Under the pieces are notes generated by a model. The model saw only the letters and a program-made list of their open reading frames with translations. It was not told where the DNA came from and did not search any database. A DNA stretch of 64,000 nucleotides from Cystobacter ferrugineus (GTDB lineage Bacteria; Myxococcota; Myxococcia; Myxococcales; Myxococcaceae), in NCBI RefSeq assembly GCF_001887355.1, contig NZ_MPIN01000001.1:186001-250000 (forward strand), read 5' to 3'. The position numbers were made by a program, and so were the translations under genes. This document shows positions 1 through 64,000 of the stretch, piece by piece; the first letter of the stretch is position 1, and each line of letters begins with the position of its first letter.

Positions 1-28
1 CGCGCGCGAGGTCTTCAAGAGCGCGTGA
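1..28 (+). CDS. 3' end of an unidentified gene
   Basis: The first bases read in frame as AREVFKSA followed by TGA at 26-28. The stop sits 11 bases before the ATG chosen for rnc, as expected for the last codons of an upstream gene in the same operon. Too little is visible to name it, and a non-coding reading cannot be excluded. Confidence 0.3.
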
Positions 29-39
29 AGGGGCCTGGG

Positions 40-807
40 ATGACACGGCCGCCCGCCGAGCGTGTGAAGACCCTGGAGGAGCGTCTGGGCGTGGTGTTTC
101 CCCGCCCGGAGCTGGCCCTCACCGCGCTCACGCACAAGAGCTGGGTCAACGAGCATCGTGGCGAGGGCTTCCAGGACAACGAGCGGCTGGAGTTCCTCGG
201 GGACGCGGTGGTCAACCTGGCGGTGGGCCACCGGCTCATGGAGCGCTTTCCCCAGATGAGGGAAGGGGAGCTCACGCCGTTGCGCGCCCGCATCGTCAAC
301 GAGGACGGCCTGTCGCGCATCGCGCGCCGCCTGGGGCTGGGTGAGCTGCTGCTGCTCGGACGGGGCGAGGAGCTCAGCGGGGGCCGGGACAAGAGCTCGC
401 TCCTGGCCAACGCGCTGGAGGCAATCTTCGCCGCGCTCTACCTCGAGGCGGGCCTGCCGCCGGTGATGGCGCTGGTGGATCGGCACTTCGCCGAGGCCCT
501 GGACGGTGTGGCGCAGGCGCTCAGCCGGCTGGACTACAAGACGAAGCTGCAGGAGACGGCCCAGGAGCAGCTCAAGCTCACGCCCCGCTATCAGTGCATC
601 TCGGAGTCGGGCCCCGACCACGAGAAGGTCTTCGAGGTGCAGGTGACGCTGGGGCCGGACGTGTACGCGCGCGCCACGGGCCGTAGCAAGAAGGAGGCCG
701 AGCAGAACGCCGCCCATGCCGCCCTGGAGTGGTTGGCACGGGGGGAAAAGCCGGAACTTCTGAATTCCGCGGCGGCTTCCGGTCCGAAGGAGGACAGACC
801 GGGTTGA
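40..807 (+). CDS. rnc: Ribonuclease III
   Basis: Double-strand-specific endoribonuclease that processes rRNA precursors and structured mRNAs in the cytoplasm. The catalytic signature NERLEFLGD lies at residues 47-55, and a second acidic patch ([13 protein letters not shown]) completes the active site. The C-terminal third is a double-stranded RNA-binding domain ending in [20 protein letters not shown] at 25 opens the same frame, but it overlaps the preceding stop; the ATG at 40 has GAAGGGG upstream and starts the family-typical N-terminus, giving 255 residues. The gene precedes era, a common bacterial order linking 16S rRNA processing and small-subunit assembly. Confidence 0.95.
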
Positions 808-813
808 AACTAC

Positions 814-842
814 TTGGTCCCACTGGACGGGACGAATAAGGT
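814..842 (+). promoter_or_regulatory. Possible promoter before era
   Basis: TTGGTC at 814-819 and TAAGGT at 837-842 are separated by 17 bases in the 180-base gap between rnc and era. The hexamers are weak matches, but the TAAGG core recurs in other candidate promoters of this window. The rest of the gap (843-987) shows nothing recognisable and is not conserved Era sequence. Confidence 0.3.
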
Positions 843-987
843 CGCGCGCCGGTCCACGTTCCACCGTTGGCCTGGTTGCCCGGCCGCCCGCAATGACGCG
901 CGGGGGTCCGCTGTTCTCGCGCTGTCCTGGGGAAGTCTCCTCGTGAGAGGGGGTTTTCCTGATCACCTTCGACCTTCGACGCTTCAG

Positions 988-1929
988 ATGCCTCCTCCCA
1001 CCCACCGCAGCGGCTTCGCCGCGCTCATCGGCCGTCCCAATGTGGGCAAGAGCACGCTGCTCAATCAGCTGACGGGCGAGAAGCTCGCCATCGTCTCGCC
1101 CAAGCCGCAGACCACCCGCAACCGCATCCTGGGCGTGGTGACGCGGCCGGAGGGCCAGGTGGCCTTCCTCGACACCCCGGGCATCCACCAGGCCAAGGGG
1201 GAGCTCAACCGGTACATGGTGGAGGTGGCCCTGCAGGCCGCGGACGAGGTGGACCTGGTCCTCTTCGTCATCGAGCCCACGGGGACGGAGAAGCAGGAGG
1301 TGGGGCCGGGCAACCGCCACATCCTCGAGCGGCTGCAGAAGACGGGCAAGCCCACCTTCCTGGTGATCAACAAGATCGACACCATTCCCAAGCCGGTGCT
1401 CCTGCCGCTCATCGACCTGTACCGCCGGGAGTTCCCCTTCGCCGAGGTGCTACCCATCTCCGCCAAGGAGGACGACGGGGTGGAGGAGTTGTTCCAGACG
1501 GTGCTGCGGCACATGCCCGAGGGCGAGCCGCTGTTTCCCGAGGACGTGCTCACGGACCAGGCGGAGAAGACGCTGGTGGCCGAGTACATCCGCGAGCAGG
1601 TGTTGCGTCATTGCCGCCAGGAGATTCCGTATTCCACGGCGGTGCTGGTGGACTTCTTCGACGAGTCCGAGCGCGAGCCGCCACCGGGCACGCCGCCGGG
1701 CAAGCTCGCGGGGCTCATCCGGATTTCAGGCTCCATCTACGTGGAGCGGGACAGTCAGAAGGCCATCATCATCGGCAAGCAGGGCCAGATGTTGAAGACG
1801 ATCGGTACGGACGCGCGCAAGGCCATCCAGCGGCTCTTGGGGGCGCACGTGTACCTCTCGCTCCGGGTGCGCGTGGAGCCCCGGTGGAGCGAGCGGCCCG
1901 AGGGCCTCAAGAAGCTGGGTTACGAGTAG
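988..1929 (+). CDS. era: GTPase Era
   Basis: Ras-like GTPase that binds the 3' end of 16S rRNA and promotes 30S assembly. Visible motifs are the G1 loop GRPNVGKST near residue 13, the DTPG motif, NKID and the SAKE loop. The C-terminal KH domain carries IIIGKQGQMLKTIG. The frame is open from 814, but residues before the ATG at 988 look unlike Era; starting at 988 gives 313 residues, the usual size. It is followed after 8 bases by der, so the two assembly GTPases are probably co-transcribed. Confidence 0.95.
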   Translation: MPPPTHRSGFAALIGRPNVGKSTLLNQLTGEKLAIVSPKPQTTRNRILGVVTRPEGQVAFLDTPGIHQAKGELNRYMVEVALQAADEVDLVLFVIEPTGTEKQEVGPGNRHILERLQKTGKPTFLVINKIDTIPKPVLLPLIDLYRREFPFAEVLPISAKEDDGVEELFQTVLRHMPEGEPLFPEDVLTDQAEKTLVAEYIREQVLRHCRQEIPYSTAVLVDFFDESEREPPPGTPPGKLAGLIRISGSIYVERDSQKAIIIGKQGQMLKTIGTDARKAIQRLLGAHVYLSLRVRVEPRWSERPEGLKKLGYE

Positions 1930-1937
1930 AAAGCCAC

Positions 1938-3467
1938 ATGAAGCCTCTGGTCGCCATCGTGGGACGCCCCAACGTGGGCAAGTCCACGCTCTTCAATCGC
2001 CTCGCCCGGCGCCGCATCGCCCTGGTGGAGGACATCCCCGGCGTCACCCGCGACCGGCATTACTGGGACGTGGAGTGCGAGGGCCGGTTCATCACCATCA
2101 TCGACACGGGCGGCTTCGTGCCCGGAGAGAAGGACTCGCTCCTGCAGCAGGTGCGCGAGCAGGCGCAGCTCGCGGTGGAGGAGTGTGACGCCATCGTCTT
2201 CGTGACGGACGCGCGCGCGGGCCTGACCACGGCGGACCAGGAGGTGGCCGCCTACCTGCGTCAGAGCGGCAAGCCCGTGGTGGTGGCCGCCAACAAGCTC
2301 GACAGCGAGTCGCAGCTCGTCCAGGCGCACGCCTCGGAGTTCTTCCGGCTGGGCCTGGGCGAGGTGTTCCCCATCTCCGCCGAGCATGGCCTGGGCGTGG
2401 GTACGATGATGGAGGCCGTCGTGGGCAAGCTGCCGCCCATGGACGACGAGGAGCTGGCCGCCAAGGCCTTCGCCGAGACGGCGCTCGACGAGCCGGTCAC
2501 GGAAGAGGACGAGGCGGCGTTCGGGTACGTGCCCGAAGGGGAGGAAGGCGAGGAGGGGGAGGAGGGCGCGGCTCCGGCGGCGACCCCCATCGGGGAGAAG
2601 GAAGCGGAGGGTGAGGACGAGGAGGAGCGGCCCATCCGGATCGCCATCATCGGCCGGCCCAACGTGGGCAAGAGCACCCTGGTCAACGCGCTGCTCAAGG
2701 AGAAGCGCGTGGTGGCCAGCGAGGTGCCGGGGACGACGCGGGATCCCATCGACTCGGAGCTCACGTACAAGGACCGCAAGGTCATCCTGACGGACACCGC
2801 GGGCATCCGGCGCAAGAAGACGATCGCCCACCGGTTGGAGAAGTTCTCGGTGGTGGCGTCACTCAAGTCCATGGAGCGCAGCGACGTGGCGGTGCTGCTG
2901 ATGGACGCCACCGAGCCCGCGGTGGACCAGGATGCCAAGCTGGCGGGCCTGGCCGAGGAGAAGGGCCGCGCGCTGGTCATCGTGGTGAACAAGTGGGATC
3001 TCATCAGCACGGATCAGCGCAAGCAGGAGTTGTTCCGCGAGGAGCTCAAGTACGCGCTGAAGTTCGTGCACTACGCGCCCATCGTGTTCACCTCGGCGCT
3101 CACCGGTGCCAAGGTGGAGAAGGTGCTGGAGCTGGCGGTGGAGCTGGCCGACCAGTTCCGCTACCGCTCGCCCACCCCCCAGCTCAACCGGCTGCTCAAG
3201 CACATCGAGGAGAGCCACCCGGCGCCCATCGTGGGGCGGGGGCCGTTGCGGGTGTACTACATGGCCCAGGTGGGCACGGCGCCGCCCACCTTCGCCATCA
3301 CCTGCAACCGGCCGGAGGGGGTGCCGGACATGTACCGGCGCTACATCACCAACCAGTTGCGCAAGACGTTCGACTTGCGCGTCCCCATCCGCCTGCTCTT
3401 CCGCGAGCGGCCGGGGCAAGAGAAGCGAGCGGCCCGCAAGAGGCCGAAACAGACCGGGAAGCGGTAG
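1938..3467 (+). CDS. der: GTPase Der (EngA), double G-domain
   Basis: Tandem-GTPase involved in 50S subunit assembly. Two complete G domains are visible, each with a GRPNVGKST P-loop (residues about 8-16 and 238-246), NKLD/NKWD specificity motifs and DTGG/DTAG switch sequences, followed by the KH-like C-terminal domain. The linker between the domains (about residues 190-230) is unusually long and acidic, with repeated GEE units. The frame opens earlier, at 1611 inside era, but MKPLVAIVGRPNVGKST at 1938 is the typical Der start, giving 509 residues. The tail is rich in Lys and Arg. Confidence 0.95.
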   Translation: MKPLVAIVGRPNVGKSTLFNRLARRRIALVEDIPGVTRDRHYWDVECEGRFITIIDTGGFVPGEKDSLLQQVREQAQLAVEECDAIVFVTDARAGLTTADQEVAAYLRQSGKPVVVAANKLDSESQLVQAHASEFFRLGLGEVFPISAEHGLGVGTMMEAVVGKLPPMDDEELAAKAFAETALDEPVTEEDEAAFGYVPEGEEGEEGEEGAAPAATPIGEKEAEGEDEEERPIRIAIIGRPNVGKSTLVNALLKEKRVVASEVPGTTRDPIDSELTYKDRKVILTDTAGIRRKKTIAHRLEKFSVVASLKSMERSDVAVLLMDATEPAVDQDAKLAGLAEEKGRALVIVVNKWDLISTDQRKQELFREELKYALKFVHYAPIVFTSALTGAKVEKVLELAVELADQFRYRSPTPQLNRLLKHIEESHPAPIVGRGPLRVYYMAQVGTAPPTFAITCNRPEGVPDMYRRYITNQLRKTFDLRVPIRLLFRERPGQEKRAARKRPKQTGKR

Positions 3468-3477
3468 CCGGTCCGCG

Positions 3478-3507
3478 TTGACACTGTGGGTGCGCGCTCC
3501 GTAGATT
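3478..3507 (+). promoter_or_regulatory. Sigma-70-type promoter before the yfgM/bamB genes
   Basis: TTGACA at 3478-3483 is a perfect -35 box, followed after 18 bases by TAGATT at 3502-3507. Transcription would start near 3514, about 32 bases before the GTG start at 3546. It lies just after the der stop codon and gives the next four genes their own promoter. Confidence 0.7.
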
Positions 3508-3545
3508 GCGCGCCCTTCGACCCCCGAGCAGAGGTGCGTACCCCC

Positions 3546-4352
3546 GTGGCCGAAAAGTCCGAGAAGATGACGAAGCAGCAGGAGCTGTCCGCGCAGGACG
3601 CCTTCCAGCTCTATGGCGCCGAGGCGAGTGACTGGCTGATGAAGCGGCAGCAGATCATCGGCGCCACGCTGGGCGTGCTGCTGGTGGGCGGACTGATCGC
3701 CGCGACGGTGCACTACTTCTCCAGCCGCGGCGAGGAGGCGGCCTCCAAGCAGCTGGGCCAGGCGCTCACGGTGCTCGAGCGGCCGGTGGTCACCGGAGTG
3801 GATCTCCAGCCGGCGGAGGCGGGGCAGGAGCCGCCCTTCAAGTCCGAGAAGGAGAAGGACGAGGCGATCGTCAAGACGCTGAGCGACTTCCGCGCGGCGC
3901 ATGGGGGCTCGGACGCGGCGGTGACGGCGGCGCTGCCCCTGGGCAAGGCGCAGTACCGGCTGGGCGACTACGACGGGGCGCTCGTGGCCTTCGACGAGTA
4001 CATCGCCAAGGGCGAGAAGAACCAGCCGTTGATGGTGTCGGCGCGCGAGGGCCAGGGCTATGCCCACGAGGCCAAGGGGCAGCTCGACCAGGCGCTCGCG
4101 TCCTTCCAGGAGATGGCGAAGCTGGACGCGGGGGGCTTCCTGCAGGGCATGGGGCAGTACCACCAGGCGCGCATCCTCGTGGCCCAGGGCAAGAAGGACG
4201 AGGCGGCGCAGCTCCTGGCGGACCTGAAGTCGACCCAGACGAACACGGCGGCGGGACGGCTCGCCACCGAGCGGCTGGCGGTGCTCGCGGCGGAGGGTGT
4301 GAAGATTCCCGAGCCGAAGGCGGCTCCGGCCGCGGCCCAGGACGCGGGGTAG
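3546..4352 (+). CDS. YfgM-like TPR membrane protein
   Basis: Probable inner-membrane-anchored periplasmic chaperone-like protein. After about 30 cytoplasmic residues a single transmembrane helix (IIGATLGVLLVGGLIAATV) is followed by a tetratricopeptide-like region, for example LGDYDGALVAFDEYIAKGE and AKGQLDQALASFQEM. The tail is Ala/Pro-rich. Enterobacteria carry yfgM-bamB-der together; here der is followed by this gene and a BamB-like gene, so the assignment rests on domain layout plus conserved neighbourhood. GTG 3546 has AGAGG upstream; an in-frame ATG at 3567 is an alternative. Confidence 0.75.
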   Translation: MAEKSEKMTKQQELSAQDAFQLYGAEASDWLMKRQQIIGATLGVLLVGGLIAATVHYFSSRGEEAASKQLGQALTVLERPVVTGVDLQPAEAGQEPPFKSEKEKDEAIVKTLSDFRAAHGGSDAAVTAALPLGKAQYRLGDYDGALVAFDEYIAKGEKNQPLMVSAREGQGYAHEAKGQLDQALASFQEMAKLDAGGFLQGMGQYHQARILVAQGKKDEAAQLLADLKSTQTNTAAGRLATERLAVLAAEGVKIPEPKAAPAAAQDAG

Positions 4353-4362
4353 ACGCGGGCCT

Positions 4363-5523
4363 ATGACGATTTCGCGCTGGTGGAAGTCTTGGGTGGGTGG
4401 GCTCGGGGCGGTGGGCCTTCTGGGGGCCTGCCAGACGGTGCCGGTGTACGGCAACCCGGTGACCTCCGCTCCCGTGCAGCCGCCCCGTCACTACTTCTCG
4501 GTGGACTGGTGGACGCCGCTGGTCGAGCCCACGCTGCTCGAGTACGCCCCGCGGGAGCAGGCGCGGCCCGCCTATGACGAGCAGAACGAGCGGGTGATCG
4601 CGCTCACCCGGGACGGGTATGTGCGCAGCCTCGGCGCCGGAGGCCAGGAGGCGTGGAGCTACCGGGTGGGCACGCTCTTCTACGCGGGCGCCACGGTGGA
4701 CGGCGGCACGGTGTACGTGCCGGGCACGGACGGCGGACTGCACGCCCTGGACGCGCGTACGGGTCAGTTGAAGTGGCGGTACTCGGCGGAGGAGGCGCTG
4801 GCGACGGCCCCGGTGATCGCCGGCGAGCTGGTGCTGGTGGCCTCGCAGAGCGACACGCTGTTCGCGGTGAAGCGCGCCACGGGAGAGCTCGCGTGGCTGT
4901 ACCGGAGGGATGCTCCGGCGGGTTTCACCATCCACCGCACCTCGGCGCCGACCGTACGCGGCCAGACGGCCTGGGTGGGCTTCTCCGATGGCTCGCTCGT
5001 GTCGTTGGACCTGGCCGACGGCGGCGTGCGCTGGGAGAAGTTGCTCGCGCAGGCGGGCACCCGGCAGTTCATGGACGTGGACACCTCGCCCGTGCTGGAT
5101 GCGTCGGGCCGGGTCTACGCCGCGTCGTACACGGGGGGCCTGTACGCCCTCGATGCCGAGACGGGCGACGTGGTGTGGACCTCGGTGGCGCAGGGCATCA
5201 CCTCGCTGATGCTCCACGGGGACGTGGTGATCGCCACCGGGGATGACCGCCTGGATGCGTACCTGGCGGACAATGGGAAGCTCATCTGGTCGCGCGCCCT
5301 GGAGGAAAGGGCCGGACTGGAGACGGTGTTGGTCAAGGGCATGCTCCTGGTGCCCGCCCAGCGCTCGCTGCTCTTCGTGGATCCCCGCACGGGCCGCTCG
5401 CGCATCGCGTGGAACCCGGGCAAGGGCATCTCGGCCCCGCCGCGGGTGGTGGGGAGCAAGGCGTACGTGCTGTCCAACAACGGCTACCTGTACGCCCTGC
5501 GCCTGGATGGGAGGAGTGGTTGA
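4363..5523 (+). CDS. BamB-like beta-propeller lipoprotein
   Basis: Likely outer-membrane lipoprotein of the beta-barrel assembly (BAM) machinery. The signal peptide ends in a lipobox (GLLGAC, Cys near residue 22). The mature part is built of PQQ-enzyme-like repeats, each with a version of G.LYALDA.TG..VW, forming an eight-bladed propeller in the family; 386 residues is the usual size. It begins 10 bases after the YfgM-like gene, and its stop overlaps the start of the Nudix gene. BamB is the best call given synteny, but other PQQ-repeat lipoproteins look similar. Confidence 0.75.
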   Translation: MTISRWWKSWVGGLGAVGLLGACQTVPVYGNPVTSAPVQPPRHYFSVDWWTPLVEPTLLEYAPREQARPAYDEQNERVIALTRDGYVRSLGAGGQEAWSYRVGTLFYAGATVDGGTVYVPGTDGGLHALDARTGQLKWRYSAEEALATAPVIAGELVLVASQSDTLFAVKRATGELAWLYRRDAPAGFTIHRTSAPTVRGQTAWVGFSDGSLVSLDLADGGVRWEKLLAQAGTRQFMDVDTSPVLDASGRVYAASYTGGLYALDAETGDVVWTSVAQGITSLMLHGDVVIATGDDRLDAYLADNGKLIWSRALEERAGLETVLVKGMLLVPAQRSLLFVDPRTGRSRIAWNPGKGISAPPRVVGSKAYVLSNNGYLYALRLDGRSG

Positions 5524-5951
5524 CCTCGGGGGCGGTGAAGAAGGCGGTCCGGGTGGTGGCCGCCCTCATCTACCGGCCGGGGGATGACACCCGGTTCCTC
5601 GTCCAGCAGCGCCTGCCGGGGGGAAGCCGTGGCCTGCTCTGGGAGTTTCCAGGCGGCAAGGTGGAGCCCGGGGAGTCCGAGCCCGAAGCGCTCGTTCGGG
5701 AGTGCCGGGAGGAGCTGGATGTGACGCTCCACGTGGGAAGGCAGCTATGGGCGGGCAGACACGAGTACCCGGATCTGATGGTGGACCTGACGTTGTACGC
5801 GGCCCGGCTGGAGTCGGGGGAGCCGAAGACCCTGGGAGCCCAGGCGCTGGCGTTCCTGACGCCGGAGCAGATGCGGACGCTGCCGTTCTGCGAGGCGGAT
5901 CTTCCACCCCTGGAGGCGCTGGTGGCGGGCAGGCTGGGTCCGCTGCGCTGA
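5520..5951 (+). CDS. Nudix hydrolase, MutT/NudG-like
   Basis: Nucleoside-diphosphate-linked hydrolase, probably cleaving oxidised or non-canonical (deoxy)nucleoside triphosphates. The Nudix box starts at GGKVEPGE and continues through RECREELDV, with the usual Gly before the last hydrophobic residue replaced by Asp. Start choice: TTG at 5520 has GGGAGGAG five bases upstream and overlaps the BamB stop, giving 143 residues; GTG at 5535 is the alternative. The stop codon overlaps the ATG of the next gene (TGATG), implying translational coupling. Confidence 0.8.
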   Translation: MTSGAVKKAVRVVAALIYRPGDDTRFLVQQRLPGGSRGLLWEFPGGKVEPGESEPEALVRECREELDVTLHVGRQLWAGRHEYPDLMVDLTLYAARLESGEPKTLGAQALAFLTPEQMRTLPFCEADLPPLEALVAGRLGPLR

Positions 5952-6835
5952 TGGTGCGGCGAACCTTCCAGCTCATCCCCGGCGTGGGTCCCTGGAAGGA
6001 GAAGGATCTCTGGGCCCGCGGCATCCACACCTGGGAGGACTTCCCGGAGAGTGGCGTGGTGCTGGGGCAGAAGCTGGATGGACTGGCCCGCCAGCGTCTG
6101 GCCCTGGCCCGCGAGGCCCTGGAGCACAGGAATCTGACGGCGCTGGCGGCGATGATTCCCCCTCGCGAGCACTGGCGGCTGTATCCCGAGTTCGCTCGCG
6201 ACGCGCTGTACTTCGACATCGAGACGAATGGGAATCAGGAGCAGGAGCCCACGGTGGTGGCCCTGTTCGACGCGGAGGGCCTGCGCGTCTTCATCCTCGG
6301 ACGCAACATGGACGAGCTGCCCGAGGCCATGGCGCGGCGGCGCTTGTGGGTGACGTTCAACGGCTCGTGCTTCGACGTGCCCGTGCTGCGTCAGTACTTC
6401 GGCAAGCGCTTTCCCACGCCCGAGGCGCACATCGATCTGCGTTTCGTGTGCCGCCGGCTGGGCATGGGAGGCGGGCTGAAGGAGATCGAGGACAAGCTGG
6501 GCCTGGGGCGGCCTCCCCACATGAAGGGCGTGAACGGGTGGGACGCGGTGCTGCTGTGGCGCGCCTATCTCGCCCGGGGCGACGTGGAAGCCCTGCGCTT
6601 CCTGGTGGAGTACAACCTCTATGACTCCTTCCAGCTGCGCGCGTTGATGGACACGGCCTACAACCGCGCCCTGGACGAGCTGAACATGGACGCCGTCGCG
6701 CGGCTGCCCGTGTTCGAGCGGGGCGAGGTCCTCTATGACGTGAGCCGGCTCATCCTGGAGCTCGGGCCCACGCAGCGCGACCTGAAGGTGCTCGAACGGG
6801 TGCGCGCCCAGGATCGGGATCTACGCCAGGACTGA
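5951..6835 (+). CDS. RNase H-like (YprB-type) exonuclease domain protein
   Basis: Predicted nuclease with a ribonuclease H fold. Catalytic acidic motifs of the DEDD class are visible: YFDIETNG (DxE), FNGSCFDVPVL, HIDLRFVCRR and YNLYDSFQL. The N-terminal part (GVGPWKEKDLWARGI) resembles a helix-hairpin-helix DNA-binding segment. This matches the YprB ribonuclease H-like family, whose cellular substrate is not established. 294 residues from the ATG overlapping the Nudix stop. It ends the operon begun at the 3478 promoter. Confidence 0.75.
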   Translation: MVRRTFQLIPGVGPWKEKDLWARGIHTWEDFPESGVVLGQKLDGLARQRLALAREALEHRNLTALAAMIPPREHWRLYPEFARDALYFDIETNGNQEQEPTVVALFDAEGLRVFILGRNMDELPEAMARRRLWVTFNGSCFDVPVLRQYFGKRFPTPEAHIDLRFVCRRLGMGGGLKEIEDKLGLGRPPHMKGVNGWDAVLLWRAYLARGDVEALRFLVEYNLYDSFQLRALMDTAYNRALDELNMDAVARLPVFERGEVLYDVSRLILELGPTQRDLKVLERVRAQDRDLRQD

Positions 6836-6974
6836 GGCCGACAGCCCGGGGAGGTCGGGCGGCCGTGTCAGTCCGGGCTGGTAGGGTGGTTGACGCTGGA
6901 GGTTCGGCGCTCAAGCCCTACCTCTGGCATTTCCCGGCGCGGCGTTGGCGTGCAGCACAAAGGAGAGCCCGAAG

Positions 6975-8114
6975 ATGTCCATCGACAGGCCCGAGTCCTC
7001 GACCCCTCCCAAACTTCTCTTTTCCGTGGATGGAACCCGGTACGAACTCGTTCGGAAGCTGGGACGCCGCCATTCGGGAGAGCTCCTGTTGGCCCGGCGC
7101 CGCCACGCGATGGGACCGGCCGGATGCGTCGTTCTCAAGCGGCTGTCGCGGCCGGTCAGTGAGAAGCAGAAGCAGCGCCTGATGCAGGAGGTCCAACTGG
7201 CGTACCGGCTCGATCATCCCGGGATCGCCAAGGTGTACCAGTGGATGCTCCATGGGGGACGGCCCTACGTGGTGATGGAGTACGTGGAGGGGTATTCCCT
7301 CGAAACCGTGCTGAGCGTCGCGGCCATGCGGCAGCGGCCCATGTCCGAGGCCTTCGTCTGCCACGTGGCCTCCGAGATCGCGGATGCACTTCATTATGCG
7401 CATACCCGGACGGATGAACGGGGACGGTTCCTGGGGATCGTCCACCGGGACATCCAGCCGGAGAACATCCGGGTGGGCATCAGCGGCGATGTGAAGCTGG
7501 TGGATTTCGGCGTCGCGTACTCGCTGTTGCCAGGACGGGACGCCACCACGGCTTCGGTCTTGCGCGGAGACATTGCCTACGCGTCCCCCGAGCGCATGCG
7601 CATGGAGAGGGTGGATCACCGCTCGGATTTGTTCTCGTTGGGCCTCGTCATGCTGGAGCTGCTCACGGGCAAGCACCTGTTCGACCTGGAATACGTGGAG
7701 CAGGCAGCGCGCGCGGAGGGCACTGCGGAGGGCACTGCAACGGTGGCCGTCCACGTGCGGGACGAGCTTCGCTGTGAGGAACCCAGCTGGGTGCCGGTGG
7801 CGGAGATGGCGGCGCGCATCGCGCGGTTCGGTCCCGCGGATGTGGAGCGGGCTACCCAAGGGCTCTCCGAGCCGCTGCGGGCCGTGGTGCACCGGACCCT
7901 CCAGCGCGAGCCGTCCGCCCGTTATGCGTCGGGACTGGAGCTGCGTGACGCGCTCCGGGCCTTGCTCGTGGTGAAGGGGCGGCCCTATGGACGGCCGGAA
8001 GCGGCGCGCGAGGTGCTGGTGGCCGTGAAGGAGGCGGAGTTGCTGCGCGAGTCCGCGGATGTCCTCGAAGCGGATGTCTTCCCGGAGCCCTCGCGCCGGA
8101 CGACCGAACACTGA
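6975..8114 (+). CDS. Ser/Thr protein kinase with atypical catalytic loop
   Basis: Hanks-type kinase, a family expanded in myxobacteria for developmental and stress signalling. Visible elements are the ATP-lysine strand VVLKRL, the catalytic loop HRDIQPEN, DFG (LVDFGVA), the activation end SPERM and the DLFSLGLVMLELLTG helix. Two deviations stand out: the glycine loop is GRRHSG rather than GxGxxG, and the catalytic-loop Lys is Gln. There is no transmembrane helix, so the protein is probably cytoplasmic. The ATG at 6975 follows AAGGAG. A 12-base tandem duplication at 7713-7736 adds an EGTAEGTA stretch. The C-terminal 120 residues match no domain I recognise. Confidence 0.85.
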   Translation: MSIDRPESSTPPKLLFSVDGTRYELVRKLGRRHSGELLLARRRHAMGPAGCVVLKRLSRPVSEKQKQRLMQEVQLAYRLDHPGIAKVYQWMLHGGRPYVVMEYVEGYSLETVLSVAAMRQRPMSEAFVCHVASEIADALHYAHTRTDERGRFLGIVHRDIQPENIRVGISGDVKLVDFGVAYSLLPGRDATTASVLRGDIAYASPERMRMERVDHRSDLFSLGLVMLELLTGKHLFDLEYVEQAARAEGTAEGTATVAVHVRDELRCEEPSWVPVAEMAARIARFGPADVERATQGLSEPLRAVVHRTLQREPSARYASGLELRDALRALLVVKGRPYGRPEAAREVLVAVKEAELLRESADVLEADVFPEPSRRTTEH

Positions 8115-8123
8115 ACCCAGGCC

Positions 8124-8666
8124 TTAGCGGGTGCGTCGTTTCTTCGCGGGCGGCGGCGGCGGTTTTTCCTTTTCCCCGGAGATCTGGAAGGGCATCCGGA
8201 TGTCGGCGATCTCCCGGCCCTGGGCGTCGGTCATCGAGGTGCCGCTCTGCGCGTCGATGACCAGGACGTAGCCATGGCCGGACTTGAGCGGTGTGGGCAG
8301 GGAGATCCGGTAGAGCAATCCGTCGGGAGACTCCTCGGCGGTGTCATCCGATACCAGGGCCCGATCGACCTCATCGAACAAACGGACGCGGTAGTTGCGC
8401 AGCACCTGCGAGCTGCGCAGCTCGAGCGACGACGTGGGCTCCACGATTGGACGTCCTTCTTCCTCGCCAACCACGGGAATGGACTCCGTCCCGGCGTCCG
8501 CCAGGGTGTAGCGGAGCGTGAAGGTCGCGGGGCCGGGTTGTGCGAGTGCCGCGTCCGGGAGGGAGATGACGGCCGTGCCGGCATCCTCGGTGGGGACGGA
8601 AGGCTTCGGGCATCCGGCCAGGCCCAGCGCGGCCGCGCCGACGACGCTCAAGGAGAGGAGTCGCAT
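8124..8666 (-). CDS. Lipoprotein of unknown function
   Basis: 180 residues beginning MRLLSLSVVGAAALGLAGC, a clear type II signal peptide with the lipobox Cys at residue 19. The mature protein is a predicted mostly-beta domain with an FTLRYTLADAGTES stretch and a charged proline-rich tail (KPPPPPAKKRRTR). The frame is open further upstream, but the ATG at 8666 with GGAG-like bases and the signal peptide fix the start. Convergent with the kinase gene (9-base gap). I do not recognise a family. Confidence 0.65.
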   Translation of the reverse strand: MRLLSLSVVGAAALGLAGCPKPSVPTEDAGTAVISLPDAALAQPGPATFTLRYTLADAGTESIPVVGEEEGRPIVEPTSSLELRSSQVLRNYRVRLFDEVDRALVSDDTAEESPDGLLYRISLPTPLKSGHGYVLVIDAQSGTSMTDAQGREIADIRMPFQISGEKEKPPPPPAKKRRTR

Positions 8667-9039
8667 AGAGGCGGGAGACCCTATGTCCCCAGGCGGGACC
8701 CGAGAAGCGCGAACATGCACCGGGTACAGGGGGCCCGGGATCCGCCCGTTGCCCCTGGGGCGCACACCTGTCATGGGGTCTGATAAGATGCGTTATGTAA
8801 ACTAAGTGGATGGCCGGATGGGTCCTCATTGTGCGGCCCTCTCCCCGGCCCCTCCCCACCGCCTCCAGGCCGACTGGGTCGCGGATGAACCCGGTTCGTG
8901 TGCCGGAGCGCAATTGCGGGCACACCCCTGGAATCAACGTCCTGCTCGCGTGTTCGGCGGCCCGGAATTTTCGGGCGCTTGACGGCGACCCACGATTCCC
9001 GGAACAACTCCGCGCCCCTGCCGCCCCGAAAGGAAACCC
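8667..9039. other. Intergenic region between divergent genes
   Basis: 373 bases with no convincing gene. It separates the lipoprotein from the S46 peptidase and must hold both promoters. An AT-rich island (8781-8806, TGATAAGATGCGTTATGTAA) stands out in this GC-rich DNA, and a short hairpin (GCCCG/CGGGC, 8960-8976) lies about 65 bases before the peptidase. No hexamer pair was strong enough to call. Confidence 0.5.
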
Positions 9040-11124
9040 ATGAAGCGCCTGCTTCTCTCCGCCTGTTTGCTCGGCGCCGCTCCCGCGCTCGCCGACGAGG
9101 GCATGTGGACGTACAACAATTTCCCCTCCGCCACGGTCAAGGCGAAGTACGGCTTCGAGCCCACCCAGGAGTGGCTCGACACCGTCCGGTTGTCCTCGGC
9201 CCGCTTCGGCTACGGGTGCTCGGCGAGCTTCGTCTCCGCGGATGGTCTGGTGATGACGAATCACCACTGCGCCCGTGGCTGCATCCAGCAGCTGTCCACC
9301 GCCAAGAGGGATCTCATCGCCAACGGCTTCTACGCGAAGACTCCCGCCGAGGAGCTCCAATGCCCGGCCCTGGAGATCAACCAGCTCCAGGAAATCACCG
9401 ACGTCACCGAGCAGCTCAACACCGCCACCCGGGGCCTCACCGGCAAGGCCTACGCCGACAGCCTCAAGGCCGAGATGGCCAAGCTGGAGAAGGCCTGCAC
9501 CACGAGTGAGCAGGTCCGCTGCGATGTCGTGACCCTGTACCAGGGCGGCCGCTACAACCTCTACAAGTACCAGCGCTTCCAGGACGCGCGGCTCGTGTTC
9601 GCGCCCGAGCATGCGATCGCCTTCTTCGGCGGCGACCCGGACAACTTCGAGTTCCCCCGGTACGACCTGGACGTGGCGTTCGTGCGCGTCTACGGCAAGG
9701 ACGGCAAGCCCGCCCGGCCCAGCCACTACTTCAAGTGGTCCGAGCACGGCGCCAAGGAAGGCGAGCTCACCTTCATCTCGGGCCACCCGGGCAAGACCTC
9801 GCGCGGCCTCACCATCTCCCAGCTCGAGTTCCTCCGGGACGTGTCGCTGCCCCGGAATCTCTTCCGGCTCGCGGAGCTTCGCGGACTCGTCACCGAGTAC
9901 CAGAACCGCGGCGCCGAGCAGAAGCGCACCTCCAACAACCTCCTCTTCGGCGTGGAGAACAGCCTCAAGGCCAACAAGGGCAAGCTCGAGCAGCTCGCCG
10001 ACAAGAACTTCTTCGCCCAGAAGCTCGCCGCCGAGCAGGAGCTGCGCTCGAAGGTCAACGCGGATCCGAAGATGAAGGCCAAGTACGGCATGGCCTGGGA
10101 CGAGATCGCCCGCGCCCAGCAGACCTACCGCAACATCCTCAAGGAGTACGAGGCCCAGGAAGGCGGCCCGTACTCGCAGTTGTTCAACCTGGCGCGCACC
10201 CTGGTGCGGGCCGCCGACGAGCTGCCCAAGCCGGATGCCGAGCGGCTGCGGGGCTTCAACGACGCCAGCCTGCCCACCCTCAAGCTCCAGGCGATGAGCA
10301 AGGCGCCCATCTACCCGGAGCTGGAGGTGGCCCAGCTGACGTTCTCGCTCACCAAGATGCGTGAGGATCTCGGGCCGGATCACCCCTTCGTGAAGAAGGT
10401 GCTCGGCAAGGAGTCTCCGCGCACCCTGGCCACCCGGGTCGTCAAGGGCTCGAAGCTGGCCGACCTCAAGGTGCGCGAGCAGCTGTTCTCCGGTGGCAAG
10501 GCGGCCATCGCGGCCTCGAAGGATCCGATGATCCAGCTGGCGCTCCTGGTGGATCCCGATGCCCGCGCCATCCGTACCCGGTATGAGACCGAGGTCGAGG
10601 CAGTCATCCGCAAGAACAGCGAGCTGGTGGCCCAGGCCCGCTTCGACATCTACGGCACCAAGCTCTACCCGGATGCCACGGGCACCCTGCGCCTGTCCTT
10701 CGGCGCCGTGAAGGGCTACCCGGAGGATGGCAAGCAGGTGGCGCCCTTCACCTTCATGAGCGGTACCTTCGAGCACGCCACCGGTGAGGAGCCGTTCGCC
10801 CTGCCCAAGAGCTGGCTCGCCGCGCAGAAGCAGCTCTCGCCCAACACCCCGATGAACTTCGTCACCACCAACGACATCATCGGCGGCAACTCGGGCTCGC
10901 CCGTCATCAACCAGAACGCGGAGATCGTCGGCCTCGTCTTCGACGGCAACATCCAGTCGCTCGGCGGAGACTACGGCTACGACGAGACCGCCAACCGCGC
11001 CGTCTCCGTCCACAGCGACGCCCTCATCGAGGCGCTCCAGAAGGTCTACAAGGCCGATCGCATCGTCCAGGAGCTGCGTCCCGGCACCGCGTCCACCGGC
11101 AAGGGCGGCTCGGGTCTGCGGTAA
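9040..11124 (+). CDS. Secreted S46 dipeptidyl-peptidase (DPP7/DPP11 family)
   Basis: Serine exopeptidase releasing dipeptides from peptide N-termini, acting in the periplasm or at the surface. A Sec signal peptide (MKRLLLSACLLGAAPALA) precedes the mature chain. The chymotrypsin-like active site is visible as TNHHC (His about residue 76) and GGNSGSPV (Ser618). The residues after the Ser motif read FDGN; in characterised members Gly here accompanies a preference for hydrophobic P1 residues and Arg accompanies acidic P1, so DPP7-like specificity is inferred. 694 residues is a normal length. It fits the protein-degrading predatory lifestyle. Confidence 0.9.
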   Translation: MKRLLLSACLLGAAPALADEGMWTYNNFPSATVKAKYGFEPTQEWLDTVRLSSARFGYGCSASFVSADGLVMTNHHCARGCIQQLSTAKRDLIANGFYAKTPAEELQCPALEINQLQEITDVTEQLNTATRGLTGKAYADSLKAEMAKLEKACTTSEQVRCDVVTLYQGGRYNLYKYQRFQDARLVFAPEHAIAFFGGDPDNFEFPRYDLDVAFVRVYGKDGKPARPSHYFKWSEHGAKEGELTFISGHPGKTSRGLTISQLEFLRDVSLPRNLFRLAELRGLVTEYQNRGAEQKRTSNNLLFGVENSLKANKGKLEQLADKNFFAQKLAAEQELRSKVNADPKMKAKYGMAWDEIARAQQTYRNILKEYEAQEGGPYSQLFNLARTLVRAADELPKPDAERLRGFNDASLPTLKLQAMSKAPIYPELEVAQLTFSLTKMREDLGPDHPFVKKVLGKESPRTLATRVVKGSKLADLKVREQLFSGGKAAIAASKDPMIQLALLVDPDARAIRTRYETEVEAVIRKNSELVAQARFDIYGTKLYPDATGTLRLSFGAVKGYPEDGKQVAPFTFMSGTFEHATGEEPFALPKSWLAAQKQLSPNTPMNFVTTNDIIGGNSGSPVINQNAEIVGLVFDGNIQSLGGDYGYDETANRAVSVHSDALIEALQKVYKADRIVQELRPGTASTGKGGSGLR

Positions 11125-11148
11125 GTCCGCCGCCTCCTCGCGGACAAA

Positions 11149-11206
11149 AGAAGACAAAATGAAGGGGCTGCCCGGTGTGACCTGGGCAGCCCCTTTGTTT
11201 TTGTCT
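11149..11206. terminator. Bidirectional intrinsic terminator
   Basis: A perfect 10-bp stem (GGGGCTGCCC 11164-11173 with GGGCAGCCCC 11184-11193) is followed by TTTGTTTTTG on the plus strand. On the left, GACAAAA can extend the pairing and gives an AT-rich tract for the opposite strand. It serves the convergent S46 peptidase and guaA genes. Confidence 0.85.
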
Positions 11207-11226
11207 CCGAACTTTTGTCTTCCGCC

Positions 11227-12792
11227 CTACTCCCACTCGATCGTCGCGGGCGGCTTGGAGGACACGTCGTAGACGACGCGGTTGATGCCGCGCACCTCGT
11301 TGGTGATGCGCGTGGAGATGCGCTCGAGCACCGGGTACGGCAGCCGCGCCCAGTCCGCCGTCATGCCGTCCACGCTCGTCACCGCGCGCAGCACGCACGT
11401 GGACTCGTAGGTGCGCTCGTCACCCATGACGCCCACGCTCTGCACCGGCAGCAGCACCGCGAACGCCTGCCACAGCTCCCGGTACAGCCCCGCGTCCCGG
11501 ATCTCCTGCTGGACGATGGCGTCCGCGCGGCGCACCAGCGCCAGGCGCTCCTCGGTGATTTCCCCCAGCACCCGGATGGCCAGGCCTGGCCCCGGGAACG
11601 GCTGCCGGGACACCATTTCCTCCGGCAGCCCCAGCTCGCGGCCCAGCACGCGCACCTCGTCCTTGAACAGCTCGCGCAAGGGCTCCACCAGCTTGAGGTT
11701 CATCTTCTCCGGCAGGCCGCCCACGTTGTGGTGGCTCTTGATGGTGACGGACGGGCCCTTGTACGACACGGACTCGATCACGTCCGGGTACAGCGTGCCC
11801 TGGGCGAGGAACTCCGCGCCCTGCACCTGCTGCGCCGCCTCCTCGAACACCGCGATGAACTCGCGGCCGATCGTCTTGCGCTTCTTCTCGGGATCCGTGA
11901 CACCCGCGAGCTTGCCGAGGAAGCGCTCGCGCGCGTCCACCGTCTTGAGCGGCACGTGGAAGCGATCCACGAAGAGCGCCTCCACCTGCGCGCGCTCGTC
12001 CTGCCTGAGCAGCCCGTTGTCCACGAAGATGCACTGCAGCCGCGCGCCGATCGCCCGGTGCAACAGCAGCGCCGCCACCGAGCTGTCCACGCCACCCGAC
12101 AGGCCACAGATGACCCGGCCGTGCTCGCCCACCTGGCGGCGGATGGCCTCCTGCGCCTCCTCGATGAAGCCCTTCATCGTCCAGCTCCCGCTCACCTTGC
12201 AGTCGGTGAACAGGAAGGCGCGCAGCATCTCCTTGCCCACCGGGGTGTGCACCACCTCGGGATGGAACTGCAGCCCGTAGATGGGACGGGTGCGGTGCGC
12301 CGCCGCCGCGAAGGGCGAGTTGCTGCTGCGGCCAATGGATTCGAAGTCCGGAGGCAGCGCATCCACCCGGTCTCCGTGGCTCATCCACACCTTCACCCGC
12401 TCGCCCACGCCGAACGCCGCCAGGGGCCCGCGGGGCGTGAGCACCTCCACCTCCGCCGCCCCGAACTCGCGGTGCGCCGAGCGATCCACCCTGCCGCCCA
12501 ATAGTTTGGACAACAATTGGAGCCCGTAGCAGATGCCCAGCACCGGCACCCCGGCTTCGAAGACGAAGGCATCACACCGGGGCGAGCCCTCCTCCTCCAC
12601 CGAGGCCGGGCCTCCCGACAGGATGATGCCGCGCGGGGCGAAGCGGCGGATCTCCTCGGCTGGCAGGTCCGGCCGGTGAATCTCACAGTACACACCGAGT
12701 TCTCTTACCCGGCGCGCGATGAGCTGCGTGTACTGACTGCCGAAGTCGAGGATGAGGATTTTCTCTGCGTGGATATCCACCACACTCTCCAT
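11227..12792 (-). CDS. guaA: GMP synthase (glutamine-hydrolysing)
   Basis: Converts XMP to GMP with ATP and glutamine, the last step of guanylate synthesis. The N-terminal class I amidotransferase domain shows the nucleophile Cys88 in GICYGLQ and the His/Glu pair in QFHPEV near residue 180. The ATP-pyrophosphatase domain has the P-loop GLSGGVDSS. The C-terminal dimerisation domain ends in [18 protein letters not shown], typical of GuaA. 521 residues, starting at the ATG before the divergent promoter region. guaB lies about 0.7 kb away on the same strand, with one divergent lipoprotein between. Confidence 0.97.
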
Positions 12793-12804
12793 GGGATGCG
12801 CGCG

Positions 12805-12833
12805 TTGACGGATGCGGCCCTTACCGCTAGAAA
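12805..12833 (+). promoter_or_regulatory. Promoter for the lipoprotein gene at 12877
   Basis: TTGACG (12805-12810) and TAGAAA (12828-12833) are spaced by 17 bases, giving a leader of about 37 bases before the ATG at 12877. It overlaps the guaA promoter candidate on the opposite strand. Confidence 0.55.
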
Positions 12834-12847
12834 CTTTCGGAAATCAA
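12818..12847 (-). promoter_or_regulatory. Candidate promoter for guaA
   Basis: On the minus strand TTGATT (12847-12842) and TAAGGG (12823-12818) are 18 bases apart, about 25 bases before the guaA ATG. The sequence TAAGGGCC is shared with candidate promoters of miaB and the thiolase gene. Confidence 0.4.
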
Positions 12848-12876
12848 CCTTTAAGTCCCGCTCGAAGAGGTCCTGG

Positions 12877-13476
12877 ATGCGCCTGCCCGCCGTTGCAACC
12901 GTCTTGTTGCTGTCCACCACCGGTTGCGTGAAGGAAATCTCCTCGGATGAGCGCCTGGATCGCGAAACGGAGTTCCTGCAGGCCCGTGGCACGCCGGACG
13001 CCGCCGAGCTGGGCAAGGTGCACTGCGACGACACGGGCGATGCCCTCACCCAGGCGCGCAACGTCAACCGTCCCGAGACCGACCGGGTGATGAGCTACAT
13101 CGAGCTCTACGCCTCGCTGCTCAAGCGCAACGCCACCTTCGACGAGGCGATGACGCGCAACCCGGACCTCAACTACACCGAGGGCAGCCAGAAGCTCGTG
13201 GCCGCCCGGAACAACTGCATCCAGCAGGCCGCGGACGTGAAGGTGGAGTTCGAAACCTACGTGCGTGAGCTCGTGAGCGTGCCCACCGTGCAGGAAATCA
13301 AGGGCGGCAACACCGTCATCGTGGCCCGGCTGGACTTCAACACCTTGCGCCAGGCCATCGACACGCTCAATACCGAGGACAAGGAGCAGCTGCTGGCCCG
13401 GGTACTCACCGCCGAGAAGCAGGTAGCGCCCGCTGGTGGTGACGAAGAGCCCGCCCCCCGCCGGCGCGGCAAGTAG
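12877..13476 (+). CDS. Lipoprotein of unknown function
   Basis: 199 residues starting [17 protein letters not shown], a lipoprotein signal with Cys17. The mature chain is predicted helical and charged, with two isolated cysteines (VHCDD, RNNCIQQ) and a basic tail RRRGK. The frame opens at 12517 inside guaA antisense; the ATG at 12877 with GAAGAGG upstream is the supported start. It lies between guaA and guaB, both convergent or divergent to it. No family recognised. Confidence 0.7.
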
Positions 13477-13508
13477 CCGCCGCGCCGCACGGCTCCTCCT
13501 CCCGCGCC

Positions 13509-15089
<1,581 letters not shown>

Positions 15090-15842
15090 TCACTCGCGGA
15101 TGCGCAGGCCCTCAGAGCCCGAGGACTTCTCGAAGACGGGGGCACTGGCCGAGGGAGCCTCGGACGCCATGCCCGTGAGCAGGTGGGCCGACAGCGACGA
15201 GGGCTTCACGGCGGCCTTGAGCGCCTCGGCGCGCAGGGCGCCAAGCCGCTTGCGCCACAGGAACGCACCCAAGCCCACCACCACGAGGCCACCCACCACC
15301 ACGAGCTGCCCTTCCTTCATCCGATCGATGGCGTAGTCGAGCTTGTCGCCGAAGTGGAAGCCCAGCCACACGAAGAAGGGCGCGGACAGGAGCGCCGCGA
15401 GCCCATCCCAGAAGATGAAGCGGGCGTAGGACATGCCGGCCGAGCCGGCGGTGAAGTACGTCACCGCGCGCACGCCAGGCAGGAAGCGGGCGATCATCAC
15501 GATCTTCTGCCCGTGCAGGGCGAAGAGCCCCTCCACCCGGGCGCGCTTCTCGGGCGTGACGACACGGGCCAGAAAGCCCGTGGGCGAGCGGCCCACCTTC
15601 GAGCCCAACCGGCGGCCCGCCAGGAAGATGAGGCTGTCGCCCACGAGGATGCCGCCGAAGCCGATCAACATCATGCCGGCCAGGCTGGCCGCGCCCTTGT
15701 GGGCGAGGAAGCCACCCAGGATGAGCGAGATGTCCTCGGGCAGGGGCACTCCCAGGCCACACGCCACCAGGATTCCGAACACGGTGAGGTAGGCGAGAAC
15801 GCCGTGGGTACTGCCCAGCAAGTTGGTGAGGAATTCTTGCAC
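15090..15842 (-). CDS. DedA-family membrane protein
   Basis: Polytopic inner-membrane protein of the DedA/SNARE-associated family; bacterial members are linked to lipid (undecaprenyl-phosphate or phospholipid) transport and envelope stability. Family marks are the acidic motif [14 protein letters not shown], the loop [13 protein letters not shown], and [18 protein letters not shown] with its conserved Arg and Pro-Gly. About five hydrophobic segments are visible and the last 45 residues form a soluble Ser/Ala-rich tail. 250 residues from the ATG at 15842. Function in this organism is not evident from neighbours. Confidence 0.8.
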
Positions 15843-16198
15843 GCTCGTCTCTCTTCGCTTCCGTGGACGCCCCGGACACTACCGGCGCCGCCCTTGAAAC
15901 GCCCACGCATCAACCACGCCTGTTTCGCGAAAACTCCGGGACCGCCTCCAGGATAGCGCTCATGCCTGTCCGCTCGCTCTTTTCCATGGAGACGTCCTGC
16001 TCCCCGCCGAGGAGCAACCAGGCGCTCGCGCCCTCTTTCCCGCGGCGTCTTCCCGGGAAAAGGGCTGGAGGAGGTAGGCCCAGGTAGCAGCCACCGACCG
16101 CCCTGTACGCCAGGAACTTCCCGTCACGCACACGCTCCGCTCCACCCTGGGCACATCGCCGCGGACGGAAGGTAGCACGGAGCGCAAGGGGGAGCGGG
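15843..16198. other. Intergenic region upstream of dedA
   Basis: 356 bases without a gene I can support. Short frames exist on both strands (for example minus 16131-15910, containing DGKFLAYRAVGGCYLGL), but none has a convincing ribosome-binding site or family similarity. It should contain the dedA promoter and the 3' end of the miaB-gCA-CNBD transcript. Confidence 0.4.
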
Positions 16199-16654
16199 TC
16201 ACGGTTTGCCCACGAGCGACTTCATGGCGCCCTGGTTGTCGCGGACCTTCTGGCTGAAGTGGAGGATGACGCTCATCAGGAGCTTCACACAGGCCTGGGG
16301 CTTCTGGGTGGTGAGCTTCTGGAAGTCCGCGTGGCGGATCTCCACGGCGAGCACATCGGTGAGGGCGGTGGCGGTGCACAGCCGCTCCCCCTTCTGGATG
16401 AGGGCGAGCTCGCCCAGGGGCTCGCCGCCCCCCACCTCGGCGAGCGCCACTTCTCCGCCCGCGGGGCTCCTGGCGCTCAAGCGCACCGAGCCCTCGTGGA
16501 TGATGAAGAGCGATTCGCCGGCACGCCCTTCCTGAAAGAGGGCCGAGCCCTTGGGAAAGGCCCGGGAGACCCCGATGGCGGCGAAAATCTGGATGCCGAC
16601 GTCGGAAAAGTCCTTGAAGAGCGGGCACGCCTTGAGTGCGGCTGCGACCTCCAT
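16199..16654 (-). CDS. Cyclic nucleotide-binding domain protein
   Basis: Single-domain CRP/FNR-type sensor fold without a DNA-binding domain. The beta-roll with the phosphate-binding-cassette-like segment GGGEPLGELALIQKGERLCTATA spans residues about 30-120, and a C-terminal helical part follows. The cassette is close to the canonical FGE.AL pattern but has Cys-Thr where cAMP-binding members have Arg-Ser/Thr, so ligand identity is open. ATG at 16654 gives 151 residues; a GTG at 16672 would add six. It lies 41 bases after the carbonic-anhydrase-like gene and is probably co-transcribed. Confidence 0.75.
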   Translation of the reverse strand: MEVAAALKACPLFKDFSDVGIQIFAAIGVSRAFPKGSALFQEGRAGESLFIIHEGSVRLSARSPAGGEVALAEVGGGEPLGELALIQKGERLCTATALTDVLAVEIRHADFQKLTTQKPQACVKLLMSVILHFSQKVRDNQGAMKSLVGKP

Positions 16655-16695
16655 GAGGAGGGGTCCTAGCACGCGGGGGAGCGCACGTCACTTCG

Positions 16696-17208
16696 TTAGC
16701 GGCTGGCGCGGTGCTCGCCGGCGGTCTCCACGTAGTGCCGGGCGGACTCGAGCAGGAAGGTGCGCTCCTCGGGGGTGAGCGGCCGCTTGACCTTGCCGGG
16801 CGAGCCCACCACGAGCGAGCCCGGGGGAATCTTCGTCCCGGGCGTCAAGAGCGTCCCCGCGCCGATGATGCAGTCCTCGCCGATCTCCACGTCGTCCATG
16901 ACGATGGCGCCCATGCCCACCAGCACGCGGTGGCCCACCCGGCAGCCATGCAGAATCACCCGGTGCCCCACCGTCACGTCATCCCCGATGACCGTCTCGG
17001 TCTGGCCGGTGACGTGGATCATCGTGAGATCCTGGATGTTGGTGCGCTGGCCGATGCGGATGCCGTTCACGTCCCCGCGCAGCACCGAGTTGAACCACAC
17101 CGAGCTGTCCTCCCCCAGCTCCACGTCACCGATGACCTGCGCCGACTCCTCGATGAAGCAGCTCGGGTGGATGCGCGGGGATTGATCACGAAAGCGGCGC
17201 AGGGCCAT
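16696..17208 (-). CDS. Gamma carbonic anhydrase-like protein (left-handed beta-helix)
   Basis: Trimeric hexapeptide-repeat protein of the YrdA/PaaY/gamma-CA family. Repeated I-G-x4 units (VIGDVELGEDSSVWF, VEIGEDCIIGAG) form the beta-helix, and the three metal-ligand histidines are visible in MIHVTG and GHRVILHG (HxxxxH). The protein is 170 residues from the ATG at 17208. Members may hydrate CO2 or act as acyltransferase-like proteins, so activity is unproven. It sits 32 bases downstream of miaB. Confidence 0.82.
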   Translation of the reverse strand: MALRRFRDQSPRIHPSCFIEESAQVIGDVELGEDSSVWFNSVLRGDVNGIRIGQRTNIQDLTMIHVTGQTETVIGDDVTVGHRVILHGCRVGHRVLVGMGAIVMDDVEIGEDCIIGAGTLLTPGTKIPPGSLVVGSPGKVKRPLTPEERTFLLESARHYVETAGEHRASR

Positions 17209-17240
17209 GACAGGACACCTCGGGAGGGGGGAACGGACTT

Positions 17241-18623
17241 TCAGGCGACGACGCAGGACTCGGCGGGCTGGGGCAGCTCGGCGGGCGGCATCACCGTGGG
17301 CGGGCTGAGCACCGCGAGCTGCTTGCCGGCGAGCTGGTTGGGCGTGGCGCTCTCCACCTTCACCTTCACGAAGGCACCCGCCGGGGCGTCTCCGTCGAAG
17401 TTCACCGTGCGGTTCTCCGCCGTGCGGCCAAAGCGCTTGAGCGGGTTGTAGCGCGAGGGGCCTTCCACCAGCACCTCCACCTCCTGGCCCACCAGCGCCT
17501 GGGTGATCTCTCCGCTGATGCGCCGCTGGATCTTCTGCAGCCGCTCCAGCCGCTCGATCTTCACCTCGTGAGGCACCGGGCCCCACTCGTTCTCGCGCAG
17601 CGCCGCGCCCGTCTTCGGCCGGGGGCTGTAGATGAAGGAGAACTGGTTGTCGTAGCGCACCTGCTCGGTGAGCGCGAGCGTGAGGGCGAAGTCCTCCTCC
17701 GTCTCCCCGGGGAAGCCCACGATGATGTCCGTGGTCATCGCGATGCCCGGACGCGCCGCGCGCAGCTTGCCCAGCCGCTCGAGGTACTCCGCCACCGTGT
17801 AGTCGCGCCGCATCCGCTTGAGCACCGGATTGGAGCCGCTCTGCACCGGCAGGTGGAAGTGCGGGCAGATCTTCGGCTGGATGCGGAAGGCCTCGATGAG
17901 CTCGTCGGACAGGTCGTGCGGGTGGCTCGTGGTGAAGCGCACGCGCTCGATGCCCGGCACCTCCGCGCAGCGCAGGAGCAGTTGCGCGAAGCTCACCCCG
18001 CCCTGGTACGAGTTCACGTTCTGCCCGATGAGCGTCACCTCGCGCACGCCCACCTGGGCGAGGCTCGCCACCTCGGTGAGCACGTCCGGGAAGGGCCGGC
18101 TCACCTCGCGGCCACGCGTGTGCGGCACCACGCAGAAGGAGCACACGTTGTCGCAGCCCTTCATCACCGTGACGAACTCCGTCACCTTGCCCCGGCTCGT
18201 CTCGGGGTCCGCGCGCGGGAAGACGTACTCCTCGGAGTCCACCCAGGCCGTCTCCACCACGCGCTCGCGCTCGCCCTTCACCCGGCCGATGATGTCCGGC
18301 AGCTTGGCGATGGAGTCCGGACCGAAGACGAAGTCCAGGTAGGGCACCTTCTTGAGCAGCTTCTCCTTCTCCTGCTGCGCCACGCACCCGCCCACGCCCA
18401 GGAGCGTGCCGCGGGCGAGCTTCACCGTGCGGTAGCGGCCCAGGGCGGAGAGCATCTTGTCCTCGGCCTTCTCGCGGATGGAGCAGGTGTTGAGGATGAT
18501 GAGGTCCGCCTCCTCCGCCACCGGCGTCGGGCGGTAGTCGAGCAAGCCCAGCACCTCGCCCATCCGCATCGAGTCGTTGACGTTCATCTGGCAGCCGAAG
18601 GTGTGGATGAAGTAGCGCTTCAT
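17241..18623 (-). CDS. miaB: tRNA-2-methylthio-N6-dimethylallyladenosine synthase
   Basis: Radical-SAM methylthiotransferase that adds the 2-methylthio group to i6A37 of tRNAs reading UNN codons. The N-terminal cluster ligands are Cys11, Cys47 and Cys80, and the radical-SAM motif is CDNVCSFC (Cys157, 161, 164). A C-terminal TRAM domain (TQALVGQEVEVLVEG onward) binds tRNA. 460 residues, starting MKRYFIHTFGCQMN. First gene of a run with the gamma-CA and cyclic nucleotide-binding genes. Confidence 0.95.
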   Translation of the reverse strand: MKRYFIHTFGCQMNVNDSMRMGEVLGLLDYRPTPVAEEADLIILNTCSIREKAEDKMLSALGRYRTVKLARGTLLGVGGCVAQQEKEKLLKKVPYLDFVFGPDSIAKLPDIIGRVKGERERVVETAWVDSEEYVFPRADPETSRGKVTEFVTVMKGCDNVCSFCVVPHTRGREVSRPFPDVLTEVASLAQVGVREVTLIGQNVNSYQGGVSFAQLLLRCAEVPGIERVRFTTSHPHDLSDELIEAFRIQPKICPHFHLPVQSGSNPVLKRMRRDYTVAEYLERLGKLRAARPGIAMTTDIIVGFPGETEEDFALTLALTEQVRYDNQFSFIYSPRPKTGAALRENEWGPVPHEVKIERLERLQKIQRRISGEITQALVGQEVEVLVEGPSRYNPLKRFGRTAENRTVNFDGDAPAGAFVKVKVESATPNQLAGKQLAVLSPPTVMPPAELPQPAESCVVA

Positions 18624-18647
18624 GGGTCTTTCCGTATGAAGAACGGG

Positions 18648-18678
18648 CCCTTATCCGACGGGGCCCGGCGGATTGCAA
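18648..18678 (-). promoter_or_regulatory. Candidate promoter for miaB
   Basis: Minus-strand TTGCAA (18678-18673) and TAAGGG (18653-18648), spacer 19, about 25 bases before the miaB ATG. The TAAGGGCC core matches the guaA and thiolase candidates. Confidence 0.35.
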
Positions 18679-18707
18679 CACCCGGGGCGGGCGGGCACGC
18701 GGGCGCT

Positions 18708-19211
18708 TCAGGCCCGGGTCAGTGCCCGCTGCATCCGGGCATGCAGGGCCACCAGGTGCTCCTCGTGGGGGGCGAGCAGCTCCAACGACTCCTGGCCATG
18801 GCGCCGGGCCAGGGGCTCCAGGTCCTCGATCCGGCGCAGCTCGGTGCGCGCCTTGGCCGCCTTCTCCGCGGACGCGGCGTCCGCCTGGGCCTCCAGCTCC
18901 ACGAGCCGGGTGCGCAGCCGACGCGCGGTCCAGCGCTGGCCACAGTAGGCGCGCAGCAGCACCGTGCCCAGCTCCACCCGCTTCACGTCCAGTCCGGAGG
19001 CCTCCAGGCCCGCCTGGTGGGCGTCGGCCACCGCTTCCGGCCCTCCCGAGGGACCCTCGACCCGGGCGAGGAAGGCTTCCTGGTAGCGGATGAGCCCCTG
19101 GAGCTCCTCCTCGGTGAGGGGGTGGGCGGACAGCCGCAGCGTGCGCGAATCGATCGCCTCCATGGCTCCGGAGGGGGTCGCGTCGAGGTCATCGAACATG
19201 GAAGGGGACAT
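18708..19211 (-). CDS. Hypothetical protein following the VWA gene
   Basis: 167 residues, soluble and strongly helical, rich in Ala, Glu, Arg and Leu, with a likely coiled-coil segment (WTARRLRTRLVELEAQADAA). No signal peptide or known motif. The ATG at 19211 is preceded by GGAGAGG. It starts 15 bases after the VWA protein stop, so the two are probably co-transcribed and may act together. Family not recognised. Confidence 0.65.
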   Translation of the reverse strand: MSPSMFDDLDATPSGAMEAIDSRTLRLSAHPLTEEELQGLIRYQEAFLARVEGPSGGPEAVADAHQAGLEASGLDVKRVELGTVLLRAYCGQRWTARRLRTRLVELEAQADAASAEKAAKARTELRRIEDLEPLARRHGQESLELLAPHEEHLVALHARMQRALTRA

Positions 19212-19226
19212 GGGGCCTCTCCTGGG

Positions 19227-20624
19227 TCAGACGGGGACGAGCTGCTCGGCGATGCGGGACAGCGCGGCCACGGAGTTGACCACCACGGCGTGGTGGCAGT
19301 GCTTCGAATAGGTGAGCATTTCGCTGTCGCCAAGGCCCCAGTTGTCGCGCCCCTCGGGACAGACCCAGAGCAGACGCTTGCACTTGCGCTTGAGCTCCTC
19401 GAGCGCCCAGGCATTGGCGGCGTTGTTGTTGTTGCGGCCGTCCCCGATGATCAGCACCGTGGTGCGGCGCGTGATGCCGCCGAGCTGGTGGCGCGTGAAG
19501 GTGGCCAGCGCCCGGCCATAGTCGGAGTTGGCGGTGAGCGAGACGGCTCCGCCCAGCGTGGCCAGATCGATCGCCTGGTCCACGTCCCGCTCCTTGAAGT
19601 GCTGCGTCACCTCGCCCACGTCCGCCACGAAGACGAACGAGCGCACGCGCGCGAAGAGCGACTGGAGCGTGTAGGTGAAGAGCAACATCATCCGCGAGGC
19701 GTTGCGCACCGAGTCCGAGACGTCACAGAGGACGACGAGCTCGGGGCGCTCGGGGCGGCGGGTGCGGAACCAGGGCACCATGGGCACCCCACCCCACGGC
19801 AGGTTGTGGCGCAGGGTGCGGCTCACGTGGAGGGTGCCCTCGCGCCGCGAGCGCCGCTTGCGCACGAGCCGGGCCTTGAGCTTCTCCGCCAGGGCGCGCA
19901 CCGCCGACTGCATCTGCTTCACCTCGGCCTGGCTGAGCCGGTGCAGCGGCTTGTCCTCCACTCCCCCCGAGGGCTTGCCGATACGCGCGTCCGCCTGACG
20001 TTTCACCTCGCGCCGCGCCGCGTCCTCCACCTGGCGCAAGGCCCCGTCCATGAGGCGTGAGACGCTCTCCACTCCGTCCGGCCCCAAGCCCTGCTCGCGC
20101 AGCGCGTCCTCGAAGGCCCGAAGTTCCGCGCGGGCCCGATCCAGCCCCGTCGCCACCATCAGCCGCCGCGAGAAGAAGCCCGTCTGCAGCGGGCCCCTCA
20201 TCCGGGAGAAGTCCAACTGGAGCTGGGCCGTGCGGAACAGCCGCGCCAGCGCCGCCGGGTTCCCCTCGAGCGCCGCCTGTGCGAGCGGAGACATCCCGGG
20301 AAGGCGCCGGTGCAGCTCGTCGAGCACCGTCCTCAGCGACTCGCCCTCGAGCAGCCCCTGCCCCTGGAGCTGCCCGGCGAGCGACGGCTCGAGCGCCTCG
20401 AACGGCCTGGCCGTCCCCGAGAAGAAGGCGTCGAAGGCGCGCTGGAACACGTCCCCGTCCTGCTCCCGCTTGATCAACGTGGTGCGCAGCACGGCGCGGA
20501 AGAGGGCCTTGTCCTGGAGCCCCACCTCGGCGACGGCCCGGGTCGCATCCCCCACCTCGGACGTGCTCACCCGCACGCCGTTCTGGCGGAGGACCTCGGC
20601 GAACTCGACGATGCGGGCGTCCAT
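19227..20624 (-). CDS. VWA domain-containing CoxE-like protein
   Basis: 465-residue cytoplasmic protein. The N-terminal 280 residues are helical and charged; the C-terminal 170 form a von Willebrand A domain with the metal-ion site DVSDS at 301-305 and a later IGDGRNNNN strand. CoxE-type proteins typically pair with MoxR AAA+ ATPases in metalloenzyme maturation, but no MoxR gene is visible in this window. The frame is open to 20654; MDARIVEFAEVL at 20624 matches family N-termini. The function here is inferred only. Confidence 0.75.
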   Translation of the reverse strand: MDARIVEFAEVLRQNGVRVSTSEVGDATRAVAEVGLQDKALFRAVLRTTLIKREQDGDVFQRAFDAFFSGTARPFEALEPSLAGQLQGQGLLEGESLRTVLDELHRRLPGMSPLAQAALEGNPAALARLFRTAQLQLDFSRMRGPLQTGFFSRRLMVATGLDRARAELRAFEDALREQGLGPDGVESVSRLMDGALRQVEDAARREVKRQADARIGKPSGGVEDKPLHRLSQAEVKQMQSAVRALAEKLKARLVRKRRSRREGTLHVSRTLRHNLPWGGVPMVPWFRTRRPERPELVVLCDVSDSVRNASRMMLLFTYTLQSLFARVRSFVFVADVGEVTQHFKERDVDQAIDLATLGGAVSLTANSDYGRALATFTRHQLGGITRRTTVLIIGDGRNNNNAANAWALEELKRKCKRLLWVCPEGRDNWGLGDSEMLTYSKHCHHAVVVNSVAALSRIAEQLVPV

Positions 20625-20678
20625 CGCGGCTTTGTAACCTCCACCCCGCCCCACTTCCAGAGACCCGGAGGGCCGGGC

Positions 20679-21473
20679 TCATCCCACGTTCACCCGGCCC
20701 CTCCAGGGCGCCGTGGCGTCCAGGGACCCCAACACACCGTCCCACAGCTCCCCCCGGGCGCGCAGGGCGGACAGGGCCGCCTCCCGTGCTTCCCGCCACC
20801 GCTCGGGGTCCTCTCCGCACAGCCGGCACAGGAGCTGCTCCGCCCGGACGCCGTGCTCCTCGCCGTCGAGCTGGATATGCCGCTCCAGGTACAGCCGCAG
20901 CGAGGCGCACCCGGTGCCCAGCGGCTTCACGGCCGTGAGGATGCGCTCGAAGACGGCGGGGAGCAGGGACTCGCGGCCGAGCAGGAAGGCCGCCGCCACC
21001 TGATGGGGGCGCAGCCGGGTCGTCGCCAGGGTGTGGCTCACGAATGCCCGCGCCGCCACGGGTGCGTGCTCCAGCGCCCTCTCCAGCGACTGACCGGAGC
21101 GCAGGGACTCGACGAAGCGCAGCACCGCGCCATCGTCCGCGCCCACCTCGCGCATGGCTTCCCGGTACAGGTCGAAGTGGCTCTGGTACACCCCGGGCCG
21201 CACCTCGTCCGTCTCCTCGCCCAGGACGATCTCGTTGATCATCCGCGCGCACTCGATGTCCGCCGGGGGCGCCCAGGGCACCTCCACACACGTGAGCTGC
21301 CGCTGGAGCGTCTTGAGCAGGCTCATGAAGTCCCACACGGCGAACACGTGGGCGCCCATGAAGACATGCAGGGCGTTCAAGTCCGAGAGCCGCTCGTACA
21401 CGGGATGCCGCAGGAGCGCCTGGCGCGGCTCATCCGCGGCGGACAGGAGCCTGGAGAGAGGAGCTGGGTTCAT
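20679..21473 (-). CDS. DUF3050-type protein (haem-oxygenase-like fold)
   Basis: 264 residues with the characteristic start HPVYERLSDLNALHVFMGAH and VFAVWDFMSLLKTLQRQLTC, which I associate with DUF3050. Conserved His and Glu residues (FMGAHVFAVWDF, NEIVLGEE, LERHIQLDGEEHG) are placed as in haem-oxygenase-like di-iron proteins, so an oxidative metal-dependent activity is possible but unproven. ATG at 21473. Gap of 54 bases to the VWA gene downstream. Confidence 0.7.
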   Translation of the reverse strand: MNPAPLSRLLSAADEPRQALLRHPVYERLSDLNALHVFMGAHVFAVWDFMSLLKTLQRQLTCVEVPWAPPADIECARMINEIVLGEETDEVRPGVYQSHFDLYREAMREVGADDGAVLRFVESLRSGQSLERALEHAPVAARAFVSHTLATTRLRPHQVAAAFLLGRESLLPAVFERILTAVKPLGTGCASLRLYLERHIQLDGEEHGVRAEQLLCRLCGEDPERWREAREAALSALRARGELWDGVLGSLDATAPWRGRVNVG

Positions 21474-21578
21474 GCCCGGGGCGTGTAGATCCCCAGGCGG
21501 GGGGGCGCTACCCTCCCTGGGCTGGATGTCCCCACGAGCGTGCTGACGCGGAGAAGGTTTCCTTCTCGCGCGTGCGTT

Positions 21579-22670
21579 TCACCGGGAGGTGGGGTCGGGC
21601 CAGACGAGGTGCCCGGCCTCGGGACGGGCCTGGCCCGTCACGACGTCGCGATAGACGGCCGTCAGTGCCTCGGGGCCCCGATGGTGTTCAATCCGCAGCC
21701 AGGAGGCGCTGGCGGCCACGAAGGCCTTCATGGCCTCGCCCAGCCGGGCCTCGAAGGTCTCCAGCCCCCAGTCCGACACCCGCTTGCGCAGCCGATCCGG
21801 TGCGAAGAAGAAGGTGGGCGCGGGTCCGGGCAGGGGCTCTCTCTTGGGTGAGGGCGGCGTCCGCTGGTGCGTGCCTCCCACGAGGGTGCTCTGGCGCAGC
21901 CCGTCCTTGAGCTGACGATGAATGCCACGCACCACGGCCGGCTCCCCGGCGAAGTCGACGAAGACCGCGGGCGTCTCGACCCACAGCCCGGCCATCGCGT
22001 CATAGGGGACGAGCTGCTGGTACAGGCCCAGGCCGCCGAGCAGGGCGAGGTTCTTGCGCGACGTGAGCCCCACCACCTTCATCCCGTGCCGCGAGAGCAA
22101 CCACGCCAGGCCCATGGCGGTCTTGCTCGAGGCGCTCGACAGGATGACGGTCCGCGTTCCGGCATGCTCCGCCTCGTACAGCATGTCGTCCAGCAGGAAC
22201 GAGGTCGTGAAGAGCGGCCGCAAGAGCGCGCGATGATTGTCGAAGGACTCATCCACCTTGGCGTGCGTGTAGCGGTTGTAGAACGGCGACAATCCCGCCC
22301 GGTGCGTCGCCGCATCCAGATAGCCACTGCCCGTGCGCTGGAGCCGGGCCACGAAGTGCGTCGACATGGGCACGAGGCCGAACAACCTCAATCCCACGGG
22401 GGCTTCCGGGGAGGCGGAGCGCGAGACCCGCGCGTAGCCCCAGGCGGGAATCCGGCCCCGCCAGTCGGGAGTGGCGGGGAAGCAGCGCCAGTAGCCCAGC
22501 GCCTCGCCCATCACCCCGTAGGTGATGTTGTTGGCCGTCAACGCGAAGCGCTCCACCGTGAGCACCGCCTCCCCCGGCGCGAGGGGCTGCTCCGCCGGAT
22601 CCGTCGAGGATTCGAGGAAGCTGCGCTCCAGATTGTCTCGCGCGACGAGGAAGTCCCAACCCTTCGACAT
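21579..22670 (-). CDS. DUF2855 family protein (MDR-like)
   Basis: 363 residues resembling the medium-chain dehydrogenase/reductase superfamily: an N-terminal GroES-like part (ALTANNITYGVMGEALGYW) and a Rossmann-like segment around TVILSSASSKTAMGLAWLL with VGLTSRKNLALLGGLGLY. This pattern matches DUF2855, which has no established substrate. No zinc-binding cysteines are visible. The start at ATG 22670 is followed by the family-typical short beta region. Gap of 105 bases to the DUF3050 gene. Confidence 0.7.
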   Translation of the reverse strand: MSKGWDFLVARDNLERSFLESSTDPAEQPLAPGEAVLTVERFALTANNITYGVMGEALGYWRCFPATPDWRGRIPAWGYARVSRSASPEAPVGLRLFGLVPMSTHFVARLQRTGSGYLDAATHRAGLSPFYNRYTHAKVDESFDNHRALLRPLFTTSFLLDDMLYEAEHAGTRTVILSSASSKTAMGLAWLLSRHGMKVVGLTSRKNLALLGGLGLYQQLVPYDAMAGLWVETPAVFVDFAGEPAVVRGIHRQLKDGLRQSTLVGGTHQRTPPSPKREPLPGPAPTFFFAPDRLRKRVSDWGLETFEARLGEAMKAFVAASASWLRIEHHRGPEALTAVYRDVVTGQARPEAGHLVWPDPTSR

Positions 22671-22725
22671 GAAGACACACCCTTCTCGTGTTGCTCGTGG
22701 GGACCGCGATGTCCGGAGGGGGACT

Positions 22726-24015
22726 CTACGCCGCCCGCTCGAAGGACATCACGGATTCCACGTGGTGCGTCTGGGGGAACATGTCCACCACCTGGAGCGC
22801 CCGGGGCGCATAGCCCGCTTGCGCGAGGGCCGCCGCGTCCCGCGCCAGCGCGCCGGGATCACACGCCACGTACACCACGCGCTTCACTCCCAGTGCCGTG
22901 AGCCACTTCGCGAGCCCCGGCGCACCGGTGCGGGGAGGATCCACCAGGGCCAGGTCGAAGCGCTTGCCCTCGCGGATGAGCCCCTCGCACACCTTGCGGG
23001 AGTCCCCCTGGACGAAGCGCACGTTGGTCACATGGCCCTCGCGCGCGCTGCGCTGGGCCAGGTCCACCGACACCGAGGACGACTCCACCCCGAGCACACT
23101 CGCCGCGCTCGCCGCGAGCGGGAAGGTGAAGTTGCCATTGCCCGAGTACAGCTCCAGCACCGAGTCCGTCTCGCGCGGGGCCAGCTCGTGCACGGCCGCG
23201 GTGACGAGCCCCACGTTGGCCTCGCCATGCGCCTGGGAGAACGCGTCCGGACGAAGGAACAGCGGCACCTCGGGCACCAGCGGCGAGAGCGAGCGCAGCA
23301 CGGGCTTGCCGATGATCCGGGGCGAGCCCTCCTTCGGCACCAGCACCGCGCCCTCCAGCCGCAGCGCGCGCACCGCCGCCTCGCACGCCTCGACATACCG
23401 GGGGGCCACCTGCCCCTTGAGCATCACCGCGAAGGCCGCCTTCTTCCCCTCGGCCAGCAGGTGCACTTCCTCGGCCTCGCGGGCCAGGGGCTTGAGCAGC
23501 GGCCCGAGTTTGCCGGGCAGCTCGGCGAGCGCCGGCATCAGCGCGGGGCACACCTCCACCGGCACCCGGTCATGGCTGCGCCGCCCGAAATACGTCAGCT
23601 CGTCCTTGAGCGGGTGCAGCACCGCGCGCCGCCGGTAGCCGAAGTCCCACGGCGCCACGAGCAGGGGCCGCACGGCGAAGGTGTCCCGCTTCAGGTGGCC
23701 CAGGTGCTCGAGCGCGGAGAGGACGATCTCCTGCTTCGCGGCGCGCTGGGCGGACTCGTTCAGCTCCAGCCAGTCACATCCCCCGCACCGCGCGCTGATC
23801 GCGCAGGGCGAGGGCTTGCGGTCGGGTGACGGCACCAGCACCTCGCCCACGAGGTGCCCGCGCATCACCTTCCCCTCCTGCTCCAGGCGCACGCGCACCC
23901 GATCTCCCGGAAACGCCCCGGGCACGAAGACGGTGCGGCCCTCGTAGGAGGCCACACCCTCGCCCAGTTGCCCGAGGCGCTCGATCGTCAACTCGATGGG
24001 GGAGTCCGGCAGCAC
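22726..24015 (-). CDS. RNA 5-methyluridine methyltransferase, RlmD/TrmA family
   Basis: SAM-dependent methyltransferase making m5U in rRNA (RlmD/RlmC) or tRNA (TrmA). A TRAM domain opens the protein (IELTIERLGQLGEGVA), followed by 4Fe-4S ligands Cys71, Cys77 and Cys80 (ARCGGCDW) with a fourth Cys in VEVCPALM. The SAM site is LELYSGNGNFTF; the catalytic nucleophile is in YVACDPGALARD. The Fe-S cluster favours an RlmD-like enzyme. The frame opens at 24219, but that overlaps scoB; GTG at 24015 is the first usable start outside it and gives 429 residues, although its ribosome-binding site is weak. Confidence 0.85.
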   Translation of the reverse strand: MLPDSPIELTIERLGQLGEGVASYEGRTVFVPGAFPGDRVRVRLEQEGKVMRGHLVGEVLVPSPDRKPSPCAISARCGGCDWLELNESAQRAAKQEIVLSALEHLGHLKRDTFAVRPLLVAPWDFGYRRRAVLHPLKDELTYFGRRSHDRVPVEVCPALMPALAELPGKLGPLLKPLAREAEEVHLLAEGKKAAFAVMLKGQVAPRYVEACEAAVRALRLEGAVLVPKEGSPRIIGKPVLRSLSPLVPEVPLFLRPDAFSQAHGEANVGLVTAAVHELAPRETDSVLELYSGNGNFTFPLAASAASVLGVESSSVSVDLAQRSAREGHVTNVRFVQGDSRKVCEGLIREGKRFDLALVDPPRTGAPGLAKWLTALGVKRVVYVACDPGALARDAAALAQAGYAPRALQVVDMFPQTHHVESVMSFERAA

Positions 24016-24032
24016 GGGAGCGGAGAGCAGTT

Positions 24033-24689
24033 TCAGATCTTCATCTCGCGAAGGTCCGGGGCGGTCTTGAACGAGGCCTCGGTGAGCGAGCGCACCTGAT
24101 CCACCGTCACGCCGGGAGCCACCTCGCGCAGCACGAGCCCCTCGGGAGTCACGTCCAGGAAGGCGTACTCGGTGACGATGTGGTTCACGCACTTGAGGCC
24201 GGTGAGGGGCAGCGTGCACTGCTTGAGGATCTTCGACTTGCCCTCCTTGTTGGCGTGCTCCATGGCCACGAAGACGCGCTTGGCGCCCACCGCCAGATCC
24301 ATGGCGCCACCCGGGCCCTTCACCATCTTGCCGGGGATCATCCAGTTGGCCAGATCACCCTGCTCGCTCACCTCCATGGCGCCGAGCACGGCCATGTCGA
24401 TATGGCCTCCGCGGATCATCCCGAAGGAGAGCGCCGAGTCGAAGAAGGCGGCGCCCTTGACCACGGTCACCGTCTCCTTGCCGGCGTTGATGAGATCCGG
24501 ATCCTCTTCACCCTCCAGGGGCCAGGGGCCCATGCCGAGGATGCCGTTCTCCGAGTGGAGCATGATGTCCATGCCCTTCGGGACGTAGTTGGCCACCAGG
24601 GTCGGCATGCCGATTCCCAGGTTCACGTAATAGCCATCGCGCAGCTCCTGGGCGATGCGCTGGGCGATCTGCTCACGGGTCAGGGGCAT
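24033..24689 (-). CDS. scoB: 3-oxoacid CoA-transferase subunit B
   Basis: Beta subunit of succinyl-CoA:3-ketoacid CoA-transferase, activating acetoacetate to acetoacetyl-CoA. The catalytic Glu lies in the motif SENGILG near residue 47, and [14 protein letters not shown] is typical of this subunit. 218 residues. It starts 9 bases after scoA, and the downstream methyltransferase begins 17 bases after its stop. With the thiolase upstream it allows acetoacetate to be converted to two acetyl-CoA. Confidence 0.93.
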
Positions 24690-24698
24690 GGCGTCCTC

Positions 24699-25397
24699 TC
24701 AAGCCTTCTTCTGCACGGTACGGCGCTCGATCCACTTCTGCAGGCCCTTCGCCTGGATGATGCGGTGCACGAAGATGCCGGGCAGGTGCACCTCATCCGG
24801 GCCGATCTCCCCGGCCGGCACGATGTGCTCGGCCTCGACGATCGTCGTCCGGGCCGCCATGCACATCATCGGCGAGAAGTTGCGGGCGGTCTTGTTGAAC
24901 ACCAGGTTGCCCCAGGTGTCCGCCTTCCACGCGCGCACGATGGTGAAGTCCGCCTTGAGCGGCGTCTCCAGCACGTGCAGGCGCCCGTCGATCATCCGGG
25001 TCTCCTTGCCCTTGGACAGCTCGGTGCCCGCGCCCGACGGCGTGAAGAAGCCGCCGATGCCACAGCCTCCGGCGCGGATGCGCTCGGCGAGCGTGCCCTG
25101 GGGATTGAGCTCCACCTCCAGCTCCTTGGAGATGAACTGGCGCTCGAACTCCTTGTTCTCCCCCACGTAGCTGGCGACGATCTTCTTCACCTGCTTGGCG
25201 TTGAGCAGAATGCCCAGGCCCAGCTCGGTGGTGCCGCAGTTGTTGGAGATGATGGTCAACCCCTTGGTGCCCTTGCGGTGGATGGCCGCGATCAGGTTCT
25301 CGGGATTGCCACACAGGCCGAAGCCGCCACTCATCAGCGTACTGCCATCCGGGATGTCGCGAACGGCCTCGTCCGCGCTCGGGATGATCTTGTTCAT
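24699..25397 (-). CDS. scoA: 3-oxoacid CoA-transferase subunit A
   Basis: Alpha subunit of the same CoA-transferase. The CoA-binding glycine-rich segment TLMSGGFGLCGNPENLI is near residue 20, and GGCGIGGFFTPSGAGT is the family hallmark. 232 residues from ATG 25397 with AAGGAGGGG upstream. Lies between the thiolase and scoB. Confidence 0.93.
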   Translation of the reverse strand: MNKIIPSADEAVRDIPDGSTLMSGGFGLCGNPENLIAAIHRKGTKGLTIISNNCGTTELGLGILLNAKQVKKIVASYVGENKEFERQFISKELEVELNPQGTLAERIRAGGCGIGGFFTPSGAGTELSKGKETRMIDGRLHVLETPLKADFTIVRAWKADTWGNLVFNKTARNFSPMMCMAARTTIVEAEHIVPAGEIGPDEVHLPGIFVHRIIQAKGLQKWIERRTVQKKA

Positions 25398-25440
25398 GAA
25401 CCCCTCCTTCTCGAGAACGGAGCCAGGGCCTTCCTCACGT

Positions 25441-25480
25441 CGGGCCCTCGCCCCGCCCTCCTCTCCCGTGGGAGAGCGAG
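25441..25480. repeat. REP-like inverted repeat
   Basis: CTCTCCCGTGGGAGAG (25461-25476) is a perfect 7-bp stem with a two-base centre inside a C-rich context (CGGGCCCTCGCCCCGCCCTC). It resembles the CCCTCTCCC/GGGAGAGGG intergenic repeats scattered in myxobacterial genomes. It lies between the thiolase and scoA genes and would be transcribed as a small hairpin. Confidence 0.4.
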
Positions 25481-25487
25481 TCCGTAT

Positions 25488-26666
25488 TTAGCGCTCCACC
25501 ATCAGCGCGATGCCCTCGCCGCCGCCGATACACAGCGACGCCACGCCACGCTTCTTGTCCAGGTCCTTCATCTCGTGCAGCAGCGTCACCAGCACGCGCG
25601 CGCCCGAGGCGCCAATGGGGTGGCCGAGCACCACCGCGCCGCCGCGGGGATTGACCTTGGCGGGATCCAGGCCGAGCAGCTTGTTGTTGGCGATGGCCAC
25701 CACGGCGAAGGCCTCGTTGATCTCCCACAGGTCCACGTCGCTGGCCTTGAGCTGGGCGCGCTTGAGCAGGGCGTTGATGGCGTCCGCGGGGGCGATGGTG
25801 AACTCCACCGGCTTGCGCGCGGCCCCGGCGTAGCCGGTGATGCGGCCGAGCACCGTGCGGCCCTCGGCCTTGGCGCGCTCGGCGCTCATGAGCACCAGCG
25901 CCGCGGCGCCGTCGTTGATGGACGAGGCGTTGGCGGCCGTCACCGTGCCGTCCTTCTTGAACACGGGCTTGAGCGTGGGGATCTTCTCCGGCCGGGCGCT
26001 CTTCGGGCCGTCGTCCTCGCTCACCACCACGTCGCCGCCCTTGCCGCCGGGCACGGTGACGGGGACGATCTCCCGGGTGAACAGGCCGGCCTTCTGGGCC
26101 TCGACGGCGCGCCGGGTGGACTCGAGCGCGTACTCGTCCTGGGCCGAGCGGGGAATGCCCTGGCTGAGCGAGCACTCCTCGGCGCAGCTCCCCATGTGCA
26201 CGTTGCCGTAGACGTCCCACAGGCCATCATGGATGAGCGCGTCCTTGAACTCCACGTGGCCCATGCGGGCGCCGCCGCGCATGGTGTGGCTCAGGTAGGG
26301 CGCGTTGCTCATGGACTCCATGCCGCCGGCCACCACCACCTCGGCGTCGCCGAGCGCAATGGCCTGGGCGCCGGCGATCACCGCCTTGAGGCCCGAGCCG
26401 CACACCTTGTTGAGGGTGACCGCGGGGACGCTCTCCGGGATGCCCGCGAAGATGGCGGCCTGACGCGCGGGAGCCTGGCCCACGCCCGCCTGGAGCACGC
26501 AGCCCAGGATGGTCTCGCTCACCTGCTCGGGCGACACGCCCGCGCGCTCCAGCGCGGCCTTGATGGCGATCGCGCCGAGCTGCGGTGCGGTCAGTTTGGC
26601 GAGGGAGCCCTGAAACGTCCCGATGGGAGTCCGCGCCGCGCCCACGATGACCACTTCACGTGCCAT
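25488..26666 (-). CDS. Acetyl-CoA acetyltransferase (thiolase)
   Basis: Thiolase interconverting acetoacetyl-CoA and two acetyl-CoA. The acylated Cys lies in NKVCGSGLKAV, the His in GHPIGASGARV and the second Cys in the C-terminal CIGGGEG. 392 residues is typical of type II biosynthetic/acetoacetyl thiolases. The frame extends to 26828; MAREVVIVGAARTPIG at 26666, with GGAGGC upstream, is the clear start. First gene of the thiolase-scoA-scoB-methyltransferase run. Confidence 0.93.
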   Translation of the reverse strand: MAREVVIVGAARTPIGTFQGSLAKLTAPQLGAIAIKAALERAGVSPEQVSETILGCVLQAGVGQAPARQAAIFAGIPESVPAVTLNKVCGSGLKAVIAGAQAIALGDAEVVVAGGMESMSNAPYLSHTMRGGARMGHVEFKDALIHDGLWDVYGNVHMGSCAEECSLSQGIPRSAQDEYALESTRRAVEAQKAGLFTREIVPVTVPGGKGGDVVVSEDDGPKSARPEKIPTLKPVFKKDGTVTAANASSINDGAAALVLMSAERAKAEGRTVLGRITGYAGAARKPVEFTIAPADAINALLKRAQLKASDVDLWEINEAFAVVAIANNKLLGLDPAKVNPRGGAVVLGHPIGASGARVLVTLLHEMKDLDKKRGVASLCIGGGEGIALMVER

Positions 26667-26701
26667 GATCCGCCTCCGGGGAAGGAGCTGAGAAGGTGCT
26701 G

Positions 26702-26727
26702 AAAAAGGACGAGGTTCAATAACCTCG
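26702..26727 (-). terminator. Terminator-like hairpin in the thiolase leader
   Basis: Read on the minus strand, CGAGGTT (26727-26721) pairs with AACCTCG (26716-26710) across the loop ATTG, and is followed by TCCTTTTTC (26709-26701). It lies between the candidate promoter and the start codon, so it may be an attenuator or a 5' stabilising stem rather than an end-of-gene terminator. Confidence 0.5.
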
Positions 26728-26734
26728 GGCACGG

Positions 26735-26765
26735 CCCTTATCACCGTGCCTCCCGAGGGGGTCAA
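26735..26765 (-). promoter_or_regulatory. Candidate promoter for the thiolase operon
   Basis: Minus-strand TTGACC (26765-26760) and TAAGGG (26740-26735), spacer 19. The predicted transcript would begin within a base or two of the hairpin at 26727, leaving a leader of about 62 bases. Confidence 0.45.
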
Positions 26766-26820
26766 GCCCGCTTCCCCCCTGTCCGTCATGACGCACGGGG
26801 TCAGCCTCGCATGAGTGCGT

Positions 26821-26859
26821 GAAAACAAACGGCCGGGCTCCCGCTGGGGAACCCGGCCG
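26821..26859 (-). terminator. Intrinsic terminator of rpsA
   Basis: Minus-strand stem CGGCCGGG/CCCGGCCG (outer arms 26859-26852 and 26837-26830) with additional inner pairs TCCC/GGGA, followed by TTTGTTTTC (26829-26821). It sits about 33 bases after the rpsA stop. Confidence 0.85.
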
Positions 26860-26891
26860 CCGTGTCACCCTCATGTGAGGGATGAAGCAGA

Positions 26892-28601
<1,710 letters not shown>

Positions 28602-28653
28602 TTGGTAGGGAATCCTTGGGAAACGGTGCTGCTGCCCCCGGTTGTTGGACGTC

Positions 28654-28681
28654 GGCCACTCGCGGGGAGCTACGAGTGGCC
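28654..28681 (-). promoter_or_regulatory. Stem-loop in the rpsA leader
   Basis: GGCCACTCG (28654-28662) and CGAGTGGCC (28673-28681) form a perfect 9-bp stem with a 10-base loop, 52 bases before the rpsA ATG and inside the predicted 5' untranslated region. In other bacteria S1 represses its own mRNA through leader structure, so an autoregulatory element is plausible. Confidence 0.5.
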
Positions 28682-28720
28682 CGCGATCAGCACCACAGTG
28701 GAGCTGACTCGAAGCCGCGC

Positions 28721-28750
28721 ACCCTAGACACCGGTTGGACCGGCAGTCAA
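28721..28750 (-). promoter_or_regulatory. Promoter for rpsA
   Basis: Minus-strand TTGACT (28750-28745) and TAGGGT (28726-28721) with an 18-base spacer. The spacer contains the inverted repeat CCGGT-CCA-ACCGG (28743-28731). The transcript would start near 28714, giving a leader of about 113 bases. Confidence 0.6.
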
Positions 28751-29037
28751 GGGAGCACGCGGCCAGGCTTCTGGATCTGTCAATACCGTCGCGGCGCCAA
28801 GCGTCCTTCGTGACTTCAAAGGGGTTTTGCGCCGTTGCATCCCGACTGTAGGTCTCGGTGGGTCCCGGTGCATGCGGAGCATGGGCCCCCGGTCCCAGGG
28901 CGATCAGCCGAGCGGCTCCAGACTCCAGGCAATCCGCCCTCTTTCGCTGGCACGACTGCCAACAAGCGTCGTCTCGTTGTCATCCCCGCCAACGAGGGAC
29001 ACATGGCGGGAGGGGGCGGAAGGTAGGTTGGCGCGCG
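28751..29037. other. Intergenic region between rpsA and tetR
   Basis: Together with the rpsA leader this gap is 436 bases long. No gene is supported. A dyad TGGCA-CGAC-TGCCA (28948-28961) lies 77 bases before the TetR start and could be an autoregulatory operator, but it is short. No clear plus-strand promoter was found. Confidence 0.35.
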
Positions 29038-29730
29038 ATGGCCACCAGGCGCCCCGCCCGCCGCGAGAAGACCCCGCGTGCTCCCCGCTCCCCCTCCCCC
29101 ACGTCCTCGCGGCGCCGCTCCCCCGAGCAGGCGCGGGAGGCCATTCTCGAGGCGGCCGAGCCGCTGCTGCGTGAACGGGGGCCGGACGGGGTGGGACTGC
29201 AGGCGGTGGCGCGCGCCGCGGGGGTGAGCCACGCGCTCGTCACGCACTACTTCGGCACCTACGAGGCGCTGGTGGGCGAGGTGTTCCAGCGCCGGGCCCG
29301 GCTCCTGGCGGACGGCTTCTGGCGAGGGATGCTCGAGTCCAGGGAACCCCCCGACACTGGCCAGTGGCTGGAGCTCTTCTCGCCCATCCTCCAGGACGAG
29401 GGGAACGTGCGGCTGATGGCGTGGGCACTGCTCACCGGGCGTGGCGAGCACCTGTCCCTGGGCCAGGGGCTGCGCCGGGTGATGGATGTGCTGGAGGCGC
29501 AGGTCGATCGCGTCGCCACGGTGCAGGGGCAACCGCCCCCATCGCGCGAGGCCCTGGAGATGACGCTGCTCGTGGGGCTGTGCGCCGCGCAGGGGTACAC
29601 GCTCGCCCGGCACTTGCTGCTGCCCGGGCTGGGGCGGACCGAGGACGCTCAGGCGGATACGCGCTTTCGCGCCGTGCTCTCCGCGCTCCTCGATGCCGCC
29701 CTCGGACTGGAACCGCCCAGGGGGCGCTGA
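29038..29730 (+). CDS. TetR-family transcriptional regulator
   Basis: 230 residues. After a basic Pro/Ser/Arg-rich tail of about 33 residues comes a TetR DNA-binding domain: QAREAILEAAEPLLRERG, then the helix-turn-helix VGLQAVARAAGVSHALVTHYF. The remaining 130 residues are the helical ligand-binding and dimerisation domain. ATG at 29038 with GGAAGG upstream; the frame is open further upstream without TetR-like sequence. Its targets are unknown; the adjacent acyl-CoA genes are a possible set because many TetR proteins sense acyl-CoA, but this is inference. Confidence 0.82.
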   Translation: MATRRPARREKTPRAPRSPSPTSSRRRSPEQAREAILEAAEPLLRERGPDGVGLQAVARAAGVSHALVTHYFGTYEALVGEVFQRRARLLADGFWRGMLESREPPDTGQWLELFSPILQDEGNVRLMAWALLTGRGEHLSLGQGLRRVMDVLEAQVDRVATVQGQPPPSREALEMTLLVGLCAAQGYTLARHLLLPGLGRTEDAQADTRFRAVLSALLDAALGLEPPRGR

Positions 29731-29741
29731 GCGCCGCGAAG

Positions 29742-30308
29742 CTACGCGCGTCCCGTCCCTTGTTGCATCCACTCGTGGAGCCGGTGCTTGAGCCCCTCGA
29801 GTTCGTCACAGGCACCCAGCACGCCCTTCCACTTCCCGGCGAGTTCGCGCATGGCCCAGGCTCGTCCCTGACCCGGGTCGAGTTTGGGTGCCCGCTCGGC
29901 GAGAAACGGATGGGCGTAGCGCTCCTTGGGGTGGTGTTCCCGGCGAATCTCGCTCCATGCATCGGACAGGGTGTCCCGATGGGCCGCGAGCATCCAGACC
30001 TCGATCTCCTCGATGGCGAGGCAGACGAAGAGCCGTTGCTGGGTGCTCTCCAGCACGGTGGCTCGTTCCGGTCTCTTGGGATCGCCATCGCGGTCCACCA
30101 TGATCAGGAACAGGTCGACCATCGGGTAGGTCTGGATGACGTCCGCGATGATGGTGGCGTCCAGCGCCTGGGCGATGCCGCGCAGTCGTGGCCTGGAGAG
30201 AACCTGGACCCGCGCCTGCTTCCCGAGGTCGGCCAGGAGCCGCTCGACGATGGGCTTGAGGATGTACTGGTCGAGCGTCGGATCCTCTGGGATCACGAGC
30301 ACCTTCAC
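29742..30308 (-). CDS. Toprim-like partner of an AAA ATPase (candidate defence nuclease)
   Basis: 188 residues, no signal peptide. The layout resembles a Toprim/OLD-type nuclease: an early Glu in VLVIPEDPTLDQYIL (E8), the acidic strand FLIMVDRDGD (D72, D74) and an acidic helix AIEEIEVWMLA (E100, E101, E103). GTG at 30308 overlaps the ATPase stop by four bases; an in-frame ATG at 30326 is possible. The tight overlap indicates the pair acts as a unit, like split ATPase/Toprim antiphage systems. Family assignment is by motif only; a metal-binding domain of another type cannot be excluded. Confidence 0.6.
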   Translation of the reverse strand: MKVLVIPEDPTLDQYILKPIVERLLADLGKQARVQVLSRPRLRGIAQALDATIIADVIQTYPMVDLFLIMVDRDGDPKRPERATVLESTQQRLFVCLAIEEIEVWMLAAHRDTLSDAWSEIRREHHPKERYAHPFLAERAPKLDPGQGRAWAMRELAGKWKGVLGACDELEGLKHRLHEWMQQGTGRA

Positions 30309-31546
30309 AGGGCCATCTCCATCCAACCCGTGGTGAACAGCTCGTCGATGCTCTTGTGCTGGGCCACTTCGCCAAAGTGCGGCAGATCTCCCAGGCGACG
30401 TACGAGCGTGCCTTCGTGCTCCGGAACCCGGCCGAAGACGAGGCTGTTACGCAGGGTCGCCTGATTCAACCACTGGAGGATGACGGGAGAATGGGTGGTC
30501 GCGATGACCTGGATGCCGCGCTCACGGGTCACTGCTTCCAGGTACTCCACCAGCAACTTGATGCGGGTCGGATGCAGGCCCGAATCGAGTTCCTCCAGGA
30601 GGATGACCGAGTCCTTGGGCGCGAGTCGGAGTGCCAGGAGGGTTCCGAGAAAGCGGAGTGTGCCGTCTGAAGCGCTCCTCACGGACACCCGCCGTCCGCT
30701 CTTCTCGACGAACATGGCCATGACATCGCCCAGTTCCTTGACCTCCACGAAGTCGATGTCGGCGATCTCAGGCGCACAGAACTCGGCCAGCCAGTCCGTG
30801 ATCGCCCGCTTGGCCTCGGCATCATCGCAAAGTTGGGCAAGTACTCCGGAGATGTTCCGCCCCTCGTCTCCCAGAGGTGCATTCCTGCGGCCGTAGCCGC
30901 GCATCGCCGAGGGTTGAATGTTCAGGAACTCGATTTGAGACAATGCTTCCTCGAGTCCGAACGGGGGAACCAGTACCTCCTGCCACCTCCCGCTGCGTGC
31001 AGGTGGCTGAGGCCACATGAATACACTCCTGTACGCACTGACCAACTTCGTCTCAGGATCGGCGTCAGCACCTGAAAACAGCCCAGGGGGTACGCTTATC
31101 TCGATACGGTCTCCTCGAAGAGCACCCGTGCGAGTCGTCTCTCCTCCCTCTGGAGTAAAGCTCTCTTCCTCCAAGAGCGGATGAGGGACTGTCCGGCACG
31201 TCATTCGATGGGTGAGGCTGACAACGTGCTCGGTGACGGGCTCATTGTCGAAATCCCAGGCCAGCACGGACCAGTCACTTTCGAGCGTGAATCTCGAAGT
31301 CCCCAGCCGCGCGGCCTCGGGGGCGCCCCCGCGCAGTCCGCGCCACGCATCAGGGGAGACGCGTTGCTCCCCGTTGAGGATCTGCTCCAGATCGAGGTTG
31401 AACGAGTTGGCGTGCAGGAACTGCAACGCGTCCAGGAAGTTGCTCTTGCCGGAGGCATTGGCCCCGAGGAGCAACGTCAGCGGGGCGAGCGGGACGTCCT
31501 CATCGACGAAGCTCTTGAAGTCCTTGAGGCGCAGCCTCTTGAGCAC
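30305..31546 (-). CDS. AAA (AAA_21/OLD-like) ATPase
   Basis: 413-residue ABC-type ATPase of the SMC/OLD-like class. Walker A is GANASGKS (28-35), the signature-like motif SASDGTLRFLG (291-301), Walker B VILLEELDSGLHP with the catalytic Glu, and the switch His in ATTHSP (352). The start is MLKRLRLKDFKSF from GTG 31546 with GAGGTGG upstream. No membrane segments or transporter partner. It begins 37 bases after the acyl-CoA dehydrogenase and overlaps the Toprim-like gene. Codon third positions look less GC-rich than in neighbours, suggesting acquisition. Such pairs commonly act in phage defence; this one is untested. Confidence 0.82.
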   Translation of the reverse strand: MLKRLRLKDFKSFVDEDVPLAPLTLLLGANASGKSNFLDALQFLHANSFNLDLEQILNGEQRVSPDAWRGLRGGAPEAARLGTSRFTLESDWSVLAWDFDNEPVTEHVVSLTHRMTCRTVPHPLLEEESFTPEGGETTRTGALRGDRIEISVPPGLFSGADADPETKLVSAYRSVFMWPQPPARSGRWQEVLVPPFGLEEALSQIEFLNIQPSAMRGYGRRNAPLGDEGRNISGVLAQLCDDAEAKRAITDWLAEFCAPEIADIDFVEVKELGDVMAMFVEKSGRRVSVRSASDGTLRFLGTLLALRLAPKDSVILLEELDSGLHPTRIKLLVEYLEAVTRERGIQVIATTHSPVILQWLNQATLRNSLVFGRVPEHEGTLVRRLGDLPHFGEVAQHKSIDELFTTGWMEMAL

Positions 31547-31583
31547 GGTGCCACCTCGTTGAACAACGAGTCCGCCTCTCCAC

Positions 31584-32729
31584 TCAGCCGAACAGCTTGA
31601 ACGTCTCGCGGGCGATCACCAGGCGCTGCACCTCGCTGGTGCCCTCGTAGATGGTCTGCACGCGGGCGTCGCGGAAGTAGCGCTCCACGGGGAACTCGTC
31701 GATGTAGCCGTAGCCGCCGTGGATCTGCACCGCCTTGTCCACCGCGCGGTTGGACATCTCGCTGGCGAACAGCTTCGCCATGGACGCCTCGCGGGTGAAG
31801 GGCTTGCCCTCCTCCTTGAGGCTCGCGGCGCGCAGCGTGAGCAGCTCCGCCGCCTCGAGCTCCGTGGCCATGTTCGCCATCATGAAGCTCAGGCCCTGGA
31901 ACTCGCCAATGGCCTGGCCGAACGCCTTGCGGTCCTTCGCGTAGCGCACGCTCGCGTCCAGCGCCGCCCGGGCCACGCCACATGCCTGCGAGGCAATCCC
32001 GATGCGCCCACCATCCAGGGCGATCATCGCCAGCTTGAAGCCGTCCCCCTCCTTGCCCAGGAGGTTGTCCGCGGGAATGGCGCAATCCTCGAAGGTCAGG
32101 CTCACCGTGTTGGACGCGCGCAGGCCCATCTTGTCCTCGTGCTTGCCCACGTGCAGCCCCGGCGTGCCGCCCTCCACGATGAAGGCGGAGATGCCCTTGC
32201 CGCCCTGCCCTCCCGTCTGCGCCCACACCACCATCACCCCCGCGTACTCGCCCGAGGTGATCCACTGCTTGCTGCCGTTGAGCACCCACGTGTCCCCGCG
32301 CCGCACCGCCGTGGTGCGCATGGCGCGCGGATCCGAGCCCGCGTGCGGCTCGGAGAGCGCGAACGAGCCCGCCACCGCCTCGCCCGACGTCAGCCGCGTC
32401 ACGAACTTCTCGCGCTGCGCGTCGTTGCCATACGTGTGGATGAGCTCGGCGCACATGTTGGTGACGGCCATGGTCACCGACGTCGACGCGCACGCCGCCG
32501 ACATCTCCATCATCGCCAGCGAGTACGCCACGACGCCCGCCTCGGCGCCCCCGTACTTCGCGGAGATGTTCACCCCCATGAGCCCGAGCGAGGCCAGCTC
32601 CCGGTACAGCTCCGTGGCGAAGGTCTCCTCCCGATCGAAGGTGCGCGCCTGGGGCGCCACCCGCTCGCGCGCGAACTTGCGCGCGGTGTCCCGGATGAGT
32701 GTCTGGGTCTCGGTCAGTTCGAGGTTCAC
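31584..32729 (-). CDS. Acyl-CoA dehydrogenase
   Basis: FAD-dependent dehydrogenase introducing the alpha-beta double bond in acyl-CoA. FAD/substrate motifs FALSEPHAGSDPRAM and WITSGEYAG are present, and the catalytic base lies in TIYEGTSEVQR near the C-terminus. 381 residues, the short/medium-chain size. It follows the AgmX-domain gene by 12 bases and is the second of two such dehydrogenases in the cluster. Chain-length specificity cannot be read reliably. Confidence 0.92.
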   Translation of the reverse strand: MNLELTETQTLIRDTARKFARERVAPQARTFDREETFATELYRELASLGLMGVNISAKYGGAEAGVVAYSLAMMEMSAACASTSVTMAVTNMCAELIHTYGNDAQREKFVTRLTSGEAVAGSFALSEPHAGSDPRAMRTTAVRRGDTWVLNGSKQWITSGEYAGVMVVWAQTGGQGGKGISAFIVEGGTPGLHVGKHEDKMGLRASNTVSLTFEDCAIPADNLLGKEGDGFKLAMIALDGGRIGIASQACGVARAALDASVRYAKDRKAFGQAIGEFQGLSFMMANMATELEAAELLTLRAASLKEEGKPFTREASMAKLFASEMSNRAVDKAVQIHGGYGYIDEFPVERYFRDARVQTIYEGTSEVQRLVIARETFKLFG

Positions 32730-32741
32730 GGGGGGGGCTTC

Positions 32742-33233
32742 CTACTTGATGGCCTTGAGGTTGAACGGATACTCGATCGGGTGCTCTTTCTTGTCCGAGG
32801 GCTCGGGGAACGTGATGCTGGTGATCACGTTCACCACGCACTCGTTGAGGCGCTGGTTCTTGATCGTCGTGCCCGCCTTGGCCACCTTGGCGTCGCGCAC
32901 GAAGCCCTCGGGCGAGATGGTGAAGGTCGTCAGGATGCGGCCCTCCTCCACGTTGCTGCCCTTGGTCGCGAGGATCTCCTCGTAGCAATCCTGGATGTCC
33001 CGCGAGTAGTAGTTCATCACCATGCGGATGGAGTCCGGGGTGAAGGGCAGCTTGGTGACGTCCGGCGGCTGCCCACGGGAGGGCGCACCACCCTTCTTCC
33101 CCGAGCCGCCCGGCTCGGTGGCCGGGGTTCCCGCGTCCGTCGCCGCGGACGCGCCCTTCTTGCCCGCCGAGCCCTGCGCCAGCGCCAGGCCCGCGGACAA
33201 CACCACCGCCATCGCGATCAACGGTCGCTTCAT
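32742..33233 (-). CDS. AgmX/PglI C-terminal domain protein
   Basis: 163-residue exported protein: signal peptide MKRPLIAMAVVLSAGLALAQ, then a low-complexity linker rich in Gly, Lys and Ala, then a TonB-C-like domain with the pattern IQDCYEEIL, ISPEGFVRDAKVAK and LNECVVNVITSITFPEP. This C-terminal domain occurs in many myxobacterial envelope and gliding-related proteins. Two conserved Cys could form a disulphide. Its placement between two acyl-CoA dehydrogenases with gaps of only 12-14 bases is odd for an envelope protein. Confidence 0.75.
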   Translation of the reverse strand: MKRPLIAMAVVLSAGLALAQGSAGKKGASAATDAGTPATEPGGSGKKGGAPSRGQPPDVTKLPFTPDSIRMVMNYYSRDIQDCYEEILATKGSNVEEGRILTTFTISPEGFVRDAKVAKAGTTIKNQRLNECVVNVITSITFPEPSDKKEHPIEYPFNLKAIK

Positions 33234-33247
33234 GAGTCGTCGACTCC

Positions 33248-34390
<1,143 letters not shown>

Positions 34391-34491
34391 GACACTCCTG
34401 GGGAGAAAGACGCGGGGTACATAGTATGGGCCATGTGCCCCGGAAACAGGGTTGGCTGAAAGGCGGGGCACCCAAGCACCCGCCGGGCCGT

Positions 34492-35268
34492 CTACCGGCC
34501 GGAGAAGACCGCCGGGCGCTTCTCCAGGAAGGCCTTCATGCCTTCCTTCTGGTCCTCGGAGCCGAAGAGCACCCCGAAGGCCTGGCTCTCCAGCTCGTTG
34601 GCCGTGCGGAGATCCTGATCGGCGCCCAGCTCGATGACGCGCTTGGCCTGCGAGAGGGCCATCGGGCCGTTCTTGATGAGCTTGCCCGCCACCGTCTTGC
34701 AGTGCGCGAGGAGCTGGTCGGCGGGGAGCACCTCGAGCACGAGGCCGATCTCCCTGGCCTTGGCCGCGTCCAGCCGCTCGCCGGTGAAGATGAGCTCCTT
34801 CGCGCGCATCTTGCCCACCGTGCGCGCCAGGCGCTGGGTGCCGCCGAAGCCCGGGATGACGCCGAGGCCGGTCTCGGGCAGGCCCAGCTTCGCCTTCTCC
34901 GAGGCGTAGATGAGGTCGCACGCGAGCGCGAGCTCACACCCGCCGCCGAGCGCGAAGCCATTCACCGCGGCGATCGTCGGGATGGTGAGCCGCTCGAGCA
35001 GGTGCATGACGCGGTGGCCGAGCGCGGAGAACTCCCGCGCCTGCGCCGAGCCGATGGTGGCCATCTCCGCGATGTCCGCCCCCGCCACGAAGGCCTTGTC
35101 GCCCCCGCCGGTGACGATGAGCACGCGCACCTGCGAGGGCAGCAGCAGCAGCGCCGACTCCATCTCGAGGAACGTCTGGGTGTTGAGGGCGTTGAGCGCC
35201 TTGGGGCGGTCGATGGTGAGGACGGCGATGGCGCCCTCGGTGTCCAGCCGGATGTTCTCGTAGGCCAT
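34492..35268 (-). CDS. Enoyl-CoA hydratase (crotonase family)
   Basis: Hydrates trans-2-enoyl-CoA to 3-hydroxyacyl-CoA. Crotonase motifs: FVAGADIAEM (oxyanion hole), AVNGFALGGGCELALACDL with the first catalytic Glu region, and LPETGLGVIPGFGGTQRL with the second Glu. 258 residues from ATG 35268. It lies 16 bases downstream of hbd and shares its transcript. Confidence 0.93.
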   Translation of the reverse strand: MAYENIRLDTEGAIAVLTIDRPKALNALNTQTFLEMESALLLLPSQVRVLIVTGGGDKAFVAGADIAEMATIGSAQAREFSALGHRVMHLLERLTIPTIAAVNGFALGGGCELALACDLIYASEKAKLGLPETGLGVIPGFGGTQRLARTVGKMRAKELIFTGERLDAAKAREIGLVLEVLPADQLLAHCKTVAGKLIKNGPMALSQAKRVIELGADQDLRTANELESQAFGVLFGSEDQKEGMKAFLEKRPAVFSGR

Positions 35269-35284
35269 TGGGTAGGTCCTCGTC

Positions 35285-36133
<849 letters not shown>

Positions 36134-36173
36134 GGCGTTCGCGACCTCTTTCGAGCGGTTTGGAACCGGGCGG

Positions 36174-36202
36174 GCTATAGCCCCCGCCCCCACACCGGTC
36201 AA
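36174..36202 (-). promoter_or_regulatory. Promoter for the hbd operon
   Basis: Minus-strand TTGACC (36202-36197) and TATAGC (36179-36174), spacer exactly 17, about 34 bases from predicted start of transcription to the hbd ATG. The -35 box overlaps the last codons of the gene at 36199. The -10 also lies in a GGGC/GCCC dyad (36170-36191). Confidence 0.6.
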
Positions 36203-36606
36203 CGACTCCCGGCCATTCTCAGGTTCCGCTCCACCCGGAGGTCCTCGGTTCCCAATGTCAGATGCTCCACTCGGGGTGGCAGGGACGGCCCGTGCTGTGC
36301 CCGGGGAAACACCCAGACCTCGTATGCCCCGGCGGCCAGTTCCGCTTTCACGCTGAGTGATGCGGGGGGGCCGCTCGGGAAGGTGAGCGTCACGCGCTTC
36401 ACCAGCTCGCCCTCCGAGTCCTTCACCTGCACGTCGAGCGCGCGGATGTCACTCCAACCCGGTCCCTCCAGCCACCACACCAGCTCGCGCTCGGGTACAT
36501 CCGAGCCCTTCCACCACCACAGGCCCAGCGCCAGGAGCACCAGCAACGGCAGCCGCCGCACGAGGGGATGCCGGCGCCAGTCCCGCTTTCCGGCCTCGTC
36601 CTCCAC
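36199..36606 (-). CDS. Small membrane-anchored hypothetical protein
   Basis: 135 residues with a basic N-terminus and one transmembrane helix (LPLLVLLALGLWWW, about residues 19-33), followed by a predicted beta-rich periplasmic domain. GTG start at 36606, five bases after the stop of the gene upstream, so the two are probably co-transcribed. No family recognised. Confidence 0.6.
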   Translation of the reverse strand: MEDEAGKRDWRRHPLVRRLPLLVLLALGLWWWKGSDVPERELVWWLEGPGWSDIRALDVQVKDSEGELVKRVTLTFPSGPPASLSVKAELAAGAYEVWVFPRAQHGPSLPPRVEHLTLGTEDLRVERNLRMAGSR

Positions 36607-36611
36607 CCGCC

Positions 36612-37079
36612 CTACTCCTTCTTCGCGGCGGCCTTCTTGCCGCCCCGGCGCGTGCCCAGCTCGGAGATGGCGATCTTGGTGCGCAGGGGCTCGGCCTGCT
36701 CCTTGTCGTCCTTGTCCGCGGGTACCAGGCGGATCTGCGCCTTCACCTCGATGGTCATCCCCGACAGGAGCTTGAGCACCTCGTCGCGCAGCTTCTCCGA
36801 CTGGAGGAAGCGCCGCAGCTCCTCGGAGACGACCCGGCCCACCTCGTCCTTCGTCTTCTCCGCCTGCCCGAGGACGTAGCCGAGCACCTCCTTGGGCAGC
36901 TTGAGCTGGCCGGCCAGCGCGCGCAGCCCCTCTTCCGTCATGAAGAGGGCGCCCAGTCCCGCCACGGCCACCTTGCGCATGAACTCGGGCACGAAACCCG
37001 CGCGAGACCCCTCGCCCCGCTCGTGTCCTTCATCGAGCAGTGGATCGAAGTCCTTGTCGGGTTCCTTGCCGGTCGTCAT
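36612..37079 (-). CDS. Hypothetical helical protein
   Basis: 155 residues. The central region (MTEEGLRALAGQLKLPKEV followed by a long charged helix) resembles phasin-like or coiled-coil proteins seen beside myxobacterial housekeeping genes, but I cannot name a family. The last 15 residues are Lys/Ala-rich. No signal peptide. It is 30 bases downstream of the mrp gene and likely in its transcript. Confidence 0.6.
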   Translation of the reverse strand: MTTGKEPDKDFDPLLDEGHERGEGSRAGFVPEFMRKVAVAGLGALFMTEEGLRALAGQLKLPKEVLGYVLGQAEKTKDEVGRVVSEELRRFLQSEKLRDEVLKLLSGMTIEVKAQIRLVPADKDDKEQAEPLRTKIAISELGTRRGGKKAAAKKE

Positions 37080-37109
37080 CGGGGGCCTCGTGGGGGGACG
37101 GGGATGCGG

Positions 37110-38198
37110 CTAGCGTACCACCGGGAGCTTCACCGCCACGCGCATGTTCTCGGTGGAGACGCGGCCGGCGATGTTGCGCGCCATCGTCCGGAAGGCCAGG
37201 GCCTCGGGGCTGTCCGGCGCGCTGAGCACCACGGGCACGCCCGCGTCACCCGACTCGCGGATCTTCAAGTCCAGCGGGATCTCCCCCAGGAAGGGGATGT
37301 TGAACATCTGCGCCGCCTTCTGGCCGCCCCCCCGGTTGAAGATGTGCGTGGCGTGCGAGCAGTTCGGGCAGATGAACTGGCTCATGTTCTCCACGATGCC
37401 CAGCACGGGAATGTGAACCTTGTCGAACATCTGCTTGGCGCGCACCACGTCCGCGAGCGCCACGTCCTGCGGCGTCGTCACCAGCACCGCGCCCGCGGCC
37501 CGCACCGACTGGGACAGCGTCAACGCCACGTCACCCGTGCCCGGGGGCAGATCCAGGATGAGGTAGTCCAGCTCGCCCCAGCGCACGTCGCGGATGAGCT
37601 GCATCAGCGCCCCGTGCAGCATGGGCCCGCGCCAGATGAGCGCCTGCTCCGCCTCCACGAGGAAGCCGATCGACATCAGCTTCAGGCCGTGCTTCTCCAT
37701 GGGCAGCAGCGTCTTGCCGTCCGGGCTCGTGGGCTTCTCGGTGATGCCCGTCATCAGGGGCACCGACGGGCCGTAGAAGTCCGCGTCGAGCAGGCCCACC
37801 GTGGCGCCATCGCGCGCCAGGGCCGTGGCCAGGTTCACCGACACGGTGCTCTTGCCCACCCCGCCCTTGCCCGCGCCCACGAGAATCACGTTCTTCACCT
37901 GGGGCAGCAGCGCCTGGCCCTGGGGGCCTCCCATGCCGGCGGGCGCCGAGCGCACCTGTGCTCCCCACTCGATGTCGAACGTCTTGAGGCCCGGCACCTG
38001 CTTGAGCGCCGCTTCCGCGTCCGCCTGGATCTTCCCCTTCATCGGGCAGGCGGGCGTGGTCAGCTCGATCTTCAGCTTCGCCTTGTCGCCCTCCACGCGG
38101 ACGTCCTTCACCATCCCGGCCTTCACGAGGTCGATGTGCAGCTCGGGATCCATCACCTTCGACATCGCCGCGAGGATGTCGCGCTCGGAAACGCTCAT
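37110..38198 (-). CDS. Mrp/ApbC-type Fe-S cluster carrier ATPase
   Basis: P-loop NTPase that binds and transfers iron-sulphur clusters. An N-terminal MIP18/DUF59 domain (residues 1-80, with TTPACPMKG) precedes the ATPase with the deviant Walker A GKGGVGKS at 110-117 and the cluster-binding motif CPNC near residue 290. 362 residues. It may serve the Fe-S enzymes encoded nearby (MiaB, RlmD-type, Nth), although that is inference. Confidence 0.92.
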   Translation of the reverse strand: MSVSERDILAAMSKVMDPELHIDLVKAGMVKDVRVEGDKAKLKIELTTPACPMKGKIQADAEAALKQVPGLKTFDIEWGAQVRSAPAGMGGPQGQALLPQVKNVILVGAGKGGVGKSTVSVNLATALARDGATVGLLDADFYGPSVPLMTGITEKPTSPDGKTLLPMEKHGLKLMSIGFLVEAEQALIWRGPMLHGALMQLIRDVRWGELDYLILDLPPGTGDVALTLSQSVRAAGAVLVTTPQDVALADVVRAKQMFDKVHIPVLGIVENMSQFICPNCSHATHIFNRGGGQKAAQMFNIPFLGEIPLDLKIRESGDAGVPVVLSAPDSPEALAFRTMARNIAGRVSTENMRVAVKLPVVR

Positions 38199-38325
38199 CT
38201 GGAGTACCTGAATCCTTGTGGAACCCCGAGGGCGGGGGACGGCCCTCGGATGGGGCGCGCAATAGCCAGCGGCCCCGGTGGTGTCAACCTCCTCTAATCT
38301 CCCACCAGCCCGGATGCACGCCGCC

Positions 38326-38958
38326 TCATTCGAGCGCCTCCACCCGGTACTCGCCCGCTTCCCGCGCGAGCCGCACCGCCCGTTGTTCCCCCAGGGGGAA
38401 CGCCGCCCCCGCCTCCGTCACCTCCACCGCGCCCTTCACCGCGAGTCGCGCCCGGCGCACCCGCTCGGCCGCCAGGGGCTCACGCTGGAAGTCCTCCCGC
38501 AGCCTTTCCGGGGTGTACCGGGCCCGCAGGGAGGAGGACAGGAGCGACCAGGCGGTTTCCCAGTCGGCGGCCTCCGTCGCGTCGAGGAACCGCGTCAGGC
38601 AGGCCCGGGGCGCGTCCTGGGGAGACTCCTCGACGACCCGCCAGCCCTCCTTCGACTCGATGAGGCTCAGCGAGGGGCCCTGCGCCCGGAGCGCGGGAAG
38701 GGCCGCGCGCACCTGGGCGATCCGCGTGCGCCGCGCCTGGGCGTCCGCGTAGTGCGCGAGGAACGTGGCGCGCTCCTCGGGGCGCAGGCTCGTCAGGGTG
38801 GAAGCGGCCTCCAACCGGTTCTCCTCCAGGGCCCGGACATAGGCCGTGGCCACCTCGCGGGGACCCGGAGCGTGGACACAACCCACGAGGGACGACACCA
38901 GCGCGAGGCCGACGGTGAGCGGGGAGGAACGGAGAGGAAGCATGCAGCGCATGGGCAC
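38326..38958 (-). CDS. Lipoprotein of unknown function
   Basis: About 210 residues with a lipoprotein signal ending LVSSLVGC. The mature part begins PREVATAYVRALEENRLEAA, a pattern typical of NTF2-like/DUF4878 lipoproteins, and appears to contain two such segments (a second at CLTRFLDATEAADWETAW). GTG 38958 lies six bases after GGAGG; ATGs at 38952 and 38943 are alternatives. No operon partner; gaps of over 100 bases on both sides. Confidence 0.65.
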   Translation of the reverse strand: MPMRCMLPLRSSPLTVGLALVSSLVGCVHAPGPREVATAYVRALEENRLEAASTLTSLRPEERATFLAHYADAQARRTRIAQVRAALPALRAQGPSLSLIESKEGWRVVEESPQDAPRACLTRFLDATEAADWETAWSLLSSSLRARYTPERLREDFQREPLAAERVRRARLAVKGAVEVTEAGAAFPLGEQRAVRLAREAGEYRVEALE

Positions 38959-39080
38959 GAGGGGCCTCCGAGGTTAGCGGAAACCCCCGTGCCGCGCCGC
39001 TGGAGAGACCGTGAGATATGAGGAGTTTGGGCCCGGGGGTCCACTCGGCCCCTCTCCGTCTTATGCTCCGGCAAGGGGCG

Positions 39081-39914
39081 TCAGAGCGGCAGGAAGACGA
39101 CGCGCACGCCCAGGGTGAAGTAGGCGTGGAAGCCGTCATCCGCTGGGGGCATCGCAGCCGTCTGGGGCCCAGGATTGGGGACTCCTGGGGGAAGCTCGAA
39201 CGACACCGTCTGCTCACCGGCGCGCACCGTGTAACTGCCGATGGACGCGGTGAGGATGGGGCCCAGCGACAGGCTGCGGGTCAACGCCACGTCACCGCCC
39301 ACGCTCACGCGCGCGTAGGTGGGGCCGCGGTCGGTGACGGAGGACTGCACGCGTGTCGGGATGGTGCCGCCGGGAGCCACGATGCTCGACCTGCCCTCCA
39401 CGTCGGTGTTCAGGATTTCCATGCCCACGCCCAGCCCCACCCACGGGTCGAAGCCGCTGTCGGGCGCGAAGTGGTAGCGGGCCTCCGGCCCGAAGCGCCA
39501 CTGGTACGTCGAGCAGTCGAAACCCTCCGGGCATGCCAGGTCGCTCGTCTTGGTAAAGACCTTCTCGTACGAGCCCCACAGGCCCAGGTAGAAGCGCGGG
39601 CTGGCCCGGTAACCCACCTCCAGCAGGATGGGCAGCGAGCCCTTGGATGCGTCAGTGATCTTCAGGTCCTCCGGCAGCCCCGTCTTCCGCGAGACGCCGT
39701 TCTTGTAGACATAGCCCGCCCCCAGGCTCAGGTTCGCGCTAAGGGCGAGCTGCAGCCCGTGCTTGCTCGCGGACGTCCCCGAGTCTTGCTCCAGGGGGGT
39801 GGTTGTAGCCGGGCCGGTGGTTACCAATCTCTCATCCAATTCCTGGGCCCACGCGGTGTGCGTGAATCCCAGCGAGGCGACCATCGACAGCGTCCAGTAC
39901 AGCCTTGCAGCCAT
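39081..39914 (-). CDS. Outer-membrane beta-barrel protein
   Basis: 277 residues with a signal peptide (MAARLYWTLSMVASLGFTHTAWAQ). The mature protein alternates short amphipathic strands ending in aromatic residues (LSLGAGYVYKNG, LLEVGYRASPRFYLGLWGSY, FGPEARYHF, WVGLGVGMEIL) and ends FTLGVRVVFLPL, a typical barrel C-terminus. An 8-strand OmpW/porin-like barrel is likely. ATG 39914 follows GGAGGTG; the frame is open upstream but lacks a signal there. Function unknown. Confidence 0.72.
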   Translation of the reverse strand: MAARLYWTLSMVASLGFTHTAWAQELDERLVTTGPATTTPLEQDSGTSASKHGLQLALSANLSLGAGYVYKNGVSRKTGLPEDLKITDASKGSLPILLEVGYRASPRFYLGLWGSYEKVFTKTSDLACPEGFDCSTYQWRFGPEARYHFAPDSGFDPWVGLGVGMEILNTDVEGRSSIVAPGGTIPTRVQSSVTDRGPTYARVSVGGDVALTRSLSLGPILTASIGSYTVRAGEQTVSFELPPGVPNPGPQTAAMPPADDGFHAYFTLGVRVVFLPL

Positions 39915-40214
39915 GAGACATGCACCTCCATGAACAGAGAGCGGCGGACTGTGCGCGATGGGGAGACTGAACGCAAGGAAAGCCGGAGGGCCCTCCACGA
40001 AGTACAGGAGGGATAGGAGCCCGGTTGAGGGTGCCGTGCTCCCGGACTCGAGCACGCGCGTGCCGCAAGCCCTGCTGTGCTGTGACCGGAGCGTTCGAGC
40101 CCCAGTACATGCGGGAGGGATGGCCGTAGAGTGGCAAACACTGACACCACCTCCGAGGACACTGGGGCTGGGGATGACCGTGCCGTTACATTCGGGCCGA
40201 GGAGGGGATAACCC
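39915..40214. other. Divergent intergenic region
   Basis: 300 bases between the outer-membrane protein and the NTF2-like gene. It is less GC-rich than surrounding genes. A strong ribosome-binding site (GAGGAGGGG) precedes the plus-strand ATG. I could not find a well-spaced promoter pair on either strand. Confidence 0.4.
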
Positions 40215-40844
40215 ATGATTCGTCCAATCGTAGTGACTCTTGTCTCGCTCGTTTTTGCCGCTCCCGCCTGGGCCCAGGACTCTCAGCCCCAGGGGGCCAT
40301 GCCTCCTTCCACGGGAAGCGCGAACATGCCCATGGACATGTCAAAGGTGGGGTCCTGGAGCCGCAAGCCGACCGATGAAGCGAAGGTCCGCAAGGAGATT
40401 GAGGCCTTCACCAAGGAAAGCGATTCCGTCATGAGGAAGAGCGACGTCAGGGCGAAGATCTCCCGGATCGACTTCCCCATCTTGATGGCCACCGACGACA
40501 GCAAGGGGAAGGTCAAGTCCGGAACCTATGACCAGCAGCAGTACATGGAGATGATGAGGCCGACGTTCGAGACGACGGAGGACTCGCAAATCAGTCACAA
40601 GCCCAACATCACCGTACTGTCCGACTCGCTCGCCACGTTCACCGACGACTACAGCGTGACCCGGGGCGGCAAGAAGTACAACGGCCGGATGGCGGGGCTC
40701 CTGGTGAAGGTGGATGGCCAGTGGAAGTGGAAGGCGATGTACGAGGCGGGGTTTGGCGACGTCCCGGCCCCTGGAATCGGCGGTTCCGGAACGACCCGGG
40801 GACACGAGCAACAGCAACCGCGGCGGGAGAAGCCGAAGAAGTAG
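40215..40844 (+). CDS. Secreted NTF2/SnoaL-like protein of unknown function
   Basis: 209 residues: signal peptide (MIRPIVVTLVSLVFAAPAWAQ), a Met/Pro-rich linker, then a domain beginning DEAKVRKEIEAFTKESDSV and ending with VKVDGQWKWKAMYEAGF, the pattern of SnoaL-like ketosteroid-isomerase folds. The last 25 residues are Gln/Arg/Lys-rich. The active residues of enzymatic members cannot be assigned. Convergent with the sORF and beta-glucosidase. Confidence 0.65.
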   Translation: MIRPIVVTLVSLVFAAPAWAQDSQPQGAMPPSTGSANMPMDMSKVGSWSRKPTDEAKVRKEIEAFTKESDSVMRKSDVRAKISRIDFPILMATDDSKGKVKSGTYDQQQYMEMMRPTFETTEDSQISHKPNITVLSDSLATFTDDYSVTRGGKKYNGRMAGLLVKVDGQWKWKAMYEAGFGDVPAPGIGGSGTTRGHEQQQPRREKPKK

Positions 40845-40872
40845 ACCTCCCTGGAGCGGCTGCGCGTGGGCT

Positions 40873-40980
40873 TCATCCGCGCTGCATGACGAGGCGGATG
40901 AGTTGTTTCTTGGTGATGCGGCCCGGCACGGAGATGAGGATGTAGTTGGCGCGCGCCACGGCCCGGCCAATCATTTGCAC
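40873..40980 (-). CDS. Possible 35-residue small protein after the beta-glucosidase
   Basis: GTG 40980 (or ATG 40974) opens a short frame six bases after the beta-glucosidase stop and ends at TGA 40873. The peptide contains ANYILISVPGRITKKQLIRL, and most codons end in G or C as in neighbouring genes. It could be a genuine small protein of this operon or the eroded end of a larger gene. No family recognised. Confidence 0.35.
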   Translation of the reverse strand: MQMIGRAVARANYILISVPGRITKKQLIRLVMQRG

Positions 40981-40986
40981 CGCATC

Positions 40987-42360
40987 TCAGGGCACCTGCA
41001 CGCCGTTGGCCTTGATGACGTCCCGGTACCAGAGCGCGCTGTCCTTGGGGATGCGCTGCTGGGTCTTGTAGTCCACCCAGACGATGCCGAAGCGCTGCGC
41101 GTAGCCGCGATCCCACTCGAAGTTGTCCATGAAGGACCAGACGAAGTAGCCGGCCAGCGGCGCACCCGCGTCCATGGCCTTGCGGGCCGCGAGGAAGTGA
41201 TCGCGCAGGAAGTTGAGCCGCTTCTCGTCGGGCACCCGGCCCTGGGCATCCGGCGGGGTCGAGAAGCTCGCCCCGTTCTCCGTCACGTACAGCTTGCGCG
41301 GCCCGTAATCGACATGCAGCCGCGTGAGCAGCTTGCGCAGGCTGTCCGGGTGGACCTCCCAGCCCATCTCCGTCCACTCCGACTCGGGCGCGAGGTGCAC
41401 CGTGCGCGGGTGGTTCTTCTCCTCGGGCACCTTGTCGCTGCGCAGCACCGCGCGGTTGTAGTAGTTGACGCCGAGGAAGTCGGTGTCCACCGCGATCGCC
41501 TCGAGGTCCCCCGGCTGCACCACCGTGAAGCCCTCGGACGGCAGGTGTCCGGCCTTGATGTAGTCCGCGATCATGTCCGCCGGGTAGTGGCGCCCGTACA
41601 GCGGATCCAGGAACCAGCGGTTGAAGTAGCCGTCGTGGTGGCGGAACGCGTCGTAGTCCGCGGCGCTCGCCGAGGCGGGCTCCGCGGGCGACAGGTTCAG
41701 CGTGATGCCCACCTGGGCGCCCGGGCTCGCGGCGCGGATCACCGGCACCGCCCAGCCGTGCGACAGCAGCACGTGGTGACTCGCCGCGAGCGCCAGCCGG
41801 AAGTCCTTGAGGCCCGGCGCGTGGAGGCCCTTCTCGTGGCTGAGCAGGCTGATGCACCAGGGCTCGTTGTGGGTGATCCAGTTCTTCACCCGATCCCCGA
41901 GCGCGCGCGCGACGACCTCCGTGTACTCGACGAACGCCTCGGCGGTGGAGCGCCGGGGCCAGCCGCCCTGATCCTGCAGCGCCTGGGGAAGATCCCAGTG
42001 GTAGAGCGTCACGAACGGGGTAATGCCCGCCTCGAGCAGTCCGTCCACCAGGCGGTTGTAGAAGTCGAGCCCCTTCGGGTTCACCTTGCCCCGGCCCGTG
42101 GGCAGGATGCGCGGCCAGGCCACCGAGAAGCGGTAGGCCTGCATCCCCAGGCTCTTCATCAGGGCGATGTCCTCGCGGTAGCGGTGGTAGTGATCACACG
42201 CCACGTCGCCATTCGTCCCGTCGCCCACCTTGCCGGGCGTCTTGGAGAAGCGATCCCAGATCGACTCGCCCCGCCCGTCCTCCGTCGCGGCGCCTTCGAT
42301 CTGATACGAGGAGGTGGCGGTACCCCAGAGGAAATCCTTCGGGAATCCAATAAGTGCCAT
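40987..42360 (-). CDS. GH1 beta-glucosidase
   Basis: Glycoside hydrolase family 1, splitting cellobiose or other beta-glucosides. The acid/base Glu166 lies in THNEPW and the nucleophile Glu361 in YVTENGAS. The substrate-binding DFLWGTATSSYQIEG start and the FVWSFMDNFEW segment are typical. 457 residues and no signal peptide, so it acts in the cytoplasm on imported sugar. It follows a four-gene Opp-type transporter by 37 bases; the pair implies uptake and hydrolysis of beta-linked oligosaccharides. Confidence 0.93.
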   Translation of the reverse strand: MALIGFPKDFLWGTATSSYQIEGAATEDGRGESIWDRFSKTPGKVGDGTNGDVACDHYHRYREDIALMKSLGMQAYRFSVAWPRILPTGRGKVNPKGLDFYNRLVDGLLEAGITPFVTLYHWDLPQALQDQGGWPRRSTAEAFVEYTEVVARALGDRVKNWITHNEPWCISLLSHEKGLHAPGLKDFRLALAASHHVLLSHGWAVPVIRAASPGAQVGITLNLSPAEPASASAADYDAFRHHDGYFNRWFLDPLYGRHYPADMIADYIKAGHLPSEGFTVVQPGDLEAIAVDTDFLGVNYYNRAVLRSDKVPEEKNHPRTVHLAPESEWTEMGWEVHPDSLRKLLTRLHVDYGPRKLYVTENGASFSTPPDAQGRVPDEKRLNFLRDHFLAARKAMDAGAPLAGYFVWSFMDNFEWDRGYAQRFGIVWVDYKTQQRIPKDSALWYRDVIKANGVQVP

Positions 42361-42397
42361 GTGTGAGCCTCGTGAATGAGGAAGGACTGAAGGGGTG

Positions 42398-43419
42398 TTA
42401 GGCCTCGGCGGCCTTCTGTGGCACGGCCTCGGTGCCCTGCCCGTGGAGATGGCAGCTCACCCAACGGTTCGCGTCGAGTTGTGTCCTGCCCGGCATCTGC
42501 TCGCGGCAGACCGGCATGACGTGGGGGCAGCGCGCGGCGAACGGGCAGCCCGGAGGCGGATCGATGAGCACGGGCGCGCCCGGCTTGGCCTTGAGCTCCC
42601 CCGTCATGGGGGTGGTCGGATCCGGCACCGCCGACAGCAGGAGCTGCGTGTAGGGGTGCGCCGGGCGCAGCATCAGCTCCTCGCTCGGCGCGCTCTCCAC
42701 CAGGTTCCCCGCGTACAGCACCATGGTGCGGTCCGCGAAGTAGCGCGCGCTCGCCAGGTCGTGCGTGATGTACAGGTAGGAGATGCCCCGCTCCTCCTTG
42801 AGGCGCTCCATCAGGTTGAGCACGCCCACCCGGATGGAGACGTCCAGCATGGAGATGGGCTCGTCGGCCAGGATGACGGAGGGCTCGGGCGCGAGGGCCC
42901 GCGCGATCGCCACGCGCTGGCGCTGTCCACCCGAGAGCTGGTGCGGGTGCTTCTCCGCGACCTCCGCGGCCGGGTTGAGATCGACCGTGGTGAGCAGCTC
43001 GTGCACGCGCGCCTGGAGCTCCTCGGCGCTCCTCGCCTTGTTGTGCAGCATCAGCGGCCGCTCGAGGTGGTAGCCGAGCGTGTGCACCGGGTTCAACGAG
43101 CCGAACGGATCCTGGAAGATCATCTGCACGAGCGAGCGGTAGTCACGCGACGCGTGCTTCGGCTCCTCGGCGAGGATGTCCCGGCCCTTGAAGAGGAGCT
43201 TCCCCCCGGATACGGGCATGAGCCGCGCGATCAGCCGCGCGATGGTGCTCTTGCCACTGCCCGACTCTCCCACCAGCGCGATGACCTCGCGCTCGTGGAG
43301 GGAGAAGGAGATGTCGTTGAGGGCGCGCAGGCGCTTCGGTTTGAAGCCACCGCCCACGTTGAAGTACTTGGTGAGGTTCTTGACCTCGAGGAGCGGCTGA
43401 CGCTCGGGAGCGGGGGTCG

Positions 43420-43423
<4 letters not shown>
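42398..43423 (-). CDS. Opp/Dpp-type ABC transporter ATP-binding protein (F subunit)
   Basis: 341-residue ATPase. Walker A GESGSGKST, signature LSGGQRQRVAIARAL, Walker B ILADEP and switch ITHDL are intact. The C-terminal extension contains the oligopeptide-transporter cysteine region (GCPFAARCPHVMPVC), a candidate Fe-S site in this subfamily. Its ATG overlaps the stop of the preceding ATPase by four bases. Confidence 0.92.
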
Positions 43424-44398
<975 letters not shown>

Positions 44399-44409
<11 letters not shown>

Positions 44410-45391
44410 GGCGCCTCACCACCGGGGTCGACAGCCCCTCTTCCAGTTTGTTGAGCTTGAGCATCCGCGTCCAACCGCGATCCGTGCGCAGCCGGGGGTT
44501 GGTCATCTCGTCGATGGCGAAGTTGATGAGCACGAGCGCGAACGCGATGAGCGCGACACACAGGCCCGTGGGAACCACCGTCCACCACGCGCCCGTCAGC
44601 ATCGCCGCGTTGTTGCTCGCCCAGTACAGGTTGGTCCCCCAGGTGACCACGCCCACGTCGCCGATGCCCAGGAACTCCAGGCCCACCTGGGCGCCAATGG
44701 CGTAGACGGTCGCGGAGATGAAGCCGCTCATCAGCAGCGACGTCATGTTGGGGAGGATCTCCCGGAAGATGATGCGCAGGTGGCCCTCGCCGCTCACGAG
44801 CGCGGCGGACACGAAGTCCTTCTCGCGCAGCGCGAGCATCTGCGAGCGCAGCACGCGCGCGTTCCAGGCCCAACCAGTGACCACCAGCACCACGCCGATG
44901 GTGACGGGCCCGGGCCGCAGGTAGGCCGCGATGACCACCGTCATGGGCAGACCGGGAATGATGAGGAACACGTTGGTGAGCAGCGACAGGACACTGTCCA
45001 CCCAGCCCCCGAAGTAGCCCGCCGTCATGCCGATGATGGCGCCAATCACCATGACGACCAGGCCCACGATGAAGCCCACCGCGAGCGACGTGCGTGCGCC
45101 CGCCACCGTCTGCGCGAGCACGTCCTGGCCCTGCCCCGTCGTGCCGAAGGGGAACTCGGCCGAGGGGGCCTCGTTCGGGGCACCCACGAACGCACCCGGG
45201 TCATGCGACACGAGCAGCGGACCGAAGAGCGCCATCGCGACGAAGAAGAGCACCAGGCCCACCCCCACCGACGCCTTGCGATTGCTCAGCAATTGCCAGA
45301 ACAGTCCCGTGCGCGGACTCCTCCGGGCCGCCGGCTTCACACCGCCCGCCTCGCCAATCTGCGCACTCACACTTTGATTCGCGACTTGCAT
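44399..45391 (-). CDS. Opp/Dpp-type ABC transporter permease (C subunit)
   Basis: Inner-membrane permease with an N-terminal extension, a first helix (VGLVLFFVAMALFGPLLV), a periplasmic loop containing FPFGTTGQGQDVLAQ, and five further helices; the EAA loop is around REKDFVSAALVSGEGHLRIIF. 330 residues from ATG 45391, which has GGGAG upstream. The frame extends further but overlaps the other permease. Confidence 0.9.
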
Positions 45392-45416
45392 TGTAGGCTC
45401 CCGCCCTCGACTCCCG

Positions 45417-46394
45417 TCAGCGCGCACGCGTCCGGGGATCGAGCCATACATAGAGGATGTCCACGAGGAGATTGGCGCCCAGCACCGCCAGGGTGATCGT
45501 CAGGAAGATGCCCTGCATGAGTGGGTAGTCCTGATTGCGCACCGCCTGGATGAGCAGGTAGCCCTGACCGGGGTACGAAAACACGATCTCGGTGAGCAAC
45601 GAGCCGGACAGCACGAAGCCGATCGCCATGCCGAACCCGGTGATGTTGGGCAGCAGGGCGTTGCGCGCGGCGTAGTGGAACATGATGCGCCCCTGCGACA
45701 AGCCCTTGGCGTTGGCCAGCGAGATGTAGTCCTCGGCCAGCACCCCCACCATCGAGCTGCGCATGCCGAGCATCCAGCCGCCCAGCGAGGCGATCACGAT
45801 CGACAGGGCGGGCAGCACCATGTGCTCGGCGACACTCGCGATGAACTCGCCACTCAGCTCCGGTGCGAGCATGTCGCTGTAGGCATGGCGCAGCGGGAAG
45901 GCTCCCAGCGTGTAGCCCAGCCCGTAGAGCAGCACCATTGCCAGCCAGAAGTAGGGAAAGGCGCCCAGGAAGCTCAACAGCGGGGGCAGCGTGGAGTCGA
46001 GCCAGCCGCCGCGCCGCCAGGTGGCGACCACCCCGAGCAACGAGCCCAGCCCGAAGCTGATCAGCACCGCGGTGCCCGACAACAGCAGCGTCCACCCCAA
46101 CCCCGTGCCGATGACCTCCGTCACCGACGACGGAAAATAAGCCACGGAGATGCCCAGATCCCCCTGGAACATATGGGACAGATATGTGAAGTATTGCTGC
46201 AGCAGCGGCTCGTTGGTGAAACCAAACGCCGCGCGCAGGGCCTCGATGGCCTCGGGCTGGAGCTGGCCCGCGAAGCGCGCGAACATCGCCGACGCGGGGT
46301 CTCCCGGCATCATCCGGGGGATGATGAAATTGAGCGTGAGCGAGGCCCACGCGGCAAGGGCATAGAGCCCCAGGTTCTTCAAGAGATGACGCAC
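45417..46394 (-). CDS. Opp/Dpp-type ABC transporter permease (B subunit)
   Basis: Six-helix inner-membrane permease. The start RHLLKNLGLYALAAWASLTLNFIIPR-type N-terminus, the GDLGISVAYFPSSV loop and the EAA motif (EDYISLANAKGLSQGRI) are typical of B subunits. GTG 46394 follows GGAGAG and gives 325 residues. It is the first gene of the transporter/beta-glucosidase operon. No substrate-binding protein gene is present in the cluster. Confidence 0.9.
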   Translation of the reverse strand: MRHLLKNLGLYALAAWASLTLNFIIPRMMPGDPASAMFARFAGQLQPEAIEALRAAFGFTNEPLLQQYFTYLSHMFQGDLGISVAYFPSSVTEVIGTGLGWTLLLSGTAVLISFGLGSLLGVVATWRRGGWLDSTLPPLLSFLGAFPYFWLAMVLLYGLGYTLGAFPLRHAYSDMLAPELSGEFIASVAEHMVLPALSIVIASLGGWMLGMRSSMVGVLAEDYISLANAKGLSQGRIMFHYAARNALLPNITGFGMAIGFVLSGSLLTEIVFSYPGQGYLLIQAVRNQDYPLMQGIFLTITLAVLGANLLVDILYVWLDPRTRAR

Positions 46395-46674
46395 GGCGCT
46401 TGACTCTCCGGGATGAAGATGTCTCGGGCTTGAGCCTGCTCCGGGACGGAGCGGGTGGGTCTGCTGGGGCTGTGGGGGATCAGCTTCACGAGGGAGTGCC
46501 CTTTCGGACCTCCTTCTCGCATCGTTGATTACCACGAATCTCCAGGAGGAAAAGCCCTCCAATCGATTTCCGCAAACGTTTCGATTCCCTCAGAGGGTGT
46601 TGCGGTGCGTCAATTGCCGCGATGCGTCGAGCCAAATGTCTGCATTTGAACGGCGGCGCGTGTCGAGGGGGCTT
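46395..46674. other. Control region upstream of the opp-bgl operon
   Basis: 280 bases with no gene. It holds a LacI-type operator candidate (46571-46583) and a small hairpin (GGAGG/CCTCC, 46545-46560). The region is distinctly AT-richer than the genes around it. No promoter hexamers were convincing. Confidence 0.45.
46571..46583. promoter_or_regulatory. Candidate LacI-family operator
   Basis: CGCAAACGTTTCG contains the AAACGTTT palindrome of LacI/GalR/PurR-type operators. It is 177 bases upstream of the first permease start, with arms AATCGA (46561-46566) and TCGATT (46581-46586) nearby. A sugar-responsive repressor would fit a beta-glucoside uptake operon, but no LacI gene is in the window. 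Confidence 0.4.
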
Positions 46675-47209
46675 CTACCTCCCGCGTCGGGGAACGGCAC
46701 CCGGTGGCCGGCAGCGGGAACAATAGACATCACCCTCATGGACGAACATGTCTGACTGAATCGTGTCAGCGCATGCCGAGCATGTCTGGGTGGAAGTCGT
46801 TGCCGCGCCGGCGGGAGCCGCTTGGAGATCCGTCACCCCCTCCAGCCGCGCGTAGCCGCCCGCGTCCAACCAGAGTCCCTCGCAGTGAGGGCAGACCTCC
46901 ACCGGGCCGGCGCGCGTCACCACCCGGGCGAGCCGCCCACCACAGTCCGGACAGGCCAGGGGGGGTGCTCCCGCAGGTGGCGCACGTGCCGCGCTCCGGG
47001 GGAATCAGGTGGCCCTTCTTCCGGCAGCGCGAGGGGGCCTGGCGCGCCGCCGCCAGGAAGGCCCGCACCGGAGGACGATCCGGCACGCGCGCCCACGCCC
47101 CCCGGCCGAACCACAGCCCGTGGCACTGGACACACGTGCCCACCTCCACGAGGGAGACACGCAGGGGCCGCAGGGACTCGTTCGCGCACAGGGGACAGGG
47201 TCGCGCCAT
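46675..47209 (-). pseudogene. Zinc-ribbon (zf-TFIIB-like) protein, frameshifted
   Basis: The start MARPCPLCANESLRPLRV carries CPLC and CVQCHGLWF, then CATC. The C-terminal half is in another frame: CPDC, CPHCEGLWLD and finally CSAC with CSRC. The frames join at a C7 run on the minus strand (G7, 46959-46965); removing one base (or a -1 slip) restores one protein of about 177 residues with paired zinc ribbons. It starts 13 bases after the SppA stop. Sequencing error, true mutation and programmed slippage are all possible. Confidence 0.6.
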
Positions 47210-47222
47210 GCGAGACCCGAGG

Positions 47223-48941
47223 CTACTCGAAGCGCTCCCCTCTTCCGAAGCCCTCCAGGCTCCACGCCGTCGGGCAGAAGGCATACGTGCCCGTGTAGGC
47301 GCCGCCGCCCAACAGCAGCCGCAGCAGCGAGAAGCGCCGATTGCCGCCCCCGAACGTCTTCAGCTCGAAGGGCCCCGGCGCCTTCGCCAGCTCCATGGCC
47401 CGCGCGCACGCCTCCTCGAAGCCGCCCTCCGTCCGGTCCACCAGCCCCACCGTGCGCGCCCGCTGCCCGCTGTACACCCGCCCCTCCGCCAGCGCGTGGA
47501 TCTCCTCCTTCGTGCGCCCCCGCGCCCGGGCCACCCGCTCCAGGAAGGCCTGGTAGGTCTCCTCCATCTCCGCTTCCATCAGCTCCCGCTCGCGCTCGGT
47601 GAAGCCCCGCGACGAGGAGAACATGCCCGCGCTCTCGCCCCGGGTGATGAGCGTGCGGTGCACCCCCAGCTTCGCCAGCAGCCCGGAGATGTCGAACTTC
47701 CCCCCGAACACGCCAATGGAGCCCACGATGGCGTGCGGCGTGGCCCAGATCTCCCGCGCGCCCAGGGCCGCCATGTAGCCGCCGCTGGCCGCCACCCGGT
47801 CCACGAAGGCGATGACGGGCTTCTTCCGGGCCACCCGCTGCACCGCCTCCAGGATGATCTCCGAGGCCACCGCGGAGCCCCCCGAGCTCGCCACGTACAA
47901 CACCACCGCGCGCGAGCGCCGATCCCTCCCCGCCGCGCGCAGCGCCTTCACCACCGTCTCCGAGCCCGACAGCTCCGGGCCCACGCCCGTGCCCCCCTTG
48001 CCCGTGACGATCATCCCCGACACCGGCACCACCGCGAGCCGGGGCTTGCGCCGCAACGTCCGCCACCGCACCGGCGGCCACGGCAGCCTCGCCCGGTACA
48101 GCTCCATGGACTCCACGCCCTCGCCCTCCCCGTCCTCGTCCTCGCCGGTGCCCAGGCCCAGCCGTTTCGGTAGATCCATCTCGTCACACAGCCCGTCGAC
48201 GAGCCCCTCGGCCGCCGCGCGCCGGGCGCTGTAGGGCCCCACGTCGATCCACCGCCGCACCTCCTCGGGCGTGCGGCGCCGGCCCCTCGCCACGATGTCC
48301 ACCAGCTCCCCGTAGCGCTCATCCAGGAAGGCCTCCAGCGTGCGCCGCTGGATGTCCGACACCTGGGGGTGCGTGAAGAGCTCGGGCGCCGTCTTGTACT
48401 CCCCGCGCCGGAAGAAGTGCGCCTGGACGCCCAGCCGGCCCAACCCCTCGCCCAGGGCGGTGGCCTCCGCCGCGTAGCCCACCAGCTCCAGGCGTCCCGC
48501 CGGGCTGAGCAGCACCTCGTCCGCCGAGCACATCACCTGATAGCCCAGGCTGTCCGTGCTCACCGCCCAGGCCACCACGCGCTTGCCCGCCGCCCGGAAG
48601 TCCGCGAGCAGCTTCACCAGCACGTCCCGCTTGGCCGGCGGCACCGCCAGCTCGCCCATCTCCAGGAGGATGCCCTTGATCGCCGGATCCCCCGCCAGGA
48701 GGGCGAGGTCCTCGCGCAGGCCCTCCAGGGACGTCACCGTGGCGGGCTCCGGACGCCCCTGGGCCGCTCCGAGCAGCCCCACCCGGGGAGAGCGCGCCGG
48801 CACCCGGTAGGAGGGGTCTCCCGACAACCGGAAGCGCACGTAGGCGGGGCGGTTGCGGGCCCCCAACAGGCGCAGCGGCAGGCCCAGCAGGGAGCGGAGC
48901 AACAACAACAGGTTGACCAGGGGAACGAAGAGCAGGCGCAC
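47223..48941 (-). CDS. Signal peptide peptidase SppA-type (S49) protease
   Basis: Membrane-bound serine protease with tandem S49 domains that degrades cleaved signal peptides. The N-terminus (VRLLFVPLVNLLLLLRSLLG) is a membrane anchor. The catalytic Lys183 lies in EYKTAPELF in the first domain and the nucleophile Ser386 in DRVAASGGYM in the second, the arrangement of 67K-type SppA. 572 residues from GTG 48941; upstream frame is non-family sequence. The start has only weak ribosome-binding bases. Confidence 0.87.
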   Translation of the reverse strand: MRLLFVPLVNLLLLLRSLLGLPLRLLGARNRPAYVRFRLSGDPSYRVPARSPRVGLLGAAQGRPEPATVTSLEGLREDLALLAGDPAIKGILLEMGELAVPPAKRDVLVKLLADFRAAGKRVVAWAVSTDSLGYQVMCSADEVLLSPAGRLELVGYAAEATALGEGLGRLGVQAHFFRRGEYKTAPELFTHPQVSDIQRRTLEAFLDERYGELVDIVARGRRRTPEEVRRWIDVGPYSARRAAAEGLVDGLCDEMDLPKRLGLGTGEDEDGEGEGVESMELYRARLPWPPVRWRTLRRKPRLAVVPVSGMIVTGKGGTGVGPELSGSETVVKALRAAGRDRRSRAVVLYVASSGGSAVASEIILEAVQRVARKKPVIAFVDRVAASGGYMAALGAREIWATPHAIVGSIGVFGGKFDISGLLAKLGVHRTLITRGESAGMFSSSRGFTERERELMEAEMEETYQAFLERVARARGRTKEEIHALAEGRVYSGQRARTVGLVDRTEGGFEEACARAMELAKAPGPFELKTFGGGNRRFSLLRLLLGGGAYTGTYAFCPTAWSLEGFGRGERFE

Positions 48942-49022
48942 GGCAGCCGCGCCTAGTGGAGCCCGGGAAGCGAAGCAAGCCCTGTTCTTGGCTGCTGTCA
49001 GGTCGTGATAGGCTGCTCGCCC

Positions 49023-49379
49023 ATGCACTTGTCCCGCTTGTCGCGTCTGTTGGCCGTTCTCGTGCTCGTCTCGGGAGGCGCCGCCCTCGCCCAGCCCCAG
49101 CGCCGGCAGCTCAACTCCTACCAGGACACGGAGATGACCCTGGAGGAGCGCAACGCCGCGCGCTCCCGGCCGAAGTCCAACATCAACGCCTACACCAAGG
49201 ACATCAAGGTCAAGGAAGAGCCCATTCCCTGGAAGGCCATCGGGCTGGCCGTCATCGCCTTCGCCGTCTCCGCGCCCTTCGCCTGGCGCGCCTACAAGGG
49301 CACCACCCGCGACATCGCCGCGGCCAACACCTTCGGCGTCTCCAGCGGACGCACCGGTGAGGACGCCAGCGAGCAGTAG
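49023..49379 (+). CDS. Small exported membrane protein of unknown function
   Basis: 118 residues: a cleavable signal (MHLSRLSRLLAVLVLVSGGAALAQ), a polar segment, and a transmembrane helix (AIGLAVIAFAVSAPFAWRAY) near residue 80. The protein would be anchored in the inner membrane. Divergent from sppA with an 81-base gap. Family not recognised, though similar small proteins occur beside sppA in myxobacteria as far as I recall. Confidence 0.6.
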   Translation: MHLSRLSRLLAVLVLVSGGAALAQPQRRQLNSYQDTEMTLEERNAARSRPKSNINAYTKDIKVKEEPIPWKAIGLAVIAFAVSAPFAWRAYKGTTRDIAAANTFGVSSGRTGEDASEQ

Positions 49380-49397
49380 TCCCGCGGCACCTCCTTC

Positions 49398-49712
49398 ATG
49401 TCAGGCCCCCGACCCAAGACGTGCGCCGTCTGCGGGCGCGTCATCACCCCGGTCGAGCTGTACTACCGCTTCACCCTCGTGCTCGAGGGGGAGCAGGACG
49501 TGATCGGCACCGCCGCCTCGCGACCGGGTGCCCCGGACGCGGGGGATGAGCTCGCCACGCTGCTCGAGCGGCTCGAGGACGGCTCCGAGTCCGCCGAGGA
49601 GCTGGAGGCACAGGTGCATTGGGAACGAGGCGGCAGCGTGTGCGGGACCTGCCGCGCGGTGGTGGTGCGCACGTTGTCCGCGCCCCCGGAGGACGTGGCC
49701 GAGCCCCATTGA
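49398..49712 (+). CDS. Small zinc-ribbon protein
   Basis: 104 residues with CAVC near the N-terminus and CGTC near the C-terminus, a likely zinc-binding pair, separated by an acidic Glu-rich middle. It starts 18 bases after the preceding gene and is probably co-transcribed. No catalytic motif seen. Confidence 0.6.
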   Translation: MSGPRPKTCAVCGRVITPVELYYRFTLVLEGEQDVIGTAASRPGAPDAGDELATLLERLEDGSESAEELEAQVHWERGGSVCGTCRAVVVRTLSAPPEDVAEPH

Positions 49713-49713
49713 C

Positions 49714-53744
<4,031 letters not shown>

Positions 53745-53753
53745 AGCCCACCC

Positions 53754-54416
<663 letters not shown>

Positions 54417-54423
54417 CACGCGC

Positions 54424-55386
54424 CTACTGCTTCTGGAGGAACTCGTCGAGCTCCCGCGCCTCGTCCGGGGAGAGACGGAACTCCATGGCGTCGATGAAGC
54501 CATCCACCTGCTCGGCGCTCCGGGCGCCCACGATGGCGGCGGTGACCACGGGCTTGCGCAGCGTCCAGGCGATGGCCACCTCCGCGGGCGAGCGCCCATG
54601 CTTCGCGCCAATGACCTTGAAGCGCTCCACCAGCGCGAGGTTGCGCGACAGCCGGGGCTCCTGGAAGTCCGGGCTGCGGCTGCGCCAGTCGTCCTTGGGC
54701 AGCTTCGCCGCGCGCTCGCGCGTCATCGCGCCCGTCAGCAACCCCGACGCCATGGGCGAGTAGGCGATGACCCCGATGTTGTTGCGCTCGCAGAACGGGA
54801 GGATGTCCTTCTCGATGTCCCGTTGGATGGCCGAGTACGGCGGCTGCAACGAGGTGATGGGGGCAATGGACTGCGCCAGCTCCATCTGCTTCGCGTCGAA
54901 GTTGGACACGCCAATCCAGCGCACCTTGCCCTGACGCCGCAGCTCCTCCATGGCCTTCCACCCCTCCTCGATTCCCTCGAGGGAGCCCGCCGCGAGCGGC
55001 CAGTGGATCTGATACAGATCGATGGTGTCCACCTTGAGCCGGCGCAGGCTCGCCTCGCACTCGCGCCGGATGGAGTCCGGGTGGAGGTCCTTGCGCTCCT
55101 GGCGGTTGTCGTCCCAGACGAGGCCGCACTTGGTGAAGACGTAGGGCCGGTTCGTCCGGCCCTCGAGCGCCCGGGCCACCACTTCCTCGGAGTGGCCGAG
55201 CCCGTACACCGCCGCGGTGTCGATCCAGTTGATGCCCCGATCCAAGGCGTGCTGGATGGCGCGGATGGACTGCTGATCATCCTGGGAGCCCCAGGCGAAG
55301 TTCCAGCCCGTGCCACCAATCGCCCAGGCGCCAAAGCCGATGGGCGTGATGTGAAGATCGGAATTGCCGAACCGCCGCTTCTCCAT
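54424..55386 (-). CDS. Aldo/keto reductase
   Basis: NADPH-dependent reductase of aldehydes or ketones with a TIM-barrel fold. The active-site Asp-Tyr pair is seen in NWIDTAAVYGLGHSE, the Lys in VFTKCGL, and the His in YQIHWP; the cofactor end GARSAEQV is present. 320 residues from ATG 55386 with GGAGGTGG upstream. Substrate unknown. Convergent with nth (7-base gap). Confidence 0.88.
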   Translation of the reverse strand: MEKRRFGNSDLHITPIGFGAWAIGGTGWNFAWGSQDDQQSIRAIQHALDRGINWIDTAAVYGLGHSEEVVARALEGRTNRPYVFTKCGLVWDDNRQERKDLHPDSIRRECEASLRRLKVDTIDLYQIHWPLAAGSLEGIEEGWKAMEELRRQGKVRWIGVSNFDAKQMELAQSIAPITSLQPPYSAIQRDIEKDILPFCERNNIGVIAYSPMASGLLTGAMTRERAAKLPKDDWRSRSPDFQEPRLSRNLALVERFKVIGAKHGRSPAEVAIAWTLRKPVVTAAIVGARSAEQVDGFIDAMEFRLSPDEARELDEFLQKQ

Positions 55387-55490
55387 GGACCACCTCCGCA
55401 AAAAAGGGGGTCCCTGATTTCCACTCCGGCCGCGCGCGCGCAAGCCAGAATCACCGGAGTGTGGACCATCTCCCAGGGAGGCGATGCGCT

Positions 55491-56198
55491 TCAGCGGGCG
55501 GCGCGGGCCACCCGCGCGAAGTGGTGGGCGAGCCGCTCGAGCAACTCCCGGTTCTCGCCCTCCGCCGCGCGCAGCTTCGGCACCTGGGCGCGCAGCTCGT
55601 CCACGTTCTTCCCGTACAACTCCACCAGCTCCTCGGTGCCCTGGACGAGCCAGCGCTCCATCTCGTCCGCGGTGAGCTCCAGGTGGAACTGGAGCCCATA
55701 CGAGTCCCCGAGCCGGAAGGCCTGCTGGGTGTAGCGATCCGTCGAGGCCAGGAGCGTGGCGCCCGGCACCGGTTTGAAGGTGTCCTGGTGCCAGTGCGCC
55801 ACGGTGGCCTTCGGGCGGGCTCCACCGAGCACCGGATCGGCCAGGCCCTCCTTCGTCCAGCGCACCGGGGCCACCCCCACCTCCAGGCCGTTCTTCCCCA
55901 CGAAGACCTCGGAGCCCGCCGCGGCCGCCAATAGTTGCGCCCCCAGGCACAGGCCCAACACGGGCCGGGAGAACGCGAGCCGCTCGGTCAACAGCGCGAG
56001 CTCCTCCGCGAGGAAGGGGTGACGCTCGGCCTCGTAGACGCCCATGGGCCCTCCGAGCACCACCACCAGCTCCGCGTCCAGATCCTCGCGCTTGACGCTC
56101 CGGAAGCGCTTGATGAGCGTGAATCCCGCCGTCTCCAGCGCCGGGCCGAGCATTCCCGGGCCCTCGTGCTCCTCGTGCTGCATGACCACCGCGCGCAT
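55491..56198 (-). CDS. Class I glutamine amidotransferase-like protein
   Basis: 235-residue stand-alone amidotransferase similar to the GuaA glutaminase domain. The nucleophile is in LGLCLGAQLLA and the His-Glu pair in LQFHLEL. A GGPMGVYEAERHPF segment is typical of the GMP-synthase-like YfeJ group. No synthetase partner is adjacent, so the ammonia acceptor is unknown; it may be a gamma-glutamyl hydrolase. Confidence 0.85.
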   Translation of the reverse strand: MRAVVMQHEEHEGPGMLGPALETAGFTLIKRFRSVKREDLDAELVVVLGGPMGVYEAERHPFLAEELALLTERLAFSRPVLGLCLGAQLLAAAAGSEVFVGKNGLEVGVAPVRWTKEGLADPVLGGARPKATVAHWHQDTFKPVPGATLLASTDRYTQQAFRLGDSYGLQFHLELTADEMERWLVQGTEELVELYGKNVDELRAQVPKLRAAEGENRELLERLAHHFARVARAAR

Positions 56199-56319
56199 GT
56201 CTCCCCCTGGAAGGGCAAGGTCGTCCGTGCAATCTACCCACTCGGCGCTACACTGGGAGGCTGGTTTCCCCCGAACCATCCGAGTTCCCTCACGAGATCC
56301 GTCCCCCGCCGGAGCTGTC

Positions 56320-56772
56320 ATGAGTGCCCGCCTCACCTTCGATGATTCGCTCTGGCCCCTGGTCATCTTCCGCCCCACCGGGGTGATGACGTACAGCCAG
56401 TTCGACGAGTTCCTCGCCCGCTCCTCGTCCTTCCTGGAGCGGGGCGAGCCGTATGTCAGCATCACCGACGCGCGCCAGGCGGGAATGCCCCCGCTCGATC
56501 AGCCCCGGAGACTGTCGGAGTGGCTCGACGCGAATGCGGACCTGCTGCGCGAGCGGGTCCTCTGCAACGCCATCGTCGTCACCTCCGCGGCCGTGCGCCT
56601 GTCGATGAGCCTCGTCTTCCACCTCAAGCCCCAGCCGATGCCCCACCGGGCCATGTCCGACATGGAGTCGGCCCTCGAGTACGCGCTCGACAAGCTCCGG
56701 GAGGCGGGGCGCGTCGCCGACGCCGAGCGCATCCAGCGACACCTCGCCACGCCCGGCTTCCACGTGGGCTGA
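56320..56772 (+). CDS. SpoIIAA/STAS-like myxobacterial protein
   Basis: 150 residues. The start LTFDDSLWPLVIFRPTGVMT, then YSQFDEFLARSSSFLERGEPYVSITDARQA, follows a pattern of many myxobacterial paralogues with an SpoIIAA-like fold. No catalytic residues are evident. ATG 56320 follows GGAGCTG. The upstream 121 bases are shared with the divergent amidotransferase; TACACT (56251-56256) may be its -10 box. Confidence 0.65.
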   Translation: MSARLTFDDSLWPLVIFRPTGVMTYSQFDEFLARSSSFLERGEPYVSITDARQAGMPPLDQPRRLSEWLDANADLLRERVLCNAIVVTSAAVRLSMSLVFHLKPQPMPHRAMSDMESALEYALDKLREAGRVADAERIQRHLATPGFHVG

Positions 56773-56783
56773 CGCCCGCCGCC

Positions 56784-57590
56784 TCAGCCTTCCGGCGCCT
56801 CGTCCGCTGCCCGCGCGCAGTCCTCGTGGCGCAGGGGCTTCTTCACCTGCTTCGTCACCAGCTCGCCCTGGGGCGCGGAGAAGGTCCACGTGCGGGTGTG
56901 CAGCTCGGCGCGAGGCCCCGTGTCACATGTCGGGTCCGTCAGCCACTCCTCCAGCACCACCTCGTTGCGGCCCCCCTTCAGGCGCTTCGCCTCCGACGAG
57001 ACGCCCTCCTCCGGAGGCTCGACGACCGTCGTCGTGACGTCCTCCTTGCCCAGCAGCCCGAGCACGAGCAGCCAGCGGTGCCGCGCCCCCGCGCCCTCCC
57101 CTTCGACGGAGCGGAACAGGGTCGCCGCGAGGCTGCCCCCCTTGGCCCATACCCGGGCGCTCCCGCCCAGGGACCAGCCCGGCACCATCGACGGACACGC
57201 GCGCGGCTCCCCCTCCTCCCACATCACCCAGCGCGTGGTCGCCAGCGGCTCCAGGGCCTTGAACACCTTGGCCATCTCCGCGCCCGACGCCCGGTCACAC
57301 ACGCCCAGCACCACGACATGGGTGCCGGGCCGCAACCCGGGGACTTCCGAGCCCTCGATGATTCGCGGGAAGCCGGGCCCGAGCTCCACCACGCGCGCCC
57401 AGCTCTCCGCGCGCTCCTGGTAGGAGGACAGGACGGACTCCGCCTCCTCGCGCGTGCGGCCCCCTCCCCACATCAGCAGCGTCCGCTCACCGAGCGAGCC
57501 GATCGGCGGAAGCTCGGGCTGGGCCTCGGCCCGCGGGGACAGCAACCACACGACGGCGAGGAACAGGAGGCGCATGCGGCCGGGCATCAT
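56784..57590 (-). CDS. Secreted hypothetical protein coupled to a phosphoesterase
   Basis: 268 residues with a signal peptide (MRLLFLAVVWLLSPRAEAQ after a short leader). The mature part repeats hydrophobic beta segments (FRSVEGEGAGARHRWLLVLG) and has four Cys. Start options ATG 57590 and 57587 overlap the upstream stop (ATGATG), giving translational coupling to the phosphoesterase-like gene. No family recognised. Confidence 0.65.
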   Translation of the reverse strand: MMPGRMRLLFLAVVWLLSPRAEAQPELPPIGSLGERTLLMWGGGRTREEAESVLSSYQERAESWARVVELGPGFPRIIEGSEVPGLRPGTHVVVLGVCDRASGAEMAKVFKALEPLATTRWVMWEEGEPRACPSMVPGWSLGGSARVWAKGGSLAATLFRSVEGEGAGARHRWLLVLGLLGKEDVTTTVVEPPEEGVSSEAKRLKGGRNEVVLEEWLTDPTCDTGPRAELHTRTWTFSAPQGELVTKQVKKPLRHEDCARAADEAPEG

Positions 57591-58843
57591 ACGGCCCGCG
57601 CGGACCCCAGGGGGCGGCCCGCGAGCGCGCTCGGGGACCAGGAGAGTTGCTCGACCCGGAACCCCGGCAGGGCGCGGAACAGCAACCAGTCCCCGCTGCC
57701 CGCGAGCGGCCCCTTCACCAGGTGCCCGGTGTCGAGCACCGTCCGGCCAATGGGCGTGGAGGTGTCCTCGAGCGCGAGCTGGAAGCGCACCTGCTCGTGC
57801 CGCCCATCCTCCAGCACCACGCCGCCCTCCACGCACACGCTGTCGTCGCGCAGGAACACCCGCGAGGCCCCCTCCACCCGGCCATAGGAGTTGTCCGCGA
57901 GGATGAGCTCGAACCGCCCCTCGCGCAGCACCGAGGGACAATCCCCGCTCGGGGTATGCCCCACCACGAGCCGGTGGATGCCCTCGTGGGCGAGCGTCGC
58001 GATGAGGCCGGGCGACGGCAGCCCGGGATGGTTGTTCGCGTCGGCCATGCGCCCGTACACCACGCTGGCGGGGTTGACGCGCTGGCCGGGAATGGGAGCC
58101 TGGTAGGCGATGAGCGGCTCCCAGTCCGGAACGCCGCCCTCCAGACGGCCCTCGGCGAACGCCGCGAGCTGCTCGGCATACCAGCCGTTGAGCGCCTCCC
58201 GCCACGCATCCACCCCCTCCACCCGGCCCCGCGAGGGCACGAAGCCGAGGCTCTCCTCGCGCACGCCTCCGTGCACGAACAGGGTGTTGCCGATGCGGTG
58301 GGCCAACTGGCACGCGGTGAGGTAGTCGCGCAGCACGCCCCCGGGACCCAGGTCCTCGAGGAAGCTGTCCACCACGTCCTCCTCGCTCACGGCGCTGTCT
58401 TCCCGGGCCAGCTCGGAGTGGCGGAACTCGAAGGCCCCGCGTGCCCCCATGGTGTTCGCGAAGATCCACCGCAGGAGCACGGGCCGGGGCGCGCGGCGCA
58501 TGTCCTCGGGCGTGCGGGCCAGGGGGTGTCCGCTCAACTCGCGCACCAGGCGCAGCTTGTTGATGTCCCGGTTGCCCGCCAGCAGCACCACCTGCGTGGG
58601 GAACTCGCGCCAGGCGTTCAGCAGCGTGCGCACCACCCGGCGCCCATCGGGGCCCCGGTCGAGCGCGTCGCCGCCATAGACGAAGGTGGCGCCCGGCCGG
58701 ACGACGAGCCGCCCTCCGTCCTCGAGCGACACGTGGGGGTTGTCCCGGCAGAAGCTGGCCAGCTTCTCCCAGAGCCCCTCCACGTCCGTGAGGTAGGCGA
58801 CGGGATGAGCGGCGGGGGAGATCTCCGGCAGGGGACTCGCCAT
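57587..58843 (-). CDS. Metallophosphoesterase-like protein
   Basis: 418-residue calcineurin-like phosphoesterase. Metal-site motifs: TDVEG, VYGGDALDRG, LAGNRDINK and GHTPSGD. The C-terminal 100 residues are a separate, probably beta-rich domain. No signal peptide, so likely cytoplasmic; the substrate is unknown (PPP-type Ser/Thr phosphatase or nucleotide hydrolase are options). ATG 58843 starts a family-like N-terminus. Confidence 0.78.
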   Translation of the reverse strand: MASPLPEISPAAHPVAYLTDVEGLWEKLASFCRDNPHVSLEDGGRLVVRPGATFVYGGDALDRGPDGRRVVRTLLNAWREFPTQVVLLAGNRDINKLRLVRELSGHPLARTPEDMRRAPRPVLLRWIFANTMGARGAFEFRHSELAREDSAVSEEDVVDSFLEDLGPGGVLRDYLTACQLAHRIGNTLFVHGGVREESLGFVPSRGRVEGVDAWREALNGWYAEQLAAFAEGRLEGGVPDWEPLIAYQAPIPGQRVNPASVVYGRMADANNHPGLPSPGLIATLAHEGIHRLVVGHTPSGDCPSVLREGRFELILADNSYGRVEGASRVFLRDDSVCVEGGVVLEDGRHEQVRFQLALEDTSTPIGRTVLDTGHLVKGPLAGSGDWLLFRALPGFRVEQLSWSPSALAGRPLGSARAV

Positions 58844-58864
58844 GAAGGGAGCGTGCCCTGCCGC

Positions 58865-58905
58865 GAGGGCTTCGTCACCCCTCTTGTGGGGGAAACGAAG
58901 CCCTC
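58865..58905. terminator. Perfect 11-bp stem-loop after the small Cys-peptide gene
   Basis: GAGGGCTTCGT (58865-58875) and ACGAAGCCCTC (58895-58905) pair perfectly across a 19-base loop. It lies between the 48-residue peptide gene (stop at 58914) and the phosphoesterase start. No U-run follows, so it may be a terminator lacking the tail or an mRNA stability element. Confidence 0.5.
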
Positions 58906-58913
58906 CGCACGCC

Positions 58914-59060
58914 CTACGGGCAGGGCGTTCCGCAGATGATCTTGCCGGTGATCGGATCCTTCCAGCACGGCGGCTGGCAGTCATCGGCCTGCACGGACGA
59001 GGAGGCAAAGCCCATTCCCAGGGCGAGGACGGCGGCGGCGAGGGCAATGATGCGCTTCAT
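58914..59060 (-). CDS. 48-residue secreted cysteine peptide
   Basis: A short frame from ATG 59060 (CAGGAG seven bases before the start) to TAG 58914. It encodes a Sec signal peptide (MKRIIALAAAVLALGMGF with an Ala-x-Ala-like end, SVQADD) and a mature peptide of about 23 residues with four Cys in a C-x3-C-x10-C-x3-C pattern (DDCQPPCWKDPITGKIICGT). This suggests two disulphides or a metal site. No known family. Well supported by ribosome-binding site, codon usage and signal. Confidence 0.7.
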   Translation of the reverse strand: MKRIIALAAAVLALGMGFASSSVQADDCQPPCWKDPITGKIICGTPCP

Positions 59061-59419
59061 GAGGAAGCTCCTGGAGTGGAGGGGTTCACTGCTTTTCCCA
59101 CTCTACCCAGGCCAACCAGGATGGTGTCGGAAAAATGCCAACACGGCGCGGCGTCACGCGAAGTGGTGGTGCGGTAGGACCTGGCGTGTACCCCACCTCG
59201 CGGACCCTTGATTTGTTGTCTGACGAAAACCAGGACCGTGTGAACTGACGTCTCGAAGACAGTCAACTGTCCATGGGAACAGGAACGGAGCCCGCGCGCA
59301 TGCGGAAATAAAAGAGCTTGTTACCCAGACTCCGGGCCGAGACACGGGCCCCGGAGCGAGGGCGCCCCTCCCCTCCCCGAACGACGCACGCGATCCGATT
59401 CATCCCGAGCGAGGTGTTC
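59061..59419. other. Intergenic region before the cytochrome operon
   Basis: 359 bases without a supported gene. It contains the palindrome GACAGT-CA-ACTGTC at 59258-59271, about 150 bases before the peroxidase ATG and close to where a promoter would be expected, so it may be an operator. An AT-rich stretch lies at 59285-59320. Confidence 0.45.
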
Positions 59420-60691
59420 ATGAAAGCACTCACCTGTGTGGCGGTGCTCGCGCTGGGCGGCTCCGCCCTGGCGCAATCCGCACCGCCCCAGAAGCCGTTT
59501 CCCCTGGGAGTCTCCCCGGTGTTGTACGAACTCTCCGTGCCCCCGGAGCGGCGGCCCACCGCGGCGCGGATCGCCCTGGGCGAGAAGCTCTTCAATGACA
59601 AACGCCTGTCGGCGGACGACTCGGTGAGTTGCGCGACGTGTCATGATCCCAAACGCGCCTTCACGGATGGGCTCCCCCAGTCCGAGGGCGTCAAGAAACA
59701 GCGGGGCAAGCGCAACAGCCCCACGGTGCTCAACGCCCTCTTCAATGCCACCCAGTTCTGGGATGGGCGCGCGGGCTCGCTCGAGGAGCAGGCGCTGCTG
59801 CCCATCATCAACCCCATCGAGATGGGCATGCCCGACGTGGAGGCCGTGGTGGCCAAGGTGAAGGGGCTGCCGGAGTACCCGCCCGAGTTCCAGAAGGTGT
59901 TTGGCCGCGAGCCCACCGCCGAGGATCTCGCCACGGCCATCGCCGCGTTCGAGCGCACGCAGTTCTCCGGCAACGCCCGCTTCGACCGCTTCCTGGCGGG
60001 TGACTCCAAGGCGCTCAACGCGTCGGAGAAGCGCGGGTGGGCGCTCTTCAACGGCAAGGCGCGCTGCAATAGCTGCCACGCGGGCAACGCCGTGTCCCCC
60101 CTGTTCTCCGACCAGAAGTTCCACAACATCGGCATCGCCGCGCACCAGCACGACTTCTCCAAGCTCGCCGCCGAGGCCCTGCGCGTGGTGCGCACCGGCG
60201 ACGCCAAGCAGATCGACGAGCTGGCCCTCCAGACCAACCTGTCTGAGATGGGCCGCTTCCTCGTCACCAAGAACGAGAACGACATTGGCAGCTTCAAGAC
60301 GCCCACCCTGCGCAACGTGGGCGTCACCGGCCCCTACATGCACGACGGCTCGCTCGCCACCCTGTGGGACGTGATCGATCACTACAACAAGGGCGGCATC
60401 CCCAACCCCTTCCTCGACGGCGGCATGCAGCGGCTGGGCCTCACCGAGCCGGAGATCGACGATCTGGTGGCCTTCCTCTTCGCGCTCACGTCGGAGGACC
60501 TGGCGGCGCTGGAGAAGAAGGAGCTGGCGAGCCAGCGCGCCCGGAAGAACAAGCGCCCCGAGCGCGATACCGCCGTCGCCCTGGGCAAGAAGGGCAACCT
60601 CGGTGACATCGGGGTCAGCCCGGATCTCTCCATCTCCAACCCCGCCGACCGCGGCTTCTATGGGCCCGTGGGCCCGTCCTCGGAGAAGTGA
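59420..60691 (+). CDS. Di-haem cytochrome c peroxidase
   Basis: Periplasmic CCP/MauG-type protein reducing hydrogen peroxide, or a related oxidase. Signal peptide MKALTCVAVLALGGSALAQ. Haem sites: CATCH (Cys71, Cys74, His75) and CNSCH (Cys216, Cys219, His220). The PTLRNVGVTGPYMHDGS segment is typical of the family. 423 residues. ATG 59420 with GAGG upstream; the longer frame from 59318 has no signal. Two more genes follow at gaps of 3 and 11 bases. Confidence 0.92.
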   Translation: MKALTCVAVLALGGSALAQSAPPQKPFPLGVSPVLYELSVPPERRPTAARIALGEKLFNDKRLSADDSVSCATCHDPKRAFTDGLPQSEGVKKQRGKRNSPTVLNALFNATQFWDGRAGSLEEQALLPIINPIEMGMPDVEAVVAKVKGLPEYPPEFQKVFGREPTAEDLATAIAAFERTQFSGNARFDRFLAGDSKALNASEKRGWALFNGKARCNSCHAGNAVSPLFSDQKFHNIGIAAHQHDFSKLAAEALRVVRTGDAKQIDELALQTNLSEMGRFLVTKNENDIGSFKTPTLRNVGVTGPYMHDGSLATLWDVIDHYNKGGIPNPFLDGGMQRLGLTEPEIDDLVAFLFALTSEDLAALEKKELASQRARKNKRPERDTAVALGKKGNLGDIGVSPDLSISNPADRGFYGPVGPSSEK

Positions 60692-60694
60692 CCC

Positions 60695-61813
60695 ATGAAG
60701 CACATCAAGAGCATCGAGACCAGGCACCACGAGGAGCGTGACGCCTTCTTCGAGGGCCTGCGCCGGTTGGATCGCCGCGGCTTCATGAAGCTGGCCGGCC
60801 TGTCCGCGGGAATCGTCGCCGCCAAGGGCCTCATCACCCCGCACAGCTTCCAGCTCGTCAGCGTGGCCGACGCGGCCCCCTCGTCCCGCCCCCGCTTCAC
60901 CTTCGCGTACATCTCCGACACGCACCTGTACAAGAAGGAGCTCAATGACCGCTTCGTGCGCTCCATCCTGCGCGCGGTGGATGACGTGAACCGGTTGGAT
61001 CCCCAGCCGGACTTCGTCCTCTTCGGCGGCGACCTGGCGCAGCTCGGCAAGAAGGAGGAGCTCGACCTGGGCCGGGAGATCCTCAAGTCGGTCAAGGCCC
61101 CCGTGCGCATGATGGTGGGCGAGCACGACTGGTTCCTCGACATGGGCGAGCACTGGCGCACCAACTTCGGCGAGCCGCAGTACTCGTTCGATCACAAGGG
61201 CGTGCACTTCATCACGCTCATGAGCGTGAACGAGAAGGACTTCTGGACCGAGCGCGGCATGACGCCCGAGGAGCGCATGCAGACGGTGGCGGGGCTCGAC
61301 AACGGCGTGCAGTCGCGCTTCGAGGTGGGCGCGGCGGGCCGCGAGTGGCTCAAGCAGGACCTGGCCCGCGTGGACAAGAAGACGCCCCTCATCATCTTCA
61401 GCCACTCGCCGCTCTACAAATACTACCGGCCGTGGAACTTCTGGACCGAGGACGCGGATGAGATCCAGGCGATGCTCGAGCCCTTCGAGAACGTGACGGT
61501 CATCCACGGCCACACGCACCAGATGCTCAGCAATCAGATCGGCAACATCCAGTTCCACGGGATGCTGTCCACCGCGTGGCCGTGGCCCTACGCCCCCGAG
61601 GGATTGCCCTCGCTCACGGTGCAGATGAACCGCGCGGATCCCTTCAGCAACTTCGACGGGTGCGGCGACGGCCGCTTCGACGTGACCGCCGAGGGGCTGG
61701 TGGACAAGCTCTACAACCTCTGGGACCGGGATCCCGTCACGGTCCGCTCCAGCTACCTCGCGTCCAAGGGCAAGAAGGACCGCCCGGCCGCGACGAAACT
61801 GCCGTCCTACTAG
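60695..61813 (+). CDS. Tat-exported metallophosphoesterase
   Basis: 372 residues with a twin-arginine signal (DRRGFMKLAGLSAGIVAAKG, starting near residue 26), so it is exported folded. Metal motifs: ISDTHLYK, FGGDLAQ, GEHDWF, FSHSPL and HGHTHQM. The substrate is unknown; the Tat signal suggests a bound metal cofactor is loaded before export. It lies in a three-gene unit with two c-type cytochromes, an unusual partner for a phosphoesterase. Confidence 0.88.
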   Translation: MKHIKSIETRHHEERDAFFEGLRRLDRRGFMKLAGLSAGIVAAKGLITPHSFQLVSVADAAPSSRPRFTFAYISDTHLYKKELNDRFVRSILRAVDDVNRLDPQPDFVLFGGDLAQLGKKEELDLGREILKSVKAPVRMMVGEHDWFLDMGEHWRTNFGEPQYSFDHKGVHFITLMSVNEKDFWTERGMTPEERMQTVAGLDNGVQSRFEVGAAGREWLKQDLARVDKKTPLIIFSHSPLYKYYRPWNFWTEDADEIQAMLEPFENVTVIHGHTHQMLSNQIGNIQFHGMLSTAWPWPYAPEGLPSLTVQMNRADPFSNFDGCGDGRFDVTAEGLVDKLYNLWDRDPVTVRSSYLASKGKKDRPAATKLPSY

Positions 61814-61824
61814 GAGCCCACACC

Positions 61825-62628
61825 ATGAACGCACGCAAGACATCCGGCATCGCGGCGCTCGGCGCCCTCGGTCTGCTGTCGCTCGGGGCCGCGTCCGCGA
61901 AGGACGCGTCCGCGAAGGACGCGTCCACTCCGGGCACCTCCCCCGCTCCCGCCACGCATCAGGTTCCCCGCTCGGCGGAGGGCAACGTGGTGATCGCCCT
62001 GTGCGACGGCGAGACGACGCTCGAGGTCAAGGGAGTGAAGGATCCGGCGCGGATCGACAAGAAGCAGGCCCAGGCCATCTCCGACCAGCTCATGGCCGAG
62101 TGGCTGCGCAAGAACCCCCAGGCGAACTGGGATCCGGTGCCTCCTCGCGTGGCCCTGGCCCAGCCGCAGCCTCCCACACCTCCGCCAGCCGCCAATGCGG
62201 ACGTGAAGAAGCAGGGGGAGAGCGCCGCCTCGGACGCGGCCGGGGTCGCGAAGCAGAAGGGCGGAGAACAGGCGGGCCATACGTACGGAGCCTTCAGCGC
62301 CCGGGACGAGGCCCTGTGGAAGGCCTCGGCCGAGCAGATGGTGAAGGAGGGGCACCGGGTGTTTCATGACTCCAAGGAGCTGGGCAGCACCGTGGCCATC
62401 TCCTGTGACATGTGCCACCCGGACGCCGCGAACACGCACCCGGAGACCTATCCGAAGTACCAGGTGCAGCTTGGCCGCGTGGCGTTGCTGCGCGACATGG
62501 TGAACTGGTGCATCGAGAATCCCGTGCGCGGCAAGCCGCTCGCCGAGGATGACCCGAGGATGAAGGCAATGGAGGCCTATATCCTCGCCCAGCGCAAGGG
62601 CGTGAAGCTGGAGTACGGCAAGCACTGA
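61825..62628 (+). CDS. Mono-haem c-type cytochrome (SoxA-like)
   Basis: 267 residues. Signal peptide, then a 15-base tandem duplication (61891-61920) giving KDASAKDAS at the cleavage region. The C-terminal domain has a single haem site CDMCH and the pattern LRDMVNWCIENPVRGKPL..DDPRMKAMEAYI as in SoxA-like cytochromes. A 100-residue Ala/Pro/Gln linker separates N- and C-terminal parts. It is the last gene of the operon and may deliver electrons to the peroxidase. Confidence 0.8.
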   Translation: MNARKTSGIAALGALGLLSLGAASAKDASAKDASTPGTSPAPATHQVPRSAEGNVVIALCDGETTLEVKGVKDPARIDKKQAQAISDQLMAEWLRKNPQANWDPVPPRVALAQPQPPTPPPAANADVKKQGESAASDAAGVAKQKGGEQAGHTYGAFSARDEALWKASAEQMVKEGHRVFHDSKELGSTVAISCDMCHPDAANTHPETYPKYQVQLGRVALLRDMVNWCIENPVRGKPLAEDDPRMKAMEAYILAQRKGVKLEYGKH

Positions 62629-62896
62629 GCGGCCAGGGGCATGCCGCCTCTTCGGGGGGGGACCGTTGCTTGGAACCGGCCCGGCCTGAAGTCCTTCACG
62701 GACCTGTCCGGGCTGCCCACCCCTCTCGAGGTCATCTTCTGCGAACTGCTCGACTCCAAGAACGGAGGCCCCCTCGTGCGCAGGTGTGGGGGCGGAACGA
62801 AGAGAAGAGCTCCATCCGGGTTGGTTGTTCGCTGAATGACAGAGACACAGCCGGTGTGCTCTCTCATCTCCAACCAACGGCGGTATCTTGGGATTC
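62629..62896. other. Intergenic region before the Cys-rich secreted protein
   Basis: 268 bases. An 8-bp inverted repeat (GTTGGTTG 62820-62827, CAACCAAC 62871-62878) flanks 43 bases and could be regulatory. One open frame (62641-62835) has no supporting features. The region is AT-richer than the operon before it. Confidence 0.35.
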
Positions 62897-63253
62897 ATGA
62901 AATCAGCGAACGGTGTTTTTGTTCTCTGGTTGTATGCATTCCTCGCGAGCATTCCGTGTGAGGCAAGTCCGCCACTGCATCCGGCTCAAACTGCCTTCGT
63001 GGACTGCAAGAACTCCATGGAGTGCTGCATCAAGAAGTTCCCCACGACCGCAGAGCAAAGCTGTGGGGCCTCGGCGGCGGATATCGCGAAGGTCCTCACC
63101 GCGGCTGAAGTTCTCCAGGAAGCTTCGAAGACCGTCACCTTGAAGGGGGTTGATGTACCCGAGCGCGGAGAGGAACGCGACGACGGAGAGGAACGTCCAG
63201 ATTGGAGGGAGTATTGCGTGGACCAATACACACGATGCGTCGACCTCAGCTGA
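62897..63253 (+). CDS. Cys-rich secreted protein ending at an in-frame TGA
   Basis: 118 residues: signal peptide MKSANGVFVLWLYAFLASIPCEA and a mature part with CKNSMECCIKKF, SCGAS, YCVDQYTRCVDLS. The TGA at 63251 ends it, but the same frame continues for 32 codons to TAG 63350 with four further Cys (NCSNCLDRCKG..DLC). The arrangement looks like a longer Cys-rich family in which TGG (Trp) has mutated to TGA. The weak start context (GGGA before ATG) is noted. Confidence 0.6.
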   Translation: MKSANGVFVLWLYAFLASIPCEASPPLHPAQTAFVDCKNSMECCIKKFPTTAEQSCGASAADIAKVLTAAEVLQEASKTVTLKGVDVPERGEERDDGEERPDWREYCVDQYTRCVDLS

Positions 63254-63360
63254 ACAGGCAACTGTTCCAACTGTCTCGACCGCTGCAAGGGGCAACGAGG
63301 AAAATGGCCCCAAGACTTGTGCAGTGCGCCCAAACCCACGCGTAGGCGGTAGAAGAAGCC

Positions 63361-64000
63361 ATGACCGACGAGGAGCGGCTTGTCTGGCGGCGATTCGAGC
63401 AACTGGAACAGCGGGTATTGGTGCAGGGCGAGGCGCTCGAGCTGAGTGACGAAACCCGCGCCTTGCTGAGCGGAGGCGCCCGACTCGTGGATCTCAGCCC
63501 CGAGGGTACGGAGGACTCCCTGCGTGGTGTCTCGACGGCGGCCACCCTCCTACGGGAGATCGGTCGTCGTATCCGGGACGGCTCCCTGCGCCTGGGGAAG
63601 GTGGATTCCCAGGTGGATGCCCTGCGCGACAAGGGCGACTTCGCTGGCGCGCGGAAGGTGCTCGAGGAGGCTCTCTCCGCCGAGGTCGTCCCCCACTATC
63701 GGGAGCAGCTCGAGATTCGGCTCGATTATCTGGCGACATTCGAGACGATCTTCCTGACCGGTCAGGTCGAACAGGACTTTCATCCGTGGGGGCAGATCCG
63801 AGCCCTGGCACTCCGGGTTCAGTGGGGCAAGACGCTGGAACTTCGCGATGACCTGCGTGACTTCCTGCGGCGGACCGCTCCGACCGTGGCCATAGGCGAG
63901 GCCGAAACAGAAGAGTCGCTCAGGACCGTGGAGGGCACCGAGGCACTCCTGGCGGTGATGTTGAAGCGCATGGACGACGGAAAGCAGCGGCTTTCACAAG
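63361..64000 (+). CDS. DUSAM-type protein, cut by the window end
   Basis: The frame from ATG 63361 stays open to the window edge (213 residues visible). Its pattern, LEQRVLVQGEALELSDETRALL, then GARLVDLSPEGTEDSLRGVS and LRLGKVDSQVDALRDKGDF, matches the DUSAM proteins known mainly from Stigmatella and Myxococcus. Function is unknown. It begins eight bases after the 63350 stop, so it may be co-transcribed with the Cys-rich protein. Confidence 0.75.
   Translation, partial: MTDEERLVWRRFEQLEQRVLVQGEALELSDETRALLSGGARLVDLSPEGTEDSLRGVSTAATLLREIGRRIRDGSLRLGKVDSQVDALRDKGDFAGARKVLEEALSAEVVPHYREQLEIRLDYLATFETIFLTGQVEQDFHPWGQIRALALRVQWGKTLELRDDLRDFLRRTAPTVAIGEAETEESLRTVEGTEALLAVMLKRMDDGKQRLSQ

Follow-up and report, generated by a model that had tools for sequence, protein, structure and literature searches.

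Gene content of the locus

Two overlapping genes on the minus strand were found in the window (the whole stretch of 64,000 nucleotides of Cystobacter ferrugineus DNA that was analysed) between an acyl-CoA dehydrogenase gene and a convergent regulator gene. Features are given by position in the window:

26892..28601, minus strand: S1-domain protein gene, rpsA-like; the gene directly after the dehydrogenase gene in 14 of 26 family loci read
29038..29730, plus strand: TetR-family regulator gene, convergent (TetR_N, E=1.2e-11); other border of the cassette
29742..30308, minus strand: partner gene, predicted Toprim-like, divergent DUF4276/HEC-01B-like; 188 aa, GTG start at 30308, stop at 29742
30305..30308, minus strand: 4-nt GTGA overlap of the ATPase and partner genes
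30305..31546, minus strand: ATPase gene, ABC/AAA_21 (OLD-type), relative of PDC-M07A; 413 aa, GTG start at 31546, stop at 30305; AAA_21 E=1.4e-33, PDC-M07A E=1.4e-67
30947..31297, minus strand: hypervariable middle region of the ATPase (residues 84-200); a candidate sensor of the trigger that has probably been exchanged between congeners
31584..32729, minus strand: acyl-CoA dehydrogenase gene (Pfam); upstream border of the insertion site

The S1-domain protein gene is presumably rpsA and is so called below; the start of the TetR-family gene was picked by comparison with the congener G092. Dehydrogenase stop (31584) and ATPase start are separated by 37 bases, and the TetR-family gene lies 11 bases past the partner gene, converging on the cassette. 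Coordinates, lengths, the 188 partner residues, the four-base overlap and the 37-base gap had all been given correctly in a preliminary description of the locus, as had the identity of the upstream gene. A scan for promoters and terminators between dehydrogenase gene and cassette detected none, with a consensus that may not suit the host; transcription of the pair probably continues from the acyl-CoA operon.

GC3 was compared among ORFs from a crude gene calling with a minimum length of 150 aa. The ATPase gene (0.758) had a lower value than any of the 41 others (mean 0.908, sd 0.045), and the partner gene (0.841) lay above four of them; the lower GC3 first reported for the module is clear for the former and mild for the latter. 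dN/dS was 0.16-0.30 for the two genes of the pair versus 0.07-0.20 for the dehydrogenase gene, which suggests that selection maintains the function of both proteins. Ten other window genes near the pair were searched with PADLOC, and the single match at E<=1e-5 was mad2, given by a tRNA-methyltransferase-like gene (Pfam tRNA_U5-meth_tr); the window was therefore not regarded as a defence island.

ATPase motifs and profile matches

Walker A (G28, N30, S32-S35), signature (S293-D294-G295) and Walker B (E318, E319) were invariant in 14 aligned ATPase sequences including that of the window, in keeping with the intact motifs noted before. Among PADLOC models, PDC-M07A was matched best, ahead of HEC-01A (7.2e-41); AriA models matched at 1.9e-33. 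RecF/SMC-type profile matches were also obtained. The structure model of the ATPase was poor (pLDDT 54). The relationship to PDC-M07A and the hypervariable middle region described below go beyond the preliminary description.

Fold of the partner protein

Residues E8, D9, D13, D72, D74, E101, E103, W105 and P127-K128-E129, among others, were invariant in 13 aligned partner sequences. The acidic motifs proposed earlier thus stand for E8, D72/D74, E101 and E103, but not for position 100, which varies (E or Q). Pfam DUF4276 (PF14103) was matched with E=0.0078 and 16.9 bits, under the curated cut-off of 30.2 bits; three of six scanned relatives matched it at E<=1 and none above the cut-off. PADLOC HEC-01B matched over part of the partner length only (E=3.2e-4) and was matched by five of six relatives (2.6e-5 to 9.2e-4; L034 without match). 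On profile comparison with HEC-01B, the DxD, E-x-W and DPKE stretches aligned in order, at a weak 5.5% probability (E=0.007). No family was obtained from NCBIfam at E<=1 or from PHROG at E<=0.001, the PADLOC models PDC-M07B and AriB gave no match at E<=1, and the partner profile retrieved two chance-level matches (E 0.3 and 4.8) from PDB sequences. A search of a phage record collection returned no match, with the partner of the phage-like contig L036 as query likewise.

The Toprim layout consists of alternating strands and helices with a Glu after strand 1, DxD after strand 3 and an acidic pair after strand 4. The partner model (m45e0eed117d3, 4 sequences; pLDDT 82, pTM 0.80) shows strand 2-6, helix 10-27, strand 33-36, helices 45-60, strand 65-71, helix 78-89, strand 93-98 and then helices to the C-terminus. 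Strands 1, 3 and 4 are followed by E8, D72-x-D74 and E101-x-E103, respectively; both the alternation and the acidic residue placement agree with the layout. With VIA-align, the model was matched to OLD Toprim domains 6nk8, 6njv and 6njw at Z 6.5-6.9 over 158-161 residues (6nk8, 6.9 over 161) and to retron Eco2 at Z 5.8 over 157 residues; OLD Toprim domains spanned the whole partner at Z 5.7-6.9. Non-OLD folds scored as high or higher (PH0156, Z 7.9; PIWI/Argonaute parts, to 7.6; lumazine synthases, to 7.0), and Foldseek against PDB and BFVD gave nothing at E<=0.001. Model topology and motif placement, the weak DUF4276 and HEC-01B matches and the middling OLD Toprim matches, none decisive alone, support the initial assignment, and the modelled partner is likely to have a Toprim fold.

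Comparison with known systems

The pair resembles PDC-M07 in the lineage of its ATPase, in the short gene overlap (4, 8, 8, 1 and 4 nt in five plasmid loci) and in partner size. It differs in the partner, which is Toprim-like and without PDC-M07B match at E<=1, whereas 4/4 scanned plasmid partners match that model at 5.7e-50 or better; profile comparison of the window partner with the five plasmid partners gave 1.1% probability. PDC-M07B proteins have, unlike the window partner, conserved D, E, D, D positions, which are assumed here to be a PIN motif, and weak Pfam PIN matches in two of six scanned (E 0.005-0.03), one of these being better to DUF1697. A PDB search with the PDC-M07B profile returned nothing relevant. 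From these residues and matches, PDC-M07B may be a PIN domain. Two plasmids were inspected, one of Photobacterium (L079:2202-10074) and one of Vibrio (L083:1220-9050); on each, the PDC-M07 pair is embedded in a type I restriction operon, between the S and R subunit genes.

HEC-01 and AAA_21 + DUF4276 pairs likewise have an AAA_21-type ATPase followed by a partner with acidic motifs, but HEC-01A proteins group without the window ATPase, and HEC-01A scores below PDC-M07A. PARIS (AriA + AriB) shares adjacent split genes for an OLD-type ATPase and a Toprim(-like) protein; it differs in that AriB is not matched by the window partner, and AriA, whose profile equals Pfam AAA_21 in length (304 positions), is matched far below PDC-M07A. 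In PMC12409363, hexameric AriA holds AriB and senses Ocr-like proteins, and an AriB glutamate mutant, E26A, is used; PARIS is counted as a split 'class 4 OLD' in PMC10568477. With OLD/Gabija (GajA), the pair shares the two domains and the E ... D ... E-x-E residues, as in the OLD protein Cran1, for which metal binding is predicted at E338, E341, D393, E409 and E411 (PMC12796447). Unlike single-chain GajA, the window has two genes, with acyl-CoA dehydrogenase and TetR neighbours and no helicase (GajB).

By profile and tree, the pair combines a PDC-M07A-type ATPase with a Toprim-like partner of divergent sequence. As its partner is no PDC-M07B, it does not count as PDC-M07, and by model it is not PARIS; with regard to HEC-01, the ATPase falls outside the HEC-01A group, and the partner has the partial HEC-01B match only. 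According to PMC12988326, which treats other PDC systems, most of the 'PDC' candidates in PADLOC still await validation, and the resemblance to PDC-M07A is therefore to a candidate system only. A search of a PMC paper collection for DUF4276 or PDC-M07 by name, and for PADLOC together with HEC-01, found no paper.

Insertion site

The insertion-site sample comprised 26 further family loci (L121-L146) and three congeners, out of 70 genomes with a match. In 14/26 loci, rpsA begins about 245-560 bases past the dehydrogenase gene, a distance too short for the cassette. The remaining 12 have no rpsA within the 1.5 kb examined, and different genes follow the dehydrogenase gene. The congeners G091 and G093 carry the pair at the window's site. 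In G092, the flanks are 96-97% identical to the window on both sides and the pair is absent from the site; 3.6 kb with a gene for a 1,091-aa lantibiotic dehydratase (Lant_dehydr_N, 1e-169) lies exactly between the two stop codons. The short dehydrogenase-rpsA spacer and the different cassette at the exact site in a congener support the view, already put forward in the preliminary description, that the pair is an insertion. In the G092 cassette (L035:9676-13286), the lantibiotic dehydratase gene is preceded by a short ORF that, judged by eye, starts near 9818 and has some 52 codons; it could encode the precursor peptide.

Partner-gene relics with 89-91% identity were found in G092 (L023:9599-9694, 96 bases) and in G091 (L024:9597-9660, 64 bases); both adjoin a 77-base sequence common to the two, of which the window genome has a single copy as well (C3:794709-794785). 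The partner fragment of G092 (31 residues at 84%) lies away from the window's site.

Distribution and mobility

A protein search of 195 phylum genomes (E<=0.001) gave 13 genomes with a match and 182 without. A full-length open partner was present in 11/195 (window genome counted); of the remaining two matching genomes, G149 has a broken partner and G092 the partner fragment only. The pair is thus no housekeeping locus conserved in all myxobacteria, the outcome named in the preliminary description as evidence against its reading. The G149 partner (L012:1507-1940) is broken by a frame change and a lost stretch with the ATPase open, in a draft assembly in which an error is possible. In G017 (L032:10422-12053), the ATPase frame is about 135 residues longer at the N-terminus, without Pfam match at E<=1e-5 (fusion or wrong start).

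Further relatives were found in an acidobacterial MAG (64%), Myxococcus dinghuensis (45%), a cyanobacterial (Brasilonema) plasmid (39%) and the phage-like contig L036 (37%), whose partner is 94% identical to that of the Brasilonema plasmid. The 4-nt overlap was present in 14/14 loci examined (window included) and in L036, and ATPase and partner distances over 13 pairs were correlated (r=0.90; 0/5000 permutations as high). On this comparison of sequences, the two genes travel as a unit.

Sites in other genera differ. In G098, the pair lies near a cytochrome-oxidase gene, with similar flanking DNA in G100 and G081; in G057, it is flanked by an amylase gene (with a following gene without assigned function) and a galT-like gene. 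In G058, it lies immediately behind a gene for an HsdR-like type I restriction subunit (L031:2867-5152), with Pfam ResIII and EcoEI_R_C above and NCBIfam EcoAI below cut-off. On L036, the pair is found 53 bases past the tape-measure gene among tail genes; eight neighbouring ORFs compared with PHROG gave three tail families, one portal, one unknown family and three without match.

In the acidobacterial MAG, the pair is followed at a distance of about 0.5 kb by a gene for the RNA-repair methyltransferase Hen1 (L015:5477-6859; TIGR04074, E=6e-217). This neighbourhood, seen once only, is a possible hint at RNA as the target, as a lead only. Hen1 was searched for in G092 and in 12 genomes whose pair is intact or broken; it was found in 2/13, both times far from the pair.

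Hypervariable middle region of the ATPase

Window and G091 share about 95% identity over the locus, except for a stretch at roughly 30955-31300 (ATPase residues ~84-200) that is about 60% identical and contains indels; beyond it, identity recovers sharply. Uncorrected synonymous differences were 0.16 in the N part, 0.61 in the middle and 0.19 in the C part; the threefold rise at synonymous sites argues for replacement by a diverged allele rather than selection alone, and residues 84-200 have probably been exchanged between congeners. GC3 by part was 0.90 (residues 1-83), 0.62 (84-200) and 0.78 (201-413), and similar in G091 and G093. In a search of 189 genomes for a donor, the window and G091 segments each matched only the three congener alleles, so that none was identified.

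The middle was the least conserved part of the ATPase at the protein level in 12/12 close pairs of both partner types (pairs not all independent). Its synonymous rise over the higher flank was threefold only for window/G091, 1.35 to 1.6-fold in three pairs, at most 1.25-fold in five and absent in three; exchange is therefore well shown once, and rapid change is general. Since the ATPase is the sensor in PARIS (PMC12409363), residues 84-200 are read by analogy as a candidate trigger-sensing region.

ATPase groups and exchange of partner kind

The PDC-M07A model at E<=1e-30 identified 30 places in 25/189 phylum genomes. Neighbouring proteins were typed with profiles built in this analysis (E<=1e-3), and 11 of the 30 ATPases had a window-type partner, 15 a PDC-M07B-type partner and none both. 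For the last 4/30 (E 9.8e-32 to 8.2e-31), the next protein matches DUF4276, three above the Pfam cut-off and one at 29.3 bits, just below. The window genome also has a PDC-M07A ATPase with a PDC-M07B-type partner, at C3:40783-42021 (L086).

In an ATPase tree of 42 rows, groups tracked the partner: window-type, 15 rows (92/89), PDC-M07B-type, 17 rows (98/93), and the rest. A reduced tree (37/42 rows, well-filled columns), from which five long or odd rows were left out, gave supports of 97/92, 97/94 and 98/93, with a persisting long-branch warning (HEC-01A with L107/L113). Both trees are unrooted and retain long branches, and neither includes L096, L097 or L083, the last being nearly a copy of L079. 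The five HEC-01A rows formed a 100/100 group of their own with the window ATPase outside; with window-type and HEC-01A rows held as one side, the AU test (p-AU 0.054) gave no rejection at 0.05. Because two of the three ATPase groups have Toprim/DUF4276-like partners, the kind of partner must have been exchanged at least once.

Tentatively, one ABC-ATPase lineage may serve as a chassis with two exchangeable ends. The middle region, swapped between strains by intragenic recombination, would read different phage triggers, and the coupled effector would have been replaced by one of an unrelated nuclease fold (PIN-like in PDC-M07 and Toprim-like here) while the short overlap persisted.

Proposed function and alternatives

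The pair is read, with a probability of roughly 0.6, as a split OLD-ABC + Toprim immunity cassette of two genes, in which an infection-sensing ATPase would gate the predicted Toprim nuclease; family and context suggest the antiphage role. The context counted in its favour comprises the HsdR-like gene before the pair in G058, the tail genes around it on L036 and the type I restriction operons that hold ATPase relatives with a PDC-M07B partner. For assembly, triggering, nuclease activity, substrate and antiphage outcome, the following course is proposed. The ATPase would be sensor and scaffold and would keep the translationally coupled Toprim-like nuclease inactive; that it may hold the partner until infection is suggested by analogy with PARIS, in which the binding of a phage protein ends the hold of AriA on AriB (PMC12409363). 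A phage product would be recognised via ATPase residues 84-200, the state of the ATPase would change, and the nuclease would be freed or activated. It would then cut nucleic acid at a predicted metal site of E8, D72/D74 and E101/E103, and the infected cell would no longer support the phage.

An unlikely alternative is a mobile-element or addiction module, in which the nuclease would be a toxin curbed by the ATPase and the pair would be retained mainly as ATPase loss harms, with phage protection absent or incidental. Two coupled genes of patchy presence on plasmid and phage-like carriers would fit such a module, as would G092, which retains just the partner-gene fragment, elsewhere in the genome, and G149, in which the partner is broken and the ATPase open, as would follow if the cost lay with the partner; a fast-evolving ATPase middle between conserved flanks is, however, not needed by it. 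Quite improbable is a system directed against plasmids or other mobile elements and not against phage. Wadjet likewise combines an ABC ATPase with the Toprim-related JetD (PMC10568477), and the pair is itself carried by a plasmid and a phage-like contig; against this reading, there are two genes only, and mad2 is the sole PADLOC match among the ten window genes nearby. Least probable is an OLD/RecF-like DNA maintenance or repair pair with a cellular role, whose sole tie to the acyl-CoA operon would be its transcription; for this reading the RecF/SMC-type matches and an archaeal OLD protein with a cell-cycle role speak (OLD-family proteins such as Cran1 are not always defence; both PMC12796447), and against it stand the 182/195 genomes without match and the differing sites (acyl-CoA site, cytochrome-oxidase region, beside galT, behind the hsdR-like gene).

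OLD-type ATPases are already known to pair with different nucleases: OLD-ABC ATPases with Toprim, HNH, PD-(D/E)XK or PIN nucleases are described in PMC12839542. The locus adds a resolved case, in which neighbouring groups in one ATPase family have one partner kind each. With the 2023 PADLOC models, the ATPase of the pair is recognised and the partner is not. The window and its congeners provide natural alleles that differ almost solely in one ATPase region, and the three congener alleles make the putative phage-sensing part testable by region exchange.
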